The position numbers and the translations under genes are program-made. Source: Janthinobacterium sp. Marseille (GTDB lineage: Bacteria; Pseudomonadota; Gammaproteobacteria; Burkholderiales; Burkholderiaceae_D). From it: DNA of 64,000 nucleotides. The notes below the pieces were generated by a model. The model was not told where the DNA came from and searched no databases. It saw only the letters and a list, made by a program, of their open reading frames with translations. The DNA lies in contig NC_009659.1 of assembly GCF_000013625.1 (NCBI RefSeq), positions 496,001-560,000 on the forward strand, in the 5' to 3' direction. Below are positions 1-64,000 of this stretch, piece after piece. The stretch's first letter is position 1. Each line of letters begins with the position of its first letter.

Positions 1-828
1 GCCAGTGCCGCCAACAAGGGTTTCATGTCGAATGCCGGTTTCGTCGTAACGAAAGATGGTGTTGTGGTATTTGATGCATTGGCGACGCCGGTCCTGGGCG
101 GTGCAATGTTGAAGGCAATCAAGAGAATCACGCCTTTGCCGGTCAAGCGCGTCATCATCAGTCATTACCATGCTGATCATTTCTACGGCTTGCAGGCTTT
201 CAAGGCACAAGGTGCGGAAGTGTGGGCGCATGAAAACGGCCGTGCGGCATTGAGCTCTGACCTGACGCAGGAAAGGCTGCAGCAGCGCCGCAAGGACCTG
301 GCGCCCTGGGTGAATGAGAATACGCAGTTGGTGCCGGCGGATCGTTGGCTGAGTTTCAAGGATGGCAAGGTCATGCCTTTCGAAATGGGCGGCATCCATT
401 TCCGCATCATTGATTCCAGCGGTGCGCATTCGCCGGAAGACATCATGTTGTATGTGGAAGAAGATAAGGTCCTGTTTGCCGGCGACCTGTTCTTCACCGG
501 CCGCATTCCATTTGTCGGCGAAGCAAACAGCAAGGTCTGGCTGGAAGCGCTGGACCGGATGCTGGAAGTAAAGCCGGCGCTGGTGATACCGGGACATGGC
601 AAAATGTCCAGCCAGCCGATGCAGGATATGCAGTTGACACGTGATTACCTGATTTTCCTGCGCAAGAAAATGGGTGAGGCCGTGGCTGACATGGTGCCGT
701 TTGATGAAGCGTATGCAAAAGTGGACTGGGCCGGGTTTGAGAAGTATCCTGCATTTGAGCAGGCGAATCGCCTGAATGCCTACGGCACCTACATACTGAT
801 GGAAAAAGAAAGCCTGGATAAGCGTTAA
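1..828 (+). CDS. MBL-fold metallohydrolase, SoxH-like (5' end outside window)
   Basis: The frame is open from base 1, so the true start and any signal peptide lie outside the window; the ATG at 25 is internal. Seen: the metallo-beta-lactamase zinc motif HYHADH, a following GDLFF segment (third ligand region) and IPGHGK near the C-terminus. Family knowledge: MBL hydrolases of this type, including SoxH, accompany sox clusters and are probably periplasmic thioesterase-like enzymes acting on sulfur compounds; the substrate is unknown. Its position 38 bp before a DsrE-like gene and close to soxR/soxCD supports a role in sulfur oxidation. The fold is certain; the SoxH assignment is inference. Confidence 0.8.
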   Translation, partial: ASAANKGFMSNAGFVVTKDGVVVFDALATPVLGGAMLKAIKRITPLPVKRVIISHYHADHFYGLQAFKAQGAEVWAHENGRAALSSDLTQERLQQRRKDLAPWVNENTQLVPADRWLSFKDGKVMPFEMGGIHFRIIDSSGAHSPEDIMLYVEEDKVLFAGDLFFTGRIPFVGEANSKVWLEALDRMLEVKPALVIPGHGKMSSQPMQDMQLTRDYLIFLRKKMGEAVADMVPFDEAYAKVDWAGFEKYPAFEQANRLNAYGTYILMEKESLDKR

Positions 829-865
829 AGCGCACCGGACTGAGAGCGGTATATAAAAGGAGACG

Positions 866-1294
866 ATGATGAAACTGATACGTACAGCATTCCTGTTGCT
901 TTTCTGTGCCACAGTTGGCCTGGCCGTTGCCGCCGACCGTGAAGAAAAAGTGGTGTATCACATCACCGATAGCGCAGTCGCGACCCAGGCCTTGAACAAT
1001 ATCCGCAATCACCTCAATGCCAGCCCGAAAGCCAAGATCGTGGTGGTAGCGCACGGTGCAGGTATCGATTTCCTGTTGGAAGGTGCGAAGAACAAGAACG
1101 GTAATCCGTATGACATCGCCGTGCAGGAACTGACCGATCGCGACCATGTGGAATTCCGCATTTGCAATAACACGCTGGAAACGCGCAAGATAGACAAGAA
1201 GCAAGTCATACCAGAAGCCAAGATTGTTCCATCCGGTGTAGCGGAAGTGGCGCGCCTGCAGATACAAGAAGGTTATGCTTACATCAAACCGTAG
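866..1294 (+). CDS. DsrE-like periplasmic sulfur-relay protein
   Basis: A 142-residue protein with a clear signal peptide (MKLIRTAFLLLFC to AVA|A), then a compact alpha/beta domain with the pattern ...KIVVVAHGAGIDFLL... and a lone Cys in FRICNNTL, as in single-domain DsrE/DsrF-family proteins found in sox loci. These proteins are thought to bind or carry sulfane sulfur. Two consecutive ATGs (866 and 869) follow an AAGGAG Shine-Dalgarno at 857-862; 869 has the more usual spacing. It lies between the MBL hydrolase and soxR on the same strand. The family call rests on sequence pattern and context, so its exact role is inference. Confidence 0.75.
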   Translation: MMKLIRTAFLLLFCATVGLAVAADREEKVVYHITDSAVATQALNNIRNHLNASPKAKIVVVAHGAGIDFLLEGAKNKNGNPYDIAVQELTDRDHVEFRICNNTLETRKIDKKQVIPEAKIVPSGVAEVARLQIQEGYAYIKP

Positions 1295-1378
1295 TAGCTG
1301 ATCCGGCTTTGAATGATGCCGGGTCTGGGTGTATAGATAATTAACGCAAATATTTAACCAAATTAGTGGACGTGTGTT

Positions 1379-1753
1379 GTGGATAAAAATTTCAACAAAG
1401 AAGACATGAGTGAGCTATTCGAAGAAGTGGCGAATTACTTTTCTTTGCTGTGCGAGCCCACACGTCTGAAAATCCTCTACGCAGTGTGCAACGGTGAGCG
1501 CTCGGTGGGCGACATCGTTAATGAAGTTGAATCGACACAGGCAAATGTGTCGCGCCAGATCAATATGCTGTACCGCGCAAAAATCCTTGCGCGTCGCAAG
1601 GAGGGCACACAGGTTTACTATCGCGTGGATGATGAGAAGACGGTAGATTTGTGCAAAGCAGTATGCGGACGTGTGGCTGCGCAGATAGGCATGCCATCGC
1701 CGGTAGTGCAACTGCCAGTCGTGGCGCCCAAACGACGCGTCGCAGCAAGATAA
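1379..1753 (+). CDS. soxR: ArsR-family repressor SoxR (sulfur-responsive)
   Basis: A 124-residue winged-helix regulator: LCEPTRLKILYAV, recognition helix STQANVSRQINMLYRA, wing GTQVYYRVDD. Cysteines occur in AVCNGE and in DLCKAVCG, matching the two Cys positions that thiol-based SoxR/SqrR/BigR repressors use to sense persulfide. It should repress the divergently spaced but co-directional sox genes and release when sulfane sulfur is present. The start given is GTG at 1379; an in-frame ATG at 1406 preceded by AAGAAG is an alternative that removes nine residues. A perfect dyad between this gene and soxC is the likely operator. Confidence 0.85.
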   Translation: MDKNFNKEDMSELFEEVANYFSLLCEPTRLKILYAVCNGERSVGDIVNEVESTQANVSRQINMLYRAKILARRKEGTQVYYRVDDEKTVDLCKAVCGRVAAQIGMPSPVVQLPVVAPKRRVAAR

Positions 1754-1786
1754 AAAAATAAAACAAAAAACGTTTCATATAATCCT

Positions 1787-1800
1787 TATATGCGCATATA
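1787..1800. promoter_or_regulatory. Palindromic operator candidate upstream of soxC
   Basis: TATATGCGCATATA is a perfect 14-bp palindrome within an AT-rich intergenic stretch (1754-1846) between soxR and soxC. ArsR-type dimers bind such AT-rich dyads; SoxR binding here is inference. It sits 47 bp before the soxC start, where it could overlap a promoter. Confidence 0.5.
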
Positions 1801-1846
1801 GTTATATAGGCACATAATTAAACAAAACTGCCGTAGGAGACGACGG

Positions 1847-3211
1847 ATGACAAAGGATGCAATCAAGGCAGGCCGCTTAGTACGCGCGCCTGAAAATTTC
1901 CTGGACCCAGTAGTGGCACAGGAAATTACAGCAAATGGTTTGAGTGAAGAGCGCAGGGGCTTCCTGCGCAAAAGTTTTCTTGCAGCGAGTGCTGCAATGG
2001 CAAGTGGTGTCGGCTTTGCACAAGGCGGCGCGGCTGCCATCGGCGACGGCGATCCGAACATACTGAATCTCCCCGAGCATTCCACCACCCTTGGTCAGGC
2101 GGTAGCGACCAATGGTTATGGCGTGCCATCCAAATACGAAACCAATCTCTTGCGTCGCGAGTCGCCGGGACTGACACGTGTATCGGCGGCCTCGGTTTCA
2201 TTCGCGCCGCTGCAAGGCCTGTTCGGCATCATCACGCCCAGCGGCTTGCATTTCGAGCGCCATCACCAGGGTTGGCATGACATCGATCCGAGCAAGCATC
2301 GCTTCATGATCAATGGCCTGGTAAAGAATCCCAAGGTTTATACGATGGATGACCTGATGCGCCTGCCTTCGGTCTCGCGTATGCATTTCATCGAATGCGG
2401 TGCCAATACCGCGATGGAGTGGGGCAATGTGGCCGTGCCTACCGTGCAGTATTCGCATGGCATGCTGAGCTGCTGCGAATTCACCGGTGTGCCGCTGTCG
2501 GTATTGCTGGAAGACTGTGGTTACGACAAAAAGAATGGCAAATTCATCCTGGCTGAAGGTGCGGATGGTTCCAGCATGACGCGCACTATCAGCATGGATC
2601 GCGCGCTTGACGATGTGATCGTGGCATGGGGCATGAACGGCGAAATGCTGCGTCCGGAAAACGGTTATCCATTGCGCCTGGTCGTGCCCGGCGTGCAAGG
2701 CGTGTCCTGGGTCAAATGGCTGCGCCGCATCGAAGTCGGCGACAAGGAATACGGTACCAAGGATGAAGCAATCCACTATATCGATTCGATGCCGGATGGC
2801 ATGTACCGCCAGTACACCTCGATCCAGGAATGCAAATCGGTCATCACCACGCCATCGGCCGGCCAGATGCTGCTGGATAAGGGCTTCTACAACATCACCG
2901 GCCTCGCGTGGTCGGGCCGCGGCAAGATCAAGCGTGTCGATGTCTCGGTCGACGGCGGCCGCAACTGGCGCACCGCAAGACTGGAAGGCCCGGTCAACAC
3001 CAAGTGCCTGACGCGTTTCAATATCAACTGGGTGTGGGATGGTTCGCCGGTCGTGCTGCAATCACGTGCGATTGATGAGACCGGCTACGTGCAGCCCAAA
3101 ATCAATGAATTGCGCGCAGTGCGTGGCACGCGTTCCATCTATCACAACAACGCAATCCAATCGTGGAAAGTGTCGGAATCAGGCGAGGTGTCGAATGTAC
3201 AGGTTTACTAA
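1847..3211 (+). CDS. soxC: SoxC, molybdenum sulfane dehydrogenase subunit
   Basis: A 454-residue sulfite-oxidase-family protein. A twin-arginine leader (RRGFLRKSFLAASAAMA, residues about 38-55) indicates Tat export of the folded molybdoenzyme. The molybdopterin domain contains the Mo-ligand cysteine in FIECGAN and a characteristic WGMNGEMLRPENGYPLRL stretch; a Mo-co dimerisation domain forms the C-terminus (VDVSVDGGRNWRTA). With the dihaem partner SoxD it oxidises the protein-bound sulfane sulfur of SoxY-Cys-S-S- to sulfone, releasing six electrons. SD GGAG lies seven bases upstream. The soxD start overlaps its 3' end, indicating translational coupling. Confidence 0.96.
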   Translation: MTKDAIKAGRLVRAPENFLDPVVAQEITANGLSEERRGFLRKSFLAASAAMASGVGFAQGGAAAIGDGDPNILNLPEHSTTLGQAVATNGYGVPSKYETNLLRRESPGLTRVSAASVSFAPLQGLFGIITPSGLHFERHHQGWHDIDPSKHRFMINGLVKNPKVYTMDDLMRLPSVSRMHFIECGANTAMEWGNVAVPTVQYSHGMLSCCEFTGVPLSVLLEDCGYDKKNGKFILAEGADGSSMTRTISMDRALDDVIVAWGMNGEMLRPENGYPLRLVVPGVQGVSWVKWLRRIEVGDKEYGTKDEAIHYIDSMPDGMYRQYTSIQECKSVITTPSAGQMLLDKGFYNITGLAWSGRGKIKRVDVSVDGGRNWRTARLEGPVNTKCLTRFNINWVWDGSPVVLQSRAIDETGYVQPKINELRAVRGTRSIYHNNAIQSWKVSESGEVSNVQVY

Positions 3212-4271
3212 AACTGTCGTCGCGCTGCTGCTGGCGACAAGCGGCACGATGGCATTAGCGCAGGCGGCATATACGAATATTGGACGTCCGGCAACGGCGA
3301 AAGAAATTGCTGCGTGGGATATCGATGTGCGTCCCGACTTCAAAGGCTTGCCACCAGGCTCCGGTACCGTAGCCAAAGGCATGGCGGTGTGGGAAGGCAA
3401 GTGCGCATCCTGCCACGGTACCTTCGGTGAATCGAACGAAGTATTCACACCTATCGTCGGTGGCACCACCAAGGAAGATATCAAAAGCGGTCATGTAGCT
3501 GCCTTGTCGAACAACAAGCAGCCGCAGCGCACCACCATCATGAAGGTGCCGACGGTATCGACCTTGTGGGATTACATCAATCGCGCGATGCCATGGACTG
3601 CGCCGAAATCGCTGACGACGGAAGAAGTCTATGCGGTCACGGCTTACATCCTGAATATGGCGGAAATCCTGCCCGACGACTTCACCTTATCGGACAAGAA
3701 CATCGCTGAGGTGCAGCAGCTGATGCCGAACCGGAATGGCATGACGCGCAATCATGGCATGTGGGATATCAAGGGTAAGCCTGATGTGAAAAGCGTGGCT
3801 TGCATGAAGGATTGCAAAACCAGTACGGATTTGCGTTCGACCCTGCCTGAGCCATCGCGGAATGCACACGGCAATATCCAGCTGCAAAACCGTACCTTCG
3901 GTGAAGTACGCGGTGTAGATACCACCAAGCCTGCATCGACCAAACCGATCTCGGCAATTTCCGCTGACCAGAAGCTGGCAATGGCTACACCGGCCAAGCC
4001 TGCGGCTCCGGCCAAAGTGGATGGCCTGGCATTGGCCAAGCAATATGCATGTGTGGCTTGCCATGGCGTCAGCAACAAAATCATCGGTCCCGGCTTTAAT
4101 GAAATCGCGGCCAAGTACAAGGGCGATGCAGCAGCACCGGCCGCACTGACAGCGAAGATCAAGAACGGCAGCACCGGCGCGTGGGGCCCTATCCCGATGC
4201 CGGCACAGGCACATGTCAAGGATGAAGACATCAAGACGCTGGTCGGCTGGATCATCGGTGGTGCGAAGTAA
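3195..4271 (+). CDS. soxD: SoxD, dihaem cytochrome c subunit of sulfane dehydrogenase
   Basis: A 358-residue protein beginning MYRFTKTVVALLLATSGTMA with a cleavable signal peptide. Two c-type haem motifs are visible: CASCHG near residue 75 and CVACHG near residue 285, separated by an Ala/Pro/Lys-rich linker. The frame is open further upstream, but the ATG at 3195 gives the signal peptide and overlaps the soxC end by 17 bp, the usual arrangement for coupled subunits. It passes electrons from SoxC to downstream cytochromes or to the adjacent pseudoazurin. Confidence 0.95.
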   Translation: MYRFTKTVVALLLATSGTMALAQAAYTNIGRPATAKEIAAWDIDVRPDFKGLPPGSGTVAKGMAVWEGKCASCHGTFGESNEVFTPIVGGTTKEDIKSGHVAALSNNKQPQRTTIMKVPTVSTLWDYINRAMPWTAPKSLTTEEVYAVTAYILNMAEILPDDFTLSDKNIAEVQQLMPNRNGMTRNHGMWDIKGKPDVKSVACMKDCKTSTDLRSTLPEPSRNAHGNIQLQNRTFGEVRGVDTTKPASTKPISAISADQKLAMATPAKPAAPAKVDGLALAKQYACVACHGVSNKIIGPGFNEIAAKYKGDAAAPAALTAKIKNGSTGAWGPIPMPAQAHVKDEDIKTLVGWIIGGAK

Positions 4272-4359
4272 GGCCTGCAAAGAATAAGTAGTAAAGCAAT
4301 TTGCAAAACAAGCAGTAATGCGAATGTGTATCAACCAAAACTAAAACGAGGAGATGTAA

Positions 4360-4794
4360 ATGTACAAACTGGTAAGCGCTATGACCCTGGCATTGTTTTC
4401 ATTGAGCGTGTCGGCTGCCGAGCATCAGGTGAAGATGGTAAATAACGGCAAAGACGGCATGATGTCATTCGAGCCTACCTTCCTTAAAGCTGAAAAAGGT
4501 GACACTGTTAAATTCATCAAAACTGATGCAGCGCACAACAGCGCATCCGTCCTGGTACCTGCTGGTGCGAAGGAATGGAAAGGCAAGATGGATGAAGAAA
4601 TTGTTGTGTCGCTCACGCAAGATGGCGTGTATGTTTATGTTTGCGACCCACATAAAACCATGGGCATGGCAGGCGTGATCCAGGTCGGCAAACCGACTAA
4701 TCTGGATGCAGCCAAAGCCGAAGCCGACAAGCTGTCGAAGAGCTTTGTCATGAACAAGGATCGTTTGACCAAAGCACTGGCGCAAGTGAAGTAA
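4360..4794 (+). CDS. Pseudoazurin-type blue copper protein
   Basis: A 144-residue cupredoxin. Signal peptide MYKLVSAMTLALFSLSVSAA, then the fold with type-1 copper ligands: His in DAAHNS and Cys, His, Met in VCDPHKTMGM. The C-terminal helical tail (LDAAKAEADKLSK...) is typical of pseudoazurins. SD GAGGAG at 4349-4354. Pseudoazurins are small periplasmic electron carriers. Its place between soxD and soxY suggests it accepts electrons from the Sox complex and delivers them to a terminal oxidase or reductase. Family call firm, partner inferred. Confidence 0.92.
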   Translation: MYKLVSAMTLALFSLSVSAAEHQVKMVNNGKDGMMSFEPTFLKAEKGDTVKFIKTDAAHNSASVLVPAGAKEWKGKMDEEIVVSLTQDGVYVYVCDPHKTMGMAGVIQVGKPTNLDAAKAEADKLSKSFVMNKDRLTKALAQVK

Positions 4795-4846
4795 GTGGCA
4801 GGCGTGCCATCTCGCGATGGCATCAATTTTTCAAGAGGAGAATCTA

Positions 4847-5327
4847 ATGAATCAGAAACGACGTGACGCGTTGCGTATTGCAACGGTACTCGGATTGGCT
4901 ATTTCAGCCGGCATATTGAAGCCTACGGACGTACTTGCAGCCTACGGACGTACTTGCAGCTGATTGGAAATCCAGTGGCTTCGATGCTAAATCGCTGCAG
5001 GAAGCATTGGCTGCACTGGGTGCGGACAAAGCGGCAATCAGCACCGATATCGCCGTCAACGGTCCTGATATCGCGGAAAACGGTGCAGTCGTTCCAGTCT
5101 CGGTATCGAGCAATGTACCGAACACCGAATTCATGGCAATCCTGGTGGAGAAAAACCCGACACCACTGTCCGCCACCATGACCCTGCCGGCCGGCACGGA
5201 AGCCAACGTCAGTACCCGCGTCAAGATGGGCGGTACCTCGAACGTGCATGCACTGGTCAAGGCAAACGGCAAGTGGCTGATCGCCAGTAAAGAGATCAAG
5301 GTCACTCTCGGCGGCTGCGGCGGTTAA
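4847..5327 (+). pseudogene. soxY: soxY, sulfur-carrier subunit, frameshifted by a 19-bp tandem duplication
   Basis: From ATG 4847 (SD AGAGGAG) the reading begins MNQKRRDALRIATVLGLAIS, a Tat leader, and stops at TGA after 39 codons. A 19-bp unit is present twice (4921-4939 and 4940-4958). Removing one copy restores ...KPTDVLAADWKSSGF... in frame with the rest of SoxY, which ends in the conserved swinging arm GGCGG whose Cys carries the sulfur intermediates. The downstream part is intact from a possible TTG at 4935, but would lack the twin-arginine leader that exports SoxY and its partner SoxZ. Either a real inactivating or reversible mutation, or a sequencing/assembly artefact. Confidence 0.9.
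4921..4958. repeat. 19-bp perfect tandem duplication in soxY
   Basis: gcctacggacgtacttgca occurs twice head to tail with no intervening base. Because 19 is not a multiple of three it shifts soxY by one base. A structure of this kind can arise and be lost by replication slippage or recombination between the copies. Confidence 0.97.
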
Positions 5328-5369
5328 TCACGCTGCCAGTCATCAACACCAATTTTTGAGGGAAATATC

Positions 5370-5681
5370 ATGGGAAATCCGATGCGCATACGCGCCAATG
5401 CAACTGGCGACGTCGTAGAAGTCAAAGTCCTGATGCGTCACGATATGGAAACCGGCCAGCGCAAAGACGCTTCCGGCAAAGCCGTACCGGCGCACTTCAT
5501 CCAGACACTGACCGCCAAATGCAATGACAAGGTCGTGCTCGATATGTTGATGGGTACGTCGATCTCGAAAGATCCATTCTTGTCGTTCAAGTTCAAGGGT
5601 GGTGCCAAAGGCGACAAGATCGCGATTACCTGGACCGACAACACCGGTGACAGCCGTACCGATGAAGCAGCAGTTTCCTGA
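5370..5681 (+). CDS. soxZ: SoxZ, sulfur-carrier complex subunit
   Basis: A 103-residue immunoglobulin-like protein with no signal peptide: MRIRANATGDVVEVKVLMRH at the start, FKGGAKGDKIAITWTDN near the end. SoxZ forms the SoxYZ heterodimer, scaffolding the SoxY carrier arm. It is normally exported with SoxY through SoxY's Tat leader, so the soxY frameshift also bears on this protein. SD GAGGGA precedes ATG 5370; the second Met at 5382 is a possible alternative. It lies 42 bp after soxY. Confidence 0.96.
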   Translation: MGNPMRIRANATGDVVEVKVLMRHDMETGQRKDASGKAVPAHFIQTLTAKCNDKVVLDMLMGTSISKDPFLSFKFKGGAKGDKIAITWTDNTGDSRTDEAAVS

Positions 5682-5799
5682 AGCCGAGTGTAGCTAAGCA
5701 ATGTAGTTAAGAAATACACGCAAGCAAACGGGAGAAGCAGTACCCGAGTGATACGAATGTGGCGCCAGACCGCATCCACTTAAATTTGAGGAGGGCGTA

Positions 5800-6603
5800 A
5801 TGAGACAGAGAAGCTTGTATCTATTTGCAGCGGTCGCGATCAGCGCAACTGCATCTGTAATGGCGCAATCGACTACAGATGAGATTGCCAAGTATCGCCA
5901 GCTGCTGGCTGACGGTAATCCCGCTGAGTTATGGGAAATGCGCGGTGAAGAATTATGGCGCACCAAAGCCGGTCCGAAAAATGTCAGCCTGGAACAATGC
6001 GATCTGGGCAAGGGCGCCGGCGTGGTGAAAGGCGCTTATGCCGAATTGCCGCGTTACTTCAAGGACGTCAACAAGGTCATGGACCTGGAACAGCGGCTGA
6101 TCTATTGCCGTATGAACCTGCAAGGCCTGACGCGCGAGCAGGCGGTGAAAATGCCGTTTGGTTCCGCCGGCAAGCCATCCGATATCGAACCGATGGTGGC
6201 CTACATCACGTCTGAATCGCGCGGCATGAAGATGTCGGTGTCGACTGCGCATCCGGAAGAAAAGCGTGCCTACGAAATCGGCAAGAAGATTTTTTTCTAT
6301 CGTGCCGGTTCTCATGACTTTGCCTGTGCTACCTGCCATGCGGTCGATAACCAGCGTATCCGCCTGCAGGACCTCCCCAACTTGCTGAACAAGAGCAATG
6401 CCCAGGCCGCCTATGGGACCTGGCCTGCTTATCGCGTCTCGCAAGGCGAAGTGCGCACCATGCAGCATCGCCTCAACGATTGCTTCCGTCAGCAACGCTT
6501 CCCGGAACCGCTGTACGGCTCTGACGTGATCACGGCCGTGACGATGTTCCTGGCCAAGAGCGCAGACGGCGGTGTCTATAACGGCCCAGCGCTGAAACGA
6601 TAG
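5800..6603 (+). CDS. soxA: SoxA, L-cysteine S-thiosulfotransferase haem subunit
   Basis: A 267-residue cytochrome with signal peptide ending VMA|Q. One CxxCH haem motif is present (CATCH, near residue 180), and the active-site Cys that becomes the cysteine-persulfide haem ligand is visible in HRLNDCFRQQRFPEP. Only a lone Cys (LEQCDLG) stands where dihaem SoxA proteins carry their first haem motif, so this is the monohaem-type SoxA. With SoxX it attaches thiosulfate to the SoxY carrier cysteine. SD GAGGAGG precedes ATG 5800; soxX follows after 9 bp. Confidence 0.95.
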   Translation: MRQRSLYLFAAVAISATASVMAQSTTDEIAKYRQLLADGNPAELWEMRGEELWRTKAGPKNVSLEQCDLGKGAGVVKGAYAELPRYFKDVNKVMDLEQRLIYCRMNLQGLTREQAVKMPFGSAGKPSDIEPMVAYITSESRGMKMSVSTAHPEEKRAYEIGKKIFFYRAGSHDFACATCHAVDNQRIRLQDLPNLLNKSNAQAAYGTWPAYRVSQGEVRTMQHRLNDCFRQQRFPEPLYGSDVITAVTMFLAKSADGGVYNGPALKR

Positions 6604-6612
6604 GGAGGCGAT

Positions 6613-7227
6613 ATGAAAAAAATAGGCATCATGATAGCGACGGTCGCAACCATAGCCGGTTGCGCCACAGTGGCGGCGGATACCGACTATGGCAAAGAAA
6701 CCATTGCCATGCTGAAGGCGGACTTCAAATCTAAAGGTCCGGCTACGATGGAACGTATGCTGAACCAGGACGAAGCACAGCAATTGTGCAGCGAGTATCC
6801 GAGCGACGCGCCGAAAGACAAGGCGGCTGCACTGGAAGCTTCGCAACTGAAGCAGGTTAAGTATCCTGCTGACGGCAAGTACCTGGGCGATTGGAAAGAA
6901 GGTGAAAAAATCGCACAGAACGGTCGCGGCATGCAATCGTCGGACGCGGTAGGCAGCGTCAATGGCGGTAACTGCTACGCCTGCCACCAGATCAGCAAGG
7001 CGGAAATTTCCTTCGGCAATATCGGTCCTTCCCTTTATCAGTACGGGAAAATCCGTGGCCAGAGCGAAGACATGCTGAAGTACACCTGGGCCAAGATCTA
7101 TAACGCACAGGCTTTCACCGCATGTTCCAACATGCCGCGCTTCGGCCATAACGGCATCCTGCAAGAGAAGCAAATCAAGGATGTCATGGCCTTGCTGCTG
7201 GATCCGGCTTCGCCCGTCAATAAGTAA
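6613..7227 (+). CDS. soxX: SoxX, monohaem cytochrome c of the SoxAX complex
   Basis: A 204-residue protein with one haem motif (CYACH) and a downstream axial Met in SNMPRFG. Compared with short SoxX proteins it has a long N-terminal extension of about 90 residues before the haem domain. The leader MKKIGIMIATVATIAGCATV contains IAGC, a plausible lipobox, so the protein may be lipid-anchored; cleavage by signal peptidase I after VAA is the alternative. It partners SoxA and takes electrons released on thiosulfate conjugation. SD GGGAGG at 6603-6608. Confidence 0.93.
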   Translation: MKKIGIMIATVATIAGCATVAADTDYGKETIAMLKADFKSKGPATMERMLNQDEAQQLCSEYPSDAPKDKAAALEASQLKQVKYPADGKYLGDWKEGEKIAQNGRGMQSSDAVGSVNGGNCYACHQISKAEISFGNIGPSLYQYGKIRGQSEDMLKYTWAKIYNAQAFTACSNMPRFGHNGILQEKQIKDVMALLLDPASPVNK

Positions 7228-7343
7228 GCAATCCGAAGTTCGAAGCGCAGTGCTGCCTGCTGCGCTTCGTCCTTCATCGCCTTGTCGCGCGACTTGCCAA
7301 TGCAAGGATGGCGAGGTCGTCTACCGAACAATCAGAGGAAAAA

Positions 7344-9062
7344 ATGGGTTTGAATCGTCGTGAGTTCATTCAGGTCATGGGTATCGCAGCTGCAGGCGGT
7401 ATGTTGCTGGATTCCAAGGGCGCGCTGGCGGCACCTTCCGCCGCCAAACTGTACGACGTGCCGCGTTTCGGCAATGTCCACTTTTTGCACTTCACCGATT
7501 GTCATGCGCAATTGAAACCAATTTACTTCCGCGAACCGAATGTCAACCTTGGCATCGGCGACGCGGTAGGGCGCATGCCGCATCTGGTCGGCGAAAAATT
7601 ACTGAAGGAAATCGGCGTCAAACCGAATACGCCGGAAGCTTATGCTTTTACTTACCTGAACTTTGAAAAAGCTGCGCAAACCTACGGCAAGGTCGGTGGC
7701 TTTGCGCATTTGTCGACACTCGTCAAACGCATGAAGGTTGGTCGTCCCGGCGCCTTGCTGCTGGATGGCGGCGATACCTGGCAGGGTTCGGCCACTGCCT
7801 TGTGGACTAACGGCCAGGATATGGTCGACGCCTGCCTGGAGCTGGGTGTCGATGTCATGACTGCGCACTGGGAAATGACGCTGGGCGATAAGCGGGTCAA
7901 GGAAATCGTTGAAAAAGATTTCAAGGGCAAGGTTGATTTCGTCGCGCAAAACATTAAGACCACCGATTTTGGCGATCCTGTATTCCCCCCGTATGTGTTG
8001 AAGGAAATGAATGGCGTACAGATCGCCATCATCGGCCAGGCTTTCCCGTATACGCCGATTGCGAATCCACGCTACCTGGTACCGGAATGGAGTTTCGGTA
8101 TCCAGGAAGAGAATATGCAAAAGATGGTCGACGAAGCGCGCAGCAAGGGTGCCAAAGTTGTCGTCGTGCTCTCGCATAACGGCATGGACGTGGACCTGAA
8201 AATGGCATCGCGTGTACGTGGTATCGACGCCATCATGGGCGGCCATACGCATGACGGTATGCCGGCACCGGTCATCGTCGGCAATCCGGGCGGCAAGACC
8301 CTGGTCACGAATGCCGGCAGCAATAGCAAATTCCTCGGTGTGCTCGACTTCGATGTGCGCGGTGGCAAAGTCCAGGGTTATAAATATCGTCTGTTGCCGG
8401 TGTTCTCCAACTTCCTGCCGGCCGACAAGAATATGGATGCATTGATCAACAAGATCCGTGCCCCTTATGAATCCAAACTGAATGAACGCCTCGCGATGAC
8501 GGAAGGTACCTTGTACCGTCGCGGCAATTTCAACGGCACCTTCGATCAGCTGATCGTCGACGCGTTGATGGACGTCAAAGGTGCGGACATCGCATTCTCG
8601 CCGGGCTTCCGCTGGGGTACGTCCTTGTTGCCGGACAGTCCTATCCTGATGGAACACCTGATGGACCAGACCGCGACCACCTATTCATACAGCACGCTGA
8701 CGGATATGAGCGGCTCCACGATTAAAACCATTCTGGAAGACGTGGCAGACAATCTGTTCAATCCGGATCCTTATTACCAGCAAGGTGGCGACATGGTGCG
8801 TGTCGGTGGCATGAGTTACACCATCGCACCAAAAGAGAAGATGGGTGCACGTATCCAGGATATGCGCCTGGACGGCAAGCTGATCGATGCGGGCAAGACT
8901 TACAAGGTCGCGGGCTGGGCCCCAGTCGCCGAAGGCGCATCCGGCGAACCGGTATGGGATGTCGTCGCACAATGGTTGCGCACCAATAAAGTAGTTACAC
9001 CGCGCAAACTGAACACACCACGCATCGTCGGCATGGATGGCAATCCCGGCATTGCGAATTGA
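7344..9062 (+). CDS. soxB: SoxB, S-sulfosulfanyl-L-cysteine sulfohydrolase
   Basis: A 572-residue protein of the metallophosphoesterase/5'-nucleotidase superfamily. It has a twin-arginine leader (NRREFIQVMGIAAAGG). Metal-site motifs are visible in order: HFTDCHAQ, GGDTWQGS, SHNGMD and GGHTHDG, for a dinuclear Mn centre. The C-terminal 5'-nucleotidase domain follows. SoxB hydrolyses the SoxY-bound sulfonate to release sulfate. ATG 7344 is chosen over upstream in-frame codons because AGAGGA precedes it closely and the Tat motif starts immediately. The rhodanese gene follows after 11 bp. Confidence 0.97.
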   Translation: MGLNRREFIQVMGIAAAGGMLLDSKGALAAPSAAKLYDVPRFGNVHFLHFTDCHAQLKPIYFREPNVNLGIGDAVGRMPHLVGEKLLKEIGVKPNTPEAYAFTYLNFEKAAQTYGKVGGFAHLSTLVKRMKVGRPGALLLDGGDTWQGSATALWTNGQDMVDACLELGVDVMTAHWEMTLGDKRVKEIVEKDFKGKVDFVAQNIKTTDFGDPVFPPYVLKEMNGVQIAIIGQAFPYTPIANPRYLVPEWSFGIQEENMQKMVDEARSKGAKVVVVLSHNGMDVDLKMASRVRGIDAIMGGHTHDGMPAPVIVGNPGGKTLVTNAGSNSKFLGVLDFDVRGGKVQGYKYRLLPVFSNFLPADKNMDALINKIRAPYESKLNERLAMTEGTLYRRGNFNGTFDQLIVDALMDVKGADIAFSPGFRWGTSLLPDSPILMEHLMDQTATTYSYSTLTDMSGSTIKTILEDVADNLFNPDPYYQQGGDMVRVGGMSYTIAPKEKMGARIQDMRLDGKLIDAGKTYKVAGWAPVAEGASGEPVWDVVAQWLRTNKVVTPRKLNTPRIVGMDGNPGIAN

Positions 9063-9073
9063 GGTAGTTGGGT

Positions 9074-9658
9074 ATGAAGAAATTGATTGCAGCATTGCTG
9101 CTGGGTGCGACTTGTTTCTCGGCATTTGCTTTCGATGCGACGCAAGTGCCGGACATCAAGCAGACCAAGGCAGCGCTCTACCTCGATGCGAAAGAAGCCT
9201 ACGCACTCAAGCAAAAGATGGCGGACAAGGCTTACTTCGTCGACGTACGGACCCGTGCAGAAATCTCGTATGTCGGTATGTCGACGATTGTGGACGCCAG
9301 TATTCCGTATGTCGAACACCCGGATGATGCGCCATGGGATGACAAGAACGGTCGCTTCAAGCTGGACGTCAATAGTGATTTCGGACCGGAGCTGGCGCGT
9401 CGTATGACGGCTGCCGGCCTCGGTAAAAGCGATACCGTGATCCTGATCTGTCGTTCCGGTGATCGCAGTTCGCGTGCCGCCAATTTGTTGACGGACCTCG
9501 GTTACACCAAGGTGTATACGGTAGTTGATGGCTTCGAAGGCGACTTGGCAAAGACCGGGCCGCAAGCGGGACAGCGCGTGGTGAATGGCTGGAAGAATGC
9601 CGGTTTGCCATGGAGTTACAAGCTGGATAAGAGTAAATTGTATTTCCCCAAGTACTGA
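9074..9658 (+). CDS. Periplasmic rhodanese-domain sulfurtransferase
   Basis: A 194-residue protein: signal peptide MKKLIAALLLGATCFSAFA, then one rhodanese domain (YFVDVRTRAEI...) with the active-site loop ICRSGDRSSRAA carrying the catalytic Cys, and DGFEGD near the C-terminus. It probably moves sulfane sulfur in the periplasm as an accessory to Sox oxidation. SD GAGGTAG lies ahead of ATG 9074; a TTG at 9068 is in frame but less likely. Same-strand spacing of 11 bp after soxB suggests co-transcription. Confidence 0.88.
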   Translation: MKKLIAALLLGATCFSAFAFDATQVPDIKQTKAALYLDAKEAYALKQKMADKAYFVDVRTRAEISYVGMSTIVDASIPYVEHPDDAPWDDKNGRFKLDVNSDFGPELARRMTAAGLGKSDTVILICRSGDRSSRAANLLTDLGYTKVYTVVDGFEGDLAKTGPQAGQRVVNGWKNAGLPWSYKLDKSKLYFPKY

Positions 9659-9714
9659 AGCAGGTGTCGTGTCATTGCACGACGTTTGGCTGAAATCACT
9701 TCTAGGTGCGCAGC

Positions 9715-10230
9715 ATGTGTAACCGCCTGATCCTGTTTGTATCGCGCTGCCTGCTATTGGCCAGTATGGCCGTGGGCGGCTGGGTATATGCCGCAGATGT
9801 CAGGCCGGGCGATACGCCGGTACTGCCAACATTAACTACACTGGATGGCAAGAGTATTCATCCTGCCAGCTTGCGCGGCAAGGTCGTGGTCATCAGTTAC
9901 TTCGCTTCCTATTGCCCGTTCTGTGCGAATGAAGCACCGAAATTGCAAAAGCTGTATAGCAAGAATACGGACAAGTTGATCGTCATCGGCGTCAACATCG
10001 AAACCAAAGATCCGCAGCAAAAAGACAAAGCCTTGAAATGGGTGCAGAAGTATCAATTGACGCATCCGGTCACGACGGATTACCTGGCGTTGGAACGTGT
10101 ACTGGGCAAACGCCAGGGCTTGCCAGTCAATTATGTATTCGATAAACGCGGCATGTTGCGGCGCGTTGATGTAGGCGAAATCTTCGATGAAGACTTTGAC
10201 GATATAGCCAAGTTCGCACAGCAGGATTGA
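9715..10230 (+). CDS. TlpA-like thioredoxin-fold protein
   Basis: A periplasmic thiol-disulfide oxidoreductase of about 171 residues. A signal anchor or peptide (LILFVSRCLLLASMAVGGWVYA) precedes a redoxin/AhpC-TSA-type domain with the CxxC motif YCPFCANEAP and a cis-Pro loop GLPVNYVFD. ATG 9715 is preferred; GTG 9706 is in frame. TlpA/SoxS/SoxW-type thioredoxins keep SoxY and cytochrome cysteines reduced, so a maintenance role is inferred. Its stop overlaps the next start, indicating coupling with the second thioredoxin-like gene. Confidence 0.85.
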   Translation: MCNRLILFVSRCLLLASMAVGGWVYAADVRPGDTPVLPTLTTLDGKSIHPASLRGKVVVISYFASYCPFCANEAPKLQKLYSKNTDKLIVIGVNIETKDPQQKDKALKWVQKYQLTHPVTTDYLALERVLGKRQGLPVNYVFDKRGMLRRVDVGEIFDEDFDDIAKFAQQD

Positions 10231-10763
10231 TGCATATGAGATTAGCTGTCCTGTGGCTCTTATGCCTGCTGCTGAGCGGCAATGCGGCAGCCGATAACAA
10301 GCCGATCATGGTCCCCATGCTGAGTGACCTGACCGCTGACGCGGTACAGGCGCAACGCGAAGACAAACCCATCATCCTGTTCTTTTCGTTGCCGGGCTGC
10401 CCCTTCTGTCATGTGGTGCGGAATAATTATCTGCAGCCTTTACTGCGCGATAGCAAGCCGAAGCAACGTCCTGTCATCCGTGAAGTCGATATCAGCAGTA
10501 TGCAAAGCCTGCGGAATTTTGATCGCACAAGCGGCAGTCCGCGCAGTGTCGCGCAAAGGTATAAGGTGATCGCTGCGCCTACTGTGATCTTCGTGGACTC
10601 TGCCGGTTGCATGCTGGCACCACCTATTGTTGGTGGTGATATCGCCGGTGTTTATGGCGGTTACCTGGACAACGCTTTTGATATGTCCGCGCGAAAAATT
10701 GCCGCTGCAAAGAAGCCGGGTGGGACGGTCAAAGGTGCAGTGAAAGAATGTCCGCCACCATGA
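10230..10763 (+). CDS. SoxW-like thioredoxin-fold protein
   Basis: About 177 residues: a signal peptide (LAVLWLLCLLLSGNAAA), then a thioredoxin-like domain with FSLPGCPFCHVVR as the CxxC site and a cis-proline segment AAPTVIFVDS. ATG 10230 overlaps the preceding TGA; ATG 10236 is equally possible after the AGGA at 10223. This pattern resembles SoxW and thioredoxin-fold proteins that reduce periplasmic sulfur-carrier thiols. It closes the sox transcription unit, followed by a strong terminator. Confidence 0.8.
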   Translation: MHMRLAVLWLLCLLLSGNAAADNKPIMVPMLSDLTADAVQAQREDKPIILFFSLPGCPFCHVVRNNYLQPLLRDSKPKQRPVIREVDISSMQSLRNFDRTSGSPRSVAQRYKVIAAPTVIFVDSAGCMLAPPIVGGDIAGVYGGYLDNAFDMSARKIAAAKKPGGTVKGAVKECPPP

Positions 10764-10783
10764 CATGCGACGCTTTCAGTAAG

Positions 10784-10816
10784 GGCAGCCACAGGGATGG
10801 CTGCTTTATTTTTCTT
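10784..10816 (+). terminator. Rho-independent terminator at the end of the sox unit
   Basis: GCAGCCA (10785-10791) pairs with TGGCTGC (10798-10804), followed by TTTATTTTTCTTT. Confidence 0.85.
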
Positions 10817-10820
10817 TAAT

Positions 10821-10840
10821 AATATATATAAATATATATT
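10821..10840. promoter_or_regulatory. AT palindrome, candidate SqrR/BigR-type operator
   Basis: AATATATATAAATATATATT forms nine-base arms around a central AA, just upstream of the ArsR-type regulator. BigR-type repressors bind AT-rich imperfect palindromes upstream of their own operons, so autoregulation at this site is inferred. Confidence 0.5.
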
Positions 10841-10893
10841 AAAATATTGCATATTGTTTTGTGTTGAACAGGATTGAAGGAGTGGGTGCCGGC

Positions 10894-11223
10894 GTGAGTA
10901 CTACTGACAATGTGGACCTGGAAGCCTTGCAAAATGCGGCTGCCAAGGCATGTGGCTTGCTGAAGACTCTATCCAATCGGGATAGATTGCTCTTGCTGTG
11001 CCAGTTGTGTGAAGGCGAGTATTGCGTCAGCGAACTGGAAGCGATGACTGAAATACGGCAGCCGACTTTGTCGCAGCAGTTGACTGTATTGCGCGAAGAA
11101 CAGTTGGTGCACACGCGACGTGATGGCAAACAGATTTATTACAGCATGGCGAGCAAAGAGGCGATGGCAGTGATAGCAGTGCTGTACCAACAATTCTGCG
11201 CCCCGGGCAAAAGGAAAAAATAA
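10894..11223 (+). CDS. ArsR-family persulfide-sensor regulator, SqrR/BigR-like
   Basis: A winged-helix protein: [16 protein letters not shown], recognition helix [15 protein letters not shown], wing [10 protein letters not shown]. Cysteines in LCEGEYC and the C-terminal FCAPG match the two-Cys arrangement by which SqrR/BigR/YgaV sense sulfane sulfur. GTG 10894 is preferred because AAGGAG (10877-10882) precedes it at normal distance; the frame is open from GTG 10861. The gene overlaps the transporter start (TAATG), so it almost certainly controls the YeeE/YedE pair. Confidence 0.82.
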
Positions 11224-11654
11224 TGACAATCGACTGGATGCACTTTACGCCCTGGCATGCGCTGGCCGGCGGTTTGCTGATTGGCCTGGCAGCGGCATTG
11301 TTCATATTATTCAACGGCAAGATCGCCGGTATCAGTGGCATCCTCGGTGGCTTGTTGCGACCGGTAAAGGGCGACCTGTTGTGGCGTGTCGCCTTCCTGC
11401 TGGGACTGATAGCGGCACCGCTGGTGTTTGCATTGTTCCAGCCTTTGCCGGATGCCACGATAGATGCAAGCAATGTGACGCTGGTGGTCGCCGGCCTGCT
11501 GGTAGGGCTTGGGACGCGCTATGGTGCAGGTTGCACCAGCGGCCACGGTGTGTGTGGTTTGTCGCGCCTGTCCCTGCGTTCACTGGTGGCGACACTGGCC
11601 TTCATGGCGTCAGGGTTCCTGACCGTGTACATCGTGCGTCACCTGATCGCCTAG
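11223..11654 (+). CDS. YeeE/YedE-family sulfur transporter, N-terminal half (PmpA-like)
   Basis: A 143-residue inner-membrane protein with about four hydrophobic helices and the family hallmark [17 protein letters not shown], whose cysteines bind thiosulfate or sulfane sulfur in full-length YeeE. It overlaps the regulator by one base and is followed by a second half-size gene. Such split YeeE/YedE pairs work together and often sit with BigR/SqrR regulators. Substrate (thiosulfate or another sulfur compound) is inferred. Confidence 0.85.
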
Positions 11655-11664
11655 GAGAAAGCTC

Positions 11665-12087
11665 ATGCAAATTCTTATGGCATTACTCGCGGGACTGGTT
11701 TTCGGGATCGGGCTGATCATTTCCGGCATGGCCAATCCGGCCAAGGTCATCGGCTTCCTGGACCTGGCCGGTAAATGGGATCCATCGCTGGCCTTCGTGA
11801 TGGGCGGGGCGATCTTGGTTGGCTTGTTTGCCTTCCGCCTCGCCACCAAACGCAGCAAGACTTTACTTGGAGATCCTCTGCGTTTGCCGCAGGCGAAGCA
11901 GATAGACCGTCGCCTGATACTCGGTGGCCTGGCATTCGGGGTGGGATGGGGCCTGGCCGGTTATTGCCCGGGCCCGGCGCTGGCTTCACTGGTCATAGGG
12001 CATAGCAAAACCGTTATCTTTGTGACGGCGATGGTGTTGGGTATGGCGATATTTGAATTGCTGGAGCGCTGTAAAGGCAAGGCTTGA
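11665..12087 (+). CDS. YeeE/YedE-family sulfur transporter, C-terminal half (PmpB-like)
   Basis: A 140-residue membrane protein: GLIISGMANPAKVIGFLD near the start and GYCPGPALASL as the conserved Cys-containing pore motif. It begins 10 bp after its partner, with AGGAGA upstream. It completes the two-gene sulfur-transport unit regulated by the upstream ArsR protein. Confidence 0.85.
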   Translation: MQILMALLAGLVFGIGLIISGMANPAKVIGFLDLAGKWDPSLAFVMGGAILVGLFAFRLATKRSKTLLGDPLRLPQAKQIDRRLILGGLAFGVGWGLAGYCPGPALASLVIGHSKTVIFVTAMVLGMAIFELLERCKGKA

Positions 12088-12345
12088 TATCCAGCGCTCT
12101 GTGATTCATGTTTGCAGATGTTTGCGATAACGCGAACGCAAGCCATCACGAAAGCTGAGACTCATCAATAGCAACTTGATTGCTCCCGCAATTAACTCCG
12201 GTAGTGGTATACAGCAAGCCTTACTGTCAAATGCAGCGGCCATGCGCTATTGCAGTGGGCAGAATTGGGAACTATCCGGCATGTTTCATTTGCGTCATGC
12301 GCTAATGTCGGTGGATTGCCCACTCTGCACTTACGTAATGCCACC

Positions 12346-13278
12346 ATGCGACAGTTACTTGTTTCCCTGTTTCTACCCTTGATGAGCGTACATGTTCCCA
12401 CATTGGCTCAGGTCAAAGTGCCGACGCTTGATCACGTCCTTGCCGCATTCCACACCGAAGAAGCACGCCTCATGTATGAGCGGGTGGCGACAGCACCCGG
12501 TGCGGCACCGCAGGACTTTGGTACGCCGCTGCCTATTTCTTACAAGCCGGAAAGCTTGTTGCAACAATTGGCGCCTGGCCAGTCATCCGAGTTGCTGGCG
12601 ACTGCCGGGGCATTACGATGGCCGCAACGTCCTGGTATGGATGCCGCCATGGTTTGCCTCGCTCCGAGGGTAGAAACGGCGGAGCGCTATCGCATGTTTA
12701 CGATGCATGGCTGCGATGCCGACTCGCAAGAAAAGCAGGACAGTATGTCGCTATGGTTGGGCGTGTTCATCAGCCGTCGCGGTGAGCCGCCGGTACTGGT
12801 GGCGCGTACCCATGAACAGGTGTCTGTTCCCGTCAGTTGGGCGGACTCCAACATACCTCAACCGCGTGCGCTGGAGCGGAGCACGGAGGGTACGCCTGTG
12901 TTGCGCTGTCCGAGCAGTTGGCGCCGGTTTGATATGACGTCTTATCCGTTGCGGCCGGGTGATGGGGATGGAGGACTGGCCTTGGGTTTGCGCGCCAGTT
13001 GGGATGAAGAATATAAAGGTGGCGGTGCTAATTTTGAAATGCTGTATCTGTTCATGATGGATGGCGCAAGGCTGCGTCCGGTGTTTGCGCGACCAATGGC
13101 GTTTATCAAGGCTGAATCTACCGGTGTTGCGAGCGAGCGCGAGGTGTGGGAAACGGTGAACATGCTGACTGTGTTGCCGCAGACGCGGGATGGCTATGCC
13201 GACATTGAACTGCGCGAGCGTAATGGCACGTGGCAGCGCGTTTTTAAATGGTCGTCGCTTACCGGGATGTATGAGTGA
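12346..13278 (+). CDS. Secreted hypothetical protein
   Basis: About 310 residues, family not recognised. ATG 12346 gives a good signal peptide (MRQLLVSLFLPLMSVHVPTLAQ); the frame is open further upstream without a sensible leader. The mature part shows scattered single Cys residues (MVCLAP, MHGCDAD, VLRCPSSW) and no catalytic motif I can identify. No SD is obvious. The 258 bp before it (12088-12345) hold no other supported feature, and a terminator lies 40 bp after it, so it is probably monocistronic. Confidence 0.6.
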   Translation: MRQLLVSLFLPLMSVHVPTLAQVKVPTLDHVLAAFHTEEARLMYERVATAPGAAPQDFGTPLPISYKPESLLQQLAPGQSSELLATAGALRWPQRPGMDAAMVCLAPRVETAERYRMFTMHGCDADSQEKQDSMSLWLGVFISRRGEPPVLVARTHEQVSVPVSWADSNIPQPRALERSTEGTPVLRCPSSWRRFDMTSYPLRPGDGDGGLALGLRASWDEEYKGGGANFEMLYLFMMDGARLRPVFARPMAFIKAESTGVASEREVWETVNMLTVLPQTRDGYADIELRERNGTWQRVFKWSSLTGMYE

Positions 13279-13314
13279 ACGCTGAGTAGCAACTCAAATT
13301 CATGGAATGGACAA

Positions 13315-13353
13315 CAAAAAACCCGCTTCGGCCTGAGCTGAAAGCGGGTTTTT
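13315..13353. terminator. Bidirectional terminator
   Basis: AACCCGCTT (13320-13328) pairs with AAGCGGGTT (13342-13350), with an A-run before and a T-run after. It can serve both the upstream + strand gene and the - strand tRNA. Confidence 0.85.
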
Positions 13354-13385
13354 GTATGTTTCGGGTTGCCCCGAAAACATGTTCT

Positions 13386-13462
13386 TGGTGGTGATAGGTG
13401 GATTTGAACCACCGACCCCAGCATTATGAGTGCTGTGCTCTAACCAACTGAGCTATATCACC
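13386..13462 (-). tRNA. tRNA-Met (CAU), elongator type
   Basis: The reverse complement folds as a 77-nt cloverleaf: acceptor GGTGATA/TATCACC, D-arm AGCTCAGTTGGTTAGAGC, anticodon arm CAGCA-CTCATAA-TGCTG with anticodon CAU, T-arm GGTGGTTCAAATCCACC and encoded CCA. The body resembles elongator tRNA-Met rather than the lysidine-modified tRNA-Ile2 found elsewhere in the window. Confidence 0.93.
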
Positions 13463-13592
13463 AGATAGCCGAAAATTATCGCGTTTTTGGCTCCCCCTGT
13501 CAATATCCAAATCCTATTAGTTCTCAGATATTCGAAGAAATCGGTACAGGAAGCGGGTTTCCACGGCCGGGAAAAGCTTGTGGAATTTGCAA

Positions 13593-14537
13593 TCAGGCGC
13601 GATTTTGCGCGATTTCTATTTGTTGCAGGATGGCGCCGCTTGCGTCAGGAGCCAGGCAATCAATGATGTGCCGGTCATCCATGGAGCGCAGCCAGGTCAG
13701 CTGCCGTTTTGCCAGTTGCCGCGTGGCGGCGATGCCGCGCTCCCGCAGTTCGGCCAGGCTGTAAGCGCCGTCCAGGTATTCCCAGCTCTGGCGATAACCG
13801 ACGCACCGCATCGATGGCAGGCCCAGGTGCAGGTCGCCGCGGGCGCGCAAGGCTTTGACTTCATCCAGCAAGGCACCGCCTTTCAGCATCGCATCGAAGC
13901 GTGTCGCGATACGTGTGTGCAAGACGCTGCGGTCCGACGGTTCCAGCGCGATTGGCAATAGCGTGAAAGGCAATTCGGTCTTCGGTGCCTGTGCCAGCAA
14001 GGCCGACATCGGCTGGCCGGTGAGGGCGATGATTTCCAGTGCGCGCTGTATGCGTTGTGAGTCGTTTGGTTTCAGGCGCTCTGCAGTAATCGGATCGAGT
14101 GCCGCCAGCTTCGCGTGCATGGCTGGATAGCCTATCGCTGCCGCTTCTGCATCCAGTTCTGCGCGCAATGCTGCATCCGCCTGCGGCAGTGCATCCAGTC
14201 CATCCTTCAAGCCTTTGAAGTACAACATGGTGCCGCCGACCAGCAGTGGCAACTTGCCGCGTGCGCTGATTTCTGCCGCCAGGCGTATCGCATCCTGACG
14301 GAATTGCATGACGGAATACGAATCGAGCGGATCGAGGATGTCGATCAGGTGATGCGGTACTTGCGCCAGTTCTTCCGCGCTGGGCTTGGCGGTGCCTATA
14401 TCCATTTCGCGATAGACGAGGGCGGAATCGACCGAAATGATTTCGGCAGGAATCTTTTCCGCGACGGCGAGTGCCGCCGCAGTTTTGCCGGACGCGGTCG
14501 GTCCCATGATGGAAACGACCAGTGGTTTTACAGACAT
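13593..14537 (-). CDS. miaA: tRNA dimethylallyltransferase MiaA
   Basis: A 314-residue enzyme with P-loop [12 protein letters not shown] at its N-terminus, [16 protein letters not shown] (substrate-binding region) and [11 protein letters not shown]. It adds the isopentenyl group to A37 of tRNAs reading UNN codons. The ATG at 14537 lies one base after the mutL stop, so the pair is translationally coupled, as in many proteobacteria. Confidence 0.96.
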
Positions 14538-14538
14538 C

Positions 14539-16380
14539 TTAACGTCCGCGCTCGAAGAGTTTGTCGAGGTCGGACAAGCCCAGCTGGACCCAGGTCGGAC
14601 GGCCATGATTGCATTGGTCGGCACGTTCGGTGGCTTCCATCTGGCGCAGCAGCGCATTCATTTCCGGGCCGGTCAACATGCGATTGGCGCGCACTGCAGT
14701 GTGGCAGGCCAGCGTACCGAGCAATTCATTGCGTCGTTCCACCAATACACGTGAACCGCCGTATTCACGAACATCGCGCAAGACATCACGTGCCAGTGAT
14801 TGCGCGTCGGCATTTTTGAGTAGTGTCGGTACTGCACGTATTGCCAGCGTGGTCGGCGACATCACCGCGATATCAAAGCCGAGCGACAGCAGGGTTTCCT
14901 TGCTGTCTTCGGCGGTGCCGACTTCAACGTCGTCGGCATAGAAGGTAATCGGGATCAGTAGCGGCTGTACCTGCATCGCATTGTCATCCAATGCATTCTT
15001 CAACTGCTCGTAGAGTATGCGTTCATGTGCTGCATGCATGTCGACCAGTACCAGGCCCTTGGTGTTTTGCGCGAGGATGAAGATGCCGTGCAATTGCGCC
15101 AAGGCAAAGCCGAGCGGGAATTCATCGTCAGACATGGTCTGCGCAGGGCTGTTGGTGAAGGCTGCGAATGCAGGTGCTGGTTCAGTGCCGAGAGGCGTCA
15201 CTGCGCCATCTGTATTAAACAAGGCACCGTAATTTGCCGTCGTTTGCGCGACGCCATATTGCTGCTGGAATTGTGGTGCGAATGTAGTCTGTTGCTGTTC
15301 GCGCAGCCATGGCAAGGCACCGGACGGAGCCGGCGTTGGCGAAGGTACGGCACCGAAGGCGGTAGCCGATGTCTGTGCCAGTGCGCGACTGACTGCATGG
15401 AATACGAATTGATGGACGGAGCGGCTGTCGCGGAAACGCACTTCAATTTTAGACGGATGCACATTGACGTCGACCAGTGCCGGATCGAGGTCCAGGCTGA
15501 TGACATAGGACGGGTAGCGATCACCGTGCAAGACGTCTTGATAAGCGGAGCGTACGGCATGCATCAACAGCTTGTCGCGGACAAAGCGACCGTTGACGTA
15601 AAAATATTGCGCATCGCCGCGTGCCTTGGAAGCAGTTGGCAAGCCGATAAAGCCGTGCAGATGTAATGGCCCTGCGGTTTCTTCCAAAGGCAGGCGCGCA
15701 CCGGAAAATTCACTGCCGAGGATATGCGCACTACGCTTGGCGATATCGTTGACGGCCCAGTGATCGACAGTCTTGCCGTTATGTGACAACGAGAAGGCCA
15801 CGTCCGGACGCGACAGTGCGATACGGCGTACGACTTCGGCGCAATGACCGAATTCGGTTTGTTCTGTTTTCAGAAATTTCCGTCGCGCCGGTGTATTGAA
15901 ATACAGGTCTTGCACATCGACCGTAGTGCCCGGTGCGCCGGATGACGGTGCAACAGTGTTCTTTTGATCGCTGCCTTGCACACCGCTGATTTCCCAGGCG
16001 TGCTGTGCATCCGCGGTGCGTGAAGTCAGCGTCAGTTGTGCGACTGATGCAATCGAAGCCAGTGCTTCACCACGGAAGCCCAGTGTCCCGACGTTTTCCA
16101 GTTCATTCAGCGAGTTGATCTTGGATGTGGCGTGGCGTGCCAGCGCCAGCGGTAATTGTTCCGGGGTAATGCCGCGTCCGTTATCGGTAATCGCGATGCG
16201 TTTCACGCCGCCTTGCTCCAGCCGGACGGTGATGGCCGTGGCACCAGCATCCAGTGCGTTTTCCAGCAATTCCTTGACGACGGCGGATGGGCGTTCGACT
16301 ACCTCACCGGCGGCGATTTGCGAAATGAGTTGATCGGAGAGCGGCTGTATCGGCCGGAAGGGTTGGGTGGTTGCGTGCAT
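14539..16380 (-). CDS. mutL: DNA mismatch repair protein MutL
   Basis: A 613-residue GHKL ATPase: [26 protein letters not shown] and GFRGEAL in the N-terminal domain, then a Pro/Ala/Gln-rich linker (about residues 345-425) and a C-terminal dimerisation domain. The C-terminal region carries [12 protein letters not shown], matching the DQHA(x)2E(x)4E endonuclease motif apart from Met for Gln. MutL of this type nicks DNA itself, as in organisms without MutH. It is upstream of and coupled to miaA. Confidence 0.96.
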
Positions 16381-16502
16381 GGACAGATTATAACGTCGCA
16401 GCGCACCAAGCTGCAGTGAACTGTCAGCGCCGCACGCAGTCTTTCTACGGTGCCTGCCGCCCCGGCCGCTGGTGTATCATTCTGCCGCTACCAAGGAAAA
16501 TT

Positions 16503-17147
16503 ATGGATTTCATGCAGTTCTTCGACATGATTTTGCATGTCGACAAGTATCTAGGCACTTTTATCGCGCAATACGGCATGCTGATTTATGTCGTCCTGTT
16601 TGCGATTATCTTCAGCGAAACAGGCCTGGTGGTATTCCCCTTGCTGCCTGGCGATACCCTGCTGTTCATTGCTGGCGCATTTTGCGCTTCCGGCAGCATG
16701 AACCTGTGGCTGTTGCTCGGCTTGCTGATGGCAGCGGCGATCCTCGGCAATACCGTGAATTACTGGATAGGGCATGCGATAGGCGAGAAAGTGTTTACCC
16801 ACGATTACCGCTGGCTGGATCGCGACGCATTGCGGAAAACCCATACTTTCTATGAAAAACATGGCGGCAAGACCTTGATCCTTGCCCGTTTCATCCCGAT
16901 TGCACGTACCTTTGCGCCGTTTATTGCCGGTGTCTCGGAAATGACTTTCTTCCGCTTCCAGTTATTTAACTGTATCGGCGCGGTGCTGTGGGTGGGTTTG
17001 CTGGTAGTCGGTGGTTACCTGTTCGGCAATATTCCTATCATCCGCGATCATTTGAATACCATCGTCCTGATCGGTGTCGGGGCGGCGGCGGTGCCGGTGG
17101 CACTCGGCGCCTTGTGGAAAGTCTTGCAACGCTTCAAAAACAAATAA
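16503..17147 (+). CDS. DedA-family membrane protein
   Basis: A 214-residue integral membrane protein with the DedA/SNARE-associated signature: ETGLVVFPLLPGDTLLF early, the GNTVNYWIG segment, and FIPIARTFAPFIAGVSEM, which carries the conserved Arg and Pro. DedA proteins are implicated in lipid-carrier (undecaprenyl phosphate) or phospholipid flipping and membrane homeostasis. ATG 16503 follows AAGGA; the frame is open upstream without a better start. It is divergent from mutL and ends at a terminator. Confidence 0.88.
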   Translation: MDFMQFFDMILHVDKYLGTFIAQYGMLIYVVLFAIIFSETGLVVFPLLPGDTLLFIAGAFCASGSMNLWLLLGLLMAAAILGNTVNYWIGHAIGEKVFTHDYRWLDRDALRKTHTFYEKHGGKTLILARFIPIARTFAPFIAGVSEMTFFRFQLFNCIGAVLWVGLLVVGGYLFGNIPIIRDHLNTIVLIGVGAAAVPVALGALWKVLQRFKNK

Positions 17148-17150
17148 AAT

Positions 17151-17188
17151 AAAAAAAGGCGCTTCGGTCATACCTAAGCGCCTTTTTT
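17151..17188. terminator. Bidirectional terminator between dedA and amiC
   Basis: AAGGCGCTT (17156-17164) pairs with AAGCGCCTT (17176-17184), with A-run before and T-run after; it serves the two convergent genes. Confidence 0.88.
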
Positions 17189-17207
17189 ATCGTACTTCTT
17201 TTATTCG

Positions 17208-18512
17208 TTACATCATCCGGCTTTTCGCCAGCGGTGGGTTCTTCGCAAAGTATTTCCTGATACCCTGCGCCACTGCATCCGCCATCCGGTCCTGGTAGGC
17301 ATCATCATTGAGCTTGGCTTCTTCTTCCGGATTGGAAATGAAAGCCGTTTCAATCAGGATGCTCGGGATATCCGGTGCTTTCAATACCGCAAAGCCTGCT
17401 TGTTCCACCGCATTCTTGTGCAGGCGATTGACGCCGCCAATTTCATTCAACACCGCCTTGCCGAGGCGCAGGCTGTCATTGATCTGTGCGGTGGTCGACA
17501 GATCCAGCAGGACGCTGGCGAGTTGCTTGTCGTGGTTCTTGATATTCGTACCGCCGATCAGATCGGCCGCATTTTCCTTGTTTGCGAGCCAGCGCGCAGC
17601 GGTCGAGCTGGCACCTTTTTCGGACAGGGCAAAGACCGATGAGCCGTTCGCCGTCGGTTGCACGAAGGCATCCGCGTGTATCGAAACAAATAAATCGGCC
17701 TGTACCTTGCGTGCTTTTTGTACGCGCACATGCAGCGGTACGAAATAATCGCCGTCACGCGTGAGCATTACGCGCATATTCGGATGCTGTTCCAGCTTGG
17801 CCTTGAGGCGCTTGGCGATGGATAGCACGATGTGTTTTTCATAGCTGCCGCCACGCCCGACTGCGCCCGGATCTTCGCCGCCATGGCCGGGATCGAGTGC
17901 GATGGTCAGCATGCGACTGACTTGTGGTGCGCGATCGTTCTTGGGTTCGGCAAACGGTGGTTTGACTTCGGCCACCGGTGGCGGCATCGTCGGTTCGTTC
18001 GGTTTGTCTAGCGACCACTGGCCTTTTTCTATCAGGGCGGCAATCGGATCCGGCGGATTGACCGGGTACAAATCGAACACCAGGCGGTGCTGGTATTTGT
18101 CGACCGGTGCCAGTGTAAACACCTGTGGATTCACTTCTTCCTTCAGGTCGAATACCAGGCGCACCACGCCCGGCCGGTTCTGGCCGACGCGCACTTGCTT
18201 GATATAGGGATCGTTCGGCTGGATCTTGGCGATCAGGCTTTTCAGCGTCGGGTTCAGGTCGATGCCTTCGACATCCACCACCAGCCGTTCCGGATCCTTG
18301 ATGATGAAATGATTGGTCTTCAGGTTCGCATCGTTTTCCAGCGTGACGCGGGTGTAATCCTCGGACGGCCAGACGCGCACGGCAAGGATTTGCGAAGCGA
18401 AGGCCGGCAAAGGCGAAAACAGGGAGATCAGCAAAGTGCCGCCTGCCTTCAAGACAGTGCGACGGACTTTTGCTTTCACAGGTTTGGAGCGAATTTCAGT
18501 CGATTCAGACAT
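17208..18512 (-). CDS. amiC: N-acetylmuramoyl-L-alanine amidase AmiC
   Basis: A 434-residue periplasmic hydrolase. A Tat-like leader (KVRRTVLKAGGTLLISLFS) is followed by an N-terminal AMIN domain (about residues 45-145) for septal targeting, a Pro-rich linker, and an Amidase_3 domain with zinc and catalytic residues in LDPGHGGEDPGA, GSYEKHIVL, SIHADAF and ILIETAFISN. It splits daughter-cell peptidoglycan. Its start overlaps the tsaE 3' end by 37 bp. Confidence 0.95.
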   Translation of the reverse strand: MSESTEIRSKPVKAKVRRTVLKAGGTLLISLFSPLPAFASQILAVRVWPSEDYTRVTLENDANLKTNHFIIKDPERLVVDVEGIDLNPTLKSLIAKIQPNDPYIKQVRVGQNRPGVVRLVFDLKEEVNPQVFTLAPVDKYQHRLVFDLYPVNPPDPIAALIEKGQWSLDKPNEPTMPPPVAEVKPPFAEPKNDRAPQVSRMLTIALDPGHGGEDPGAVGRGGSYEKHIVLSIAKRLKAKLEQHPNMRVMLTRDGDYFVPLHVRVQKARKVQADLFVSIHADAFVQPTANGSSVFALSEKGASSTAARWLANKENAADLIGGTNIKNHDKQLASVLLDLSTTAQINDSLRLGKAVLNEIGGVNRLHKNAVEQAGFAVLKAPDIPSILIETAFISNPEEEAKLNDDAYQDRMADAVAQGIRKYFAKNPPLAKSRMM

Positions 18513-18961
18513 TCAACACCTTGATCGGACAACGCATGCAATTCTACATCACGCCCTTCGCCTGCAACTGCAAGCGAAATGCTGATATCGGGAGGCGGCA
18601 ATACCGTTTCAGCCTTTTCCGGCCATTCGATAATGCAGATCGTTTGCTGATTGAAGTATTCACGGAAGCCGGCATCGAGGAATTCTTCCGCACTTCCCAT
18701 CCGATATAAATCGAAATGGATCACATTGACGGCTTCACCCTTGATGTTGACGATATACGGTTCTGCTAATGTATAAGTCGGGCTTTTCACATGGCCTACA
18801 TGGCCCAGCGCATGCAGCATGGCGCGTGTCAACGCGGTTTTTCCGGCGCCGAGGTCGCCATGCAGGTAAATGGTCAGGCCCGGCTGCAGCGCATGTGCGA
18901 GCGATGCACCCAGTGCGAGGGTGCCGGCTTCTTCATGCAGATGGGCGGTGAAATTTTGCAT
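18476..18961 (-). CDS. tsaE: tRNA t6A synthesis ATPase TsaE
   Basis: A 161-residue P-loop protein: GDLGAGKTALTRAML as Walker A, SPTYTLAEPY and IIEWPEKAE, all family hallmarks. TsaE works with TsaB-TsaD in making N6-threonylcarbamoyl-adenosine on ANN-decoding tRNAs; tsaD is also in this window (32.5 kb). The gene overlaps amiC, the usual arrangement in betaproteobacteria and gammaproteobacteria. Confidence 0.95.
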   Translation of the reverse strand: MQNFTAHLHEEAGTLALGASLAHALQPGLTIYLHGDLGAGKTALTRAMLHALGHVGHVKSPTYTLAEPYIVNIKGEAVNVIHFDLYRMGSAEEFLDAGFREYFNQQTICIIEWPEKAETVLPPPDISISLAVAGEGRDVELHALSDQGVECLNRLKFAPNL

Positions 18962-19138
18962 TGAGTAAGGATATCCCTGGGGTTCTTTGCCGGATGCTGC
19001 GCTTCGCCTGTGGACTCAGCCTGCAGCTACGATGCAATTATGTGTCCTGAGTTCAATCTTTTTTCAGGCGAGCGTATTTTATCGCGCACTGCGATCCTGC
19101 ATTACGCTCAATTGTGCGTTGCGAGAAAAAAGTATCGC

Positions 19139-20029
19139 TTACTGCAACAGTGCCAGCCAGAGTGGCAGGGTGGCCATCGAAATCAGTGTGCCGGCGGAAA
19201 TCAGGAAAGCGACAAAAGGACCGTTGCCACCCATGCGCACCGCCAGTACATAGGCGCTGGAAGCGGTCGGCAATGCTGCAAACATCACTACCATTTGCAG
19301 ATGTGAACTCGACAGCCCGAGCCAGAGGCCGAGGCCGTAGGTGACCAGTGGGACGATTAGCAGTTTGACGATGATGAAGTAGGCGGCGATGCCCTTTGAC
19401 GCGTGCAAGCCGGTCAGGCGCAGGCCGGCACCAACCATGATCAGGCCGAGTGCGATCGATGCATTGCCGAGGCGCGACAGAAAGGCGCTAGCCAGTTCAG
19501 GTACCTGGAAGCCGAGCAAATTGAAGATTACACCGCCGACGGTTGCCATCAACAGCGGGTTCTTCAGTAATTCAAATACCAGGCCGCCCTTGTTTTTAAC
19601 CAAAGCATGGACCGCCGCCATATTGCACAGGGGGACGGCAAAGCCGATCACCAGGCCCATCAATGAAGTACCTTCCGCGCCGCCGAGACGGCTGGCAATC
19701 GCCAGTGCAATATAGGAATTGAAGCGGAATGCGGTTTGCACACCGGATTCAAAGATCATCGGTTCGGATTTGAACAGCGGTTTGGCGAGCCAGCCGAACA
19801 GGATGCCGGTCACACAGGCGGCAATCGCCACTTGCAGGAATTGGCCGGTGGCGGTGAAGTTGATCGGCGAACGTGCGCAGGAATAGAACAGGAGTGCCGG
19901 GAACAGCACGTAGTAAATCAGTTTCTCCATGCCTATCCAGAATTCCGCATGCCATTTGGTGACGCGGAACAGAACCGCACCGAACAGGATCAGCATGAAG
20001 TCGGGCAGCAGGAGATTGACGATATGCAT
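19139..20029 (-). CDS. AEC-family (auxin efflux carrier-like) permease
   Basis: A 296-residue membrane protein with about ten hydrophobic helices in two inverted five-helix halves, typical of the AEC/bile-acid-sodium symporter fold. Family-like segments include PALLFYSCAR and LPTASSAYVLAVRMGG near the C-terminus. Family members export or import organic acids such as malate; the substrate here cannot be told. It is a single gene between tsaE and the response regulator, with no terminator seen. Confidence 0.85.
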   Translation of the reverse strand: MHIVNLLLPDFMLILFGAVLFRVTKWHAEFWIGMEKLIYYVLFPALLFYSCARSPINFTATGQFLQVAIAACVTGILFGWLAKPLFKSEPMIFESGVQTAFRFNSYIALAIASRLGGAEGTSLMGLVIGFAVPLCNMAAVHALVKNKGGLVFELLKNPLLMATVGGVIFNLLGFQVPELASAFLSRLGNASIALGLIMVGAGLRLTGLHASKGIAAYFIIVKLLIVPLVTYGLGLWLGLSSSHLQMVVMFAALPTASSAYVLAVRMGGNGPFVAFLISAGTLISMATLPLWLALLQ

Positions 20030-20135
20030 GGCAATCAGCGTAGTACGCTGGAATGGAAAAGCAGTTTAGGAAAGTGCACGGAGCGCAAGGAGCCGATCAG
20101 CCGGACCCTTGCGTCTTTTGATTTTACTGTTGATT

Positions 20136-20729
20136 TTACTTTAAGAGGCGGGCCAGTTCGACCGCGGTCTTTACATTCATCTTGTCGAAGATATGTGCGC
20201 GGTGGACTTCGACCGTGCGCATGCTGATGCCGAGCTTGTCGGCGATGACCTTGTTCATCTTGCCTTCGAGGATCAGGTCCAGCACTTCGCGTTCACGGCC
20301 AGACAGTGCGGCCAGGCGTGTATGGATGGCGACGCTGGCCGATGCATGTTCGGAAGAGGCGAGCGCTTCCTGGATGCGATCCATCAGCTTGTTGTCGTTG
20401 AAAGGCTTTTCAAAGAAATCGAAAGCGCCGCGCTTCAGCGTATCCACCGCCATCGGCACATCGCCGTGGCCGGTCAGGAAAATCACCGGGAAAGTCTGGG
20501 TCAGGCCGCGCGAGGTCAGCAAATCGAACAATGCGACGCCGCTGACTTCCGGCATACGTACGTCCAGCAAGATGCATTGCCCTTGTGGGCTGGTGGCGCG
20601 CGGCATGGTGTCGAGCGTGGTGAGGAAGGCCTTGCCGCTGTCATATGCGGTGGCCGGGATGCCACGTGATTTGGCCAGCCACATGAGCGAGTCGCGGATT
20701 ACTTCTTCGTCATCAATAATGTGCAGCAT
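20136..20729 (-). CDS. FixJ/NarL-type response regulator
   Basis: A 197-residue two-domain regulator. The receiver domain shows DDE (acidic pocket), LLDVRMPEVSG with the phospho-acceptor Asp, FLTGHGD and the KPF lysine. The C-terminal LuxR-type HTH has LSGREREVLDLILEGKMNKVIADKLGISMRTVEVHRAHI. Its cognate kinase lies 93 bp upstream on the same strand. The pair is divergent from a dctP-like gene and close to tctCBA, so control of C4/tricarboxylate uptake is a reasonable inference. Confidence 0.92.
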   Translation of the reverse strand: MLHIIDDEEVIRDSLMWLAKSRGIPATAYDSGKAFLTTLDTMPRATSPQGQCILLDVRMPEVSGVALFDLLTSRGLTQTFPVIFLTGHGDVPMAVDTLKRGAFDFFEKPFNDNKLMDRIQEALASSEHASASVAIHTRLAALSGREREVLDLILEGKMNKVIADKLGISMRTVEVHRAHIFDKMNVKTAVELARLLK

Positions 20730-20822
20730 TAAATATCCTGTCGGTCTGCCGTGTGTTGCGTTGTATCTGGTCAGTTTTAGTAACTGATAAAAGTATCAAA
20801 AATATATCAAAGGGATATTCTT

Positions 20823-22859
20823 TTATCCCCGGTTTGCACGCATTGTCGTGTCGATCACTCGATTTTGCAATGTCGGAAGTGAAAAACGGAAAATGGTGCC
20901 GCCACCCGGATTATCCGCATGCGTGAGTGTACCGCCGTGGAATTCTATTGCGGTACGGCAAATACTGAGGCCCATGCCCATGCCATCCGCCTTGGTCGAA
21001 AAGAATGGCGAGTACAGGCGTTCCGCGACTTCCGGTGGAATACCATGGCCCTGGTCGCTGATCGAGACCACCACATTTGGCGGGTCGGATTCGTCAATCG
21101 CGGCGGCGATACGCAGCACGCGTTTTTCCGGCGCGATGCTTTGCATCGATTCGATGGCATTGCGCGTCAGGTTGAGCAACACCTGTTCCAGCAAGACATG
21201 ATCGGCCAGCACTGCCGGCAGGTTGTCCGGGATGTCGATCTTGATGAAGACGAAGTATTTTTGCGCCTGCAGTTCGACCAGCGGTGCGACGTTATCGATC
21301 AACTCTTCAATCGTCACCGCAGTACGCATGGGTTCGCGCTTCTTCACGAAGGTATGCACGCTGCGTATGATTTGACCGGCTCGTTGCGCCTGCGCCTGGG
21401 CTTTTTCCAGCGCATGCGTGAGCATATCTATATTGACTTCGGCCGCCTTCGATTTGTCGCGCTCCAGCATGTTCAGTGCGCCGGTGGTGTAGCTGGAGAT
21501 CGCGGCCAGCGGCTGGTTCAGCTCGTGCGCGAGCGTCGAGGCGATTTCACCCATGGTGGCGAGGCGGGCGCTGGCCTGCAGTTTTTCTTCCTGTTGCCGG
21601 TTCAGGTCCTCGACCCGCTTGCGATCGGAAATATCGAGGATGGAACCCATCCAGCCGGTTTGCGCGCCGGTGTTATCCACCAGTGGCGATTCAAAAATCA
21701 GTACCGGTATGCGGCGTCCGTCCGAATGCTGGAATACGGTTTCAAAGCCTTGCGGATTGGCGGTACCCGCTGCCACCTGCGAAAAATGCCGGTGGTATTC
21801 GGTACGCGCTTCCGGTGCCCAGTAAGGCATGGGCGGCAGGTGGCCGACAATCTCCTCGGCCGGCATCCCGACCATTTGTGAGAAGGCCGGATTGACATAG
21901 GTCACGCGACCCTCGAGGTCGCGCGCACGCAAACCGGTGATCAGGGAGTTTTCCATCGCGGTACGGAAGGCGATCTGTTCGCGCAATGCGGTTTCCGCCG
22001 CCAGCCGTCGATTAATATCGCGCCAGAGTGCAATCAGGCTCCATGCCAGGCCGAGCGAGAGCAGGATGACGGTATCGACCAGCAGGCTGGGCAAGAGCTT
22101 GGGTGCGCTCTTGATGCTGTTGGTGCTGAGCTTGAGCGAGAGGCCGGCCAGGTTGAGTGCACGTCTATGCGTATAGACGCCACGGCCGGCACCGCCGGAG
22201 GCGCGCTTGTGGATGATGACATCATTGATATCGGTCAGCGCAATTTCATTGTCCTGCGCAAACCACCACGGCACCATATCATCGAGTATGCTGGATGCAA
22301 GGTAGCTGGCAATGATGCTGCCTATATATTTATTGCCGACAAAAAGCGGGACGTGATAATCGATCATCACCGGGCCGCTGATGTCGGTGGCCGGCTGGCT
22401 GTAGAGTGGGGTACGGGTGGTACGGGCACGTTCGTTGGCACGCTTGGACGGCGCCGACAACTCATTGAAGGTGATCAGTGTTTCATCGGTCGAGGTCAGC
22501 AATTTGCCGTCCGCATCGAGCTGGATGATGCGGTGGATTTCGTGATTGTTGCGGATCAGGCCTTCCATCCGGTCCAGCAGGCGCTTGCCGACCAGATAGC
22601 CGGATACAATCTCTGAACCCATCAGGCCCAGGCTTTCTTCATTGCGCTGTAACTGGAAGCGTATGGTTTGCTCGACCCACAGGGAGTCGGCAATCAGCTG
22701 TTCCTGGCGTTCGGCGGCTTCCTGCTGCTTTTCATGCAGCGGCAGCCAGATCAACGTGGTCAGGAAGAGCAGCGCGAGGAATAATGGAGCAAGCCAACGC
22801 CACGCCTGTTTGCGACTTGGAAAACCGAAACTTGGTGAGCGGGTTTGATTTGGTATCAT
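20823..22859 (-). CDS. Membrane sensor histidine kinase with Cache-like and PAS domains
   Basis: A 678-residue kinase. TM1 near residues 21-40 and TM2 near 262-285 bracket a periplasmic sensor region (IHRIIQLDADGKLLTSTDE, Cache-like). A PAS/PAC domain follows (about 295-415, RVTYVNPAFSQMVGM and TGWMGSILDISDRK), then HisKA with HELNQPLAAISSYT, and HATPase with NLTRNAIES, SDQGHGIPP and GMGMGLSICRTAIEFHGG. The architecture is DctB/FixL-like. It should phosphorylate the adjacent FixJ-type regulator in response to a periplasmic ligand, probably an organic acid. Confidence 0.9.
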   Translation of the reverse strand: MIPNQTRSPSFGFPSRKQAWRWLAPLFLALLFLTTLIWLPLHEKQQEAAERQEQLIADSLWVEQTIRFQLQRNEESLGLMGSEIVSGYLVGKRLLDRMEGLIRNNHEIHRIIQLDADGKLLTSTDETLITFNELSAPSKRANERARTTRTPLYSQPATDISGPVMIDYHVPLFVGNKYIGSIIASYLASSILDDMVPWWFAQDNEIALTDINDVIIHKRASGGAGRGVYTHRRALNLAGLSLKLSTNSIKSAPKLLPSLLVDTVILLSLGLAWSLIALWRDINRRLAAETALREQIAFRTAMENSLITGLRARDLEGRVTYVNPAFSQMVGMPAEEIVGHLPPMPYWAPEARTEYHRHFSQVAAGTANPQGFETVFQHSDGRRIPVLIFESPLVDNTGAQTGWMGSILDISDRKRVEDLNRQQEEKLQASARLATMGEIASTLAHELNQPLAAISSYTTGALNMLERDKSKAAEVNIDMLTHALEKAQAQAQRAGQIIRSVHTFVKKREPMRTAVTIEELIDNVAPLVELQAQKYFVFIKIDIPDNLPAVLADHVLLEQVLLNLTRNAIESMQSIAPEKRVLRIAAAIDESDPPNVVVSISDQGHGIPPEVAERLYSPFFSTKADGMGMGLSICRTAIEFHGGTLTHADNPGGGTIFRFSLPTLQNRVIDTTMRANRG

Positions 22860-23071
22860 AAATAAAAAAATAAAAAACCGGCTATAAAACGCAGTACAAC
22901 AGTGGATGCGCCGATTTTTTGCAGCATTGCACTCAAATTAAAAAATGCTGGTGTATTTCGAGAGCGCGCATAGCTCATTTATCGAGGCGCAGGATGTGGA
23001 TAACCACAGTTGTGACGCCTATAGTGACTGCGCATAGTATCAACCCGAATTTGAAATTTCCTGGTCGTGCG

Positions 23072-24091
23072 ATGAAATTAGCAACAAAACTGCATCTGTT
23101 TATGCTTGGCCTGGCATTATCGCTGACCAGCGTAATTGTATCCGCCCAGACGACCACTGTAATTAAATTCAGCCACGTTTCTCCGGCTGACAGCCCGAAA
23201 GGCAAGGCCGCGCTGCGTTTCAAGGAATTGGTGGAGCGTAATAGCCAGCGTCGCATCCGCGTCGATGTATACCCGAATAACCTGCTCTATAAAGAAAGCG
23301 ACGAGCTGGAAGCGCTGCAATTGGGTGCGGTACAGATGCTGGCGCCTTCATTGGCCAAGCTGGCGCAGTTCGGCTTGCAGGATTTCGAGGTATTTGATTT
23401 GCCGTTTGCATTTACTGATAAGGAATCAGTGGCACGCGTCACTGAAGGCCCGATCGGCAAAACCCTGTTGCGCAAGCTGGAATCCAAGGGCATGGTCGGC
23501 CTTGCATACTGGGATAACGGTTTCAAGATCATGTCCGGCAACAAGCGTTTGCGCGTGCCATCCGATTTCGCCGGATTGGCGATGCGCATCCACTCTTCCA
23601 AAGTATTGTCGTGGCAGATGGAAGCACTCGGCGCGATCCCATTAATACTGGATGCGTATGAAGTGTATCCGGCCTTGCAGGGCGGTGTGGTCGACGGCGC
23701 GGAAACCTCACCTGTTAATTTTTACGCAAGAAAATGGTATGAGGTCCAGAGCAATGTGACGATCTCCAATCACGGCTATCTGGGCAGTGCGGTAGTGGTG
23801 AACAAGAAATTCTGGGATGGCTTGCCGTCCGATTTGCGCAATACGATAGACCTCGCAATGCGTGAAGCGACTTCATATGGCAATAATCTGGCGGAAGAAG
23901 AAAATGCCGCTGCACTGCAATGGATCAAAAAATCAAAGAAGGTGAAGGTCTATACCTTGACCGCGCAGGAAACCGAAGCCTGGCGCCAGGCGCTGCAGCC
24001 GGTACAAAAGGAACTGGAAGCACGCATCGGCAAGGCAATCGTGTATGGCGTAACGCGTGATGCAGATATGCGCCGCAGTAGCGCGCGTTAA
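23072..24091 (+). CDS. TRAP-type periplasmic substrate-binding protein, DctP-like
   Basis: A 339-residue protein with signal peptide MKLATKLHLFMLGLALS...VSA|Q and the DctP fold: KFSHVSPADSPKGKAALRF, then AMRIHSSKVLSWQMEALGAIPL and VDGAETSPVNFYA near the ligand-binding Arg/Asn. ATG 23072 is chosen for the signal peptide; the frame is open 153 bp further up. No DctQ/DctM membrane subunits follow, so it is an orphan binding protein. It may serve as a ligand sensor accessory for the divergent two-component pair or use membrane subunits encoded elsewhere. Confidence 0.85.
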   Translation: MKLATKLHLFMLGLALSLTSVIVSAQTTTVIKFSHVSPADSPKGKAALRFKELVERNSQRRIRVDVYPNNLLYKESDELEALQLGAVQMLAPSLAKLAQFGLQDFEVFDLPFAFTDKESVARVTEGPIGKTLLRKLESKGMVGLAYWDNGFKIMSGNKRLRVPSDFAGLAMRIHSSKVLSWQMEALGAIPLILDAYEVYPALQGGVVDGAETSPVNFYARKWYEVQSNVTISNHGYLGSAVVVNKKFWDGLPSDLRNTIDLAMREATSYGNNLAEEENAAALQWIKKSKKVKVYTLTAQETEAWRQALQPVQKELEARIGKAIVYGVTRDADMRRSSAR

Positions 24092-24517
24092 ATATTCGTT
24101 AGTTAGTAATAGATATGTAATAGATATCTGGTAATGATTAATGCATTCGATATGCTTGTTGTGCCCGCGGAAACAAAGCTGCAATGTTAATTCTTGTTTC
24201 CCTGCGTATGTATATTACTAATATGCGCAATGACGGGTGTAAATTGCCAAGAATCTTTCTTGCAGGCAGTCTATAAAATCGTTTAGTCTTGTCCCCGCAA
24301 GTTTGGTGAAAGGTTCGGTCAGTATGATCAGCGCCCTAGATCAAAGTCGGGCGTATTTGCCCGGTAGAACTTGAAACGATTTTTTAACTTCAAAACGCTT
24401 TTATCTGGAACGGTAATATCCTCATATCGCTTTATTTGCGATTTTGATAGGATGCAGACACAACAGTAGCTTCGGTTGTAGCTTTTCCAATAATTATTAA
24501 ATCAGGAGACACGTCAC
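24092..24517. other. Intergenic region upstream of tctC
   Basis: About 425 bp without a gene. It contains a perfect short dyad, CAAGAA-TCT-TTCTTG (24248-24262), and CGGGC/GCCCG (24348-24363). Either could bind the nearby response regulator; no promoter could be assigned with confidence. Confidence 0.35.
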
Positions 24518-25495
24518 ATGAAACATAAATTTCTGAAATCGGTTGCCGGCCTGGCCATGTTCGCAAGCGCATTTGCCTTTGCCCAAACACCATACCCAAC
24601 CAAGCCGATCACCATGATCGTGCCGTTTGCTGCGGGTGGTCCGACCGATACAGTGGCGCGTCTGGTTGCGCAATCGATGACCAATACCCTGAAGCAGACA
24701 GTACTGGTTGAAAACGTCGGCGGTGCTGGCGGCACAATCGGTGCAGCACGCGTTGCGAAATCCGCACCGGACGGCTACACGCTGTTCCTGCACCACATCG
24801 GTCAATCGACAGCACCTTCGCTGTATCGCAAACTGAGCTACAACGCAGTTGACGATTTCGAGCCTATCGGCCTGATCACCGACGTGCCTATGACTTTCAT
24901 CGCACGCGGCGACTTCCCTGCGAAAGACTTGAAGGAATTGCTGGCATACGTCAAAGCCAACAAAACCAAAGTTACCTACGCTAACGCTGGTATCGGTTCG
25001 GCTTCCCATCTGTGCGGTATGTTGTTCATGACTGCAATCGACACCGAACTGACCACCGTGCCTTACAAAGGTACCGGTCCTGCAATGAATGATTTGCTCG
25101 GCGGCCAGGTTGATTTCATGTGCGATCAAACCACCAACACCACCAGCCAGATCAAAGGCGGCAAAATCAAGGCTTACGCTGTAACCACCAAAACACGCGT
25201 ACCTTCGCTGCCTAACCTGCCAACCATGAACGAAGCCGGCTTGCCTGGTTTTGAAGTCGCTGTCTGGCACGGTCTGTATGCTCCAAAGAGCACACCAAAA
25301 CCAATCATCGACAAACTGGAACACGCTTTGCAAATCGCTCTGAAAGATCCAACAGTCAAACAACGTTTTGCTGACCTGGGTACAGAGCCGGTTGCAGAAA
25401 ACCGTGCAACACCGGAAGCACTGCGCGCACACCTGAAGGCGGAAATCGCCAAGTGGGCGCCAATTATCAAGAAGGCTGGCGTTTACGCTGACTGA
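24518..25495 (+). CDS. tctC: Bug-family tricarboxylate-binding protein TctC
   Basis: A 325-residue periplasmic binding protein: signal peptide ending AFA|Q, then YPTKPITMIVPFAAGGPTDTVARL, the Bug/TctC hallmark with the carboxylate-binding AGG loop, and SAPDGYTLFLHH. SD AGGAGA precedes ATG 24518. It delivers citrate-like or other organic acids to the TctA/TctB permease encoded downstream. A 14-bp hairpin follows the gene and could stabilise or attenuate the transcript, giving more binding protein than permease. Confidence 0.93.
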   Translation: MKHKFLKSVAGLAMFASAFAFAQTPYPTKPITMIVPFAAGGPTDTVARLVAQSMTNTLKQTVLVENVGGAGGTIGAARVAKSAPDGYTLFLHHIGQSTAPSLYRKLSYNAVDDFEPIGLITDVPMTFIARGDFPAKDLKELLAYVKANKTKVTYANAGIGSASHLCGMLFMTAIDTELTTVPYKGTGPAMNDLLGGQVDFMCDQTTNTTSQIKGGKIKAYAVTTKTRVPSLPNLPTMNEAGLPGFEVAVWHGLYAPKSTPKPIIDKLEHALQIALKDPTVKQRFADLGTEPVAENRATPEALRAHLKAEIAKWAPIIKKAGVYAD

Positions 25496-25517
25496 TAACA
25501 CCATGCAGTAAATTCAA

Positions 25518-25553
25518 AAATGACGAGATACGCGCAGGTGTATCTCGTCATTT
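25518..25553 (+). terminator. Intercistronic hairpin after tctC
   Basis: A 14-bp perfect stem, 25518-25531 (AAATGACGAGATAC) with 25540-25553. The T-run is short, so it is either a weak terminator/attenuator or an mRNA-stabilising structure between tctC and tctB. Confidence 0.65.
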
Positions 25554-25673
25554 CAGTAAGTGGCTCGGTAAATATGCACCCACCGATTCACCGCAGGACA
25601 GAATGTTTTTGTTCGACGTTTGATGTTTGATATTCAACGTTGAGCCATCTGGTTTTTAGAGAAGGGGAGCAAC

Positions 25674-26135
25674 TTGTTATCATTCATTCGACATCCCAAG
25701 GACTTTTGGACTGGGGTTATTTTTCTCGTAATCGGCCTGGCTGCTGTCATCATCGGCCGCGATTACAACATGGGTACCGCAGGCAAAATGGGCCCGGCCT
25801 ATTTTCCTACCATCCTTGGCGGCTTGCTGGCATTGATCGGCGTGGCGGCAATGGTGCGTGCCTTCTTCCATGATGGTGAGCCTGTCGGCAAATTTGCCGT
25901 CAAGGAAACCATCCTGATCCTGACCGGCGTCCTGCTGTTCGGCTTCCTGGTACGTGGTGCCGGCCTGGTGGTCGCGGTCTTTGCGATCATCATGTTCAGT
26001 GCATACGCGAGTGCAAAATTTAAATGGATACCGGCGATTGCGCTGGCCATAGGGGCTGCCGTGTTTGCGGTAGTGGTGTTTGTCGAAGCGCTCGGCTTGC
26101 CGATCGCAATATTTGGCCCATGGTTCGGCGGTTAA
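25674..26135 (+). CDS. tctB: Tricarboxylate transporter small membrane subunit TctB
   Basis: A 153-residue membrane protein with about four helices: FWTGVIFLVIGLAAVIIG, then the family motif GTAGKMGPAYFPTILGGLLA. The start is TTG 25674 after a strong AGGGGAG; no ATG fits. It forms the membrane complex with TctA, whose gene follows after 12 bp. Confidence 0.88.
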   Translation: MLSFIRHPKDFWTGVIFLVIGLAAVIIGRDYNMGTAGKMGPAYFPTILGGLLALIGVAAMVRAFFHDGEPVGKFAVKETILILTGVLLFGFLVRGAGLVVAVFAIIMFSAYASAKFKWIPAIALAIGAAVFAVVVFVEALGLPIAIFGPWFGG

Positions 26136-26147
26136 AAAGGTACTCAA

Positions 26148-27650
26148 ATGGAATTATTCGCTAATTTGGCGCTAGGTTTTGATACTGCGATGTCCTTGCA
26201 GAATCTGGCGTACTGTCTGGCCGGGGTATTCCTCGGTACCGCTGTCGGCGTATTGCCTGGTCTGGGTCCTGTGGCCACGATCGCAATGTTGTTGCCGGCG
26301 ACTTTTGCCTTGCCTCCGATTTCCGCTTTGATCATGCTGGCCGGTATTTATTACGGCGCGCAGTATGGCGGTTCAACCACTGCGATCCTGGTCAACCTGC
26401 CGGGGGAATCATCCTCGGTGGTGACGGCGATCGACGGTTACCAGATGGCACGACAGGGACGAGCGGGCAAGGCGCTGGCAACAGCGGCTATCGGCTCCTT
26501 CTTTGCCGGTACCGTCGCTACCATCCTGCTGGCATTGTTTGCACCACCGCTGGCTGACCTGGCATTGAAATTCGGTCCTGCCGAATATTTCTCGCTGATG
26601 GTGCTGGGCCTGGTTGCTTCGGTCGTGTTGGCCAGCGGTTCGCTGCTCAATGCAATCGGCATGGTGATCCTCGGCCTGTTGCTGGGTCTTGTCGGTTCCG
26701 ACGTTAACTCCGGTGCGGCACGTTATACCTTCGATTTGCCGGAACTGGCAGACGGTATCAACTTCGTGATCGTGGCGATGGGTATGTTCGGTATCGGTGA
26801 AATCATTCGTAACCTCGAGCATGAAGAAACCCGCTCGCTGGTCATGAAAAAGGTTTCCGGTCTGATGCTGACGAAGGATGACTTCAAGCGCATCATCGCT
26901 CCTATCCTGCGTGGTACGGCACTCGGCTCGGCGCTGGGTATCCTGCCGGGCGGCGGTGCGATGCTGGCGTCTTTTGCAGCGTATTCGATCGAGAAAAAAG
27001 TATCGAAGAACTCGGCACAATTCGGCAAGGGCGCAATTGAAGGTGTGGCTGCACCGGAATCCGCCAACAATGCGGGTGCACAGACTTCCTTCATCCCGAT
27101 GCTGACTTTGGGTATCCCTTCGAATCCGGTGATGGCGCTGATGATCGGCGCGATGATCATCCAGGGTATCCAGCCAGGTCCTGCAGTGATGGTGGAACAA
27201 CCAACACTGTTCTGGGGTTTGATCGCTTCGATGTGGATCGGTAACTTCTTCCTCATCGTGCTGAACCTGCCTATGATCGGTTTGTGGGTACGCATGATTA
27301 CCGTGCCTTACCACCACCTGTTCCCGGCTATCCTGCTGTTCTGCGCTATCGGTGTATTCAGCCTGAACAACAGCGACTTCGATATTTACCTGATGGCCCT
27401 GTTCGGCTTGTTTGGTTATATCTGTGCGAAGCTGGATGCAGAACCTGCACCTATGTTGCTGGGCTTTATCATCGGACCGATGATGGAAGAATACCTGCGT
27501 CGTGCGTTGCTCTTGTCGCGCAGCGATCCGATGGTGTTCCTGAACCGTCCAATCAGCGCAACCATGCTGGCAGTTGCAGTATTGGCGATGGCAGTGGTAC
27601 TGTTGCCGTCCTTGCGCAAGAAACGCGAAGAAGCATTCAAGGAAGACTAA
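26148..27650 (+). CDS. tctA: Tricarboxylate transporter large membrane subunit TctA
   Basis: A 500-residue permease with about eleven to twelve helices. TctA signatures are clear: VGVLPGLGPVATIAMLLP, YYGAQYGGSTTAILVNLPGE and LGILPGGGAMLASFAAY, the two re-entrant PGxGP/PGGGA motifs, plus ESANNAGAQTSFIPMLTLG. It is the transport subunit for the acid captured by TctC, driven by the ion gradient. A strong terminator lies about 115 bp downstream, closing tctCBA. Confidence 0.95.
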   Translation: MELFANLALGFDTAMSLQNLAYCLAGVFLGTAVGVLPGLGPVATIAMLLPATFALPPISALIMLAGIYYGAQYGGSTTAILVNLPGESSSVVTAIDGYQMARQGRAGKALATAAIGSFFAGTVATILLALFAPPLADLALKFGPAEYFSLMVLGLVASVVLASGSLLNAIGMVILGLLLGLVGSDVNSGAARYTFDLPELADGINFVIVAMGMFGIGEIIRNLEHEETRSLVMKKVSGLMLTKDDFKRIIAPILRGTALGSALGILPGGGAMLASFAAYSIEKKVSKNSAQFGKGAIEGVAAPESANNAGAQTSFIPMLTLGIPSNPVMALMIGAMIIQGIQPGPAVMVEQPTLFWGLIASMWIGNFFLIVLNLPMIGLWVRMITVPYHHLFPAILLFCAIGVFSLNNSDFDIYLMALFGLFGYICAKLDAEPAPMLLGFIIGPMMEEYLRRALLLSRSDPMVFLNRPISATMLAVAVLAMAVVLLPSLRKKREEAFKED

Positions 27651-27764
27651 AGACACGGCCGCTGCCTGCACTGCAGGCGGCAGGCTGGTAGGTCGAGGAG
27701 ACCTGCGTTTTACGATGCTGCTGAGGTTAGTCAGTCACAGCCGGGAACGTGGAGCAAGATTCAG

Positions 27765-27795
27765 GGGCGCATCGTCAGATGCGCCCTTTTTATTT
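27765..27795 (+). terminator. Terminator after tctA
   Basis: GGGCGCATC (27765-27773) pairs with GATGCGCCC (27778-27786), followed by TTTTTATTT. Confidence 0.9.
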
Positions 27796-28129
27796 GGCCG
27801 GCCGGTCGCACAAATCCCTACATTGCTGCTGCGCGCTTGTCAAAAATTTTATTACAAGCGTGTTTAAAGCGTTGTTAAAAATGCATAGCCCCCGGGCTTT
27901 TCCTCGGCTATGATCCGTTTCAGATGAGTGCTTGATTTCTTCCGGATTGATTTTTATAATCAGCCCACTTTGGTGCAAGGGCTTGGCTCGGGGCCAGCGC
28001 GAGACAGGATTAGTAGCAGGGGGCATATACACACACGGCATCGATGCCGGATAGCAGAGGAGACCTGTATCAATAAAAGCGGCGATAGCTGATGCTATAC
28101 GCGGCAAGGGTACAGTAGAGGTATTTGAG
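27796..28129 (+). ncRNA. Candidate small RNA region between twin terminators
   Basis: About 330 bp with no convincing gene, bounded by two nearly identical terminator hairpins (27765 and 28130). It contains a stem CATAGCC/GGCTATG (27883-27889 with 27906-27912). The second terminator has no protein gene in front of it, so it must end some transcript, which could be a small RNA. No promoter could be assigned and no Rfam family is recognised. Confidence 0.3.
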
Positions 28130-28157
28130 GGCGCATCGCGAGATGCGCCTTTTTTGT
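28130..28157 (+). terminator. Orphan terminator upstream of ogt
   Basis: GGCGCATC (28130-28137) pairs with GATGCGCC (28142-28149), followed by TTTTTTGTTTT. Its stem nearly copies the tctA terminator. Confidence 0.85.
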
Positions 28158-28195
28158 TTTATGCTTAGGCTATTCCCAAATTAAATCCCGTTGCC

Positions 28196-28696
28196 ATGAA
28201 ACAGAATGCCGCCCAGTCCCTGTTTACCGCCATCGTCGAAGCTTCCTTCGGCGCAATTGGTATACGCAGCGAAGACGGGCATATACGCGAACTGGTCTAC
28301 CTGCCGGCCAGCTTCGACGAGAAGGCTGCGGTTGATGCCGTATCCGAACGTGCGGCGCTGCAGGTAGAACGCTACCTGGGTGATCCGGACTTCCGCTTTG
28401 ACTTGCCGCTGGCACCGATAGGGACGGACTTCCAGAACAAGGTGTGGAAAGCGATTGCCGAAATCTCGCGCGGCGAGGTGCTGACCTATGGCGATATCGC
28501 ACGTCGCGTGAAATCGGCACCGCGTGCAGTCGGCCAGGCTTGTGGCGCAAATTGGTATCCACTGGTGATCCCTTGTCATCGCGTGACTGCCGCGAACGGC
28601 CTCGGCGGTTTTTCGCATTACGACGATGAAACCAGTTTCCACGTCGGCGTGAAGCGCTGGCTGCTGGCGCATGAAATGGTAGAAGGTTACCGATGA
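28196..28696 (+). CDS. ogt: Methylated-DNA-protein-cysteine methyltransferase (Ogt)
   Basis: A 166-residue suicide repair enzyme. The N-terminal ribonuclease-like domain precedes the DNA-binding domain with GTDFQNKVWKAIAEI, the helix SAPRAVGQACGANWYPLVIPCHRV containing the alkyl-acceptor PCHRV cysteine, and GGFSHY. It removes methyl groups from O6-methylguanine. Its end overlaps the xerD start by four bases (ATGA), so the two are coupled. Confidence 0.93.
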   Translation: MKQNAAQSLFTAIVEASFGAIGIRSEDGHIRELVYLPASFDEKAAVDAVSERAALQVERYLGDPDFRFDLPLAPIGTDFQNKVWKAIAEISRGEVLTYGDIARRVKSAPRAVGQACGANWYPLVIPCHRVTAANGLGGFSHYDDETSFHVGVKRWLLAHEMVEGYR

Positions 28697-29598
28697 GCAC
28701 TGAGGCCTTGCTCAGTCAATCCGAGATTGATGAGTTTTGCGACACCCTGTGGCTGGAGGATGGCCTCGCCAAAAATTCACTGGAAGCATATCGCCGCGAT
28801 TTGCGCCTGTTTGCCACGTGGCTGCAACAGGAGCGCGGCAAATCCCTGCTGGCTGCGCATACCGAAGACCTTAACGGCTATTTCTTCGCCAAGCACGCAA
28901 CGACCAAGGCCACTTCCTCAAACCGCCGCCTGGCAGTGCTCAAGCGCTTCTATCAACTGGCATTGCGGCAAAACAAAATCAAGGATGATCCCTGCCTGCG
29001 CCTGCGCTCGGCCAAGCAGCCACCACGCATGCCCAAGACCCTGTCGGAAGCGCAGGTCGAAGCCTTGTTGGCGGCACCGGATGTGAATACGCCTTTGGGT
29101 CTGCGCGACCGCACCATGCTGGAGTTGATGTACGCCAGTGGCTTGCGGGTGACGGAGCTGGTCTTGCTGAAGTCGGTCGAAGTCGGCATGAATGAAGGTG
29201 TCTTGCGCGTCACCGGCAAGGGCGGCAAAACCCGCCTGATTCCATTTGGCGAAGAAGCGCGTGCCTGGATAGAGCGCTACCTGAAGGAAGCGCGTGGTGC
29301 GATCCTGAACGGGCAAATGGACGATGCCCTCTTTGTGACGGCACGCGGCGGCGCGATGACGCGCCAGATGTTCTGGACCCTGATCAAGAAACATGCGGCC
29401 GCGGCCGACATCAACGCACCGCTGTCGCCGCATACGCTGCGCCACGCTTTTGCCACCCACTTGCTGAACCACGGTGCCGATTTACGCGTTGTGCAGCTTT
29501 TGCTCGGGCACTCCGATATTTCCACCACGCAAATTTATACCCACGTCGCACGTGAACGCCTGAAACGCCTGCATCAAATGCACCATCCGCGCGGCTGA
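28693..29598 (+). CDS. xerD: Site-specific tyrosine recombinase XerD
   Basis: A 301-residue protein: N-terminal SAM-like domain (LWLEDGLAKNSLEAYRRDL) and a catalytic domain with Arg in YASGLRVTEL, Lys in TGKGGKTRLIP, HTLRHAFATHLLNHG, LLGHSDISTTQIYTH with the Tyr nucleophile. Length and motifs fit chromosomal XerD, which resolves chromosome dimers at dif together with XerC. It is housekeeping, not a phage integrase. Confidence 0.94.
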   Translation: MSTEALLSQSEIDEFCDTLWLEDGLAKNSLEAYRRDLRLFATWLQQERGKSLLAAHTEDLNGYFFAKHATTKATSSNRRLAVLKRFYQLALRQNKIKDDPCLRLRSAKQPPRMPKTLSEAQVEALLAAPDVNTPLGLRDRTMLELMYASGLRVTELVLLKSVEVGMNEGVLRVTGKGGKTRLIPFGEEARAWIERYLKEARGAILNGQMDDALFVTARGGAMTRQMFWTLIKKHAAAADINAPLSPHTLRHAFATHLLNHGADLRVVQLLLGHSDISTTQIYTHVARERLKRLHQMHHPRG

Positions 29599-29746
29599 GC
29601 TGCAGTCCCTTATATTTGGCTGCATTTATGTTGGGATGCAAAGAAAGGGCATTGTCTTGTCTTGCCCATTTTTGCCGGATGTTGGCAGATGTTTCGTTTG
29701 GGTAATATATTTTCCGGGCCGCGGTTCGAAGACGCAAAGGGCGGTG

Positions 29747-29793
29747 GCATGCTAGCATTCGTCCCATTGATGGGCGTGATGGCACTAGCATGC
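29747..29793. repeat. Nested inverted repeat (cruciform-capable)
   Basis: GCATGCTAG (29747-29755) is repeated inverted as CTAGCATGC (29785-29793); inside lies a second hairpin, CCCAT-TG-ATGGG. It is not followed by a T-run, so it is not a normal terminator. It precedes the small Lys-rich gene by 50 bp. Confidence 0.6.
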
Positions 29794-29842
29794 GCGCCCA
29801 GCTACCCACCTTAAACAGAACATCCACTCAAAGAGCGACCAC

Positions 29843-30034
29843 TTGGCTAAACCTAATTTCCAGTACGAAAAGCGTCAAAAAGAGTTGGAAAAGAAAAGAA
29901 AAAAAGAAGAGAAGCTCAAGCGCAAACAGGAAAAGGGCAATACTCCTGATGATGGCGTTGAAGCCGTCGATGCGGATGATGCAGAGACTGATGCAGCCGA
30001 AGGTGGTGACGACGCTACAGGCGCAGACAAGTAA
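29843..30034 (+). CDS. Small charged hypothetical protein
   Basis: A 63-residue protein from TTG 29843 (AAGAG upstream). The first half is strongly basic (KRQKELEKKRKKEEKLKRK, likely a helix), the second acidic (DADDAETDAAEGGDD). Small proteins starting AKPNF/Y...KRQ.EL are common in betaproteobacteria by recollection; function is unknown. A role in nucleic-acid or ribosome binding is only a guess from charge. Confidence 0.6.
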   Translation: MAKPNFQYEKRQKELEKKRKKEEKLKRKQEKGNTPDDGVEAVDADDAETDAAEGGDDATGADK

Positions 30035-30049
30035 TTCCCGCTGCGCCGC

Positions 30050-31036
30050 CTATTCAGGTAGCGGTTCCACCGCATTGTCATGCAGCAGGATGCGCGCCAG
30101 TACCAGGCCGTGGTCCGACGCATAAGCTTGCCTGAAGGTCATATGGTCATTCAGGTACATCACTTCGATGACCTCACCCAGCGCTCCCGGCGAGCCAGGA
30201 TTGAATTCTTCTGATACCAGGATGTGATCGATAGTCTCGTAGCTGTTGTCGTGGATATGCGTATAACCGACATCACGCAAGACATCGCGCCGCGACTGGA
30301 TGCGGTAACTTTCAAACAGCCGGTCATCGACCCCGTTCAATGGATATTTGCCCAGGCCCATCACCATCTGGGTCGGGATCGCATCGGCGACGTCGTTGAA
30401 ATCACCCATGACGACGATGGGTTTGCGTTGCAGCTGTTTTATATCGGACAGCAAATGGCGCAAGCCGAGCGCATCGGTACCGCGTCGTATCAGTGAGCGC
30501 AGCATCGCGATGCCGGTCTGGTCCGGCAATTCATCTTCGAGGTCGTTGCGGTAATCCGGCAATTTGGATTTCAGGTGGCAGACAAAGACATCCACTGCCA
30601 GGCCGTTTGCGGCCTGGATCTGCGCATGCAGGATAGGGCGGGTGAAATGCGTGACCGGATGGGCGACGCCGGGCAGCGTGATCGATAAATGATGCGGCAA
30701 TTCGCGGAACACTGTGGCACCGGCGAGTACCGGCAAGCGTGAAATCAGCGCGACGCTGGGCGTCAGGTGGTCGGCGGCGGGGTCGGGATCGTAGCCCAGT
30801 TGTTGCGCATCCCGGTATTTCTGTGTTTTCGCCAGTACGTCCGTCAATGCCTGTTGCGAAAAGATCTCCTGCAAGCCGATGACGTCGGCATCCAGCCTAT
30901 CCAGTTGTTGCGCAATCCAGCTAATCTTGGCATCGTATTCCTCGGCGGAATACGGAATCTGGTCTTCATAGTATTTAGTGCCCGGCAATGCCAGATTGCA
31001 GACATTGAAGGTGGCAAAGCGGAGTTCTTGTTGCAT
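30050..31036 (-). CDS. Endonuclease/exonuclease/phosphatase-family hydrolase
   Basis: About 328 residues with the EEP fold: ATFNVCNL, DVIGLQEIF (metal Glu), VFVCHLKSK, VVMGDFNDV, IDHILVS and the terminal ASDHGLV His. The family includes AP endonucleases, sphingomyelinases and phosphodiesterases; specificity cannot be read. There is no signal peptide, so it is probably cytoplasmic. ATG 31036 with GGAG six bases upstream is preferred over TTG 31048. It is divergent from the ybaK-like gene. Confidence 0.85.
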   Translation of the reverse strand: MQQELRFATFNVCNLALPGTKYYEDQIPYSAEEYDAKISWIAQQLDRLDADVIGLQEIFSQQALTDVLAKTQKYRDAQQLGYDPDPAADHLTPSVALISRLPVLAGATVFRELPHHLSITLPGVAHPVTHFTRPILHAQIQAANGLAVDVFVCHLKSKLPDYRNDLEDELPDQTGIAMLRSLIRRGTDALGLRHLLSDIKQLQRKPIVVMGDFNDVADAIPTQMVMGLGKYPLNGVDDRLFESYRIQSRRDVLRDVGYTHIHDNSYETIDHILVSEEFNPGSPGALGEVIEVMYLNDHMTFRQAYASDHGLVLARILLHDNAVEPLPE

Positions 31037-31057
31037 AATGTGCTCCAAATTTTATAG

Positions 31058-31564
31058 ATGAGCGTAACACGCATGGCCAAAAAAGAGCATATTTCCGAAA
31101 CGCCGGCGACCCAATGGTTGCGTCGTCAGGGGATAGGTTTTTCGGAACACCCCTACGATTATGAAGAACACGGCGGAACCACGGTTTCGGCGCAAAAACT
31201 GGGTGTCGATGAGCATCATGTGGTGAAAACGCTGGTGATGCAGGATGAGGCGGCCAAGCCGCTGATCGTGCTGATGCACGGGGACCGCAAGGTATCGACC
31301 AAAAACCTGGCGCGCCAGATCGGCTGCAAGTCGGTCGAGCCGTGCAAGCCGGACGTGGCGAACCGGCATTCCGGTTACCTGATCGGCGGTACCTCGCCTT
31401 TCGGCACGCGTAAACAAATGCCGGTTTATGTCGAGCAGAGTATCCTTGCGCTGGAACATATTTATATCAATGGTGGCCGGCGCGGTTACCTGATCGGCAT
31501 CGCGCCGCAGGTACTGATAGACAAGCTGGCTGCACAGCCGGTGCAGTGTGCGCTCGAAGAATAA
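31058..31564 (+). CDS. YbaK/EbsC-family Cys-tRNA deacylase
   Basis: About 163-168 residues. The YbaK domain is seen in TVSAQKLGVDEHHVVKTLVM, with the catalytic-region Lys, LIVLMHGDRKVSTKNLAR and HSGYLIGGTSPFG. Such proteins hydrolyse mischarged Cys-tRNA(Pro). ATG 31058 or 31073 (MAKKEHI) may be the start. A nested palindromic element begins 33 bp after its stop. Confidence 0.88.
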   Translation: MSVTRMAKKEHISETPATQWLRRQGIGFSEHPYDYEEHGGTTVSAQKLGVDEHHVVKTLVMQDEAAKPLIVLMHGDRKVSTKNLARQIGCKSVEPCKPDVANRHSGYLIGGTSPFGTRKQMPVYVEQSILALEHIYINGGRRGYLIGIAPQVLIDKLAAQPVQCALEE

Positions 31565-31597
31565 TGATTGCTATCGCGCAGGCGATGCGGAAATACC

Positions 31598-31864
31598 AGA
31601 ACTCATTTCATAAATATCCGTGAGATGCGTTCTTACCAAAAGCGGTGCTGGCAAGGCGTGCGACGCGTCGCATAGTGGCCTATGCGCAAGGAGCACAACG
31701 CGGCCAGCGCCGCTTTTGGTAAGAACCCGGAGGGAACGGGCTATTTGGGCGTACTGCTGCGTTGTGCCGCTTGCCAAGGGGACCACCCTTGGCGGCGCGA
31801 CACGCCTTGCACTACCTCCCAAATATCCGCGTTCGCACTCGCGGATATTTGTGAAATGAGTTCT
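31598..31864. repeat. Nested palindromic element, about 267 bp (MITE/BIME-like)
   Basis: The outer arms 31598-31624 and 31838-31864 are inverted repeats of 27 bp with two mismatches (AGAACTCATTTCA... ). Inside, 31629-31652 and 31703-31726 form a 24-bp inverted repeat with one mismatch (GTTCTTACCAAAAGCGG...). Further hairpins are present: GCGACGCGTCGC (31660-31671), GCATAG/CTATGC, CCAAGGG/CCCTTGG, AAATATCCGCG/CGCGGATATTT. Both strands are open and translate to related peptides (VLTKSGAG...PAPLLVRT), as expected of self-complementary DNA. It inserts between ybaK and plsY, ending 12 bp before plsY. Mobility is inference. Confidence 0.8.
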
Positions 31865-31876
31865 AGAAAGGTTGGT

Positions 31877-32482
31877 ATGAATACAGTTTTGTTTGCCCTG
31901 GGTGCTTATCTGATAGGCTCGATTTCATTTGCGGTGGTCGTCAGCAAATGCTTTCGCCTGGCCGATCCGCGCAGCTACGGCTCGAAAAATCCGGGCGCGA
32001 CCAATGTACTGCGCAGCGGGAACAAGAAAGCCGCGATCCTGACCTTGCTCGGCGATGGTGCCAAAGGCTTTCTCGCAGTATGGCTGGTCAAGCACTTCGG
32101 CCCGGGCTACGGTGTGCATGAAAACGGCGTGGCGCTGGTGGCAATTGCAGTCTTCCTCGGTCACCTGTGGCCGGTCTTCTTCCGCTTCGTCGGTGGCAAG
32201 GGTGTCGCCACTGCACTTGGCGTACTGCTGGCATTGAATGGCTGGCTGGGCCTGGCGACCCTGGTCACCTGGCTGGTGATTGCCTATGCTTTCCGCTATT
32301 CGTCACTGGCGGCCTTGATCGCCGCCATCTTTGCGCCTTTCTATTACGGCTTGCTGTTCGGACCGGATGTGATTTTGCTGGCGGTGCTGGCGATGAGCAT
32401 CCTGCTGGTCTACAGACACAGCAAGAATATCGGTAATCTATTGGCAGGAAAAGAAAGCCGCCTCGGCAGCAAGAAGAAATAA
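31877..32482 (+). CDS. plsY: Glycerol-3-phosphate acyltransferase PlsY
   Basis: A 201-residue membrane enzyme with the three PlsY motifs: [29 protein letters not shown], and [13 protein letters not shown], with about five helices. It transfers the acyl group from acyl-phosphate to glycerol-3-phosphate, the first step of phospholipid synthesis. ATG 31877 follows AAAGG; the frame is open upstream only because the palindromic element lacks stops. The element supplies the leader of this gene, so it may carry its promoter or affect its expression. Confidence 0.95.
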
Positions 32483-32488
32483 GCGGGC

Positions 32489-32510
32489 CGGTATCCCGTG
32501 CGGGATACCG
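32489..32510. terminator. Perfect hairpin between plsY and tsaD
   Basis: CGGTATCCCG-TG-CGGGATACCG gives a ten-bp stem 7 bp after plsY and 12 bp before the end of convergent tsaD. There is no T-run, so it may be a transcript-end stabiliser rather than a classical terminator. Confidence 0.5.
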
Positions 32511-32522
32511 TCAAGTATCCGT

Positions 32523-33551
32523 TCAGATTTCGCGGATGCTATCCAGCGGCCAGCGTGGCTTCACATTGAAAGCGTAATCGCGCTTGGCTGCAGCGGGATT
32601 CAGTTGCAAACGCATCGCTCCGGCGAATGCAATCATCGCACCATTGTCGGTGCAAAATTCCAGTTCCGGATAAAACACCTTGAAGTGTTTCTTCGCCGCC
32701 GCCGCATTCAGCGAGGCGCGCAATTGCTGGTTGGCGCCGACGCCGCCGGCAATCACCAGGCGCTTCAGCCCGGTGTGTTTCAGCGCGGTCACGCATTTGG
32801 CCGTCAGTACTTCGACGATCGCATCGACAAAGGCGCGTGCAATATTGGCCTTGTCCTGTTCGCAGATATTCGTGGTTTGATTTTTGACGACCGTCAACAC
32901 TGCAGTCTTCAAGCCGGAGAAACTGAAATCCAGGTTCTTCGAATGCAGCATCGGACGCGGCAGCTTGTAGGCAGTCGGATCACCGAATTCAGCCATGCGT
33001 GAAATCGCCGGGCCGCCCGGATACCCCAGGCCCAACAGCTTGGCCGATTTATCAAAGGCTTCACCGGCCGCATCATCCAGTGTTTCACCCAGCATCGTGT
33101 ATTGGCCGACGCCGTCAACCCGCATCAACTGTGTATGGCCGCCGGACACCAGCAGGGCGATGAAAGGAAATTCCGGTGGTTCGCTCGCCAGCAGCGGTGA
33201 CAGCAAATGGCCTTCCAGGTGGTGGATACCCAATACCGGTTTATCCAGCGCCAGGCCGAGGCCGCAGGCGACCGATGCACCGACCAGCAATGCGCCGGCG
33301 AGGCCGGGACCTTGTGTATACGCAATCGCGTCTATCGCATCATGCTGGATGCCGCTTTCGCTGAATACCTGATCCAGCAGCGGCAACGCACGGCGGATAT
33401 GGTCGCGTGACGCCAGTTCAGGCACTACACCACCGTATTCCTCATGCATTTTCACTTGTGAATAAAGGGCGTGCGCAAGCAAGCCGCGTTGTGTGTCATA
33501 CAACGCCAGACCCGTTTCATCACAGGAGGATTCGATACCGAGAACAAGCAT
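32523..33551 (-). CDS. tsaD: tRNA t6A threonylcarbamoyltransferase TsaD
   Basis: A 342-residue ASKHA-fold enzyme: [19 protein letters not shown], the metal-binding [39 protein letters not shown] and [12 protein letters not shown]. It catalyses the final transfer forming t6A37, with TsaE (18.5 kb) as partner. ATG 33551 matches the conserved N-terminus; the frame is open much further upstream. It is convergent with plsY and divergent from nasT. Confidence 0.96.
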
Positions 33552-33654
33552 GGGGATAAAGTTGCAAAAAATATGCAACATGTGGTGTGATTCTTGCGTG
33601 GATTGTAGCTTATTCTGATGCAAGACCCCATCCACGATTTTTATAGATTGCCGA

Positions 33655-34299
33655 ATGACTAAGATTTCCCAGCCAGATTTACACTCATTGCGCATCGTTG
33701 TCGTCAATCCGGTCGCGCCGGAAGGCGAACTCGATGAGCAGGCACTGGCGCAGGATGAGCGCACGCGTGCCTTGCGCATAGGTTTGCTGGAAGCCGGCTA
33801 TAACATCATCGCATCCTTCCCGGCCGACCTGCATTTGCCGGAGCGGGTCGCACAATTGCAGCCGGACATGATCATCATCGATGCCGAATCCGATGCGCGT
33901 GACGTGCTCGAGCATGTGGTGATGGCAACGCGCAATGCGCGCCGTCCCATCGTCCTGTTTACCGAAGACAAGGCCAAATCCAGCATGGAAGCGGCGATGG
34001 CGGCCGGTGTCTCGGCCTACATCGTGGCCGGCCTGCAGTCTGAACGAATCAAGCCGGTGCTGGATGTCGCGCTGGCGCGCTTCAACGCCGAACAAAAATT
34101 GCTGACTGAGCTATCGGATACCAAACTCAAGCTGGCAGAGCGTAAAACCATAGAACGCGCCAAGGGTTTGCTGATGGAGCGTCACAAGATTTCCGAAGAT
34201 GAAGCCTATATAAAACTGCGTCGCATGGCGATGGACAAGAACCTGAAATTGTCCGAGTTGGCGCAACGCGTACTGGATATTGCCGACCTGCTTGGCTGA
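33655..34299 (+). CDS. nasT: ANTAR-domain antiterminator NasT
   Basis: A 214-residue protein: an N-terminal pseudo-receiver ([30 protein letters not shown]) and a C-terminal ANTAR RNA-binding domain ([32 protein letters not shown]). NasT binds paired hexaloop hairpins in nitrate-operon leaders and prevents termination; a matching leader lies 150-270 bp downstream. NasS, the nitrate-sensing protein that normally holds NasT inactive, is not encoded next to it. Identification is firm on domain and target. Confidence 0.92.
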
Positions 34300-34329
34300 C
34301 ACGTCAGCTGAAGTGCTGCACCAGTAAAT

Positions 34330-34355
34330 CATTACTTCCCTGCACTGAAGTAATG
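34330..34355 (+). other. Hairpin after nasT
   Basis: CATTACTT (34330-34337) pairs with AAGTAATG (34348-34355) without a T-run. It may be a weak transcription end or part of the nitrate leader structure. Confidence 0.4.
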
Positions 34356-34452
34356 CGCCGCACAAAAAGAGAGCGTTTTAAGTGCTCCGTTTGCATCGCC
34401 AACATCCGAAAACAGCCTGATCGCGCTGGCACATCAATTGCTAAACAGTAGC

Positions 34453-34511
34453 TAGTACCAACGAAGGTGCTACGAATAAATCATTACTCATACCAATGGC
34501 GGTAAGAGTAA
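34453..34511 (+). promoter_or_regulatory. Two ANTAR-target hexaloop hairpins in the nitrate-operon leader
   Basis: Hairpin 1: TAGTACC (34453-34459), hexaloop AACGAA, GGTGCTA (34466-34472). Hairpin 2: TTACTC-A-TACC (34484-34494), hexaloop AATGGC, GGTA-A-GAGTAA (34501-34511). Both loops have A at position 1 and G at position 4, the known requirement for ANTAR recognition. They lie just before a terminator and the nrtA gene, and NasT is encoded immediately upstream. Confidence 0.85.
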
Positions 34512-34518
34512 TAAGGAC

Positions 34519-34572
34519 AAAGACGTCCGTGTCGCATGAGCTCTGCTTGTGCCGGCCCGGGCGTCTTTTTTT
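34519..34572 (+). terminator. Leader terminator controlled by NasT
   Basis: AAAGACG (34519-34525) pairs with CGTCTTT (34562-34568), with a GC-rich interior and an eight-T run. It lies after the ANTAR hairpins and 33 bp before nrtA. NasT binding to hairpin 2 is expected to stop it forming. Confidence 0.85.
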
Positions 34573-34604
34573 TGTGCTTATCAGAACCGCTCTTCGAGGA
34601 AATC

Positions 34605-35855
34605 ATGACAACGAACGACAGGAAAACCAATATGACACGACGCACAATCTTGAAAGCGGGAGCAACCATTACTGCGACTGCCTTTAGTGGTTTGGCTACG
34701 CAAGGCGTGTGGGCGGCGGGTTCTGATAAGCCTGAAAAGGAAGAAGTAAAGATTGGTTTCATTCCACTGACCGATTGTGCTTCGGTGGTCATGGCTTCGG
34801 TCATGGGCTTCGATAAAAAATACGGCATCAAGATCGTGCCGACCAAGGAAGCATCGTGGGCCGGCGTGCGCGACAAGCTGGTCAATGGCGAGCTGGATGC
34901 GGCACACGTGCTGTATGGCCTGGTGTACGGCGTGCATGAAGGCATAGGCGGCGCCAAGAAAGACATGGCTGTCCTGATGGGCCTGAACAATAACGGGCAG
35001 GCGATTACCCTGTCGAAAAAACTCGCCGAAGGCGGAGCGATTGACGGTCCCGGCCTCGCCAAGCTGATGCAAATGGAAAAGCGCGAATACACCTTCGCAC
35101 AAACTTTCCCGACCGGCACCCATGCGATGTGGCTCTATTACTGGCTGGCGACTTACGGCATCAACCCGATGAAGGATGCGAAGGTCATTACCGTACCACC
35201 ACCACAAATGGTGGCGAATATGCGCGTCGGCAATATGGATGGCTATTGTGTCGGTGAACCATGGAACCACCGCGCGATTGTCGACGGCATCGGCATCACT
35301 GCCGCGACCACGCAAGACATCTGGAAAGACCATCCGGAAAAAGTACTGGGCACGACTTCGGACTGGGTCGCAAAGAATCCGAATACCGCACGTGCCTTGA
35401 CGGCTGCGGTGCTGGAAGCCGGTCGCTGGATCGATTCCTCGCTGTCCAACAAAAACAAAATGGCTGAAGTCATCGCTGCCAAGTCCTACGTCAATACATC
35501 GGTCGATGTCATCAACCAGCGCATCCTTGGTCGTTACCAAAACGGTTTGGGCAAAACCTGGGATGACCCTAACTACATGAAGTTCTACAACGACGGCCAG
35601 GCGAATTTCCCTTACCTGTCGGACGGCATGTGGTTCATGACACAGCACAAGCGCTGGGGCCTGGCAAAGGGCGAACCGGATTACCTGGGTACGGCCAAAT
35701 CGGTCAACCGTATCGACCTGTACAAGGAAGCGGCAACGCTGGCGAATGTACCTGTTCCGAAGAGTCCTATGCGTTCCTCCAAGCTGATCGACGGCGTGGT
35801 GTGGGATGGCAAGAACCCGAAAGCATACGCCGAATCATTCAAGATCAAGGCTTAA
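34605..35855 (+). CDS. nrtA: Nitrate ABC transporter, substrate-binding protein NrtA/NasF
   Basis: A 416-residue protein with a Tat leader (TRRTILKAGATITATAFSG) and the CmpA/NrtA fold (EVKIGFIPLTDCASVVMASVMGF, GYCVGEPWNHRAIVDG). ATG 34605 follows GAGGA; the upstream open frame covers the terminator and is not coding. The exported leader marks it as the transport protein, not the cytoplasmic sensor NasS to which it is related. It is the first gene of the assimilation operon, followed after 9 bp by the permease. Confidence 0.92.
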   Translation: MTTNDRKTNMTRRTILKAGATITATAFSGLATQGVWAAGSDKPEKEEVKIGFIPLTDCASVVMASVMGFDKKYGIKIVPTKEASWAGVRDKLVNGELDAAHVLYGLVYGVHEGIGGAKKDMAVLMGLNNNGQAITLSKKLAEGGAIDGPGLAKLMQMEKREYTFAQTFPTGTHAMWLYYWLATYGINPMKDAKVITVPPPQMVANMRVGNMDGYCVGEPWNHRAIVDGIGITAATTQDIWKDHPEKVLGTTSDWVAKNPNTARALTAAVLEAGRWIDSSLSNKNKMAEVIAAKSYVNTSVDVINQRILGRYQNGLGKTWDDPNYMKFYNDGQANFPYLSDGMWFMTQHKRWGLAKGEPDYLGTAKSVNRIDLYKEAATLANVPVPKSPMRSSKLIDGVVWDGKNPKAYAESFKIKA

Positions 35856-35864
35856 GGAGTCACC

Positions 35865-36794
35865 ATGAGTGCAATCATGCGTCCCGCAGAAAACGCGCCC
35901 ATCTGCGCTACGACAGAAACGGAAGTCAGTATGAGATCAGAAGTGGCAGGACCAGCAGATGCGGCCGTGGCCAAGGCTACGCCGGCAGTAGCGCCCAAGG
36001 TAAAAGCGAAATGGTCGTCGCGGCCATTCTTGCTGGCGGTGCTGCCACCGATCTTCGGCATGGTATTCCTGATACTGGTATGGGAAATCATCTCGGCCAA
36101 AAGCAGCGGCATTCCATCGCCGCTGGTGACTTTCCAGTCTGCGCAGGCGCTGTTTGCCGATCCTTTCTATAGCAATGGTCCGAACGACCAGGGCATAGGC
36201 TGGAACATCCTGGCTTCGCTCAAACGTGTCGGCATGGGTTTTGGCATGGCGGCACTGGTCGGGATTCCTTTGGGTTTCATGATCGGTCGTTTCAAATTCC
36301 TGTCCGGCATGTTCAATCCCATCATCAGCCTGTTGAAACCGGTATCGCCATTGGCCTGGTTGCCGATCGGCCTGCTGGTATTCAAGGCTGCTGATCCTGC
36401 TGCGATCTGGTCCATCTTCATTTGCTCGATCTGGCCAATGATCATCAATACCGCAGTCGGTGTGCAACGTGTGCCGCAAGACTATATGAACGTGGCAAAG
36501 GTATTGAAGCTGTCGGAATGGAAGATCGTGACCAAGATCCTGTTCCCGTCAGTACTGCCTTATATGTTGACAGGTGTACGGCTGGCGATTGGTACCGCAT
36601 GGCTGGTGATCGTTGCAGCGGAAATGTTGACCGGCGGTGTTGGTATCGGCTTCTGGGTATGGGATGAGTGGAACAACCTGAACGTACCGCACATCATCAT
36701 CGCCATCGTCGTCATCGGTGTCGTGGGTTTGATCCTCGAACAAATCCTGGTCGGTATCGCCCGTGCCTTTACCTATGAAGATGTAAAGAGCTGA
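35865..36794 (+). CDS. nrtB: Nitrate ABC transporter permease NrtB
   Basis: A 309-residue BPD-type permease. An Ala/Lys-rich cytoplasmic N-terminus of about 60 residues precedes TM1 ([17 protein letters not shown]). About six helices follow, with the coupling loop region [34 protein letters not shown] and the [19 protein letters not shown] segment typical of nitrate/taurine permeases. SD AAGGAG. It pairs with NrtD and NrtA. Confidence 0.93.
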
Positions 36795-36840
36795 TCAATT
36801 CGTCGCAATGCAACAGTGCCATACAAATACAGGAACCATC

Positions 36841-37647
36841 ATGGATAGCATCAACAGCAAGTTCATCGATATTCAACATGCGGAAATGTCCTTCAGCACC
36901 AAGAAGGGCATCTTCAATGCGCTGACCAATGTCAACCTCACCGTCAGCAAAGGCGAATTCATTACGCTGATCGGTCACTCCGGTTGCGGCAAATCGACCT
37001 TGCTCAACCTGATCGCCGGATTGACGCAAGCCACCGGCGGCATGTTGTTGTGCGGGAACCGGGAAATTGCCGGGCCGTCGCCGGAACGTGCGGTGGTGTT
37101 CCAGAACCATTCCCTGCTGCCATGGCTGACCTGCTATGAAAACGTCTACCTCGCGGTCGAACGTGTTTTCAGTGCGACTGAAAGCAAGGCGGAGCTGAAG
37201 GCACGCACCCGCGCCGCACTGGCGCTGGTCGGCCTCAGCCATGCCGAGCAAAAGCGTCCGAATGAAATCTCCGGCGGCATGAAGCAACGTGTCGGTATCG
37301 CCCGCGCCTTGTCGATGGAGCCGAAAGTGCTTTTGATGGATGAACCATTCGGTGCGCTGGATGCGTTGACACGTGCCCACTTGCAGGATGAATTGCTGAA
37401 GATCGTGGCCGCCACCGGTTCCACCGTTGTGATGGTGACGCACGATGTGGATGAAGCGGTATTGCTGTCGGATCGCATCGTCATGCTGACGAATGGCCCG
37501 TCCGCCACTATCGGCGAAATCCTTGAAGTGAAACTGGCGCGTCCGCGTGAGCGCGTGATGCTGGCGCAGGATCCCTTGTATTCGCAATACCGTACGGCAG
37601 TGCTGGAGTTCCTGTATCACCGTCAATCGCATCCGGCTGCGGCGTAA
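36841..37647 (+). CDS. nrtD: Nitrate ABC transporter ATPase NrtD
   Basis: A 268-residue ATPase: Walker [11 protein letters not shown]-loop in [13 protein letters not shown], signature [15 protein letters not shown], Walker [13 protein letters not shown] and switch His in [12 protein letters not shown] 36841 with AGGA upstream is preferred over in-frame ATG 36808. It powers nitrate uptake; nirB follows after 39 bp. Confidence 0.94.
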
Positions 37648-37686
37648 TCACCACAAGAAAAATATCCGGAAGAATTCAGGAGAAGC

Positions 37687-40128
37687 ATGATGAAAAAAAT
37701 GAAGCTCGTAATGATAGGCAATGGCATGGCCGGTGTGCGCACTTTGGAAGAGTTGCGCAAGATTGCACCGGATGTGTACGAAATCACCGTATTCGGTGCG
37801 GAAGCCTACGCCAACTACAACCGCATCCTCTTGTCGCCGGTACTGGCCGGTGAGCAAACGATCAAGGACATCATGCTCAATGATGTGGATTGGTATGCGG
37901 AAAATGACATCACCCTGCATTTGGGTAAAAAGATCGTCGAGATCGATCGTATCAAGCGCGTGGTGATTGCCGACGACGGCACGATTGCGCCATACGACCG
38001 CCTGCTGATGGCAACCGGCTCGAATCCTTTCATGCTGCCGATCCCGGGCAAGGACCTGGAAGGTGTGATCTCGTATCGCGATATCCAGGATACCAACGCG
38101 ATGATAGAAGCGGCCAAGGTACACAAACAAGCCATCGTGATCGGCGGCGGTTTGCTGGGCCTGGAAGCCGCCAATGGTTTGAAACTGCGCGGCATGGATG
38201 TCACGGTCGTGCATTTGCCAGCAACCTTGATGGAGCGCCAGCTGGATGAAGCGGCCGGCAAGATGCTGCAAAAATCGCTGGAAGATCGCGGCCTGAACTT
38301 CCTGTTGGGCAAGAACTCGCAAGAAATCATCAGTGATGCCAACGGCCGTGTACAAGCGCTGCGCTTTACTGATGGCAGCGAAGTGCCGGCACAACTGATC
38401 GTGATGGCGGTTGGCATTCGCCCGAATACCACGCTGGCCGAATCCGCCGGCCTGTATTGCAATCGCGGCATTGTCGTCAACGACACGATGCAAACCTATG
38501 ATCCGCGCGTCTATGCAGTCGGTGAATGCGTGAATCATCGCGGCACGGCGTATGGCCTGGTGGCGCCATTGTTTGAAATGGCCAAGGTTTGCGCGAATCA
38601 CCTGGCGAACTATGGTATCGGTCGTTACCAGGGTTCGGTCACATCGACCAAACTGAAGGTAACCGGCATTGACCTGTTTTCCGCCGGTGAATTCCTCGGC
38701 GGCGAAGGTACCGAAGAAATCCTGCTGTCCGATCCTATCGGCGGCGTCTACAAGAAACTGGTATTGAAAGACGACAAGCTGATCGGTGCCTGCCTGTATG
38801 GCGATACGGTAGACGGTAGCTGGTATTTCAACCTGCTGCGCGAAGGTAAGGACATCAGCGAGATACGCGACACCCTGATGTTCGGCGAAGCCAATACCGG
38901 CCGTCCCGGCGATGTCGGCCACGAAGGCTTCAGCAAGGCTGCAGCGATGCCGGACACGGCCGAAGTCTGCGGTTGCAACGGCGTGTGCAAGGGCACCATC
39001 GTGAAGGCCATCAAGGAAAAAGGTTTGTTCACGATAGAAGACGTGCGCAAACATACGAAGGCGTCGGCATCCTGCGGTTCTTGCACCGGCCTGGTTGAAC
39101 AAATCATCATGGCAACCGCCGGCGGTGATTACTCGGCATCGAACAAAGCCAAACCGATGTGCGGCTGTACCGACCATACACATCAGGAAGTACGCGATGC
39201 GATCAAGGTCGAGAAATTGCTGACCGTCGCGGGTGTTATGGCGCACATGAACTGGCGCACACCCAACGGTTGCTCCAGCTGCCGTCCCGGCATCAACTAC
39301 TACCTGATCTCGACCTGGCCGCATGAAGCCAAGGATGATCCGCAATCGCGTTACATCAATGAACGTGCACACGCGAATATCCAGAAGGACGGCACCTTCT
39401 CGGTGATCCCGCGCATGTGGGGCGGTGAAACCAATTCATCGGAACTGCGCCGTATCGCCGATGTGGTCGACAAATTCAAGATTCCTACTGTCAAGGTCAC
39501 CGGCGGCCAGCGTATCGATTTGCTGGGTGTGAAGAAAGAAGACTTGCGCGCAGTCTGGCAAGACCTAGGCATGCCATCCGGCCTCGGCTATGCGAAGGGT
39601 TTGCGTACGGTCAAAACCTGCGTCGGTTCGGAATGGTGCCGTTTCGGTACCCAGGACTCGACCAAAATGGGACAACAACTCGAACACCAACTGGCACGCA
39701 TGTATGCACCGCACAAGGTCAAGCTCGCAGTCTCCGGCTGCCCGCGTAACTGTGCCGAAGCCGGTATCAAGGACGTCGGCGTGATTGGTGTCGATTCGGG
39801 TTGGGAAATCTATGTCGGCGGCAATGGCGGTATCAAGACCGAGGTGGCGGAATTCTTCGTCAAGCTCAAAACACATGAAGAAGTACTTGAGTACGCCGGT
39901 GCCTTCCTGCAGTTGTATCGCGAAGAAGGCTGGTACCTGGAACGCACCGTGCATTACCTGGCGCGCGTCGGCCTGGAGTATGCGAAACAGAAAGTGGTCG
40001 AGGATGCGGAAAACCGCAAGGCACTGTATGAACGCCTGCTGTTCTCACTCGACGGTGAGCCGGACCCATGGCATGAGCCGGAAAAGGCGATGGTCGACAC
40101 GCGTCAATTCGAACCATTGTCGGTTTAA
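37687..40128 (+). CDS. nirB: NADH-nitrite reductase large subunit NirB
   Basis: An 813-residue assimilatory enzyme. Domains in order: FAD/NAD(P)H reductase (MIGNGMAGVRTLEEL; IGGGLLGLEAANGLKLRGMDV), two BFD-like [2Fe-2S] modules (CGCNGVCKG...SCGSCTGL; CGCTDHTHQ...GCSSCRPG), then ferredoxin-like half domains and a sirohaem/[4Fe-4S] domain with TCVGSEWC and SGCPRNCAEAG. It reduces nitrite to ammonium with NADH. Sirohaem precursor comes from the cobA-type enzyme at the end of the operon. SD AGGAGA; nirD follows after 29 bp. Confidence 0.96.
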   Translation: MMKKMKLVMIGNGMAGVRTLEELRKIAPDVYEITVFGAEAYANYNRILLSPVLAGEQTIKDIMLNDVDWYAENDITLHLGKKIVEIDRIKRVVIADDGTIAPYDRLLMATGSNPFMLPIPGKDLEGVISYRDIQDTNAMIEAAKVHKQAIVIGGGLLGLEAANGLKLRGMDVTVVHLPATLMERQLDEAAGKMLQKSLEDRGLNFLLGKNSQEIISDANGRVQALRFTDGSEVPAQLIVMAVGIRPNTTLAESAGLYCNRGIVVNDTMQTYDPRVYAVGECVNHRGTAYGLVAPLFEMAKVCANHLANYGIGRYQGSVTSTKLKVTGIDLFSAGEFLGGEGTEEILLSDPIGGVYKKLVLKDDKLIGACLYGDTVDGSWYFNLLREGKDISEIRDTLMFGEANTGRPGDVGHEGFSKAAAMPDTAEVCGCNGVCKGTIVKAIKEKGLFTIEDVRKHTKASASCGSCTGLVEQIIMATAGGDYSASNKAKPMCGCTDHTHQEVRDAIKVEKLLTVAGVMAHMNWRTPNGCSSCRPGINYYLISTWPHEAKDDPQSRYINERAHANIQKDGTFSVIPRMWGGETNSSELRRIADVVDKFKIPTVKVTGGQRIDLLGVKKEDLRAVWQDLGMPSGLGYAKGLRTVKTCVGSEWCRFGTQDSTKMGQQLEHQLARMYAPHKVKLAVSGCPRNCAEAGIKDVGVIGVDSGWEIYVGGNGGIKTEVAEFFVKLKTHEEVLEYAGAFLQLYREEGWYLERTVHYLARVGLEYAKQKVVEDAENRKALYERLLFSLDGEPDPWHEPEKAMVDTRQFEPLSV

Positions 40129-40157
40129 TCCACCCAACTTTTATATCAAGGCCATTT

Positions 40158-40514
40158 ATGTCTCAGCAATGGAAAGCAATTTGCAAGGTGACGGATATCC
40201 CGGTGCTCGGCTCACGCGTCGTACATCGCGCCAACCAGCCGAATGTCGCAATATTCCGCAATAGTGAAGACAAGGTATTTGCCTTGCTCGATCGCTGCCC
40301 GCACAAGGGCGGTCCCTTGTCGCAGGGTATCGTGTTCGGCGAGCGCGTCGCCTGTCCTTTGCATAACTGGAATATCCAGCTCGACTCCGGTTCCGCAGTC
40401 GCACCGGACGAAGGCTGTACGCAAAAATTCAGCGTCAAGCTGGAAGACGGGCAAGTCTATTTGGATGCGGCCGAACTGAATGTCATCATGCTCAGCGAGG
40501 CCGCCGCCGCATGA
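40158..40514 (+). CDS. nirD: Nitrite reductase small subunit NirD
   Basis: A 118-residue Rieske-fold protein. CPHKGG and CPLHNW preserve the Cys/His pairs that bind a Rieske [2Fe-2S] cluster, unlike the cluster-less NirD of enteric bacteria, so it is nearer the NasE type. It partners NirB in nitrite reduction. Its stop overlaps the nasA start by four bases (ATGA), indicating coupling. Confidence 0.93.
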   Translation: MSQQWKAICKVTDIPVLGSRVVHRANQPNVAIFRNSEDKVFALLDRCPHKGGPLSQGIVFGERVACPLHNWNIQLDSGSAVAPDEGCTQKFSVKLEDGQVYLDAAELNVIMLSEAAAA

Positions 40515-43330
40515 ATGCGCCCATGCCATCCGCTGCCGGCCTGGCAGTGGAGCAGTTAGTTGCTGCTCCGCTGACTGAAACCAAAGCCACCTGCTGTTAT
40601 TGCGGGGTGGGCTGCGGCGTGCTGATACAAAGCGATGGCGAAAAGGTGGTGGCGGTACGTGGTGATCCGGATCATCCGGCCAATTACGGTCGCCTGTGCA
40701 CCAAGGGCAGTACCCTGCATTTAACCGCGCGCCCGGCGCTGCAACAGCAGGCGCGCGCCTTATATCCCGAATTAAGACTGGCGCGTACCGACCAGCGGGA
40801 ACGTGCATCGTGGGCGACCACGCTGGATTTCCTGGCGAATAAATTCGCCGCGACGATACGCGACCACGGACCGGACAGTGTGGGTTTTTATTTGTCCGGT
40901 CAATTGCTGACCGAGGATTACTACGTCTTCAATAAACTGGCGAAAGGCCTCATCGGCACTAATAATGTCGATACCAATTCGCGCCTCTGCATGTCGAGCG
41001 CGGTGGCCGGTTACAAGCAGACGCTGGGCGCGGATGCGCCGCCACCTTGCTATGAAGATATCGATCAGGCCGATGTCATTTTCCTGGTTGGCTCCAACAC
41101 CGCCTATGCCCATCCGATTGTTTATCGCCGCATCGAAGACGCACGTAAAGCCAATCCAGCACTGAAAGTTATCGTCGCCGATCCACGTCGCACCGATACG
41201 GCGCGTGAAGCGGATTTATTCCTGCCTATCCTGCCCGGTACCGACGTCGCACTGTTCAATGGCATGTTGCACATCTGCCTGTGGGAAGACTTGGTTGATG
41301 TCGATTACATCGCTGCACACACCGAAGGTTTTGCCGAGCTGAAGCAAACCGTGCGCGAGTACACACCAAAAATGGTGGCCGAGATATGCGGCATCAATGA
41401 AGCAGACCTGATGCAGGCCGCGCGCTGGTTCGGCCAGGCCAAGGCTGCGCTCTCCATGTATTGCCAGGGTTTGAATCAATCGTCGTCCGGTACTGCAAAG
41501 AATGCGGCTCTGATAAACCTGCACCTGGCGACACACCAGATCGGCAAACCGGGTGCCGGTCCGTTTTCGCTGACCGGACAACCTAATGCAATGGGTGGCC
41601 GTGAAGTCGGCGGGTTGGCAACCATGTTGTCCGGCCATCGTGATCTGGGCAATCCGCAGCACAGGGCGGAAATCGCCGCTCTGTGGGGGGTGGATGCCGT
41701 ACCGGAAAAACCCGGCAAGAGTGCAGTGGAAATGTTTGAAGCGGTGCGCACCGGCGAGATCAAACTGATCTGGATCGTTTGTACCAATCCGGCGCAATCG
41801 ATGCCGGAGCAGGCGATGATACGGGAAGCATTGCGCAACGCAGAGCTGGTGGTCGTGCAGGAAGCCTACCGTACTACAGCCAGTTGCGATTACGCGGATG
41901 TGTTGTTGCCGGCTTCGACCTGGAGTGAGAAGGAAGGCACGGTGACCAATTCGGAACGCCGTATCACGCGCTTCAAATCGGTACTGCCTAAACTTGCAGA
42001 ATCCAGGCACGATTGGGAAATTGCGGTCGAGTTTGCACGCAAGCTGGAAGCCGTGATGGGCAAGGACAAATCCCTGTTCCCGTTTGCAGGAACCGAAGAG
42101 ATCTGGAATGAACATCGTGAATCGACCCGCGGTCGCGACCTCGACATCACCGGCCTGAGCTTCAAGATACTGGAAGAGCAGGGCCCACAGCAATGGCCGT
42201 ATCCGGAAGGTGCGACTACAGGCAAGAAGCGCCTGTATGAAGATGGCATCTTCCCGACTGAATCCGGTCGCGCCAGATTCGTCAACACGGTTTACCAGCC
42301 GGTCGCCGATCGCGTTGACGCACGTTATCCCTTCCACCTGACCACGGGTCGCCTGCGTGATCAATGGCATGGCATGAGCCGTACCGGTACCGTGGCGCAA
42401 TTGTTTGCACATGCGGCGGAACCCGCGGTGGCGATGTCGAAAACCGATATGGAGCGACGTCAGCTTCACAACGGTGACCTGGTGCACGTCACCAGCAAAC
42501 ACGGTTCGCAAATATTCCCGGTGGCACTGGGCGAAGATATGCGCGCCGGGCAAGTCTTCGTCGGCATGCACTGGGGCGAAGAGTATGTGTCCGGTCGCGG
42601 CCGCGATGGCGATGGCAGCCACGGTGTGAATGCGCTGACTTCACCGGCTTATGATCCCAGCTCGAAGCAGCCGGAGCTCAAGCATGCGGCGGTCAAGATA
42701 TTGAAGGCCGAATTCCCGTGGCGCTTTATCGCTTTCGGCTGGATAGATGAAGCGCGCCTGCTGACACTGCAATCGGACTTACGCCCCTTGATGCGCAAGT
42801 TTGCCTTTGCCTCCTGCACCCTGTTTGGGCGCGACAAGGTAGGTGTTCTGTTCCGTGCTGCAGACGACTACAGTGCCGCACCTGAATTGATTGCGCAGAT
42901 AGAACAGATGTTTGGTATCGCCGGCGCACAGGTATTGCGTTACGACGACAGCAAGCGCGGCAATTCGCGACGCATCCTGATCCATGAGGGCAAGCTGCAG
43001 GCAGTGGCACTGGCCGGGGATATCTCGGCGGAAGTATGGTTGAAAGAGTATCTGGAAAGCGAACAGGCAGTGGCTACGCTGGGTCGCCTCTTGTTGATGC
43101 CATCCAACAAGCCGCCACAGAATTTCAAATCGCGCGGCCGCATCGTCTGCAATTGCCTCAATGTATCCGAGACTGAAATCAATGATGCCTTGATGACTAT
43201 GCCCGGCACGCCGGATGCACGTTTGCAGGCTTTGCAGCAGAAACTGAAATGCGGCAGCAACTGTGGCTCCTGTGTGCCGGAGCTCAAGAAAATTATTGTC
43301 AGCCACGCCTTGCCCGCTCAAGCAGCATAA
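40511..43330 (+). CDS. nasA: Assimilatory nitrate reductase catalytic subunit NasA
   Basis: A 939-residue molybdopterin oxidoreductase. The N-terminal [4Fe-4S] motif is CCYCGVGCG...LCTKG; the MGD domains include GLNQSSSGTAKNAALINLHL and GQPNAMGGREVGG. The C-terminus carries a BFD-like [2Fe-2S] domain (CNCLNVSE...CGSNCGSCVPELK) that passes electrons to the active site, as in Klebsiella-type NasA. There is no signal peptide, so it is cytoplasmic. It reduces nitrate to nitrite for NirBD. Confidence 0.95.
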   Translation: MNAPMPSAAGLAVEQLVAAPLTETKATCCYCGVGCGVLIQSDGEKVVAVRGDPDHPANYGRLCTKGSTLHLTARPALQQQARALYPELRLARTDQRERASWATTLDFLANKFAATIRDHGPDSVGFYLSGQLLTEDYYVFNKLAKGLIGTNNVDTNSRLCMSSAVAGYKQTLGADAPPPCYEDIDQADVIFLVGSNTAYAHPIVYRRIEDARKANPALKVIVADPRRTDTAREADLFLPILPGTDVALFNGMLHICLWEDLVDVDYIAAHTEGFAELKQTVREYTPKMVAEICGINEADLMQAARWFGQAKAALSMYCQGLNQSSSGTAKNAALINLHLATHQIGKPGAGPFSLTGQPNAMGGREVGGLATMLSGHRDLGNPQHRAEIAALWGVDAVPEKPGKSAVEMFEAVRTGEIKLIWIVCTNPAQSMPEQAMIREALRNAELVVVQEAYRTTASCDYADVLLPASTWSEKEGTVTNSERRITRFKSVLPKLAESRHDWEIAVEFARKLEAVMGKDKSLFPFAGTEEIWNEHRESTRGRDLDITGLSFKILEEQGPQQWPYPEGATTGKKRLYEDGIFPTESGRARFVNTVYQPVADRVDARYPFHLTTGRLRDQWHGMSRTGTVAQLFAHAAEPAVAMSKTDMERRQLHNGDLVHVTSKHGSQIFPVALGEDMRAGQVFVGMHWGEEYVSGRGRDGDGSHGVNALTSPAYDPSSKQPELKHAAVKILKAEFPWRFIAFGWIDEARLLTLQSDLRPLMRKFAFASCTLFGRDKVGVLFRAADDYSAAPELIAQIEQMFGIAGAQVLRYDDSKRGNSRRILIHEGKLQAVALAGDISAEVWLKEYLESEQAVATLGRLLLMPSNKPPQNFKSRGRIVCNCLNVSETEINDALMTMPGTPDARLQALQQKLKCGSNCGSCVPELKKIIVSHALPAQAA

Positions 43331-43392
43331 GCAGGCGCTGCATTTGCTGCTTAACTCTTTCGTCCATCCCTCCTTCGTAGTACCCTCTGCGG

Positions 43393-44409
43393 ATGCAAAA
43401 TCCTTCTTCTAATTCTCCAGCTGATACCGGGCCATTCGCTGCCGGTCGTTTCATCAAGGAAATCGGCCGCGGCGTCAAAGGCGCACGTAGCCTGTCGCGT
43501 GAAGACGCTTATCAACTGTATGCAGCGATGCTGAATGGTCGCGTCTCCGACTTGGAGATGGGCGGCATTATGCTGGCGATGCGCATCAAGGGTGAATCGG
43601 TGGATGAAATCGCCGGCTTCCTCGATGCGGCGGAACAGTCATTTGAACAATTACCCGCGCCGCAAAGTGAGTACGCGCCGATTGTGCTGCCCAGCTATAA
43701 CGGTTCGCGCCAGATGCCCAACCTGACGCCGCTGCTGGCCTTGTTGCTGGCACGGGCAGGGGCGCCGGTCTTGATCCATGGCGTGACCAGCGATCCGGGA
43801 CGCGTGACGACCGCCGAGATTTTGCAGGAAATGGGCTATCCGGTATCGCATACCGTGGAACAGGCGATGCAAGAGTTCGCGCGCCACGCGCCGGTGCTGA
43901 TGCCGATTGAAGACCTGGCACCACGCCTGTCGCGCCTGCTGGCGATGCGCCGCATCCTTGGTGTGCGCAATTCCACACATACGCTGGTCAAGCTGATGCA
44001 GCCGTTTGCAACAGCGGCCTTGCGCCTGACTTCATACACACATCCGGAATACCTGACGATGCTGACCGGCTATTTCACGACGGCGGCCCCGGCAGTACGT
44101 GGCGAAGCCTTCCTGATGCGCGGTACCGAAGGGGAAACCGTGGCAAACGCCAAACGTGCGCAGCAAATCAACTGGATACACGATGGTGAGTGCACGATTC
44201 TGGTGCAGAAGCAGGAGCCGGTCGATGATATGCCGCCTTTGCCTGCCGAACGCGATGCCGTAACGACCGCCAGATGGATAGAAGCGGCACTGCGCGGTGA
44301 GGAACCGATCCCGATTTCGATTGTGGAGCAGGTGGAACGTTGTTTGCTTGTAGCGAAGAACCTACAAAGCAAACAAGGTGTGCAAGATGGAGCAGCAATC
44401 AAAGCTTAA
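43393..44409 (+). CDS. ybiB: YbiB-type TrpD2-family DNA-binding protein
   Basis: A 338-residue protein with the fold of anthranilate phosphoribosyltransferase: N-terminal helical domain (LSREDAYQLYAAMLNGRVSDLEMGGIMLAMRIKGES) and a phosphoribosyltransferase-like domain (GVTSDPGRVTTAEILQEMG, VRNSTHTLVKLMQP). Catalytic motifs of TrpD are altered; characterised YbiB (TrpD2) binds nucleic acid instead. It often accompanies nitrate-assimilation and siroheme genes in betaproteobacteria. The cobA start lies inside its 3' end. Confidence 0.82.
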   Translation: MQNPSSNSPADTGPFAAGRFIKEIGRGVKGARSLSREDAYQLYAAMLNGRVSDLEMGGIMLAMRIKGESVDEIAGFLDAAEQSFEQLPAPQSEYAPIVLPSYNGSRQMPNLTPLLALLLARAGAPVLIHGVTSDPGRVTTAEILQEMGYPVSHTVEQAMQEFARHAPVLMPIEDLAPRLSRLLAMRRILGVRNSTHTLVKLMQPFATAALRLTSYTHPEYLTMLTGYFTTAAPAVRGEAFLMRGTEGETVANAKRAQQINWIHDGECTILVQKQEPVDDMPPLPAERDAVTTARWIEAALRGEEPIPISIVEQVERCLLVAKNLQSKQGVQDGAAIKA

Positions 44410-45199
44410 AAGCGAGCAAGCAGCCAAGGTTTTCCTGGTCGGTGCAGGTCCCGGTGATCCGGACTTGCTCACGATTAAGGCGGTCAAAGCCATCGGATGT
44501 GCGGACGTCATCCTGATCGACGATCTGGTTAATCCGGAAGTATTGCAATATGCGCCGGCTACTGCGCGCATCGTCAACGTCGGTAAACGCGGCGGTTGCC
44601 AGCAAACTCCACAAGAATTCATTGAACGCCTGATGTTGTCCGAAGCGCAAGCCGGGCACTGTGTGGTGCGCCTGAAGGGTGGCGATCCTTTTATTTTTGG
44701 CCGCGGTGGCGAAGAGCGCGAGCATTTGCAGGCAGCAGGGATTGTTGTTGAAGTAATCAATGGCATTAGCAGTGGCCTGGCGGCACCGGCTTCGATAGGC
44801 GTGCCGCTGACGCACCGGGACTGGAGCCAGGGTGCGATCTTTATCACCGGTCATGGTAAGAATGCGGAATCAAATCCGGATTGGGAAACGCTCGCCAAGC
44901 TGAAGCTGACGCTGGTGATTTACATGGGGATTGCACGCTGTGCGGAAATCCAGTCAGCGTTGCTGGCAGGCGGCAAGGATGGCACAACCCCGGTCGCGGT
45001 GATCCAGTCGGCAACCGGCATGGCACAAGCGCAACTGATCACCACTTTGTCGGACTTGCCGCAAGCCCTGGCCGGATCCGGCATAGGCAGCCCGGCCATC
45101 ATTGTCATTGGCGATGTCGTCCGTTGCGCCACGCACACCGCTACCCAAGCAAATTCGCAGACGTTGCGCGACTCGGTTCTTGCACAACTGACAGCATAG
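44387..45199 (+). CDS. cobA: Uroporphyrinogen-III C-methyltransferase (siroheme)
   Basis: A 270-residue SUMT: VFLVGAGPGDPDLLTIKAVKAI, LIDDLVNPEVL, RLKGGDPFIFGRGGEE, NGISSGLAAPASIGVPLTHRD. It makes precorrin-2 for siroheme, the cofactor of NirB. It contains only the methyltransferase part of CysG, so dehydrogenase/chelatase steps are encoded elsewhere. ATG 44387 (MEQQSK) is chosen; GTG 44378 is also in frame. It overlaps ybiB by 23 bp and closes the nitrate operon. Confidence 0.93.
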   Translation: MEQQSKLKSEQAAKVFLVGAGPGDPDLLTIKAVKAIGCADVILIDDLVNPEVLQYAPATARIVNVGKRGGCQQTPQEFIERLMLSEAQAGHCVVRLKGGDPFIFGRGGEEREHLQAAGIVVEVINGISSGLAAPASIGVPLTHRDWSQGAIFITGHGKNAESNPDWETLAKLKLTLVIYMGIARCAEIQSALLAGGKDGTTPVAVIQSATGMAQAQLITTLSDLPQALAGSGIGSPAIIVIGDVVRCATHTATQANSQTLRDSVLAQLTA

Positions 45200-45208
45200 A
45201 AATGAAAA

Positions 45209-45232
45209 CAGCCGGCTGGCCCGGGCCGGCTG
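45209..45232 (+). terminator. GC-rich hairpin after cobA
   Basis: CAGCCGGC (45209-45216) pairs with GCCGGCTG (45225-45232); there is no good T-run, so termination is uncertain. Confidence 0.45.
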
Positions 45233-45270
45233 CGCTTACAATCACGGCTTATTTCTATTTGTAGTAAGCC

Positions 45271-46467
45271 ATGACAAAACAGTTTGATGTTGCCGTAATC
45301 GGCGCCGGTGCCGCCGGCATGATGTGCGCATCCGTTGCAGGCCAGCGCGGCAAAAGCGTGGTGCTAATAGATCACGCCGCCAAACTCGCAGAAAAAATCC
45401 GCATTTCAGGCGGTGGTCGCTGCAACTTCACCAATATCGACGCGACCCCGCAAAATTTCCTTTCGCAAAATCCGCACTTCTGCAAAAGCGCCTTGTCGCG
45501 CTATACGCCGCAGGACTTCCTGGCGCTGATGAAGCGTTACCGCATCGCTTATCACGAGAAGCACAAAGGTCAGCTGTTTTGCGATAACTCGGCGGAAGAC
45601 ATTATCAATATGCTGAAAGCGGAATGCGCGCTTGGCAATGTCTCGTGGCGCATGCCGTGCACGGTGGTGTCGATCGCCAAAAGCGGCGAGCAATTCAGGA
45701 TAGAAACGAATACCGGTGACATCCTCGCCAACAGCCTGGTGATTGCCACCGGTGGCTTGTCGATTCCCAAGATAGGTGCGACCGACTTTGCCTATCGCAT
45801 CGCGAAGCAATTCGATTTGAAAATGATCGAGCCGCGTCCGGGGCTGGTGCCGCTGACATTCGATGCAAATGCCTGGCAACCTTTCGTACCCTTGTCCGGC
45901 ATTGCCTTGCCGGTCGAAGTGGAAACCGGCGCCAAGAAAACCCGCGGCTACTTCAAGGAAGATTTGCTCTTCACGCACCGTGGCTTGTCCGGCCCGGCCA
46001 TCCTGCAGATATCCAGCTTCTGGCAACCGGGTACGCCGCTGACCATCAACCTGGTACCGGAAACCGATATTGCCGAAGCCTTGATAGAAGGCAAGGCCAG
46101 CAGCAAGAAAAACCTCGGCAATCAGTTGGCGCAATGGCTGCCGTCGCGCCTCGCCGATGAATGGCTGGCGGTCAACGACTTCAAGGCCGATGCCCGCGTG
46201 GCGGACATGCAGGACAAACAATTGCGCAAGCTGGGGGCGTCGCTCAACCAGTGGAGCATCATCCCGAACGGTTCGGAAGGCTATCGCAAGGCGGAAGTGA
46301 CGCTCGGCGGGATTGACACGCGTGAACTATCGCAACAAACGATGATGGTGAGCAAAGTGCCGGGTTTACACTTCATCGGCGAGTCGGTGGATGTGACCGG
46401 CTGGCTCGGCGGTTATAACTTCCAGTGGGCCTGGGCCTCCGGTGTTGCTGCCGGGCAAGCAGTTTAA
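45271..46467 (+). CDS. FAD-dependent oxidoreductase, HI0933/YhiN family
   Basis: A 398-residue flavoprotein: GAGAAGMMCASVAGQRGKSVVLID (dinucleotide-binding), ISGGGRCNFTN (family signature), VIATGGLSIPKIGATDFAY and a C-terminal GGYNFQWAWASG FAD contact. The biochemical role of this widespread family is not established. It follows the nitrate operon after 71 bp but has its own start region, so membership in that operon is doubtful. Confidence 0.88.
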   Translation: MTKQFDVAVIGAGAAGMMCASVAGQRGKSVVLIDHAAKLAEKIRISGGGRCNFTNIDATPQNFLSQNPHFCKSALSRYTPQDFLALMKRYRIAYHEKHKGQLFCDNSAEDIINMLKAECALGNVSWRMPCTVVSIAKSGEQFRIETNTGDILANSLVIATGGLSIPKIGATDFAYRIAKQFDLKMIEPRPGLVPLTFDANAWQPFVPLSGIALPVEVETGAKKTRGYFKEDLLFTHRGLSGPAILQISSFWQPGTPLTINLVPETDIAEALIEGKASSKKNLGNQLAQWLPSRLADEWLAVNDFKADARVADMQDKQLRKLGASLNQWSIIPNGSEGYRKAEVTLGGIDTRELSQQTMMVSKVPGLHFIGESVDVTGWLGGYNFQWAWASGVAAGQAV

Positions 46468-46559
46468 GGCGGGAATGTGAGGACTACTGACATCTATTGT
46501 CAGTAGGGCAAGCTATGCTGACGGCTGTTTACTATTAACAAGCCAACAGGAGCGACGGT

Positions 46560-46982
46560 ATGAGCAGCGAAAATCCCAGCATCATTTCCCATGTGTCGAT
46601 AGGAACCAACCAGTACGAAAAGGCGCGGGCTTTTTACGATACCGTGCTGGCGACATTGGATATCAAGGTCATCATGGAACACCCGGGCGCAGTCGCCTAT
46701 GGCCGCCAATACCCGGAATTCTGGGTGCAGACGCCGCATGACGGCAAGGCGGCGAATGTCGGCAATGGCTTTCATATGGGTTTTATCGCCACCAGCAAGG
46801 AGCAGGTACATGCGTTTTATGACGCGGCGCTGGCTGCCGGTGCCACGGATGATGGCGCGCCGGGCCCACGCCCGCTGTACGGCGACCCGTATTACGGCTG
46901 CTTCGTGCGGGATCCGGAAGGGCACAAGATAGAAGCCGCCTACTGGGACGCCGAGCTCAGCCTCAAGCTCTACGGCCACTAA
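46560..46982 (+). CDS. VOC/glyoxalase-family protein
   Basis: A 140-residue single-domain VOC protein with the paired beta-alpha-beta modules: SHVSIGTNQYEKARAFYDTVL and HMGFIATSKEQVHAFYDAAL. Metal-ligand positions are visible as His in SHVS and Glu in GHKIEAAYW. The substrate cannot be predicted. SD GGAG at 46549 precedes ATG 46560. Confidence 0.85.
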   Translation: MSSENPSIISHVSIGTNQYEKARAFYDTVLATLDIKVIMEHPGAVAYGRQYPEFWVQTPHDGKAANVGNGFHMGFIATSKEQVHAFYDAALAAGATDDGAPGPRPLYGDPYYGCFVRDPEGHKIEAAYWDAELSLKLYGH

Positions 46983-47066
46983 CACTAACTAAGGCCGCCA
47001 GGCCGGGGACAGGCACCGCAGGTGTGGCGTTTTGTCCCGTATCCGCTTTCGGGTCAATAAAGAGCC

Positions 47067-47095
47067 TTCCCTTTGTGGAACAAGGCTGCTATAAT
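47067..47095 (+). promoter_or_regulatory. Promoter of the rpsU-dnaG-rpoD operon
   Basis: A consensus -10 TATAAT stands at 47090-47095. At 17-bp spacing the -35 position reads TTCCCT, a weak match. It is 35 bp before rpsU. Confidence 0.55.
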
Positions 47096-47130
47096 CTTCG
47101 ACTCACTACCCAACATTGGTTTACATTTAA

Positions 47131-47343
47131 ATGACCACTATCCGCCTTAAAGAAAACGAGCCGTTCGAAGTCGCTATGCGTCGCTTCAAGCGCACCATTG
47201 AAAAAACTGGTTTGCTGACCGATTTGCGTGCGCGCGAGTTTTACGAGAAGCCAACTGCTGAACGCAAGCGCAAGCTCGCTGCAGCTGTGAAACGCCACTA
47301 CAAGCGTATCCGCAGCCAGCAATTGCCTAAGAAACTGTACTAA
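47131..47343 (+). CDS. rpsU: 30S ribosomal protein S21
   Basis: A 70-residue basic protein: [21 protein letters not shown], ...[28 protein letters not shown], the full S21 pattern. It is the first gene of the macromolecular synthesis operon (rpsU-yqeY-dnaG-rpoD). A terminator-like hairpin follows, which in other species lets more S21 be made than primase. Confidence 0.97.
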
Positions 47344-47393
47344 TTCCAATGGCTGCGCGCCCTTGTGAGCGTGCGGTACTCAGAATTAGTCGC

Positions 47394-47435
47394 AAACCCG
47401 CTCCGGTGTTGGTCCGCAGCGGGTTTTGGCGTTTT
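47394..47435 (+). terminator. Terminator/attenuator after rpsU
   Basis: AACCCGCT (47395-47402) pairs with AGCGGGTT (47418-47425), followed by TTGGCGTTTTT. Partial read-through would lower expression of dnaG relative to rpsU. Confidence 0.75.
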
Positions 47436-47471
47436 TAATGATCGCTTGATTAATCAGATATCGGAGTGCGT

Positions 47472-47921
47472 ATGAGCCTGAAAGAACAGATCACGGAAGA
47501 TATGAAAGCGGCGATGCGCGCCAAGGAAGCGGGCAAGCTGGGCACGATTCGCCTGATTACCGCTGCCATCAAGCAAAAAGAAGTTGATGAGCGCATCGAA
47601 CTCGATGACGCGCAAGTGCAGGCCATCATCGAAAAAATGATCAAGCAGCGCAAGGATTCGATTTCGCAATTCCAGGCCGGCGGTCGCCAGGACCTGGTCG
47701 ATATCGAGCAAGCCGAGCTGGCCGTATTGACGACTTATATGCCGAGTGCATTGTCGGATGCCGAAGTGCAGGGCGAAGTTGCCGCTGCGGTCGCTGCTTC
47801 CGGTGCCGCCGGTCCGCAGGACATGGGCAAGGTCATGGCTATCCTCAAGCCGAAACTCGCTGGTCGTGCCGACATGACTGCCGTATCCGGTTTGGTAAAA
47901 GCTGCCTTGACCAAAGCCTGA
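47472..47921 (+). CDS. GatB/YqeY-domain protein
   Basis: A 149-residue helical protein: MSLKEQITEDMKAAMRAKEAGKLGTIRLI, then QAGGRQDLVDIEQAELAVLTTYMPSALS and GKVMAILKPKLAGRADM, as in YqeY proteins related to the tail domain of GatB amidotransferase. Function is not established; it may act in tRNA binding. GGAG (47462-47465) sets ATG 47472. It sits in the rpsU-dnaG interval, as in many betaproteobacteria. Confidence 0.9.
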   Translation: MSLKEQITEDMKAAMRAKEAGKLGTIRLITAAIKQKEVDERIELDDAQVQAIIEKMIKQRKDSISQFQAGGRQDLVDIEQAELAVLTTYMPSALSDAEVQGEVAAAVAASGAAGPQDMGKVMAILKPKLAGRADMTAVSGLVKAALTKA

Positions 47922-47946
47922 TCGTCATCAGCATTCAGCTGCAGGC

Positions 47947-49746
47947 GTGATACCACAGTCGTTTATCCAGGATCTCCTCAACCGCGTCGATATCGTCGAC
48001 GTGGTGGGGCGTTACGTGCAGCTGAAAAAAGGCGGCGCGAACTTCATGGGACTGTGTCCCTTCCATAACGAAAAATCCCCCAGTTTTACCGTCAGTCCGA
48101 CCAAGCAGTTTTATCACTGCTTCGGTTGCGGTGCGCATGGCACCGCGATCGGTTTCCTGATCGAGTATTCGGGCATGGGTTTTGTCGAAGCGGTGAAGGA
48201 CCTGGCGCAAAACGTCGGCATGATCGTGCCGGAAGCGGAAGACCGTTTGCCGCCGGCCCAACGTGCCGAGCATCAGGCCAAGAGCATGGCCTTGTCGGAA
48301 GCGATGACGCAGGCCTGCGATTATTACCGCCAGCAATTGCGCCATGCCGAACGGGCAAAGAATTACCTGATAGGCCGCGGCCTGACCGGTGAAATTGCCG
48401 CGCGTTATGGCATGGGCTATGCGCCTGACGGCTGGGATGGTTTACGTTCGGTATTCCCGGATTATGAAGTCGAGGCGCTGGTCGAATCCGGCCTGGTTAT
48501 CGACAAGGCCGAAGAAGAAGGCGCAAACCGCAAACGCTATGACCGTTTCCGTGACCGCATCATGTTCCCGATTCGCAATACCAAGGGGCAAGTGATCGGT
48601 TTTGGTGGTCGCGTACTGGACAACGGTGAGCCTAAATACTTGAATTCGCCCGAGACGCCCTTATTTCAAAAGGGTAGCGAGCTATATGGTTTGTTCGAGG
48701 CACGCCAGGCTATCCGCGAGGCCGGCTATGCGCTGGTGACCGAAGGTTATATGGATGTGGTTGCGCTGGCGCAGCTGGGTTTCCCGCAAGCTGTGGCGAC
48801 CCTGGGTACGGCATGTACGCCTATCCATGTGCAAAAGCTATTGCGCCAGACCGACCAGGTCATTTTCAGTTTTGATGGTGACAAGGCCGGACGCCGCGCC
48901 GCCCGTCGTGCGCTGGAAGCCAGCTTGCCGCATGCAGGTGACAACAAAGTCATCAAATTCCTGTTCCTGCCGAGTGAACATGATCCGGATAGTTACATCC
49001 GTGAACTGGGCACCGAGGCATTCGAAAAGCAGGTGCAGGATGCGATGCCTTTATCGCAGTTTTTATTGAAGGAAGCGGTCGGCGACAACGACCTCGGCAC
49101 GCCGGAAGGCCGCGCCCGCGCGCAGTTCGACGCCAAGCCGCTGTTGCAGGCATTGCCGCCTTCGTCCCTGCGTTTGCAGATCGTGCGCAGCCTGGCGCAG
49201 ATCACGGAAAGCACGCCGGCCGAAATCGAAGCGCTGTTTGAACTGGCGCAGCCGATCTCGCGGGTTCGTGCCGCGCCGCCGCGTACCAAGCGTGCCGCGC
49301 CGCAAGGCTTGGAGCGCCAGATCATGCGCCTGCTGGTATCGCATCCGATACTGGCGGCGGAAATGGACCAGGCGGCGCTTGATATCGCCGCGCACTTCGC
49401 GCCGGAACGGGCGGAAATGCTGGTGCAACTGGTCACCCTGAGTCGCGAGATGGGGCCGCAGGCGAATTTTGCGATCCTGGCTGAATTATTGCGTTCCAGT
49501 GGCTCGGATTTCGAGCCACTGATTGCGGAAATTGCCGCCGAGCCTGAATCGGATGTGGCACTTGCCAGGCTGGAACTGGCCGGTGCGATCCGGCAGACAA
49601 AAATGCAGGCTTTGCGCGACGAACTGGACCAATTGGTGGCCGCCGGGCTGGTGGGAGAGCAAGCGCAGGCGCGCTTCCGCGAATTGACCTTGCAGCAAGA
49701 CCAGTTGCGCCGTCAGGCGCAGGCAGAAATGATGCAAAGAGGCTAA
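47947..49746 (+). CDS. dnaG: DNA primase DnaG
   Basis: A 599-residue primase starting at GTG 47947 (MIPQSFIQDLLNRVDIVDVVG). It has the N-terminal CHC2 zinc finger (CPFHNEKSPSFTVSPTK...YHCFGC), the TOPRIM core (VTEGYMDVVAL, FSFDGDKAGRRAARRALE) and a C-terminal DnaB-interaction domain. It synthesises RNA primers for replication. Confidence 0.96.
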   Translation: MIPQSFIQDLLNRVDIVDVVGRYVQLKKGGANFMGLCPFHNEKSPSFTVSPTKQFYHCFGCGAHGTAIGFLIEYSGMGFVEAVKDLAQNVGMIVPEAEDRLPPAQRAEHQAKSMALSEAMTQACDYYRQQLRHAERAKNYLIGRGLTGEIAARYGMGYAPDGWDGLRSVFPDYEVEALVESGLVIDKAEEEGANRKRYDRFRDRIMFPIRNTKGQVIGFGGRVLDNGEPKYLNSPETPLFQKGSELYGLFEARQAIREAGYALVTEGYMDVVALAQLGFPQAVATLGTACTPIHVQKLLRQTDQVIFSFDGDKAGRRAARRALEASLPHAGDNKVIKFLFLPSEHDPDSYIRELGTEAFEKQVQDAMPLSQFLLKEAVGDNDLGTPEGRARAQFDAKPLLQALPPSSLRLQIVRSLAQITESTPAEIEALFELAQPISRVRAAPPRTKRAAPQGLERQIMRLLVSHPILAAEMDQAALDIAAHFAPERAEMLVQLVTLSREMGPQANFAILAELLRSSGSDFEPLIAEIAAEPESDVALARLELAGAIRQTKMQALRDELDQLVAAGLVGEQAQARFRELTLQQDQLRRQAQAEMMQRG

Positions 49747-49781
49747 TTTTGCTCTCGTAGCGAGGGGAAATGTTCGCTCCT

Positions 49782-49790
49782 ATGTTATAA
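49782..49790 (+). promoter_or_regulatory. Extended -10 promoter before rpoD
   Basis: TGT followed by TATAAT (49785-49790) makes an extended -10 element; no good -35 is seen. It lies in the 206-bp gap between dnaG and rpoD and would provide independent rpoD transcription. Confidence 0.5.
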
Positions 49791-49952
49791 TTAAAGGCTT
49801 TCGATTCAAGCTCTTAGACTTGGTGGTAATAAAGTAATCGGAAAGAAAATCAATAAACTTGCGCGGGCGTAAGCCGGATTTGAAAGCGCAAATCAGCTCG
49901 TCGAGCGCAAGCTTAACCGCGCTTCAAGAGCATAACCTTGGTAGTTGATCCA

Positions 49953-52445
49953 ATGGCGAATGCAATGAAGAAACCCGCGAAAACCCAAACGCTCACCGCG
50001 AGCAAAGCCAAATCGGCCGCTGCGGTGAAGTCGAGTAAAACTGTTGAGAAGAAAGTAGTCGCTGCAAAGTCGGCCGGTCAGGCAAAAGCCGTGGCTGCCA
50101 AGACCAAAGTAACAAGCTCGCCGAGCAAAGCGGCGGCGAAAACGCCTGCAGCCAAACTTTCACCCAAAGTTGCTGCAAAGCCGGTATCAGTGCAATCGAA
50201 AGCCCCTGTGACAAATAAGAAATCTGAAGTTAAGCCTGCTAGCAAGTCAGCAAAAGTCGAGCCAAAAGTCGAGTCGCGTCCTGGCGTAAACGTCATGATC
50301 ACGGCGACCGTCAGCCAGACTACCGACGCCGCCACCCTGGCTGCGATCGACACGTCGGGTTACATCCTGCCGTCGATCAAGGTACCGGGTCGTCGCGGCC
50401 GTAAGCCAAAAGAATTCCAGCCTGAGAACGATGAAATCGCGGCATTGAATGCGGTCGAACGCGCAGAACTCAAAGCCGTCGACAAAGCGAAAGCCAAAGA
50501 TCGCAAGGCCAAAGAAAAAGCATTGTTGAAGGACGCCTTCTCGTCCGATACGGAAGCCAGCGAAGAAGAACTCGAAGCGCGTCGCCAGAAACTCAAGACG
50601 CTGATCAAGTTCGGTAAGGAACGCGGCTTCCTGACCTACGCAGAGATCAACGATCACCTGCCGGAAAACATCATTGATCCGGAAGCGATTGAAGGCATCA
50701 TCGGTACCTTCAATGACATGGGTATCGCTGTCTACGAACAGGCACCGGATGCAGAAACCCTGCTCCTGTCCGATAACGTGGCAACCGTTGCCAGCGATGA
50801 TGAAGCCGAAGCTGCTGCGGAAGCGGCACTCTCGACCGTCGACTCCGATTTCGGCCGTACTACCGATCCTGTGCGTATGTACATGCGCGAAATGGGTTCG
50901 GTCGAACTGTTGACACGCGAAGGCGAGATCGACATCGCAAAACGTATCGAAGACGGCCTGCGTGACATGATCCAGGCGATCTCCGCATGCCCGACCACGA
51001 TTGCAGAAATCATTGCTGCCGCTGAACGCATCTCCAAGGACGAAGCCAAGATCGACGAAATCGTCGACGGCCTGGTCGATATGGATGCAGCGGAACCTGT
51101 CGTCGCTCCTCCTGCTCCAGCCGCTTCTTCTGACGATGAAGAAGACGAAGAAGAGGAAGAGGAAGAAGAAGAGGAAGAAGAAGAAACCACAGCCGCTTCC
51201 GGCGCTGCGGGTTTCTCGAGCGAACAGCTGGAACAGCTGAAGCGTGATTCGCTTGCCAAATTCTCGACCATCGCCCAGCAATTCGACAAGATGCGCAAAG
51301 CGTTCGAGAAAGAAGGCTACAACTCGAAACCTTACGTCAAGGCACAAGAGATCATTTCGAATGAACTGCTCAGCATCCGCTTCACCGCAAAAGTCGTCGA
51401 GAAATTGTGCGACACGCTGCGCGGTCAAGTTGATGAAGTGCGTCACATCGAAAAACAAATCCTTGATGTTGCAGTGAATCGTTGCGGCATGCCACGTGGC
51501 CACTTCATCAAAGTCTTCCCGGGCAATGAAACCAATCTGGACTGGGTTGACGGCGAAGTGAACGGCAAGCATGCATACAGCGTCGTGTTGGCACGTAACG
51601 TCCCGACCGTCAAAGAACTGCAGCAAAAACTGATCGACCTGCAAGCACGTGTTGTCTTGCCTTTGCCTGACCTGCGCGCCATCAACAAGAAGATGGCTGC
51701 CGGTGAAATGAAGGCCCGCAAGGCAAAACGCGAAATGACGGAAGCCAACTTGCGTCTGGTTATTTCGATTGCGAAAAAGTATACTAACCGCGGTTTGCAA
51801 TTCCTCGATTTGATCCAGGAAGGCAATATCGGTTTGATGAAGGCAGTCGACAAGTTTGAATATCGTCGCGGCTTCAAATTCTCGACTTATGCAACCTGGT
51901 GGATTCGTCAGGCCATCACCCGTTCGATCGCCGATCAGGCCCGCACCATCCGTATTCCGGTGCACATGATCGAAACGATCAACAAGATGAATCGCATCTC
52001 GCGTCAGATCCTGCAGGAAACCGGTGCAGAACCGGATCCGGCAACCCTGGCGATCAAGATGGAAATGCCGGAAGACAAAATTCGCAAGATCATGAAGATC
52101 GCGAAAGAGCCTATTTCGATGGAAACACCGATAGGCGACGACGACGATTCGCATCTGGGCGACTTCATCGAAGACAACAACACATTGGCTCCGGCCGATG
52201 CAGCGTTGCACGCTTCGATGCGCGGTGTAGTCAAGGACGTACTCGATTCCCTGACACCACGCGAAGCAAAAGTCTTGCGTATGCGTTTTGGTATCGAAAT
52301 GTCGACCGATCACACGCTGGAAGAAGTGGGCAAGCAATTCGACGTTACACGTGAGCGTATTCGCCAAATAGAAGCAAAGGCATTGCGCAAACTGCGTCAC
52401 CCATCACGGTCAGATAAATTGAAGAGCTTCCTGGAAGGTAATTAA
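49953..52445 (+). CDS. rpoD: RNA polymerase primary sigma factor RpoD
   Basis: About 830 residues. A Lys/Ala/Ser-rich, histone H1-like tail (about the first 110 residues) precedes sigma region 1.1 ([19 protein letters not shown]). Region 1.2 follows ([11 protein letters not shown]), then a spacer with a long poly-Glu run near residue 390. Region 2 has [21 protein letters not shown] and the [14 protein letters not shown] helix; regions 3 and 4 include [20 protein letters not shown]. It directs housekeeping transcription. The ATG at 49953 is chosen; 49965 is possible. tRNA-Ile2 follows after 17 bp. Confidence 0.96.
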
Positions 52446-52462
52446 GCTCTGATCAAGTTGTC

Positions 52463-52541
<79 letters not shown>

Positions 52542-52554
52542 CGTAATTTCAAAT

Positions 52555-52592
52555 GGGAAGGTTAGCGAAAGCTGGCCTTCCCTTTGTTTTAT
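52555..52592 (+). terminator. Terminator of the first tRNA-Ile2 copy
   Basis: GGGAAGG (52555-52561) pairs with CCTTCCC (52576-52582), loop around GAAA, followed by TTTGTTTT. Confidence 0.75.
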
Positions 52593-52708
52593 AAGGGCTT
52601 TTCTTTAGATAAATTGAACGACCTGTTCAATAGTCTCAAGTCGCTACCTATCTTTCTTCATGGTTTGCGCCATTTTTGCGCCATTGGGTCTCCACCGGAG
52701 TTACCTAA

Positions 52709-53695
52709 ATGCCTCAGATTCGCAAACGTGCTGCAGATCAATTCCAAGCAAGAGTTCGTATAAAGGGCAATCCTGAACTCAGCAAAACCTTTTCAACTAA
52801 AGCAGCAGCAGTCCACTGGGCAGATGAGCAGGAGCGACTTGTTAAGCAAGGCCGTGGTTCTGCAATCCTGTTGGCAAACAACCTCACTATTACGGCTGCA
52901 TTAGATCGCTATGCACGTGAGGTGACGCCTCTTAAAAAAGGTTGGAAGCAGGAACTGGTCAGATTACGCAGATGGCAGTCCAATCCTTTAGCGCAACTCA
53001 CCATGCCGCAATTAAGGGCTGCAGAACTAGCCAAATATCGTGATCAACGGTTGAGCGACGGCTTAGGTGCAAACACTGTGCGGCTTGAATTGGCTCTGAT
53101 CTCGCATGTCTACGAGGTAGCTATAAAGGACTGGGGGCTGGAGGTGCTGATCAATCCTGTCCGCATTATTCGGAAGCCTAAACTCCCACGTGGTCGTGAA
53201 CGTCGTTTGACGGAGGGTGAAGAAGACCTTTTGCTTGAATACTGTAAAAAAAAGGGGGCCGCACTCTTGCGGCTTGTAATCATCCTTGCGTTAGAAACGG
53301 CAATGCGGCGCGGTGAGATTGCCAGTTTGCACACTGAAAACATTGATCTGGACAGCCGTCTGATATTTTTAGATCAAACGAAAAATGGGGATAAGCGGAA
53401 AGTGCCGCTCTCTAGACGTGCGCAAAAAGAACTTGAAAACTATCTATGCGGCAAGCACGGAGAACTAGTGCCGCTTCATCCGGATAATATTTCCGGCGCA
53501 TTTTCTCAAGCTTGCAAAGTCTGTGGAATTAGTGGACTTACCCTGCATGACTTGCGGCATGAAGCGACATCAAGGCTCTTTGAAAAAGGATTCAACATGA
53601 TGGAGGTGGCTGCCATCACAGGTCACAAGACGCTTACTATGCTGAAGCGTTACACGCACTTGGACACAGCAGATTTTCTGGTTCGCTTGGGTTAA
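52709..53695 (+). CDS. Tyrosine-type integrase of the element
   Basis: A 328-residue recombinase. An N-terminal arm-type/SAM-like part (NLTITAALDRYAREVTPLKKGWKQE) is followed by the catalytic domain with Arg in LETAMRRGEIASL, Lys in DQTKNGDKRKVPL, HDLRHEATSRLFEKG and GHKTLTMLKRYTHLD with the Tyr nucleophile. All catalytic residues appear intact, so it may still be active. It starts 167 bp from the tRNA, the usual position for a tRNA-targeting integrase. Its 3' end overlaps the convergent putAbiC gene by four bases. Confidence 0.93.
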   Translation: MPQIRKRAADQFQARVRIKGNPELSKTFSTKAAAVHWADEQERLVKQGRGSAILLANNLTITAALDRYAREVTPLKKGWKQELVRLRRWQSNPLAQLTMPQLRAAELAKYRDQRLSDGLGANTVRLELALISHVYEVAIKDWGLEVLINPVRIIRKPKLPRGRERRLTEGEEDLLLEYCKKKGAALLRLVIILALETAMRRGEIASLHTENIDLDSRLIFLDQTKNGDKRKVPLSRRAQKELENYLCGKHGELVPLHPDNISGAFSQACKVCGISGLTLHDLRHEATSRLFEKGFNMMEVAAITGHKTLTMLKRYTHLDTADFLVRLG

Positions 53696-54588
53696 CTTGC
53701 TTGGTCCTGCCATTCAAAATAGTGCGGATCATTTTCAAATATCGCTAGTACATCAAGTTCGGTTTCTTTATCAAAGAAATCCTTAGGTAAGTTTCTAACC
53801 ATTCTGTACTTGCGCATGAAGTTAGATTCTTCCCATGCTTCCCCCAGCGGAGTAAGGCTGTTTATGAGTAATAGAGCTTGTTCGTAATTCGTAAGTTGGG
53901 CGCGTATGGTTTTGACGTACTGGCGCTTCTTTTCATCACTTATTTCTTGCTGATCAATGTACGACACTGTCTGATAAAGATGCCTGTAGTAATGCCCTAA
54001 TCTTGATTGATGACCATCAACAGGGCCATGTGAAAGACGCACCTCTTTCGCCATTTCTAAGCGGATCCCTTTGTCAAAAAAGTAATGAATTAGCGTCCTT
54101 ACAAATTCCATTTGCTCTGATGTCAAATGGGGCTCAAGCGCGCTAGAGAGCATCCGCGAAGAATTCGGTCCAACGCCGTAATAGAAGGTGTAATAGGCAA
54201 TGAGGATTTTAGTGCGTTCGTTTAACGTATTACTTTCGCCACCGGAACTGACGTGCTGAAGAATAGCCTGGAATTCCCTAACTAACGAAATGAATGTTTT
54301 TCGACCTTGATGTTTACCTAAATCAAACTCAGCAACGTTCTCACGATGTAATTTCACCAGTTCAAAATATCTGTTCTCAAAACTTTGTTGCTCAGAACTA
54401 CTGCGTTGGTGCTTCAATGTTTCTACCAATAGGTAGACAGATAGACCAGCTATGACCGTCCCGAAGATGCCTCCAACGAAATCTCCCGCACGAGCGAAGT
54501 TTTCAAGAGGTGATGTGGAATAAGCTAGGACGATAGCCGCGACTAGAAGCGCGTACACGATTAGTCGGTCGAGGAAAGTCTTGAACAT
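53692..54588 (-). CDS. putAbiC-like phage abortive-infection membrane protein
   Basis: About 298 residues. Two N-terminal hydrophobic helices (RLIVYALLVAAIVLAYST and GGIFGTVIAGLSVYLLVETL) precede a soluble domain with NRYFELVKLHRENVAEF and HYYRHLYQTVSYID. This layout and these motifs match my recollection of the putative phage abortive infection family (putAbiC, PF16872), which is common on prophages and islands. It has not been checked by profile search. ATG 54588 is used; TTG 54615 extends it by nine residues. Neither has a clear SD. Confidence 0.7.
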   Translation of the reverse strand: MFKTFLDRLIVYALLVAAIVLAYSTSPLENFARAGDFVGGIFGTVIAGLSVYLLVETLKHQRSSSEQQSFENRYFELVKLHRENVAEFDLGKHQGRKTFISLVREFQAILQHVSSGGESNTLNERTKILIAYYTFYYGVGPNSSRMLSSALEPHLTSEQMEFVRTLIHYFFDKGIRLEMAKEVRLSHGPVDGHQSRLGHYYRHLYQTVSYIDQQEISDEKKRQYVKTIRAQLTNYEQALLLINSLTPLGEAWEESNFMRKYRMVRNLPKDFFDKETELDVLAIFENDPHYFEWQDQAS

Positions 54589-54701
54589 GGCAAAGGTGTA
54601 TAACAATGATGACAACGCATTCTAGCTTAGTAAGGTACTAAGAGAGCTAGCAGCCTTGTAAGGTCACAGGCCGTTCTTGCGCAAAGCAGACCAGAGCAGA
54701 T

Positions 54702-55403
54702 GTGTATGCAAGCAAGGCAGACTTCAATCTATCTGTAGGCCACTGGGGTGCATTAGACGGCTCTAACGAATGGCAAGACTGTGACAGTGTGGTTGTCTTT
54801 GGATTGCCTACGATGCCCTCTGCATGGGCTGTATGCCGCTATGCTGCCTTGCAGGGTGGTGTTGATACTGATTGGCTTGCAAGCAGCCATAGACCCTTTG
54901 TAGACCACAAGGACATACGTTCTGCACTGCGTAGCGGACAGACTGATATTCAAATCATTCAAGCTATCAATCGGATACGTTGTAGGAAGGTTGTAGACAG
55001 TGAGGGTAACTGTCTTCCCTCTGACATCTTTATCTTGCTACCTACAGGTGATCAGGGTGATCAAAGGATTGAGACCATCAAGAAAGCTATGCCAGGTATT
55101 AAAGTGAGAGACTGGGTGATTGAAGGCTTAAGTGCTAAGACAAAGACGAAGGGTATGCAGCATAAAGGTTCTAAAGGTCAGACATCAATCCTGAATTATC
55201 TTGCTAACGTTCCTGTAGGTAGTTACTCAGCATCGTTACTACGGAAAGACATCAAGATATCTAAATCAACCCTAAGTCGTTTTCAGCGTACCTTGGATGA
55301 CATACATAGCGAGACTAGGAAGACCTTGTTAGGTTTCAATGTGGTCTTCCATAAGGGGGGATTTGGACGTGGTTCTGATTGTGTCTATGAAAAGAGAGAA
55401 TAA
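54702..55403 (+). CDS. Hypothetical protein, probable 5'-truncated replication-type remnant
   Basis: A 233-residue frame from GTG 54702 with no SD; the same frame is open from 54651. It begins mid-domain (SVGHWGALDGSNEWQDCDSVVVFGLP), which recalls the C-terminal part of helicase/primase proteins of phages and satellites, though I cannot confirm the family. The C-terminal half contains a possible helix-turn-helix (GSYSASLLRKDIKISKSTLSRFQRTL). It may be the tail of a larger gene lost by deletion. Low confidence for function, moderate for being a remnant. Confidence 0.45.
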   Translation: MYASKADFNLSVGHWGALDGSNEWQDCDSVVVFGLPTMPSAWAVCRYAALQGGVDTDWLASSHRPFVDHKDIRSALRSGQTDIQIIQAINRIRCRKVVDSEGNCLPSDIFILLPTGDQGDQRIETIKKAMPGIKVRDWVIEGLSAKTKTKGMQHKGSKGQTSILNYLANVPVGSYSASLLRKDIKISKSTLSRFQRTLDDIHSETRKTLLGFNVVFHKGGFGRGSDCVYEKRE

Positions 55404-55476
55404 GGGTGTCATTAAAACCTAAGTATTACTAAGTAAGCTTTAGTGACTACCTTATTGTCTATTTGTAGTTGTTCAA

Positions 55477-55509
55477 CTTAGAGATACCTAGGACTAAGGT
55501 AACTCTAAG
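55477..55509. repeat. 12-bp inverted repeat inside the island
   Basis: CTTAGAGATACC (55477-55488) and GGTAACTCTAAG (55498-55509) are inverted repeats with one mismatch, between two convergent genes. It could be a terminator-like hairpin without T-run, or a protein-binding or replication site of the element. Confidence 0.5.
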
Positions 55510-55562
55510 GGACAACAACATCAGCAACATACAGGGTCTTACATAACGCTATACCGTGATGT

Positions 55563-57110
55563 TTAGATGTCTAATTGCTTTGGTATCTGAATAAACTGTG
55601 CTGCTACGTCTCTGAACTTTTGTTTAGAAAATGAAGCGAAACAGCCATGTATTCCCTGTTTGGTAAGATGTTGGGAGTAGTCGTATGTTCCTGTCTGCGG
55701 GCTCTGGTCTGCTGCCTTTGAAAGTTCCAAGGAACCTACAACTGTGGTCTTACCTTCTTCAACTGCACACATCAGCATTTCGAATTCATCGATGGTCATG
55801 AAGTACATATGGCTAGGATGTATCCTAAGGCTCTCTTCGTAAGGCGCAACTAAAACGTCAAACGCGTCCTGTCCAATTACATCGATCAAACGCACACCGT
55901 GACCTACGTACAATTCCTTATAGGTCACTACGATCAGATAGTTTGCTGAGACTGATCTAACTAGCGCAGGTCTTGTAGAATCGTTGATCATCCTCAAAGC
56001 ATCATGAGCCTGTACGACGGCTTTGGTTAGCGATGTTTTATACCACTTGATTTGCTGTTCAAAAGTTAGTGCAACTTTACCTTCGTAGTGCAGTTCTATC
56101 CCCTTGGCATCCACAAAGACATTACCTTCTTTCTCCGTGATAACAAAGTCGATTTCCTTTGTGCCTTGCTTGGGCTTGTAATGGTCGCGCAACTGCAGTT
56201 CTGTATAAAAATCTAAACGAGCATGTCGTATGTACATTTCAACGTAGCGTTCAAAGACAGGGCCAAAGTCTTCCATGAACGTCTCTGCTGCTATTTCACG
56301 AAGCCGGTCAAACACTACGTACTCCAGCGACCTGTATAACAAATGTCGTTCGATGCAAGTCGGTTTACTGTCAAGCATGAGGAATGGATATCGCTGGAAA
56401 TAAGACTGCTCAAAAAACTCTAAGGGACTACGCGGTAAACCGCCAGCATCACGTATAAGTTGATCACGCGTTCTTATCACAGCTACCGCATTGTCAAACG
56501 TGGTGGTCAAGCTTGCTAGAAACGCGTCAATGTCTTCATGCGAAAACGCTTGACCCATCGTGGCTTTGTACTGTTCGATATCGATTGCTGCTGTATTCGG
56601 ATCGTTATAATGCAACATCAACAGTGCTGAACAGATCAAATACTGATTGATGTCTACTTTCGTGATTTTCTTGAATTCAATCGCAAGGCGGTGGTCTTTG
56701 GGGAGGTCTCCAAATAAAAACAACTGACGATTTATGCGATGTAGCGCAGGGCCGAATTGCAAGTAAAACTGTTGCACGGCCATTGCCTTCATGAACAAAT
56801 GAACATCAGCAAAATCATCGGGCATGTACCCCACATCACCGATTTGGTAGATGTCATCCATAACTTTATAGACGTCATTTTTACTAGGGGTGGCACGTCC
56901 CTTGGCAAACGCTTCGGGATCAGCCAGTGCCCATTTAATTGCCAGCAAAGCTATCCAAGGCATTTTTTCAGCCTCCAGCCTCCCTGCTGCGACCGGCCAC
57001 CTCAGGTGCGTAAGGACGATGTGTATAAAGTCCGACGTATCGAACTTACGCATTCGATTGCGTATAACTTTGTACCGTTCACCATATTTTTTTTCTATTG
57101 AATGGTTCAT
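55563..57110 (-). CDS. Uncharacterised 515-residue protein with PD-(D/E)XK-type nuclease motif
   Basis: The family is not recognised. A large helical N-terminal region (residues 1 to about 280) is followed by a segment fitting a restriction-endonuclease-like core: helix DFGPVFERYVEMYIRH (about 281-296), then EIDFVI with D321, and VFVDAKGIEL with D334 and K336, spaced as in PD-(D/E)XK enzymes. There is no signal peptide or membrane segment. Its place in an integrase-bearing island beside a putAbiC-type gene suggests an anti-phage or toxin-like nuclease; this is inference. Confidence 0.6.
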   Translation of the reverse strand: MNHSIEKKYGERYKVIRNRMRKFDTSDFIHIVLTHLRWPVAAGRLEAEKMPWIALLAIKWALADPEAFAKGRATPSKNDVYKVMDDIYQIGDVGYMPDDFADVHLFMKAMAVQQFYLQFGPALHRINRQLFLFGDLPKDHRLAIEFKKITKVDINQYLICSALLMLHYNDPNTAAIDIEQYKATMGQAFSHEDIDAFLASLTTTFDNAVAVIRTRDQLIRDAGGLPRSPLEFFEQSYFQRYPFLMLDSKPTCIERHLLYRSLEYVVFDRLREIAAETFMEDFGPVFERYVEMYIRHARLDFYTELQLRDHYKPKQGTKEIDFVITEKEGNVFVDAKGIELHYEGKVALTFEQQIKWYKTSLTKAVVQAHDALRMINDSTRPALVRSVSANYLIVVTYKELYVGHGVRLIDVIGQDAFDVLVAPYEESLRIHPSHMYFMTIDEFEMLMCAVEEGKTTVVGSLELSKAADQSPQTGTYDYSQHLTKQGIHGCFASFSKQKFRDVAAQFIQIPKQLDI

Positions 57111-57116
57111 ACTAAT

Positions 57117-57344
57117 TTAATACACAGAGAGGTACGGCATGGCGTCGTCAACGCAAAGTTGCCAATGTTTGAGGTAAGTCATAGCAACTGATGGATTATT
57201 CCACACAACCATCACATTTTCACTGTTTGATGTCTGCGCAGCTTTGCTGTAATTGCAGTTGTCTATCTGTACGTGAAAACCATCAACGATGATGTACTTC
57301 TCATGGTGAATGGCGTGTCCTATCAGGTTATAATTCTTGACCCA
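57117..57344 (-). pseudogene. Truncated phospholipase-D-type nuclease (C-terminal fragment)
   Basis: A 75-codon frame beginning right after an in-frame stop and ending at TAA 57117. It encodes HHEKYIIVDG, an exact HxK(x)4D phospholipase-D motif, followed by VQIDNCNYSKAAQTSNSENV, the pattern of Nuc/PLD-like DNases. The first half of the protein is missing, so this is a remnant cut off near the right boundary. Short repeats of GACCCATT lie just upstream of the break. Confidence 0.75.
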
Positions 57345-57407
57345 TTATTTGACCCAATGACCCATTAAGAAACGACCTAGAAGGTAATTAATATCTAGTC
57401 AGGTTAC

Positions 57408-57486
<79 letters not shown>

Positions 57487-57496
57487 AAGTAAGGGA

Positions 57497-57534
57497 AAAG
57501 GGAGAGCTAGTGAAAACTAGTTCTCCCTTTTTTA
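57497..57534 (+). terminator. Terminator of the second tRNA-Ile2 copy
   Basis: AAAGGGAGA pairs with TCTCCCTTT (57522-57530) around CTAGT-GAAA-ACTAG, followed by TTTTTAT. Equivalent in shape to the hairpin after the first copy but different in sequence. Confidence 0.8.
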
Positions 57535-57719
57535 TAAAATTTTTCCCTACGATAGATTTTTCTATTTGCTGGACTACCTTTAGACGCTATCCATTTTTCT
57601 TCATGATTTGCGTCATCGCTAATTAACTTAGTTTTACTCACCGTACCAGATATATGGGATGTTAATTTCCTTGGCTTAAAGGCAATATGATCCGCTTTGC
57701 AAAGGTCTAGGTCTCCAAA

Positions 57720-58457
57720 ATGATTGATTTTCTTCTGAGTGGTATCGGGCGGGTTGTTATAGGCGCTATTGGTGGTGCAATTGGAGCCGGTCTGGTTTTC
57801 AGTATTGGAAACAAGCTTAAGTGGTCTTCCAATGTCCGCACCGTAGCGGTAGTTGTCGCTGCGGCTTTACTCGGTATGGGATTGCCCGGCGTTGTGGCTC
57901 ATTTTGCTAAACAAGAGAAAATCTCTGTAATGGTTGATGCCGGTTTAGATATAGCAAGAGGCATAAGTGCAAAGGCTGATAAGGCAGAAACCTTGGATGG
58001 CAGAGATGAAATTCTGATAAACGAAGGTAGAAAGGCAGCTAATGAGGTATTGCGCAAGCTGGATGCCAAGGAAAAAGTGCGGTACGCGGCAGGAGAGTTT
58101 TGGGCTTACTATTTTGTAGTAACGGTTGGTAGGGCAGAGTATTGTGCAAAGCAAGGTGTGCCTATTGGTGAGTTCGTCAGTGGGGTGCAGCGACTCAATA
58201 AATTAGATTTTGATGGTGCTACATCGATTGTGAGTTCTAAGGATGCTGAAGTCTTTTTCAGGGAACATATACTCCCTAAAGCCAAGACTGATATAGAGGC
58301 AATGCACCACTCATTGTCCGAACGTTATCAGGTTCCGGTACAAGTCTTTTGCAAAGCGTACCAAGAGCAAGCAATAGAAGCCGCACAGGACTTTAAGTTT
58401 TCCGATGCTATGCCTCAGTTATCGTACATTCTTCGCACTGCAACAGAAAATAGATAA
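57720..58457 (+). CDS. Hypothetical membrane protein
   Basis: A 245-residue protein, family not recognised. Two glycine-rich hydrophobic helices (VVIGAIGGAIGAGLVFSIG; TVAVVVAAALLGMGLPGVVA) are followed by a soluble helical domain of about 175 residues containing two Cys (AEYCAKQG, VFCKAY). There is no clear SD at ATG 57720. It stands between the second tRNA copy and core metabolism genes, so it may be a leftover of an older integrated element. It ends at a strong terminator. Confidence 0.6.
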   Translation: MIDFLLSGIGRVVIGAIGGAIGAGLVFSIGNKLKWSSNVRTVAVVVAAALLGMGLPGVVAHFAKQEKISVMVDAGLDIARGISAKADKAETLDGRDEILINEGRKAANEVLRKLDAKEKVRYAAGEFWAYYFVVTVGRAEYCAKQGVPIGEFVSGVQRLNKLDFDGATSIVSSKDAEVFFREHILPKAKTDIEAMHHSLSERYQVPVQVFCKAYQEQAIEAAQDFKFSDAMPQLSYILRTATENR

Positions 58458-58476
58458 TTGGGCGATCTGAAACAGA

Positions 58477-58508
58477 GGGGGTTACGATTATTCGTAACCC
58501 CTTTTCTA
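58477..58508 (+). terminator. Terminator after the hypothetical membrane protein
   Basis: GGGGTTACG pairs with CGTAACCCC around ATTATT, followed by TTTTCTATTT. Confidence 0.85.
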
Positions 58509-58604
58509 TTTGGCTTCCGCTAAGCCGTACAAATTTCTGCCAGCCAATAAACCTGACATTTACATAAGCCCCCGGTGAATACCTACCATTCATCCAACAA
58601 TGAT

Positions 58605-58622
58605 TTGTACGCCTCCGTACAA
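58605..58622. promoter_or_regulatory. Dyad operator candidate upstream of fmdA
   Basis: TTGTACG-CCTC-CGTACAA is a perfect seven-base dyad 75 bp before the gene; it has the form of a dimeric regulator site. The regulator is not identified. Confidence 0.45.
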
Positions 58623-58646
58623 GATTCCAGCACCTCCTCGCCCATA

Positions 58647-58689
58647 TGATCTCTTCAAACCACAATCAGGTGGTGTGTCAAAGAGATCA
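58647..58689 (+). promoter_or_regulatory. Nested leader hairpin abutting the fmdA ribosome-binding site
   Basis: TGATCTCTT (58647-58655) pairs with AAGAGATCA (58681-58689); inside, ACCAC (58659-58663) pairs with GTGGT (58670-58674). The AGGAG ribosome site starts at the last base of the stem, so folding could limit translation. No known riboswitch is recognised. Confidence 0.5.
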
Positions 58690-58697
58690 GGAGATGT

Positions 58698-60122
58698 ATG
58701 CGAGACCATATTTGCAGTACCGGATGTAATCACTTTTCCCATCTGAACGATGCCGATTTGCAGGGCGAGTTCAAGGAAGCGCGCCAGAGCTTGCGCGCCG
58801 CTATCGGTGGCCAGCCAACCGCAGGAATCGCCGGCCTGGCCGGTGTTACCGAGCGTGCGCTGCCTTCGAAGCAGGCTGGGGAACAAGTTAGCCATTACTA
58901 CGTTCCGGCCAACAACAAAACTATCCACTGGGGTTACTTCAGCAAGACCATGGAGCCGCTGCTGAAGCTGGAATCCGGTGATTACGCGACGATCGAAACA
59001 ATCACGCATCACTCCAATGACGATATCGAGCGCATGGTCAAAGGTGATCCAGGTGCGGAAAGCATTTTCCAATGGGATGCGAATAGCAAGGCAGTGGATC
59101 GCCGGGGCGCGGGCGCGATGGATGATCCATTGGGCGCGGGCGGTGGACTCGGCGTGCACGTTTGCACTGGTCCTATCTTTGTCAATGGTGCTGAGCCAGG
59201 CGACGTGCTGGAAGTGCGCATTGTCGACACCATGCAGCGTCCATCGGGCAACCCTGATTATCGCGGCAAGACTTTTGGTTCCAACGTCGCCAGTAACTGG
59301 GGCTTCCACTATAACAACCTGATCACCGAGCCTAAAGGCCGTGAAGTCATCACGATTTATGAAGTCGATGCGCAAGGCGAACAGACCTGGGCCAAGGCCG
59401 TTTATAACTATCGCTGGACACCGCAAACCGATCCTTTCGGCACCGTACATCCAATCATCGATTACCCAGGTGTGCCGGTCGACAAGAGCAGCATCAAGCC
59501 AAACTACGATGTGCTGAAGGGTTATGAAATCCCTGTGCGTCCGCACTTCGGCATGATTGGTGTCGCTCCGGTCGAAGCGGATATGGTTTCGTCCATCATC
59601 CCTAGCTACAGCGGCGGTAACTTCGATAACTGGCGTATGGGCAAAGGCGCTACCGCATTCTTCCCGGTCGTGGTGCCAGGTGCGATGTTCTCGGTCGGTG
59701 ATCCGCATGCATCGCAAGGTGATGCAGAGCTCTGCGGTACCGCGATTGAATGCTCATTGACCGGCTTGTTCCAGTTCATCCTGCACAAGAAAGCCGACCT
59801 GCCGGGCACCAAGCTGTACGGCCTCGACTATCCATTGCTGGAAACCGAAAGCGAATTGATCGTGCACGGCTTCAGCAGCCCGAACTACCTGAAGGAATTC
59901 GGTGTGGATGGTACGTCTGAACTGTTCAAGAAATCCTCGCTGGACAGCGCAATGACGGATGCTTTCAACAAGACCCGTCGCTTCTTCATGGATACACGCA
60001 ACCTGACCGAAGACGAAGCGATCTCGCTGATCTCGGTATCGGTCGACTTCGGTATTACCCAGGTCGTCGATGGCAACTGGGGTGTGCACGCCATCATCAA
60101 GAAAGCAGTTTTCCCTAAGTAA
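58698..60122 (+). CDS. fmdA: Acetamidase/formamidase-family amidohydrolase
   Basis: A 474-residue protein of the FmdA_AmdA family: THHSNDD (His-rich loop), GVHVCTGPIFVNGAEPGDVLEVRIVD, FGSNVASNWGF, GDPHASQGDAELCGTAIE and ISVSVDFGITQVVDGNWG. Family enzymes hydrolyse formamide or short amides to ammonia and acid with a metal in the active site. There is no signal peptide. With nitrate genes elsewhere in the window it points to scavenging of simple nitrogen sources. The start has an AGGAG site within a structured leader. The porin gene follows after 178 bp. Confidence 0.88.
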   Translation: MRDHICSTGCNHFSHLNDADLQGEFKEARQSLRAAIGGQPTAGIAGLAGVTERALPSKQAGEQVSHYYVPANNKTIHWGYFSKTMEPLLKLESGDYATIETITHHSNDDIERMVKGDPGAESIFQWDANSKAVDRRGAGAMDDPLGAGGGLGVHVCTGPIFVNGAEPGDVLEVRIVDTMQRPSGNPDYRGKTFGSNVASNWGFHYNNLITEPKGREVITIYEVDAQGEQTWAKAVYNYRWTPQTDPFGTVHPIIDYPGVPVDKSSIKPNYDVLKGYEIPVRPHFGMIGVAPVEADMVSSIIPSYSGGNFDNWRMGKGATAFFPVVVPGAMFSVGDPHASQGDAELCGTAIECSLTGLFQFILHKKADLPGTKLYGLDYPLLETESELIVHGFSSPNYLKEFGVDGTSELFKKSSLDSAMTDAFNKTRRFFMDTRNLTEDEAISLISVSVDFGITQVVDGNWGVHAIIKKAVFPK

Positions 60123-60300
60123 TTTGAAGTATCCGGTGCTGGCGGAGCATATCCGCCGGCACCGTGTCGTGTCGCGATTAATACCTGGCATCAAAAAGAG
60201 TAGTGAGGCAGGACAGTAAAACGGAAGTACATAAAAAAATAAGCAGTGCCGTAGTAAAAGAAAACAAATTTCTTTACACGTATAAAAACGAGGAGACAAA

Positions 60301-61395
60301 ATGGGTGCAAGTAAAAATACACTGCGCAAGCTACAGTGCGTCGCAGCCTTGGGCGCAGCATGTGCATTGCCGGCAATGGCGCAGACATCGGTACAGGTCA
60401 CCGGCCTGGTCGATAACTTTATCGGCTCGGTCAAATACAGTGGCGACGCCGGACGTAGCAGCGTCGTCAATAGCGGTGGTATGACGACATCGTGGTTTGG
60501 CTTCAAGGGTACTGAAGACCTCGGTGGCGGACTTAAGGCCAAATTCAACCTGACTTCTTTCTTCCGCGCGGATACCGGCGGGGCCGGGCGCTTCGACGGC
60601 AATGAAACTTTTTTCTCGCGCGATGCGAATGTCGGCTTGATCGGCAAATTCGGTGAAATCTCCCTCGGTCGCGACCTCGCGCCGCACTTCCTACCTTCCA
60701 TCCTGTTCAATCCGTTTGGTGATTCATTCCAGCTGTCACCTTTGATGCTGCACGCAGATGTGCCGCTATTCAATGGTTCGCGCTGGAGCAATTCGGTAGC
60801 GGCAGATACCGGCTGGAGCAATGAGATTATCTATACCACGCCGAATATGGCGGGTTTGAAAGCCAATATCCATTATCAGTTCGGAGAGGTGGCAGGGCAG
60901 AGCGGCAAGAATAACGTCGGTATGAACTTGCTCTATTCGAATGGCCCATTGGGATTGGCCGCGTATTACCAAAAAATAAGGGTGAACAATCCACTCGAAC
61001 AGACGCCGGGCAATGTGTTGCCGGCAGCGACTTTGCTTGGTGGTTTGACGCCGGCGCGCCAGACCGGATGGTTTGTCGGTGGCTCGTATGATTTCGCTGT
61101 TGCCAAGTTGTTCGCAACCTATAACCAGACCAGTCACGATGTCGATCTGCAAGACAGGACCGTGCAGCTCGGTACCAGTATTCCACTGGGCCAGGGCGCT
61201 ATCCTCGCGTCATGGGCAAATACCAAACGTGATGGCGCTGCGATAGGACAGGATTTGAAACGCAATACAGCGTCGTTTGGCTATGACTACAACATCTCCA
61301 AACGCACTGATCTTTATGCAGTTTATATGTACGACAAGATTACCCAGCAAAATACCGGCAACACCGTTGCGCTGGGTATCCGCCATCGTTTTTGA
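60301..61395 (+). CDS. Gram-negative general porin
   Basis: A 364-residue outer-membrane protein: signal peptide ending PAMA|Q, then TSVQVTGLVDNFIGSV, GFKGTEDLGGGLKAKFNLTS, FSRDANVGLIGKFGEISLGRD and a terminal Phe (GIRHRF), the pattern of betaproteobacterial trimeric porins (16 strands). SD GAGGAG. It probably admits small solutes, perhaps amides given its neighbour, but specificity cannot be read. Confidence 0.92.
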   Translation: MGASKNTLRKLQCVAALGAACALPAMAQTSVQVTGLVDNFIGSVKYSGDAGRSSVVNSGGMTTSWFGFKGTEDLGGGLKAKFNLTSFFRADTGGAGRFDGNETFFSRDANVGLIGKFGEISLGRDLAPHFLPSILFNPFGDSFQLSPLMLHADVPLFNGSRWSNSVAADTGWSNEIIYTTPNMAGLKANIHYQFGEVAGQSGKNNVGMNLLYSNGPLGLAAYYQKIRVNNPLEQTPGNVLPAATLLGGLTPARQTGWFVGGSYDFAVAKLFATYNQTSHDVDLQDRTVQLGTSIPLGQGAILASWANTKRDGAAIGQDLKRNTASFGYDYNISKRTDLYAVYMYDKITQQNTGNTVALGIRHRF

Positions 61396-61445
61396 TCAAC
61401 ATGGCTGAACGGGATATCCGTCCAGCCACATAGCCTCTCCGATGC

Positions 61446-63002
61446 TCAAGAAGTTGAGTGCGATTCGGCGAGCATGGAAACATGCTCGCTTTTTTTATTG
61501 CTCCACCAGACGACGCCGGAGGTCAGGAACAGCAGGAAGGTCGCTGTCGCAATGACGGCTGTAAACGCAACATCAAATGATGCCTTGGCTGCATTGCCGA
61601 CGATCTGTGCTGCGGCCGGCGCCAGGTCGCGACCCACGATCAGGGCTTCATCCAGGCTATCCCACACGATGGCAGGCAGGTTCATATCGGCGGGCAGGCT
61701 CAGTGTGCTTGCATAGGCCAGCGACAAAATGCTGCCCATTAGTGTCACGCCAAAGACGCTGCCAAGTTCGTAGGAAACTTCTTCGACCGAAGCTGCCATA
61801 CCTGCGCGGTCAACCGGTGCGCTTTGCATGATGGTGCCGGAAGCGGCCGTCATGGCCGCACCGATACCGGCACCGAGCACCAGCAGGCAAATGATTTGTA
61901 TCCATGCTGCAGCGTCATACAGGAACAGGTAGGCACCCATGCCGAGTCCGGAGATCAGCAAGGAGAGCGACAATACATAGGCGCTACCCAGGCGTGGCAA
62001 TACACGCCCGGTCAACGGCCCTGCGACAAAGGCCGCCAGCGACAAAGGCAGGATGAAGACACCGGCTTGCAATGGCGTCATATCCAGCACCAGTTGCAGA
62101 CGCTGGGTAAATACCAGCTCCATACCCAACAGGGCGGCGGCAGCGACGACAGCGGCGGCAACGGATGACGAGAAAATCGTGTTTTTAAACAGCGAAAAAT
62201 CTATCATCGGATGTGCGCTGTGTTGCTGGCGCCGGGCAAACACGGCGAGGAAGAAAATACCGACCAGCAGTACCAGCAAGGCTATGCCCCATGCCGGTTC
62301 ACGCTTGCCTGCTTCCTTCAACGCATAGGTAACACCGACCAGGCCGGCCATGATTTGCAGGGAACCGATCAAGTCCCATGGACGGGTTTTATTGGCTTTA
62401 CCTTTCGGTATATATGCGAGCGCGATGGGCAAGGCCACCAGCACGATAGGCACATTGATCAGGAAGACCGAACCCCACCAGAAGTATTCCAGCAAGAGTC
62501 CGCCGACCACCGGTCCCAGCGCCGCGCCACCGAAGGCGACTGAGGCCCAGATGCCGATCGCGACCGCACGTTCGTTTTCATCTGCAAAGGCGAGACGGAT
62601 GATGGACAGCGTCGCCGGCATCATCATGGCCGCGCCTACCGCCAGCAAGGCACGCGAGGCGATCAGGGTGGCGGAGGACGGTGAGTATGCGGCGCACAGT
62701 GATGCAATACCGAAGACGACGAGTCCGGCGATGAACAGGGACTTGTGCCCGAGGCGGTCACCCAGCGTACCCATGCCGAGTAGCAGCCCGGAGACCGTGA
62801 GTGCATAGATGTTGACGATCCACAGCTTGGCCGAAGCCGATGCGGTGAGGTCTGCCGTCAGGCGCGGCAATGCCGCATACAGCACCGTCATGTCGACCAC
62901 GATCAGCAATAGCGCGACCGAGACGATGGCCAGTACCAGCCAGCGGCTGGAAGATGGCAAGGTCGACGTGTGTTTCAGGATTTGCTTATCTTGCTTATGC
63001 AT
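61446..63002 (-). CDS. MFS exporter, DHA2 (14-helix) drug-resistance type
   Basis: A 518-residue permease with about fourteen helices: DMTVLYAALPRLTADL (motif D1 region), LGDRLGHKSLFIAGL (motif A), WASVAFGGAALGPVVGGLLLEYFWWGSVFLINVP (motif C-like), matching SmvA/QacA-type proton antiporters that export cationic drugs or antiseptics. It overlaps the upstream GNAT gene by eight bases, so they form one unit divergent from a LysR regulator. Confidence 0.9.
   Translation of the reverse strand: MHKQDKQILKHTSTLPSSSRWLVLAIVSVALLLIVVDMTVLYAALPRLTADLTASASAKLWIVNIYALTVSGLLLGMGTLGDRLGHKSLFIAGLVVFGIASLCAAYSPSSATLIASRALLAVGAAMMMPATLSIIRLAFADENERAVAIGIWASVAFGGAALGPVVGGLLLEYFWWGSVFLINVPIVLVALPIALAYIPKGKANKTRPWDLIGSLQIMAGLVGVTYALKEAGKREPAWGIALLVLLVGIFFLAVFARRQQHSAHPMIDFSLFKNTIFSSSVAAAVVAAAALLGMELVFTQRLQLVLDMTPLQAGVFILPLSLAAFVAGPLTGRVLPRLGSAYVLSLSLLISGLGMGAYLFLYDAAAWIQIICLLVLGAGIGAAMTAASGTIMQSAPVDRAGMAASVEEVSYELGSVFGVTLMGSILSLAYASTLSLPADMNLPAIVWDSLDEALIVGRDLAPAAAQIVGNAAKASFDVAFTAVIATATFLLFLTSGVVWWSNKKSEHVSMLAESHSTS
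61468..61496 (+). terminator. Porin terminator lying inside the convergent MFS gene
   Basis: GCGAGCATG-GAAA-CATGCTCGC followed by seven T is a strong + strand terminator. It overlaps the last codons of the - strand MFS gene, which ends at 61446. Confidence 0.88.
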
Positions 63003-63534
63003 GGCTAAGCTCCTTCATCATCACGACCGATACCGGCTGAAAGCCCTGCGCTTCGAAGAAACGATGCGCATCATGGTTGCCTTCACCGCTTTCGAGGAAG
63101 AGGCGCGTGATGCCGCGCTTGAGCATTTGCTGTTCCAGCCATGCAATGAACTGGCGGCCGATTCCTGCGCCGCGATAGTCCGGATGCACGATCAGGTCGT
63201 CCAGCGAAGCATAAGGTGTGGCTACATCCTGCTTGTTGCCGATGGAGACCAGCGCCATCCCGGCGATTGCGCCGTCGATGGTGGCAAGTGCAATCAGGCG
63301 GTCTGCACAGGCCGGATCCTGCGCCAGCGTCGCTTTTAATTCTTCATGCAAGGTGGCTGCAAGATCGCTGCGCCAGCGTGTCGGTGTTTCTGCGCGTGAT
63401 CCTTGCAGCTCGGAGTGGGAAATATATTGGGTGTGCGCATGCTTCACGAAGAACCGGGTAAGTGCTTCGCTTTGCGCCGCGTCTGTACACCAGTTTATGG
63501 CTACAGTTTTGGTGGGATTGAATTTGTGATTCAT
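62995..63534 (-). CDS. GNAT-family N-acetyltransferase
   Basis: About 179 residues with a GNAT fold: LDDLIVHPDYRGAGIGRQFIAWLEQQM is the acetyl-CoA P-loop (R/Q-x-x-G-x-G), then LFLESGEGNHDAHRFFEAQGF. ATG 63534 (MNHKFN) is preferred; an upstream ATG at 63591 is in frame. Linkage to an MFS exporter suggests that the pair modifies and expels a toxic compound; this is inference. Confidence 0.85.
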   Translation of the reverse strand: MNHKFNPTKTVAINWCTDAAQSEALTRFFVKHAHTQYISHSELQGSRAETPTRWRSDLAATLHEELKATLAQDPACADRLIALATIDGAIAGMALVSIGNKQDVATPYASLDDLIVHPDYRGAGIGRQFIAWLEQQMLKRGITRLFLESGEGNHDAHRFFEAQGFQPVSVVMMKELSHA

Positions 63535-63568
63535 GGCTTGTTTGGCCCTAAAGAGCCGATTTGTTGTG

Positions 63569-63612
63569 TAACTTTGCCTATCATCCATCAATATTAGATT
63601 TGGACAAAGTTA
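63569..63612. promoter_or_regulatory. LysR-type binding-site candidate in the divergent promoter
   Basis: TAACTTTG (63569-63576) and CAAAGTTA (63605-63612) are inverted repeats in the intergenic region between the GNAT-MFS unit and the LysR gene, where a LysR regulator would be expected to bind. Confidence 0.45.
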
Positions 63613-63617
63613 AGTAC

Positions 63618-63634
63618 CATCTATAAAATAGATG
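63618..63634. promoter_or_regulatory. Dyad directly before the lysR start
   Basis: CATCTAT-AAA-ATAGATG is a perfect seven-base dyad ending one base before the ATG at 63636. It could be an autoregulatory operator or a hairpin hiding the ribosome site. Confidence 0.45.
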
Positions 63635-63635
63635 A

Positions 63636-64000
63636 ATGGAATGGACTATCGACCGCATGAAGCAGTTTGTCGTGACCGCAGAGGCCGGTTCTATCTCTGC
63701 GGCTGCGCGCCGCCTGGGCAAGGCGCAATCTGCTGTCAGTACGGCAATTGCCTTGCTGGAAGCGGATCTGGGCTTCGAATTATTCGACCGTTCGCGGCGC
63801 AGTGTGCAATTGACACCGGCGGGTGAAGTGATGCTGCTGGAAGCGCGGGAATTGTTGCGCCAGGCCGAAGGACTGGACCACCGTGCGCAATCATTTGCAG
63901 CGGGGCAGCAGCCGAAGCTGACGCTGGCACTGGATGAGGCTTTACCTTATCTGGCGGTCGGTGCGCTGGTGAAGGAAATATCGCAACGCTTTCCGTCGCT
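63636..64000 (+). CDS. LysR-family transcriptional regulator (3' end outside window)
   Basis: The first 121 codons of a LysR protein: MEWTIDRMKQFVVTAEAGSI, helix-turn-helix SAAARRLGKAQSAVSTAIALLE, and LFDRSRRSVQLTPAGEVMLLEA, followed by the start of the effector domain. The gene runs off the window. Its divergence from the GNAT-MFS unit suggests it controls that export system. Confidence 0.9.
   Translation, partial: MEWTIDRMKQFVVTAEAGSISAAARRLGKAQSAVSTAIALLEADLGFELFDRSRRSVQLTPAGEVMLLEARELLRQAEGLDHRAQSFAAGQQPKLTLALDEALPYLAVGALVKEISQRFPS

Follow-up and report, generated by a model that had tools for sequence, protein, structure and literature searches.

A 19-bp tandem duplication separates the leader from the mature protein in the only soxY gene of Janthinobacterium sp. 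Marseille

The window, by which we mean the whole stretch of DNA analysed, comprises 64,000 nucleotides (positions 496001-560000) of the genome of the strain originally called Janthinobacterium sp. Marseille, a single contig of 4,110,251 bp; in the accessible text of PMC5670224 the strain is called 'H. glaciei subsp. Marseille'. A sox cluster lies within the first 12 kb of the window. It starts with genes for a metallo-beta-lactamase-fold protein, a DsrE-like protein, and an ArsR-type regulator, followed by soxC, a soxD-like cytochrome, and pseudoazurin, and continues with soxY, soxZ, soxA, soxX, soxB, a rhodanese, thioredoxin-like proteins, a second ArsR-type regulator, and sulfur-transport-like proteins (Table 1). 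The thioredoxin-like genes 3' of soxB (window positions 9601-10800) share 65-88.5% identity with H. contaminans, mostly below that of the sox genes.

Table 1. Features of the sox cluster and of the soxY lesion, in window coordinates
Feature	Position	Strand	Basis
soxC, intact	1847..3211	+	TIGR04555
soxD-like cytochrome c, named by its position beside soxC	3192..4271	+	weak cytochrome hits, no model above cut-off
Pseudoazurin gene, between soxD and soxY	4360..4794	+	TIGR02375, above cut-off
Approximate soxY-soxZ tract, window and H. contaminans against KBW02	4801..5700		three-way comparison
soxY 5' fragment, twin-arginine leader frame, 38 codons and TGA	4847..4963	+	translation; like leaders in frame in 28 relative loci
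TTGAAGC homology, 5' border of the unit	4916..4922	+	sequence
19-bp unit, copy 1	4920..4938	+	repeat in the sequence
soxY 3' fragment, mature frame with GGCGG arm, leaderless	4920..5327	+	translation, TIGR04488, PF13501
19-bp unit, copy 2, identical to copy 1 and missing in aligned relatives	4939..4957	+	repeat and alignment
TTGCAGC homology, 3' border	4954..4960	+	6/7 like 4916-4922, AGC exact
soxZ, intact; start 406 nt past the premature stop	5370..5681	+	TIGR04490, 132 bits against a cut-off of 76
soxA, intact	5800..6603	+	TIGR04484
soxX, intact	6613..7227	+	TIGR04485
soxB, intact	7308..9062	+	TIGR04486

Between the twin-arginine leader of soxY, which begins at the ATG at 4847, and the mature protein, the gene is interrupted by a perfect head-to-tail duplication of the 19-bp unit AGCCTACGGACGTACTTGC at 4920-4957. 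The self-match at period 19 amounts to 22 bases (4920-4960), so the start of the array may be phased from 4920 to 4923, in four equal phases, and the tandem repeat that an earlier note on this DNA had placed at 4921-4958 is an equally valid phase of the same array. As 19 leaves a remainder of 1 when divided by 3, the leader and mature SoxY fall into different frames. Translation of both frames confirms the break between them that the earlier note had described: the peptide from the ATG is MNQKRRDALRIATVLGLAISAGILKPTDVLAAYGRTCS, 38 residues including the RR, with the stop at 4961-4963, and the first listed start codon in the mature frame is the TTG at 4935. The carrier arm had been called otherwise intact, and indeed the mature frame is open to the C-terminal GGCGG, with the mature domain scoring above the cut-off of both NCBIfam TIGR04488, SoxY_true_GGCGG (157 bits, cut-off 125), and PF13501 (110.8 bits, cut-off 28.4). 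The twin-arginine leader is out of frame with this domain, whereas in the 28 relative loci compared the two are in frame.

SoxY is exported by the Tat system and carries the leaderless SoxZ along. SoxYZ is the periplasmic carrier, in which a cysteine of SoxY holds the sulfur intermediates (PMC9959259 and PMC2864759, in the parts available). Profile searches of the whole genome found one SoxZ and, with PF13501, one SoxY, which is the split gene itself; they gave no second soxZ or soxY, and in particular no other intact soxY, for which the earlier note had proposed a search. The alternative routes searched were TsdA-like genes and DoxD. There is no DoxD in the genome and no TsdA-like gene besides SoxA, PF21342 having matched soxA alone, in two stretches of one frame. 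With one soxY, one soxZ, and neither a TsdA-like gene nor DoxD, the expected phenotype is a loss of thiosulfate oxidation.

For comparison, 49 relative loci were collected, 19 from a scan of named genomes and 30 kept after 100 genomes, among them that of the window, had been searched with PF13501, which matched in 53 of them. Through a blastn match to mature soxY, 28 of the 49 loci were readable at the leader, the other 21 being too divergent in DNA; 23 of the 28 are distinct, and L029, L039, L044, L049, and L050 are second copies of other loci. All 28 loci, which belong to other species, have a single copy of the 19-bp unit with the RR in frame, against two copies in this genome, and the 210 bases that surround the leader contain in no case an exact tandem duplication with a period of 8-59. 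The comparison with the soxY of relatives that the earlier note had suggested thus shows the single-copy form to be ancestral. The top protein match, among the best 120 of at least 7999 scored, is a 153-aa SoxY of 95% identity with an intact leader. Among the SoxY matches listed from the 100-genome search there are no internal stops, and only two have open frames below 150 aa, the window's own (135 aa) and that of genome G024 (132 aa, 61 bits). The latter was considered as a broken relative SoxY and rejected, as it is a distant SoxY-like protein and not a split true SoxY. It lies at 1692-2090 of locus L081 (G024:C24:29000-33000), and the PF13501 match covers part of the model.

Of 12 congeners (completeness 90-100%), four yielded a SoxY (G001, G004, G009, and G011), including H. 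arsenitoxidans AS8 (G001, 3,784,322 bp), whose soxY is intact. Judged by SoxY, the Sox pathway seems to be patchily distributed across the genus. A metagenome-derived Herminiimonas genome encodes under half of the thiosulfate pathway, according to the available portion of PMC7406229, and taken with the 4 of 12 congeners this suggests that losing the pathway is not exceptional among its members.

A search of all 4.11 Mb of the genome that tolerated up to two mismatches found AGCCTACGGACGTACTTGC nowhere else. A survey of 464 kb (the window and 20 stretches of 20 kb, ~11% of the genome) for exact tandem duplications of period 10-300 gave six, of which the soxY unit is the longest, the other five having units of 10-12 bp; the control, an order-1 Markov model examined for periods 10-100, contained one, of period 11. 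The soxY duplication is not due to chance, nor is it a genome-wide feature. A GAA trinucleotide array of 16 copies (82% match) was also seen, at window positions 51138-51185. At the borders of the duplicated unit, AGC is matched exactly and TTGnAGC in 6/7 positions. This short homology (AGC/AGC) suggests replication slippage, although three exact bases could be chance: the nascent strand would have realigned from TTGCAGC back to TTGAAGC, with the result that 19 bp were copied twice. At the second of the two border sites, H. contaminans has TTGCTGC and strain KBW02 has TGGCAGC, indicating that the border homology varies between species.

Apart from the duplication, soxY shows no further decay. 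Mature SoxY differs from that of H. contaminans (L002) by 11 synonymous and 0 nonsynonymous changes, and its 120 residues are identical in the window, H. contaminans, and KBW02. When changes were assigned to branches with KBW02 as outgroup, over 72 bases of the leader and 360 of the mature part, the window's branch received six in soxY, all of them synonymous, where ~17.8 nonsynonymous changes would be expected if the gene had been neutral along the whole branch. The six synonymous and zero nonsynonymous changes suggest that the lesion is young; as a rough bound, which assumes neutrality after the break and rests on six changes, the broken period would take up less than ~17% of the window's branch. 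The dN/dS values of nine other genes against H. contaminans range from 0.005 to 0.06, so selection acted on the pathway until recently. Both the recent date given to the lesion in the earlier note and its description of the remaining sox genes as healthy agree with these results, the former through the undecayed mature protein and the branch counts, the latter through dN/dS and the model matches, with the SoxD-like protein alone lacking a model above cut-off.

The first 10.2 kb were also compared three ways in segments of 300 bases. In 27 of 34 segments, H. contaminans and KBW02 share a base that the window lacks at more sites than the window and H. contaminans share one against KBW02. The pattern flips over 4801-5700, where 27, 25, and 20 sites unite the window and H. 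contaminans against KBW02, compared to 3, 6, and 13. The segments at 3601 (15 to 11) and 3901 (27 to 17) also lean to the window with H. contaminans, those at 6001 and 6601 are ties, and 5701-6000 is near-identical in all three. The identity of soxY-soxZ to H. contaminans is 93-98%, and dS against this species is 0.13 in mature soxY compared to 0.7-0.8 in soxB and soxC. This suggests that a soxYZ tract was likely exchanged between the lineages of the window and H. contaminans, in either direction, before the duplication arose.

We consider it probable that one recent slippage event knocked out the strain's only soxY, the duplication being known from one assembly. An error of assembly or sequencing, in which case the living strain would have one copy and an intact soxY, would equally predict the single copy in the 28 relatives and the undecayed mature protein, but an exact 19-bp insertion flanked by short homology is a typical product of slippage, and the surrounding sequence seems clean; we regard such an error as unlikely. 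We picked 63 ORFs in the matching stretch of H. contaminans (G004, on the same contig as L002) and compared them with the window: 41 are intact, 12 lack a match above 60% identity, and 10 were flagged. Among the 51 of 63 that matched, soxY is the sole flagged ORF judged to be really split and the sequence seems otherwise clean, this judgement excluding ORFs 254549-254803 (aligned for 54 of its 84 residues), 243206-243700 (+), and 274332-274910 (-). The sequence here thus appears generally good, with some room left for a local assembly error. By position, three flagged ORFs lie on the strand opposite soxR, soxA, and soxB. Three candidates for other lesions were rejected after a residue-by-residue reading: ORF 225845-226864 runs off the end of the window, ORF 271227-272234 has a stop five residues short of the relative's end, which is an ordinary gene end, and ORF 267737-268333 matches in two frames, with 42% identity over its first 62 residues and 78% over residues 76-198, and was judged to have an over-long start in the relative rather than a split in the window.

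The earlier note had gone further and read the duplication as possibly reversible by loss of one copy, making it an on/off switch for thiosulfate oxidation. In such a switch, the two-copy state would be an 'off' form maintained within a mixed population, and the pathway would turn on when a copy is lost. The identical copies and the intact mature frame do keep reversion possible, and reversible microhomology-mediated tandem duplications have been described in fungi (PMC13207564, accessible part), but the copy number is constant across the 28 loci compared. Furthermore, we found neither a multi-copy array nor many such loci: soxY has just two copies, and such repeats are not enriched in the 464 kb, which hold five other duplications of 10-12 bp. 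In Xenorhabdus, tandem duplications of 26-116 bp in lrp belong to a set of mutations that, in the judgement of the authors, do not represent phase variation, as stated in the portion of PMC6786866 available. One genome, a single-copy ancestor, invariant relatives, and 464 kb that are not repeat-rich thus provide no evidence for a switch, which we regard as very unlikely. Slightly more doubtful still is its extension, that a reversible one-/two-copy soxY makes the Sox pathway a bet-hedging trait in a facultative sulfur oxidiser, with exchange of the soxYZ tract as a second rescue. Least probable of all is that the gene still works through a +1 ribosomal shift in the 41-nt frame overlap (4920-4960), since although neither frame meets a stop within the duplication and the product, a SoxY whose linker is slightly changed, would be exported, by eye there is no known +1 frameshift signal such as that of prfB type, the stop context being AGC TGA T, and the compared relatives require no shift.

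On the reading that we favour, the mutation arose by slippage, is recent and probably null, and would abolish SoxY export and thiosulfate oxidation. Translation from the ATG at 4847 would yield the 38-residue leader peptide and then stop, while any mature SoxY, made from a weak internal start such as the TTG at 4935, would be leaderless and therefore cytoplasmic. SoxZ, having no leader of its own, would be retained in the cytoplasm with SoxY, and the 406 untranslated nucleotides before soxZ may reduce soxZAXB expression through polarity. What remains of the Sox pathway would then be present yet idle. A copy could be lost, as from any short tandem duplication, but we claim no evolved switch. 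H. arsenitoxidans AS8 is reported to oxidise 1 mM thiosulfate but not to grow on thiosulfate as sole energy source (PMC5670224, in the text available), suggesting that loss of thiosulfate oxidation may cost a heterotroph little.

The lesion is not mentioned in the accessible parts of PMC5670224, PMC2864759, and PMC7356093; most of the subscription literature is outside this scope, and we do not claim that the lesion is unpublished. As the core sox proteins pass their models (the SoxD-like protein apart), a reading by gene content would score Sox as complete, though the sole carrier is split, and soxY illustrates well the value of examining frame integrity when pathways are called. The strain also lends itself directly to measuring the reversion rate of a short tandem duplication in a setting where an energy pathway hinges on reversion.

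Compared with known systems, the gene resembles SoxY of the SoxYZ carrier (TIGR04488, PF13501) in its mature sequence, its GGCGG arm, its position before soxZ, and the leader fragment just upstream, but differs in that no single frame encodes an exported protein. The lesion itself is most readily set beside two kinds of duplication, each taken from the accessible part of its source. Like the microhomology-mediated tandem duplications of fungi (PMC13207564), it went from one copy to two, placed head to tail from a single-copy ancestor, with a frame break in a gene and short homology at the borders that could be due to chance; it differs in occurring in a bacterium, where its reversion by loss of a copy is plausible on general biological grounds. 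With the spontaneous duplications in lrp of Xenorhabdus (PMC6786866) it shares the form of a short tandem duplication within a coding sequence, whereas here the unit is 19 bp, the gene is metabolic, and the duplication is found in one genome only.
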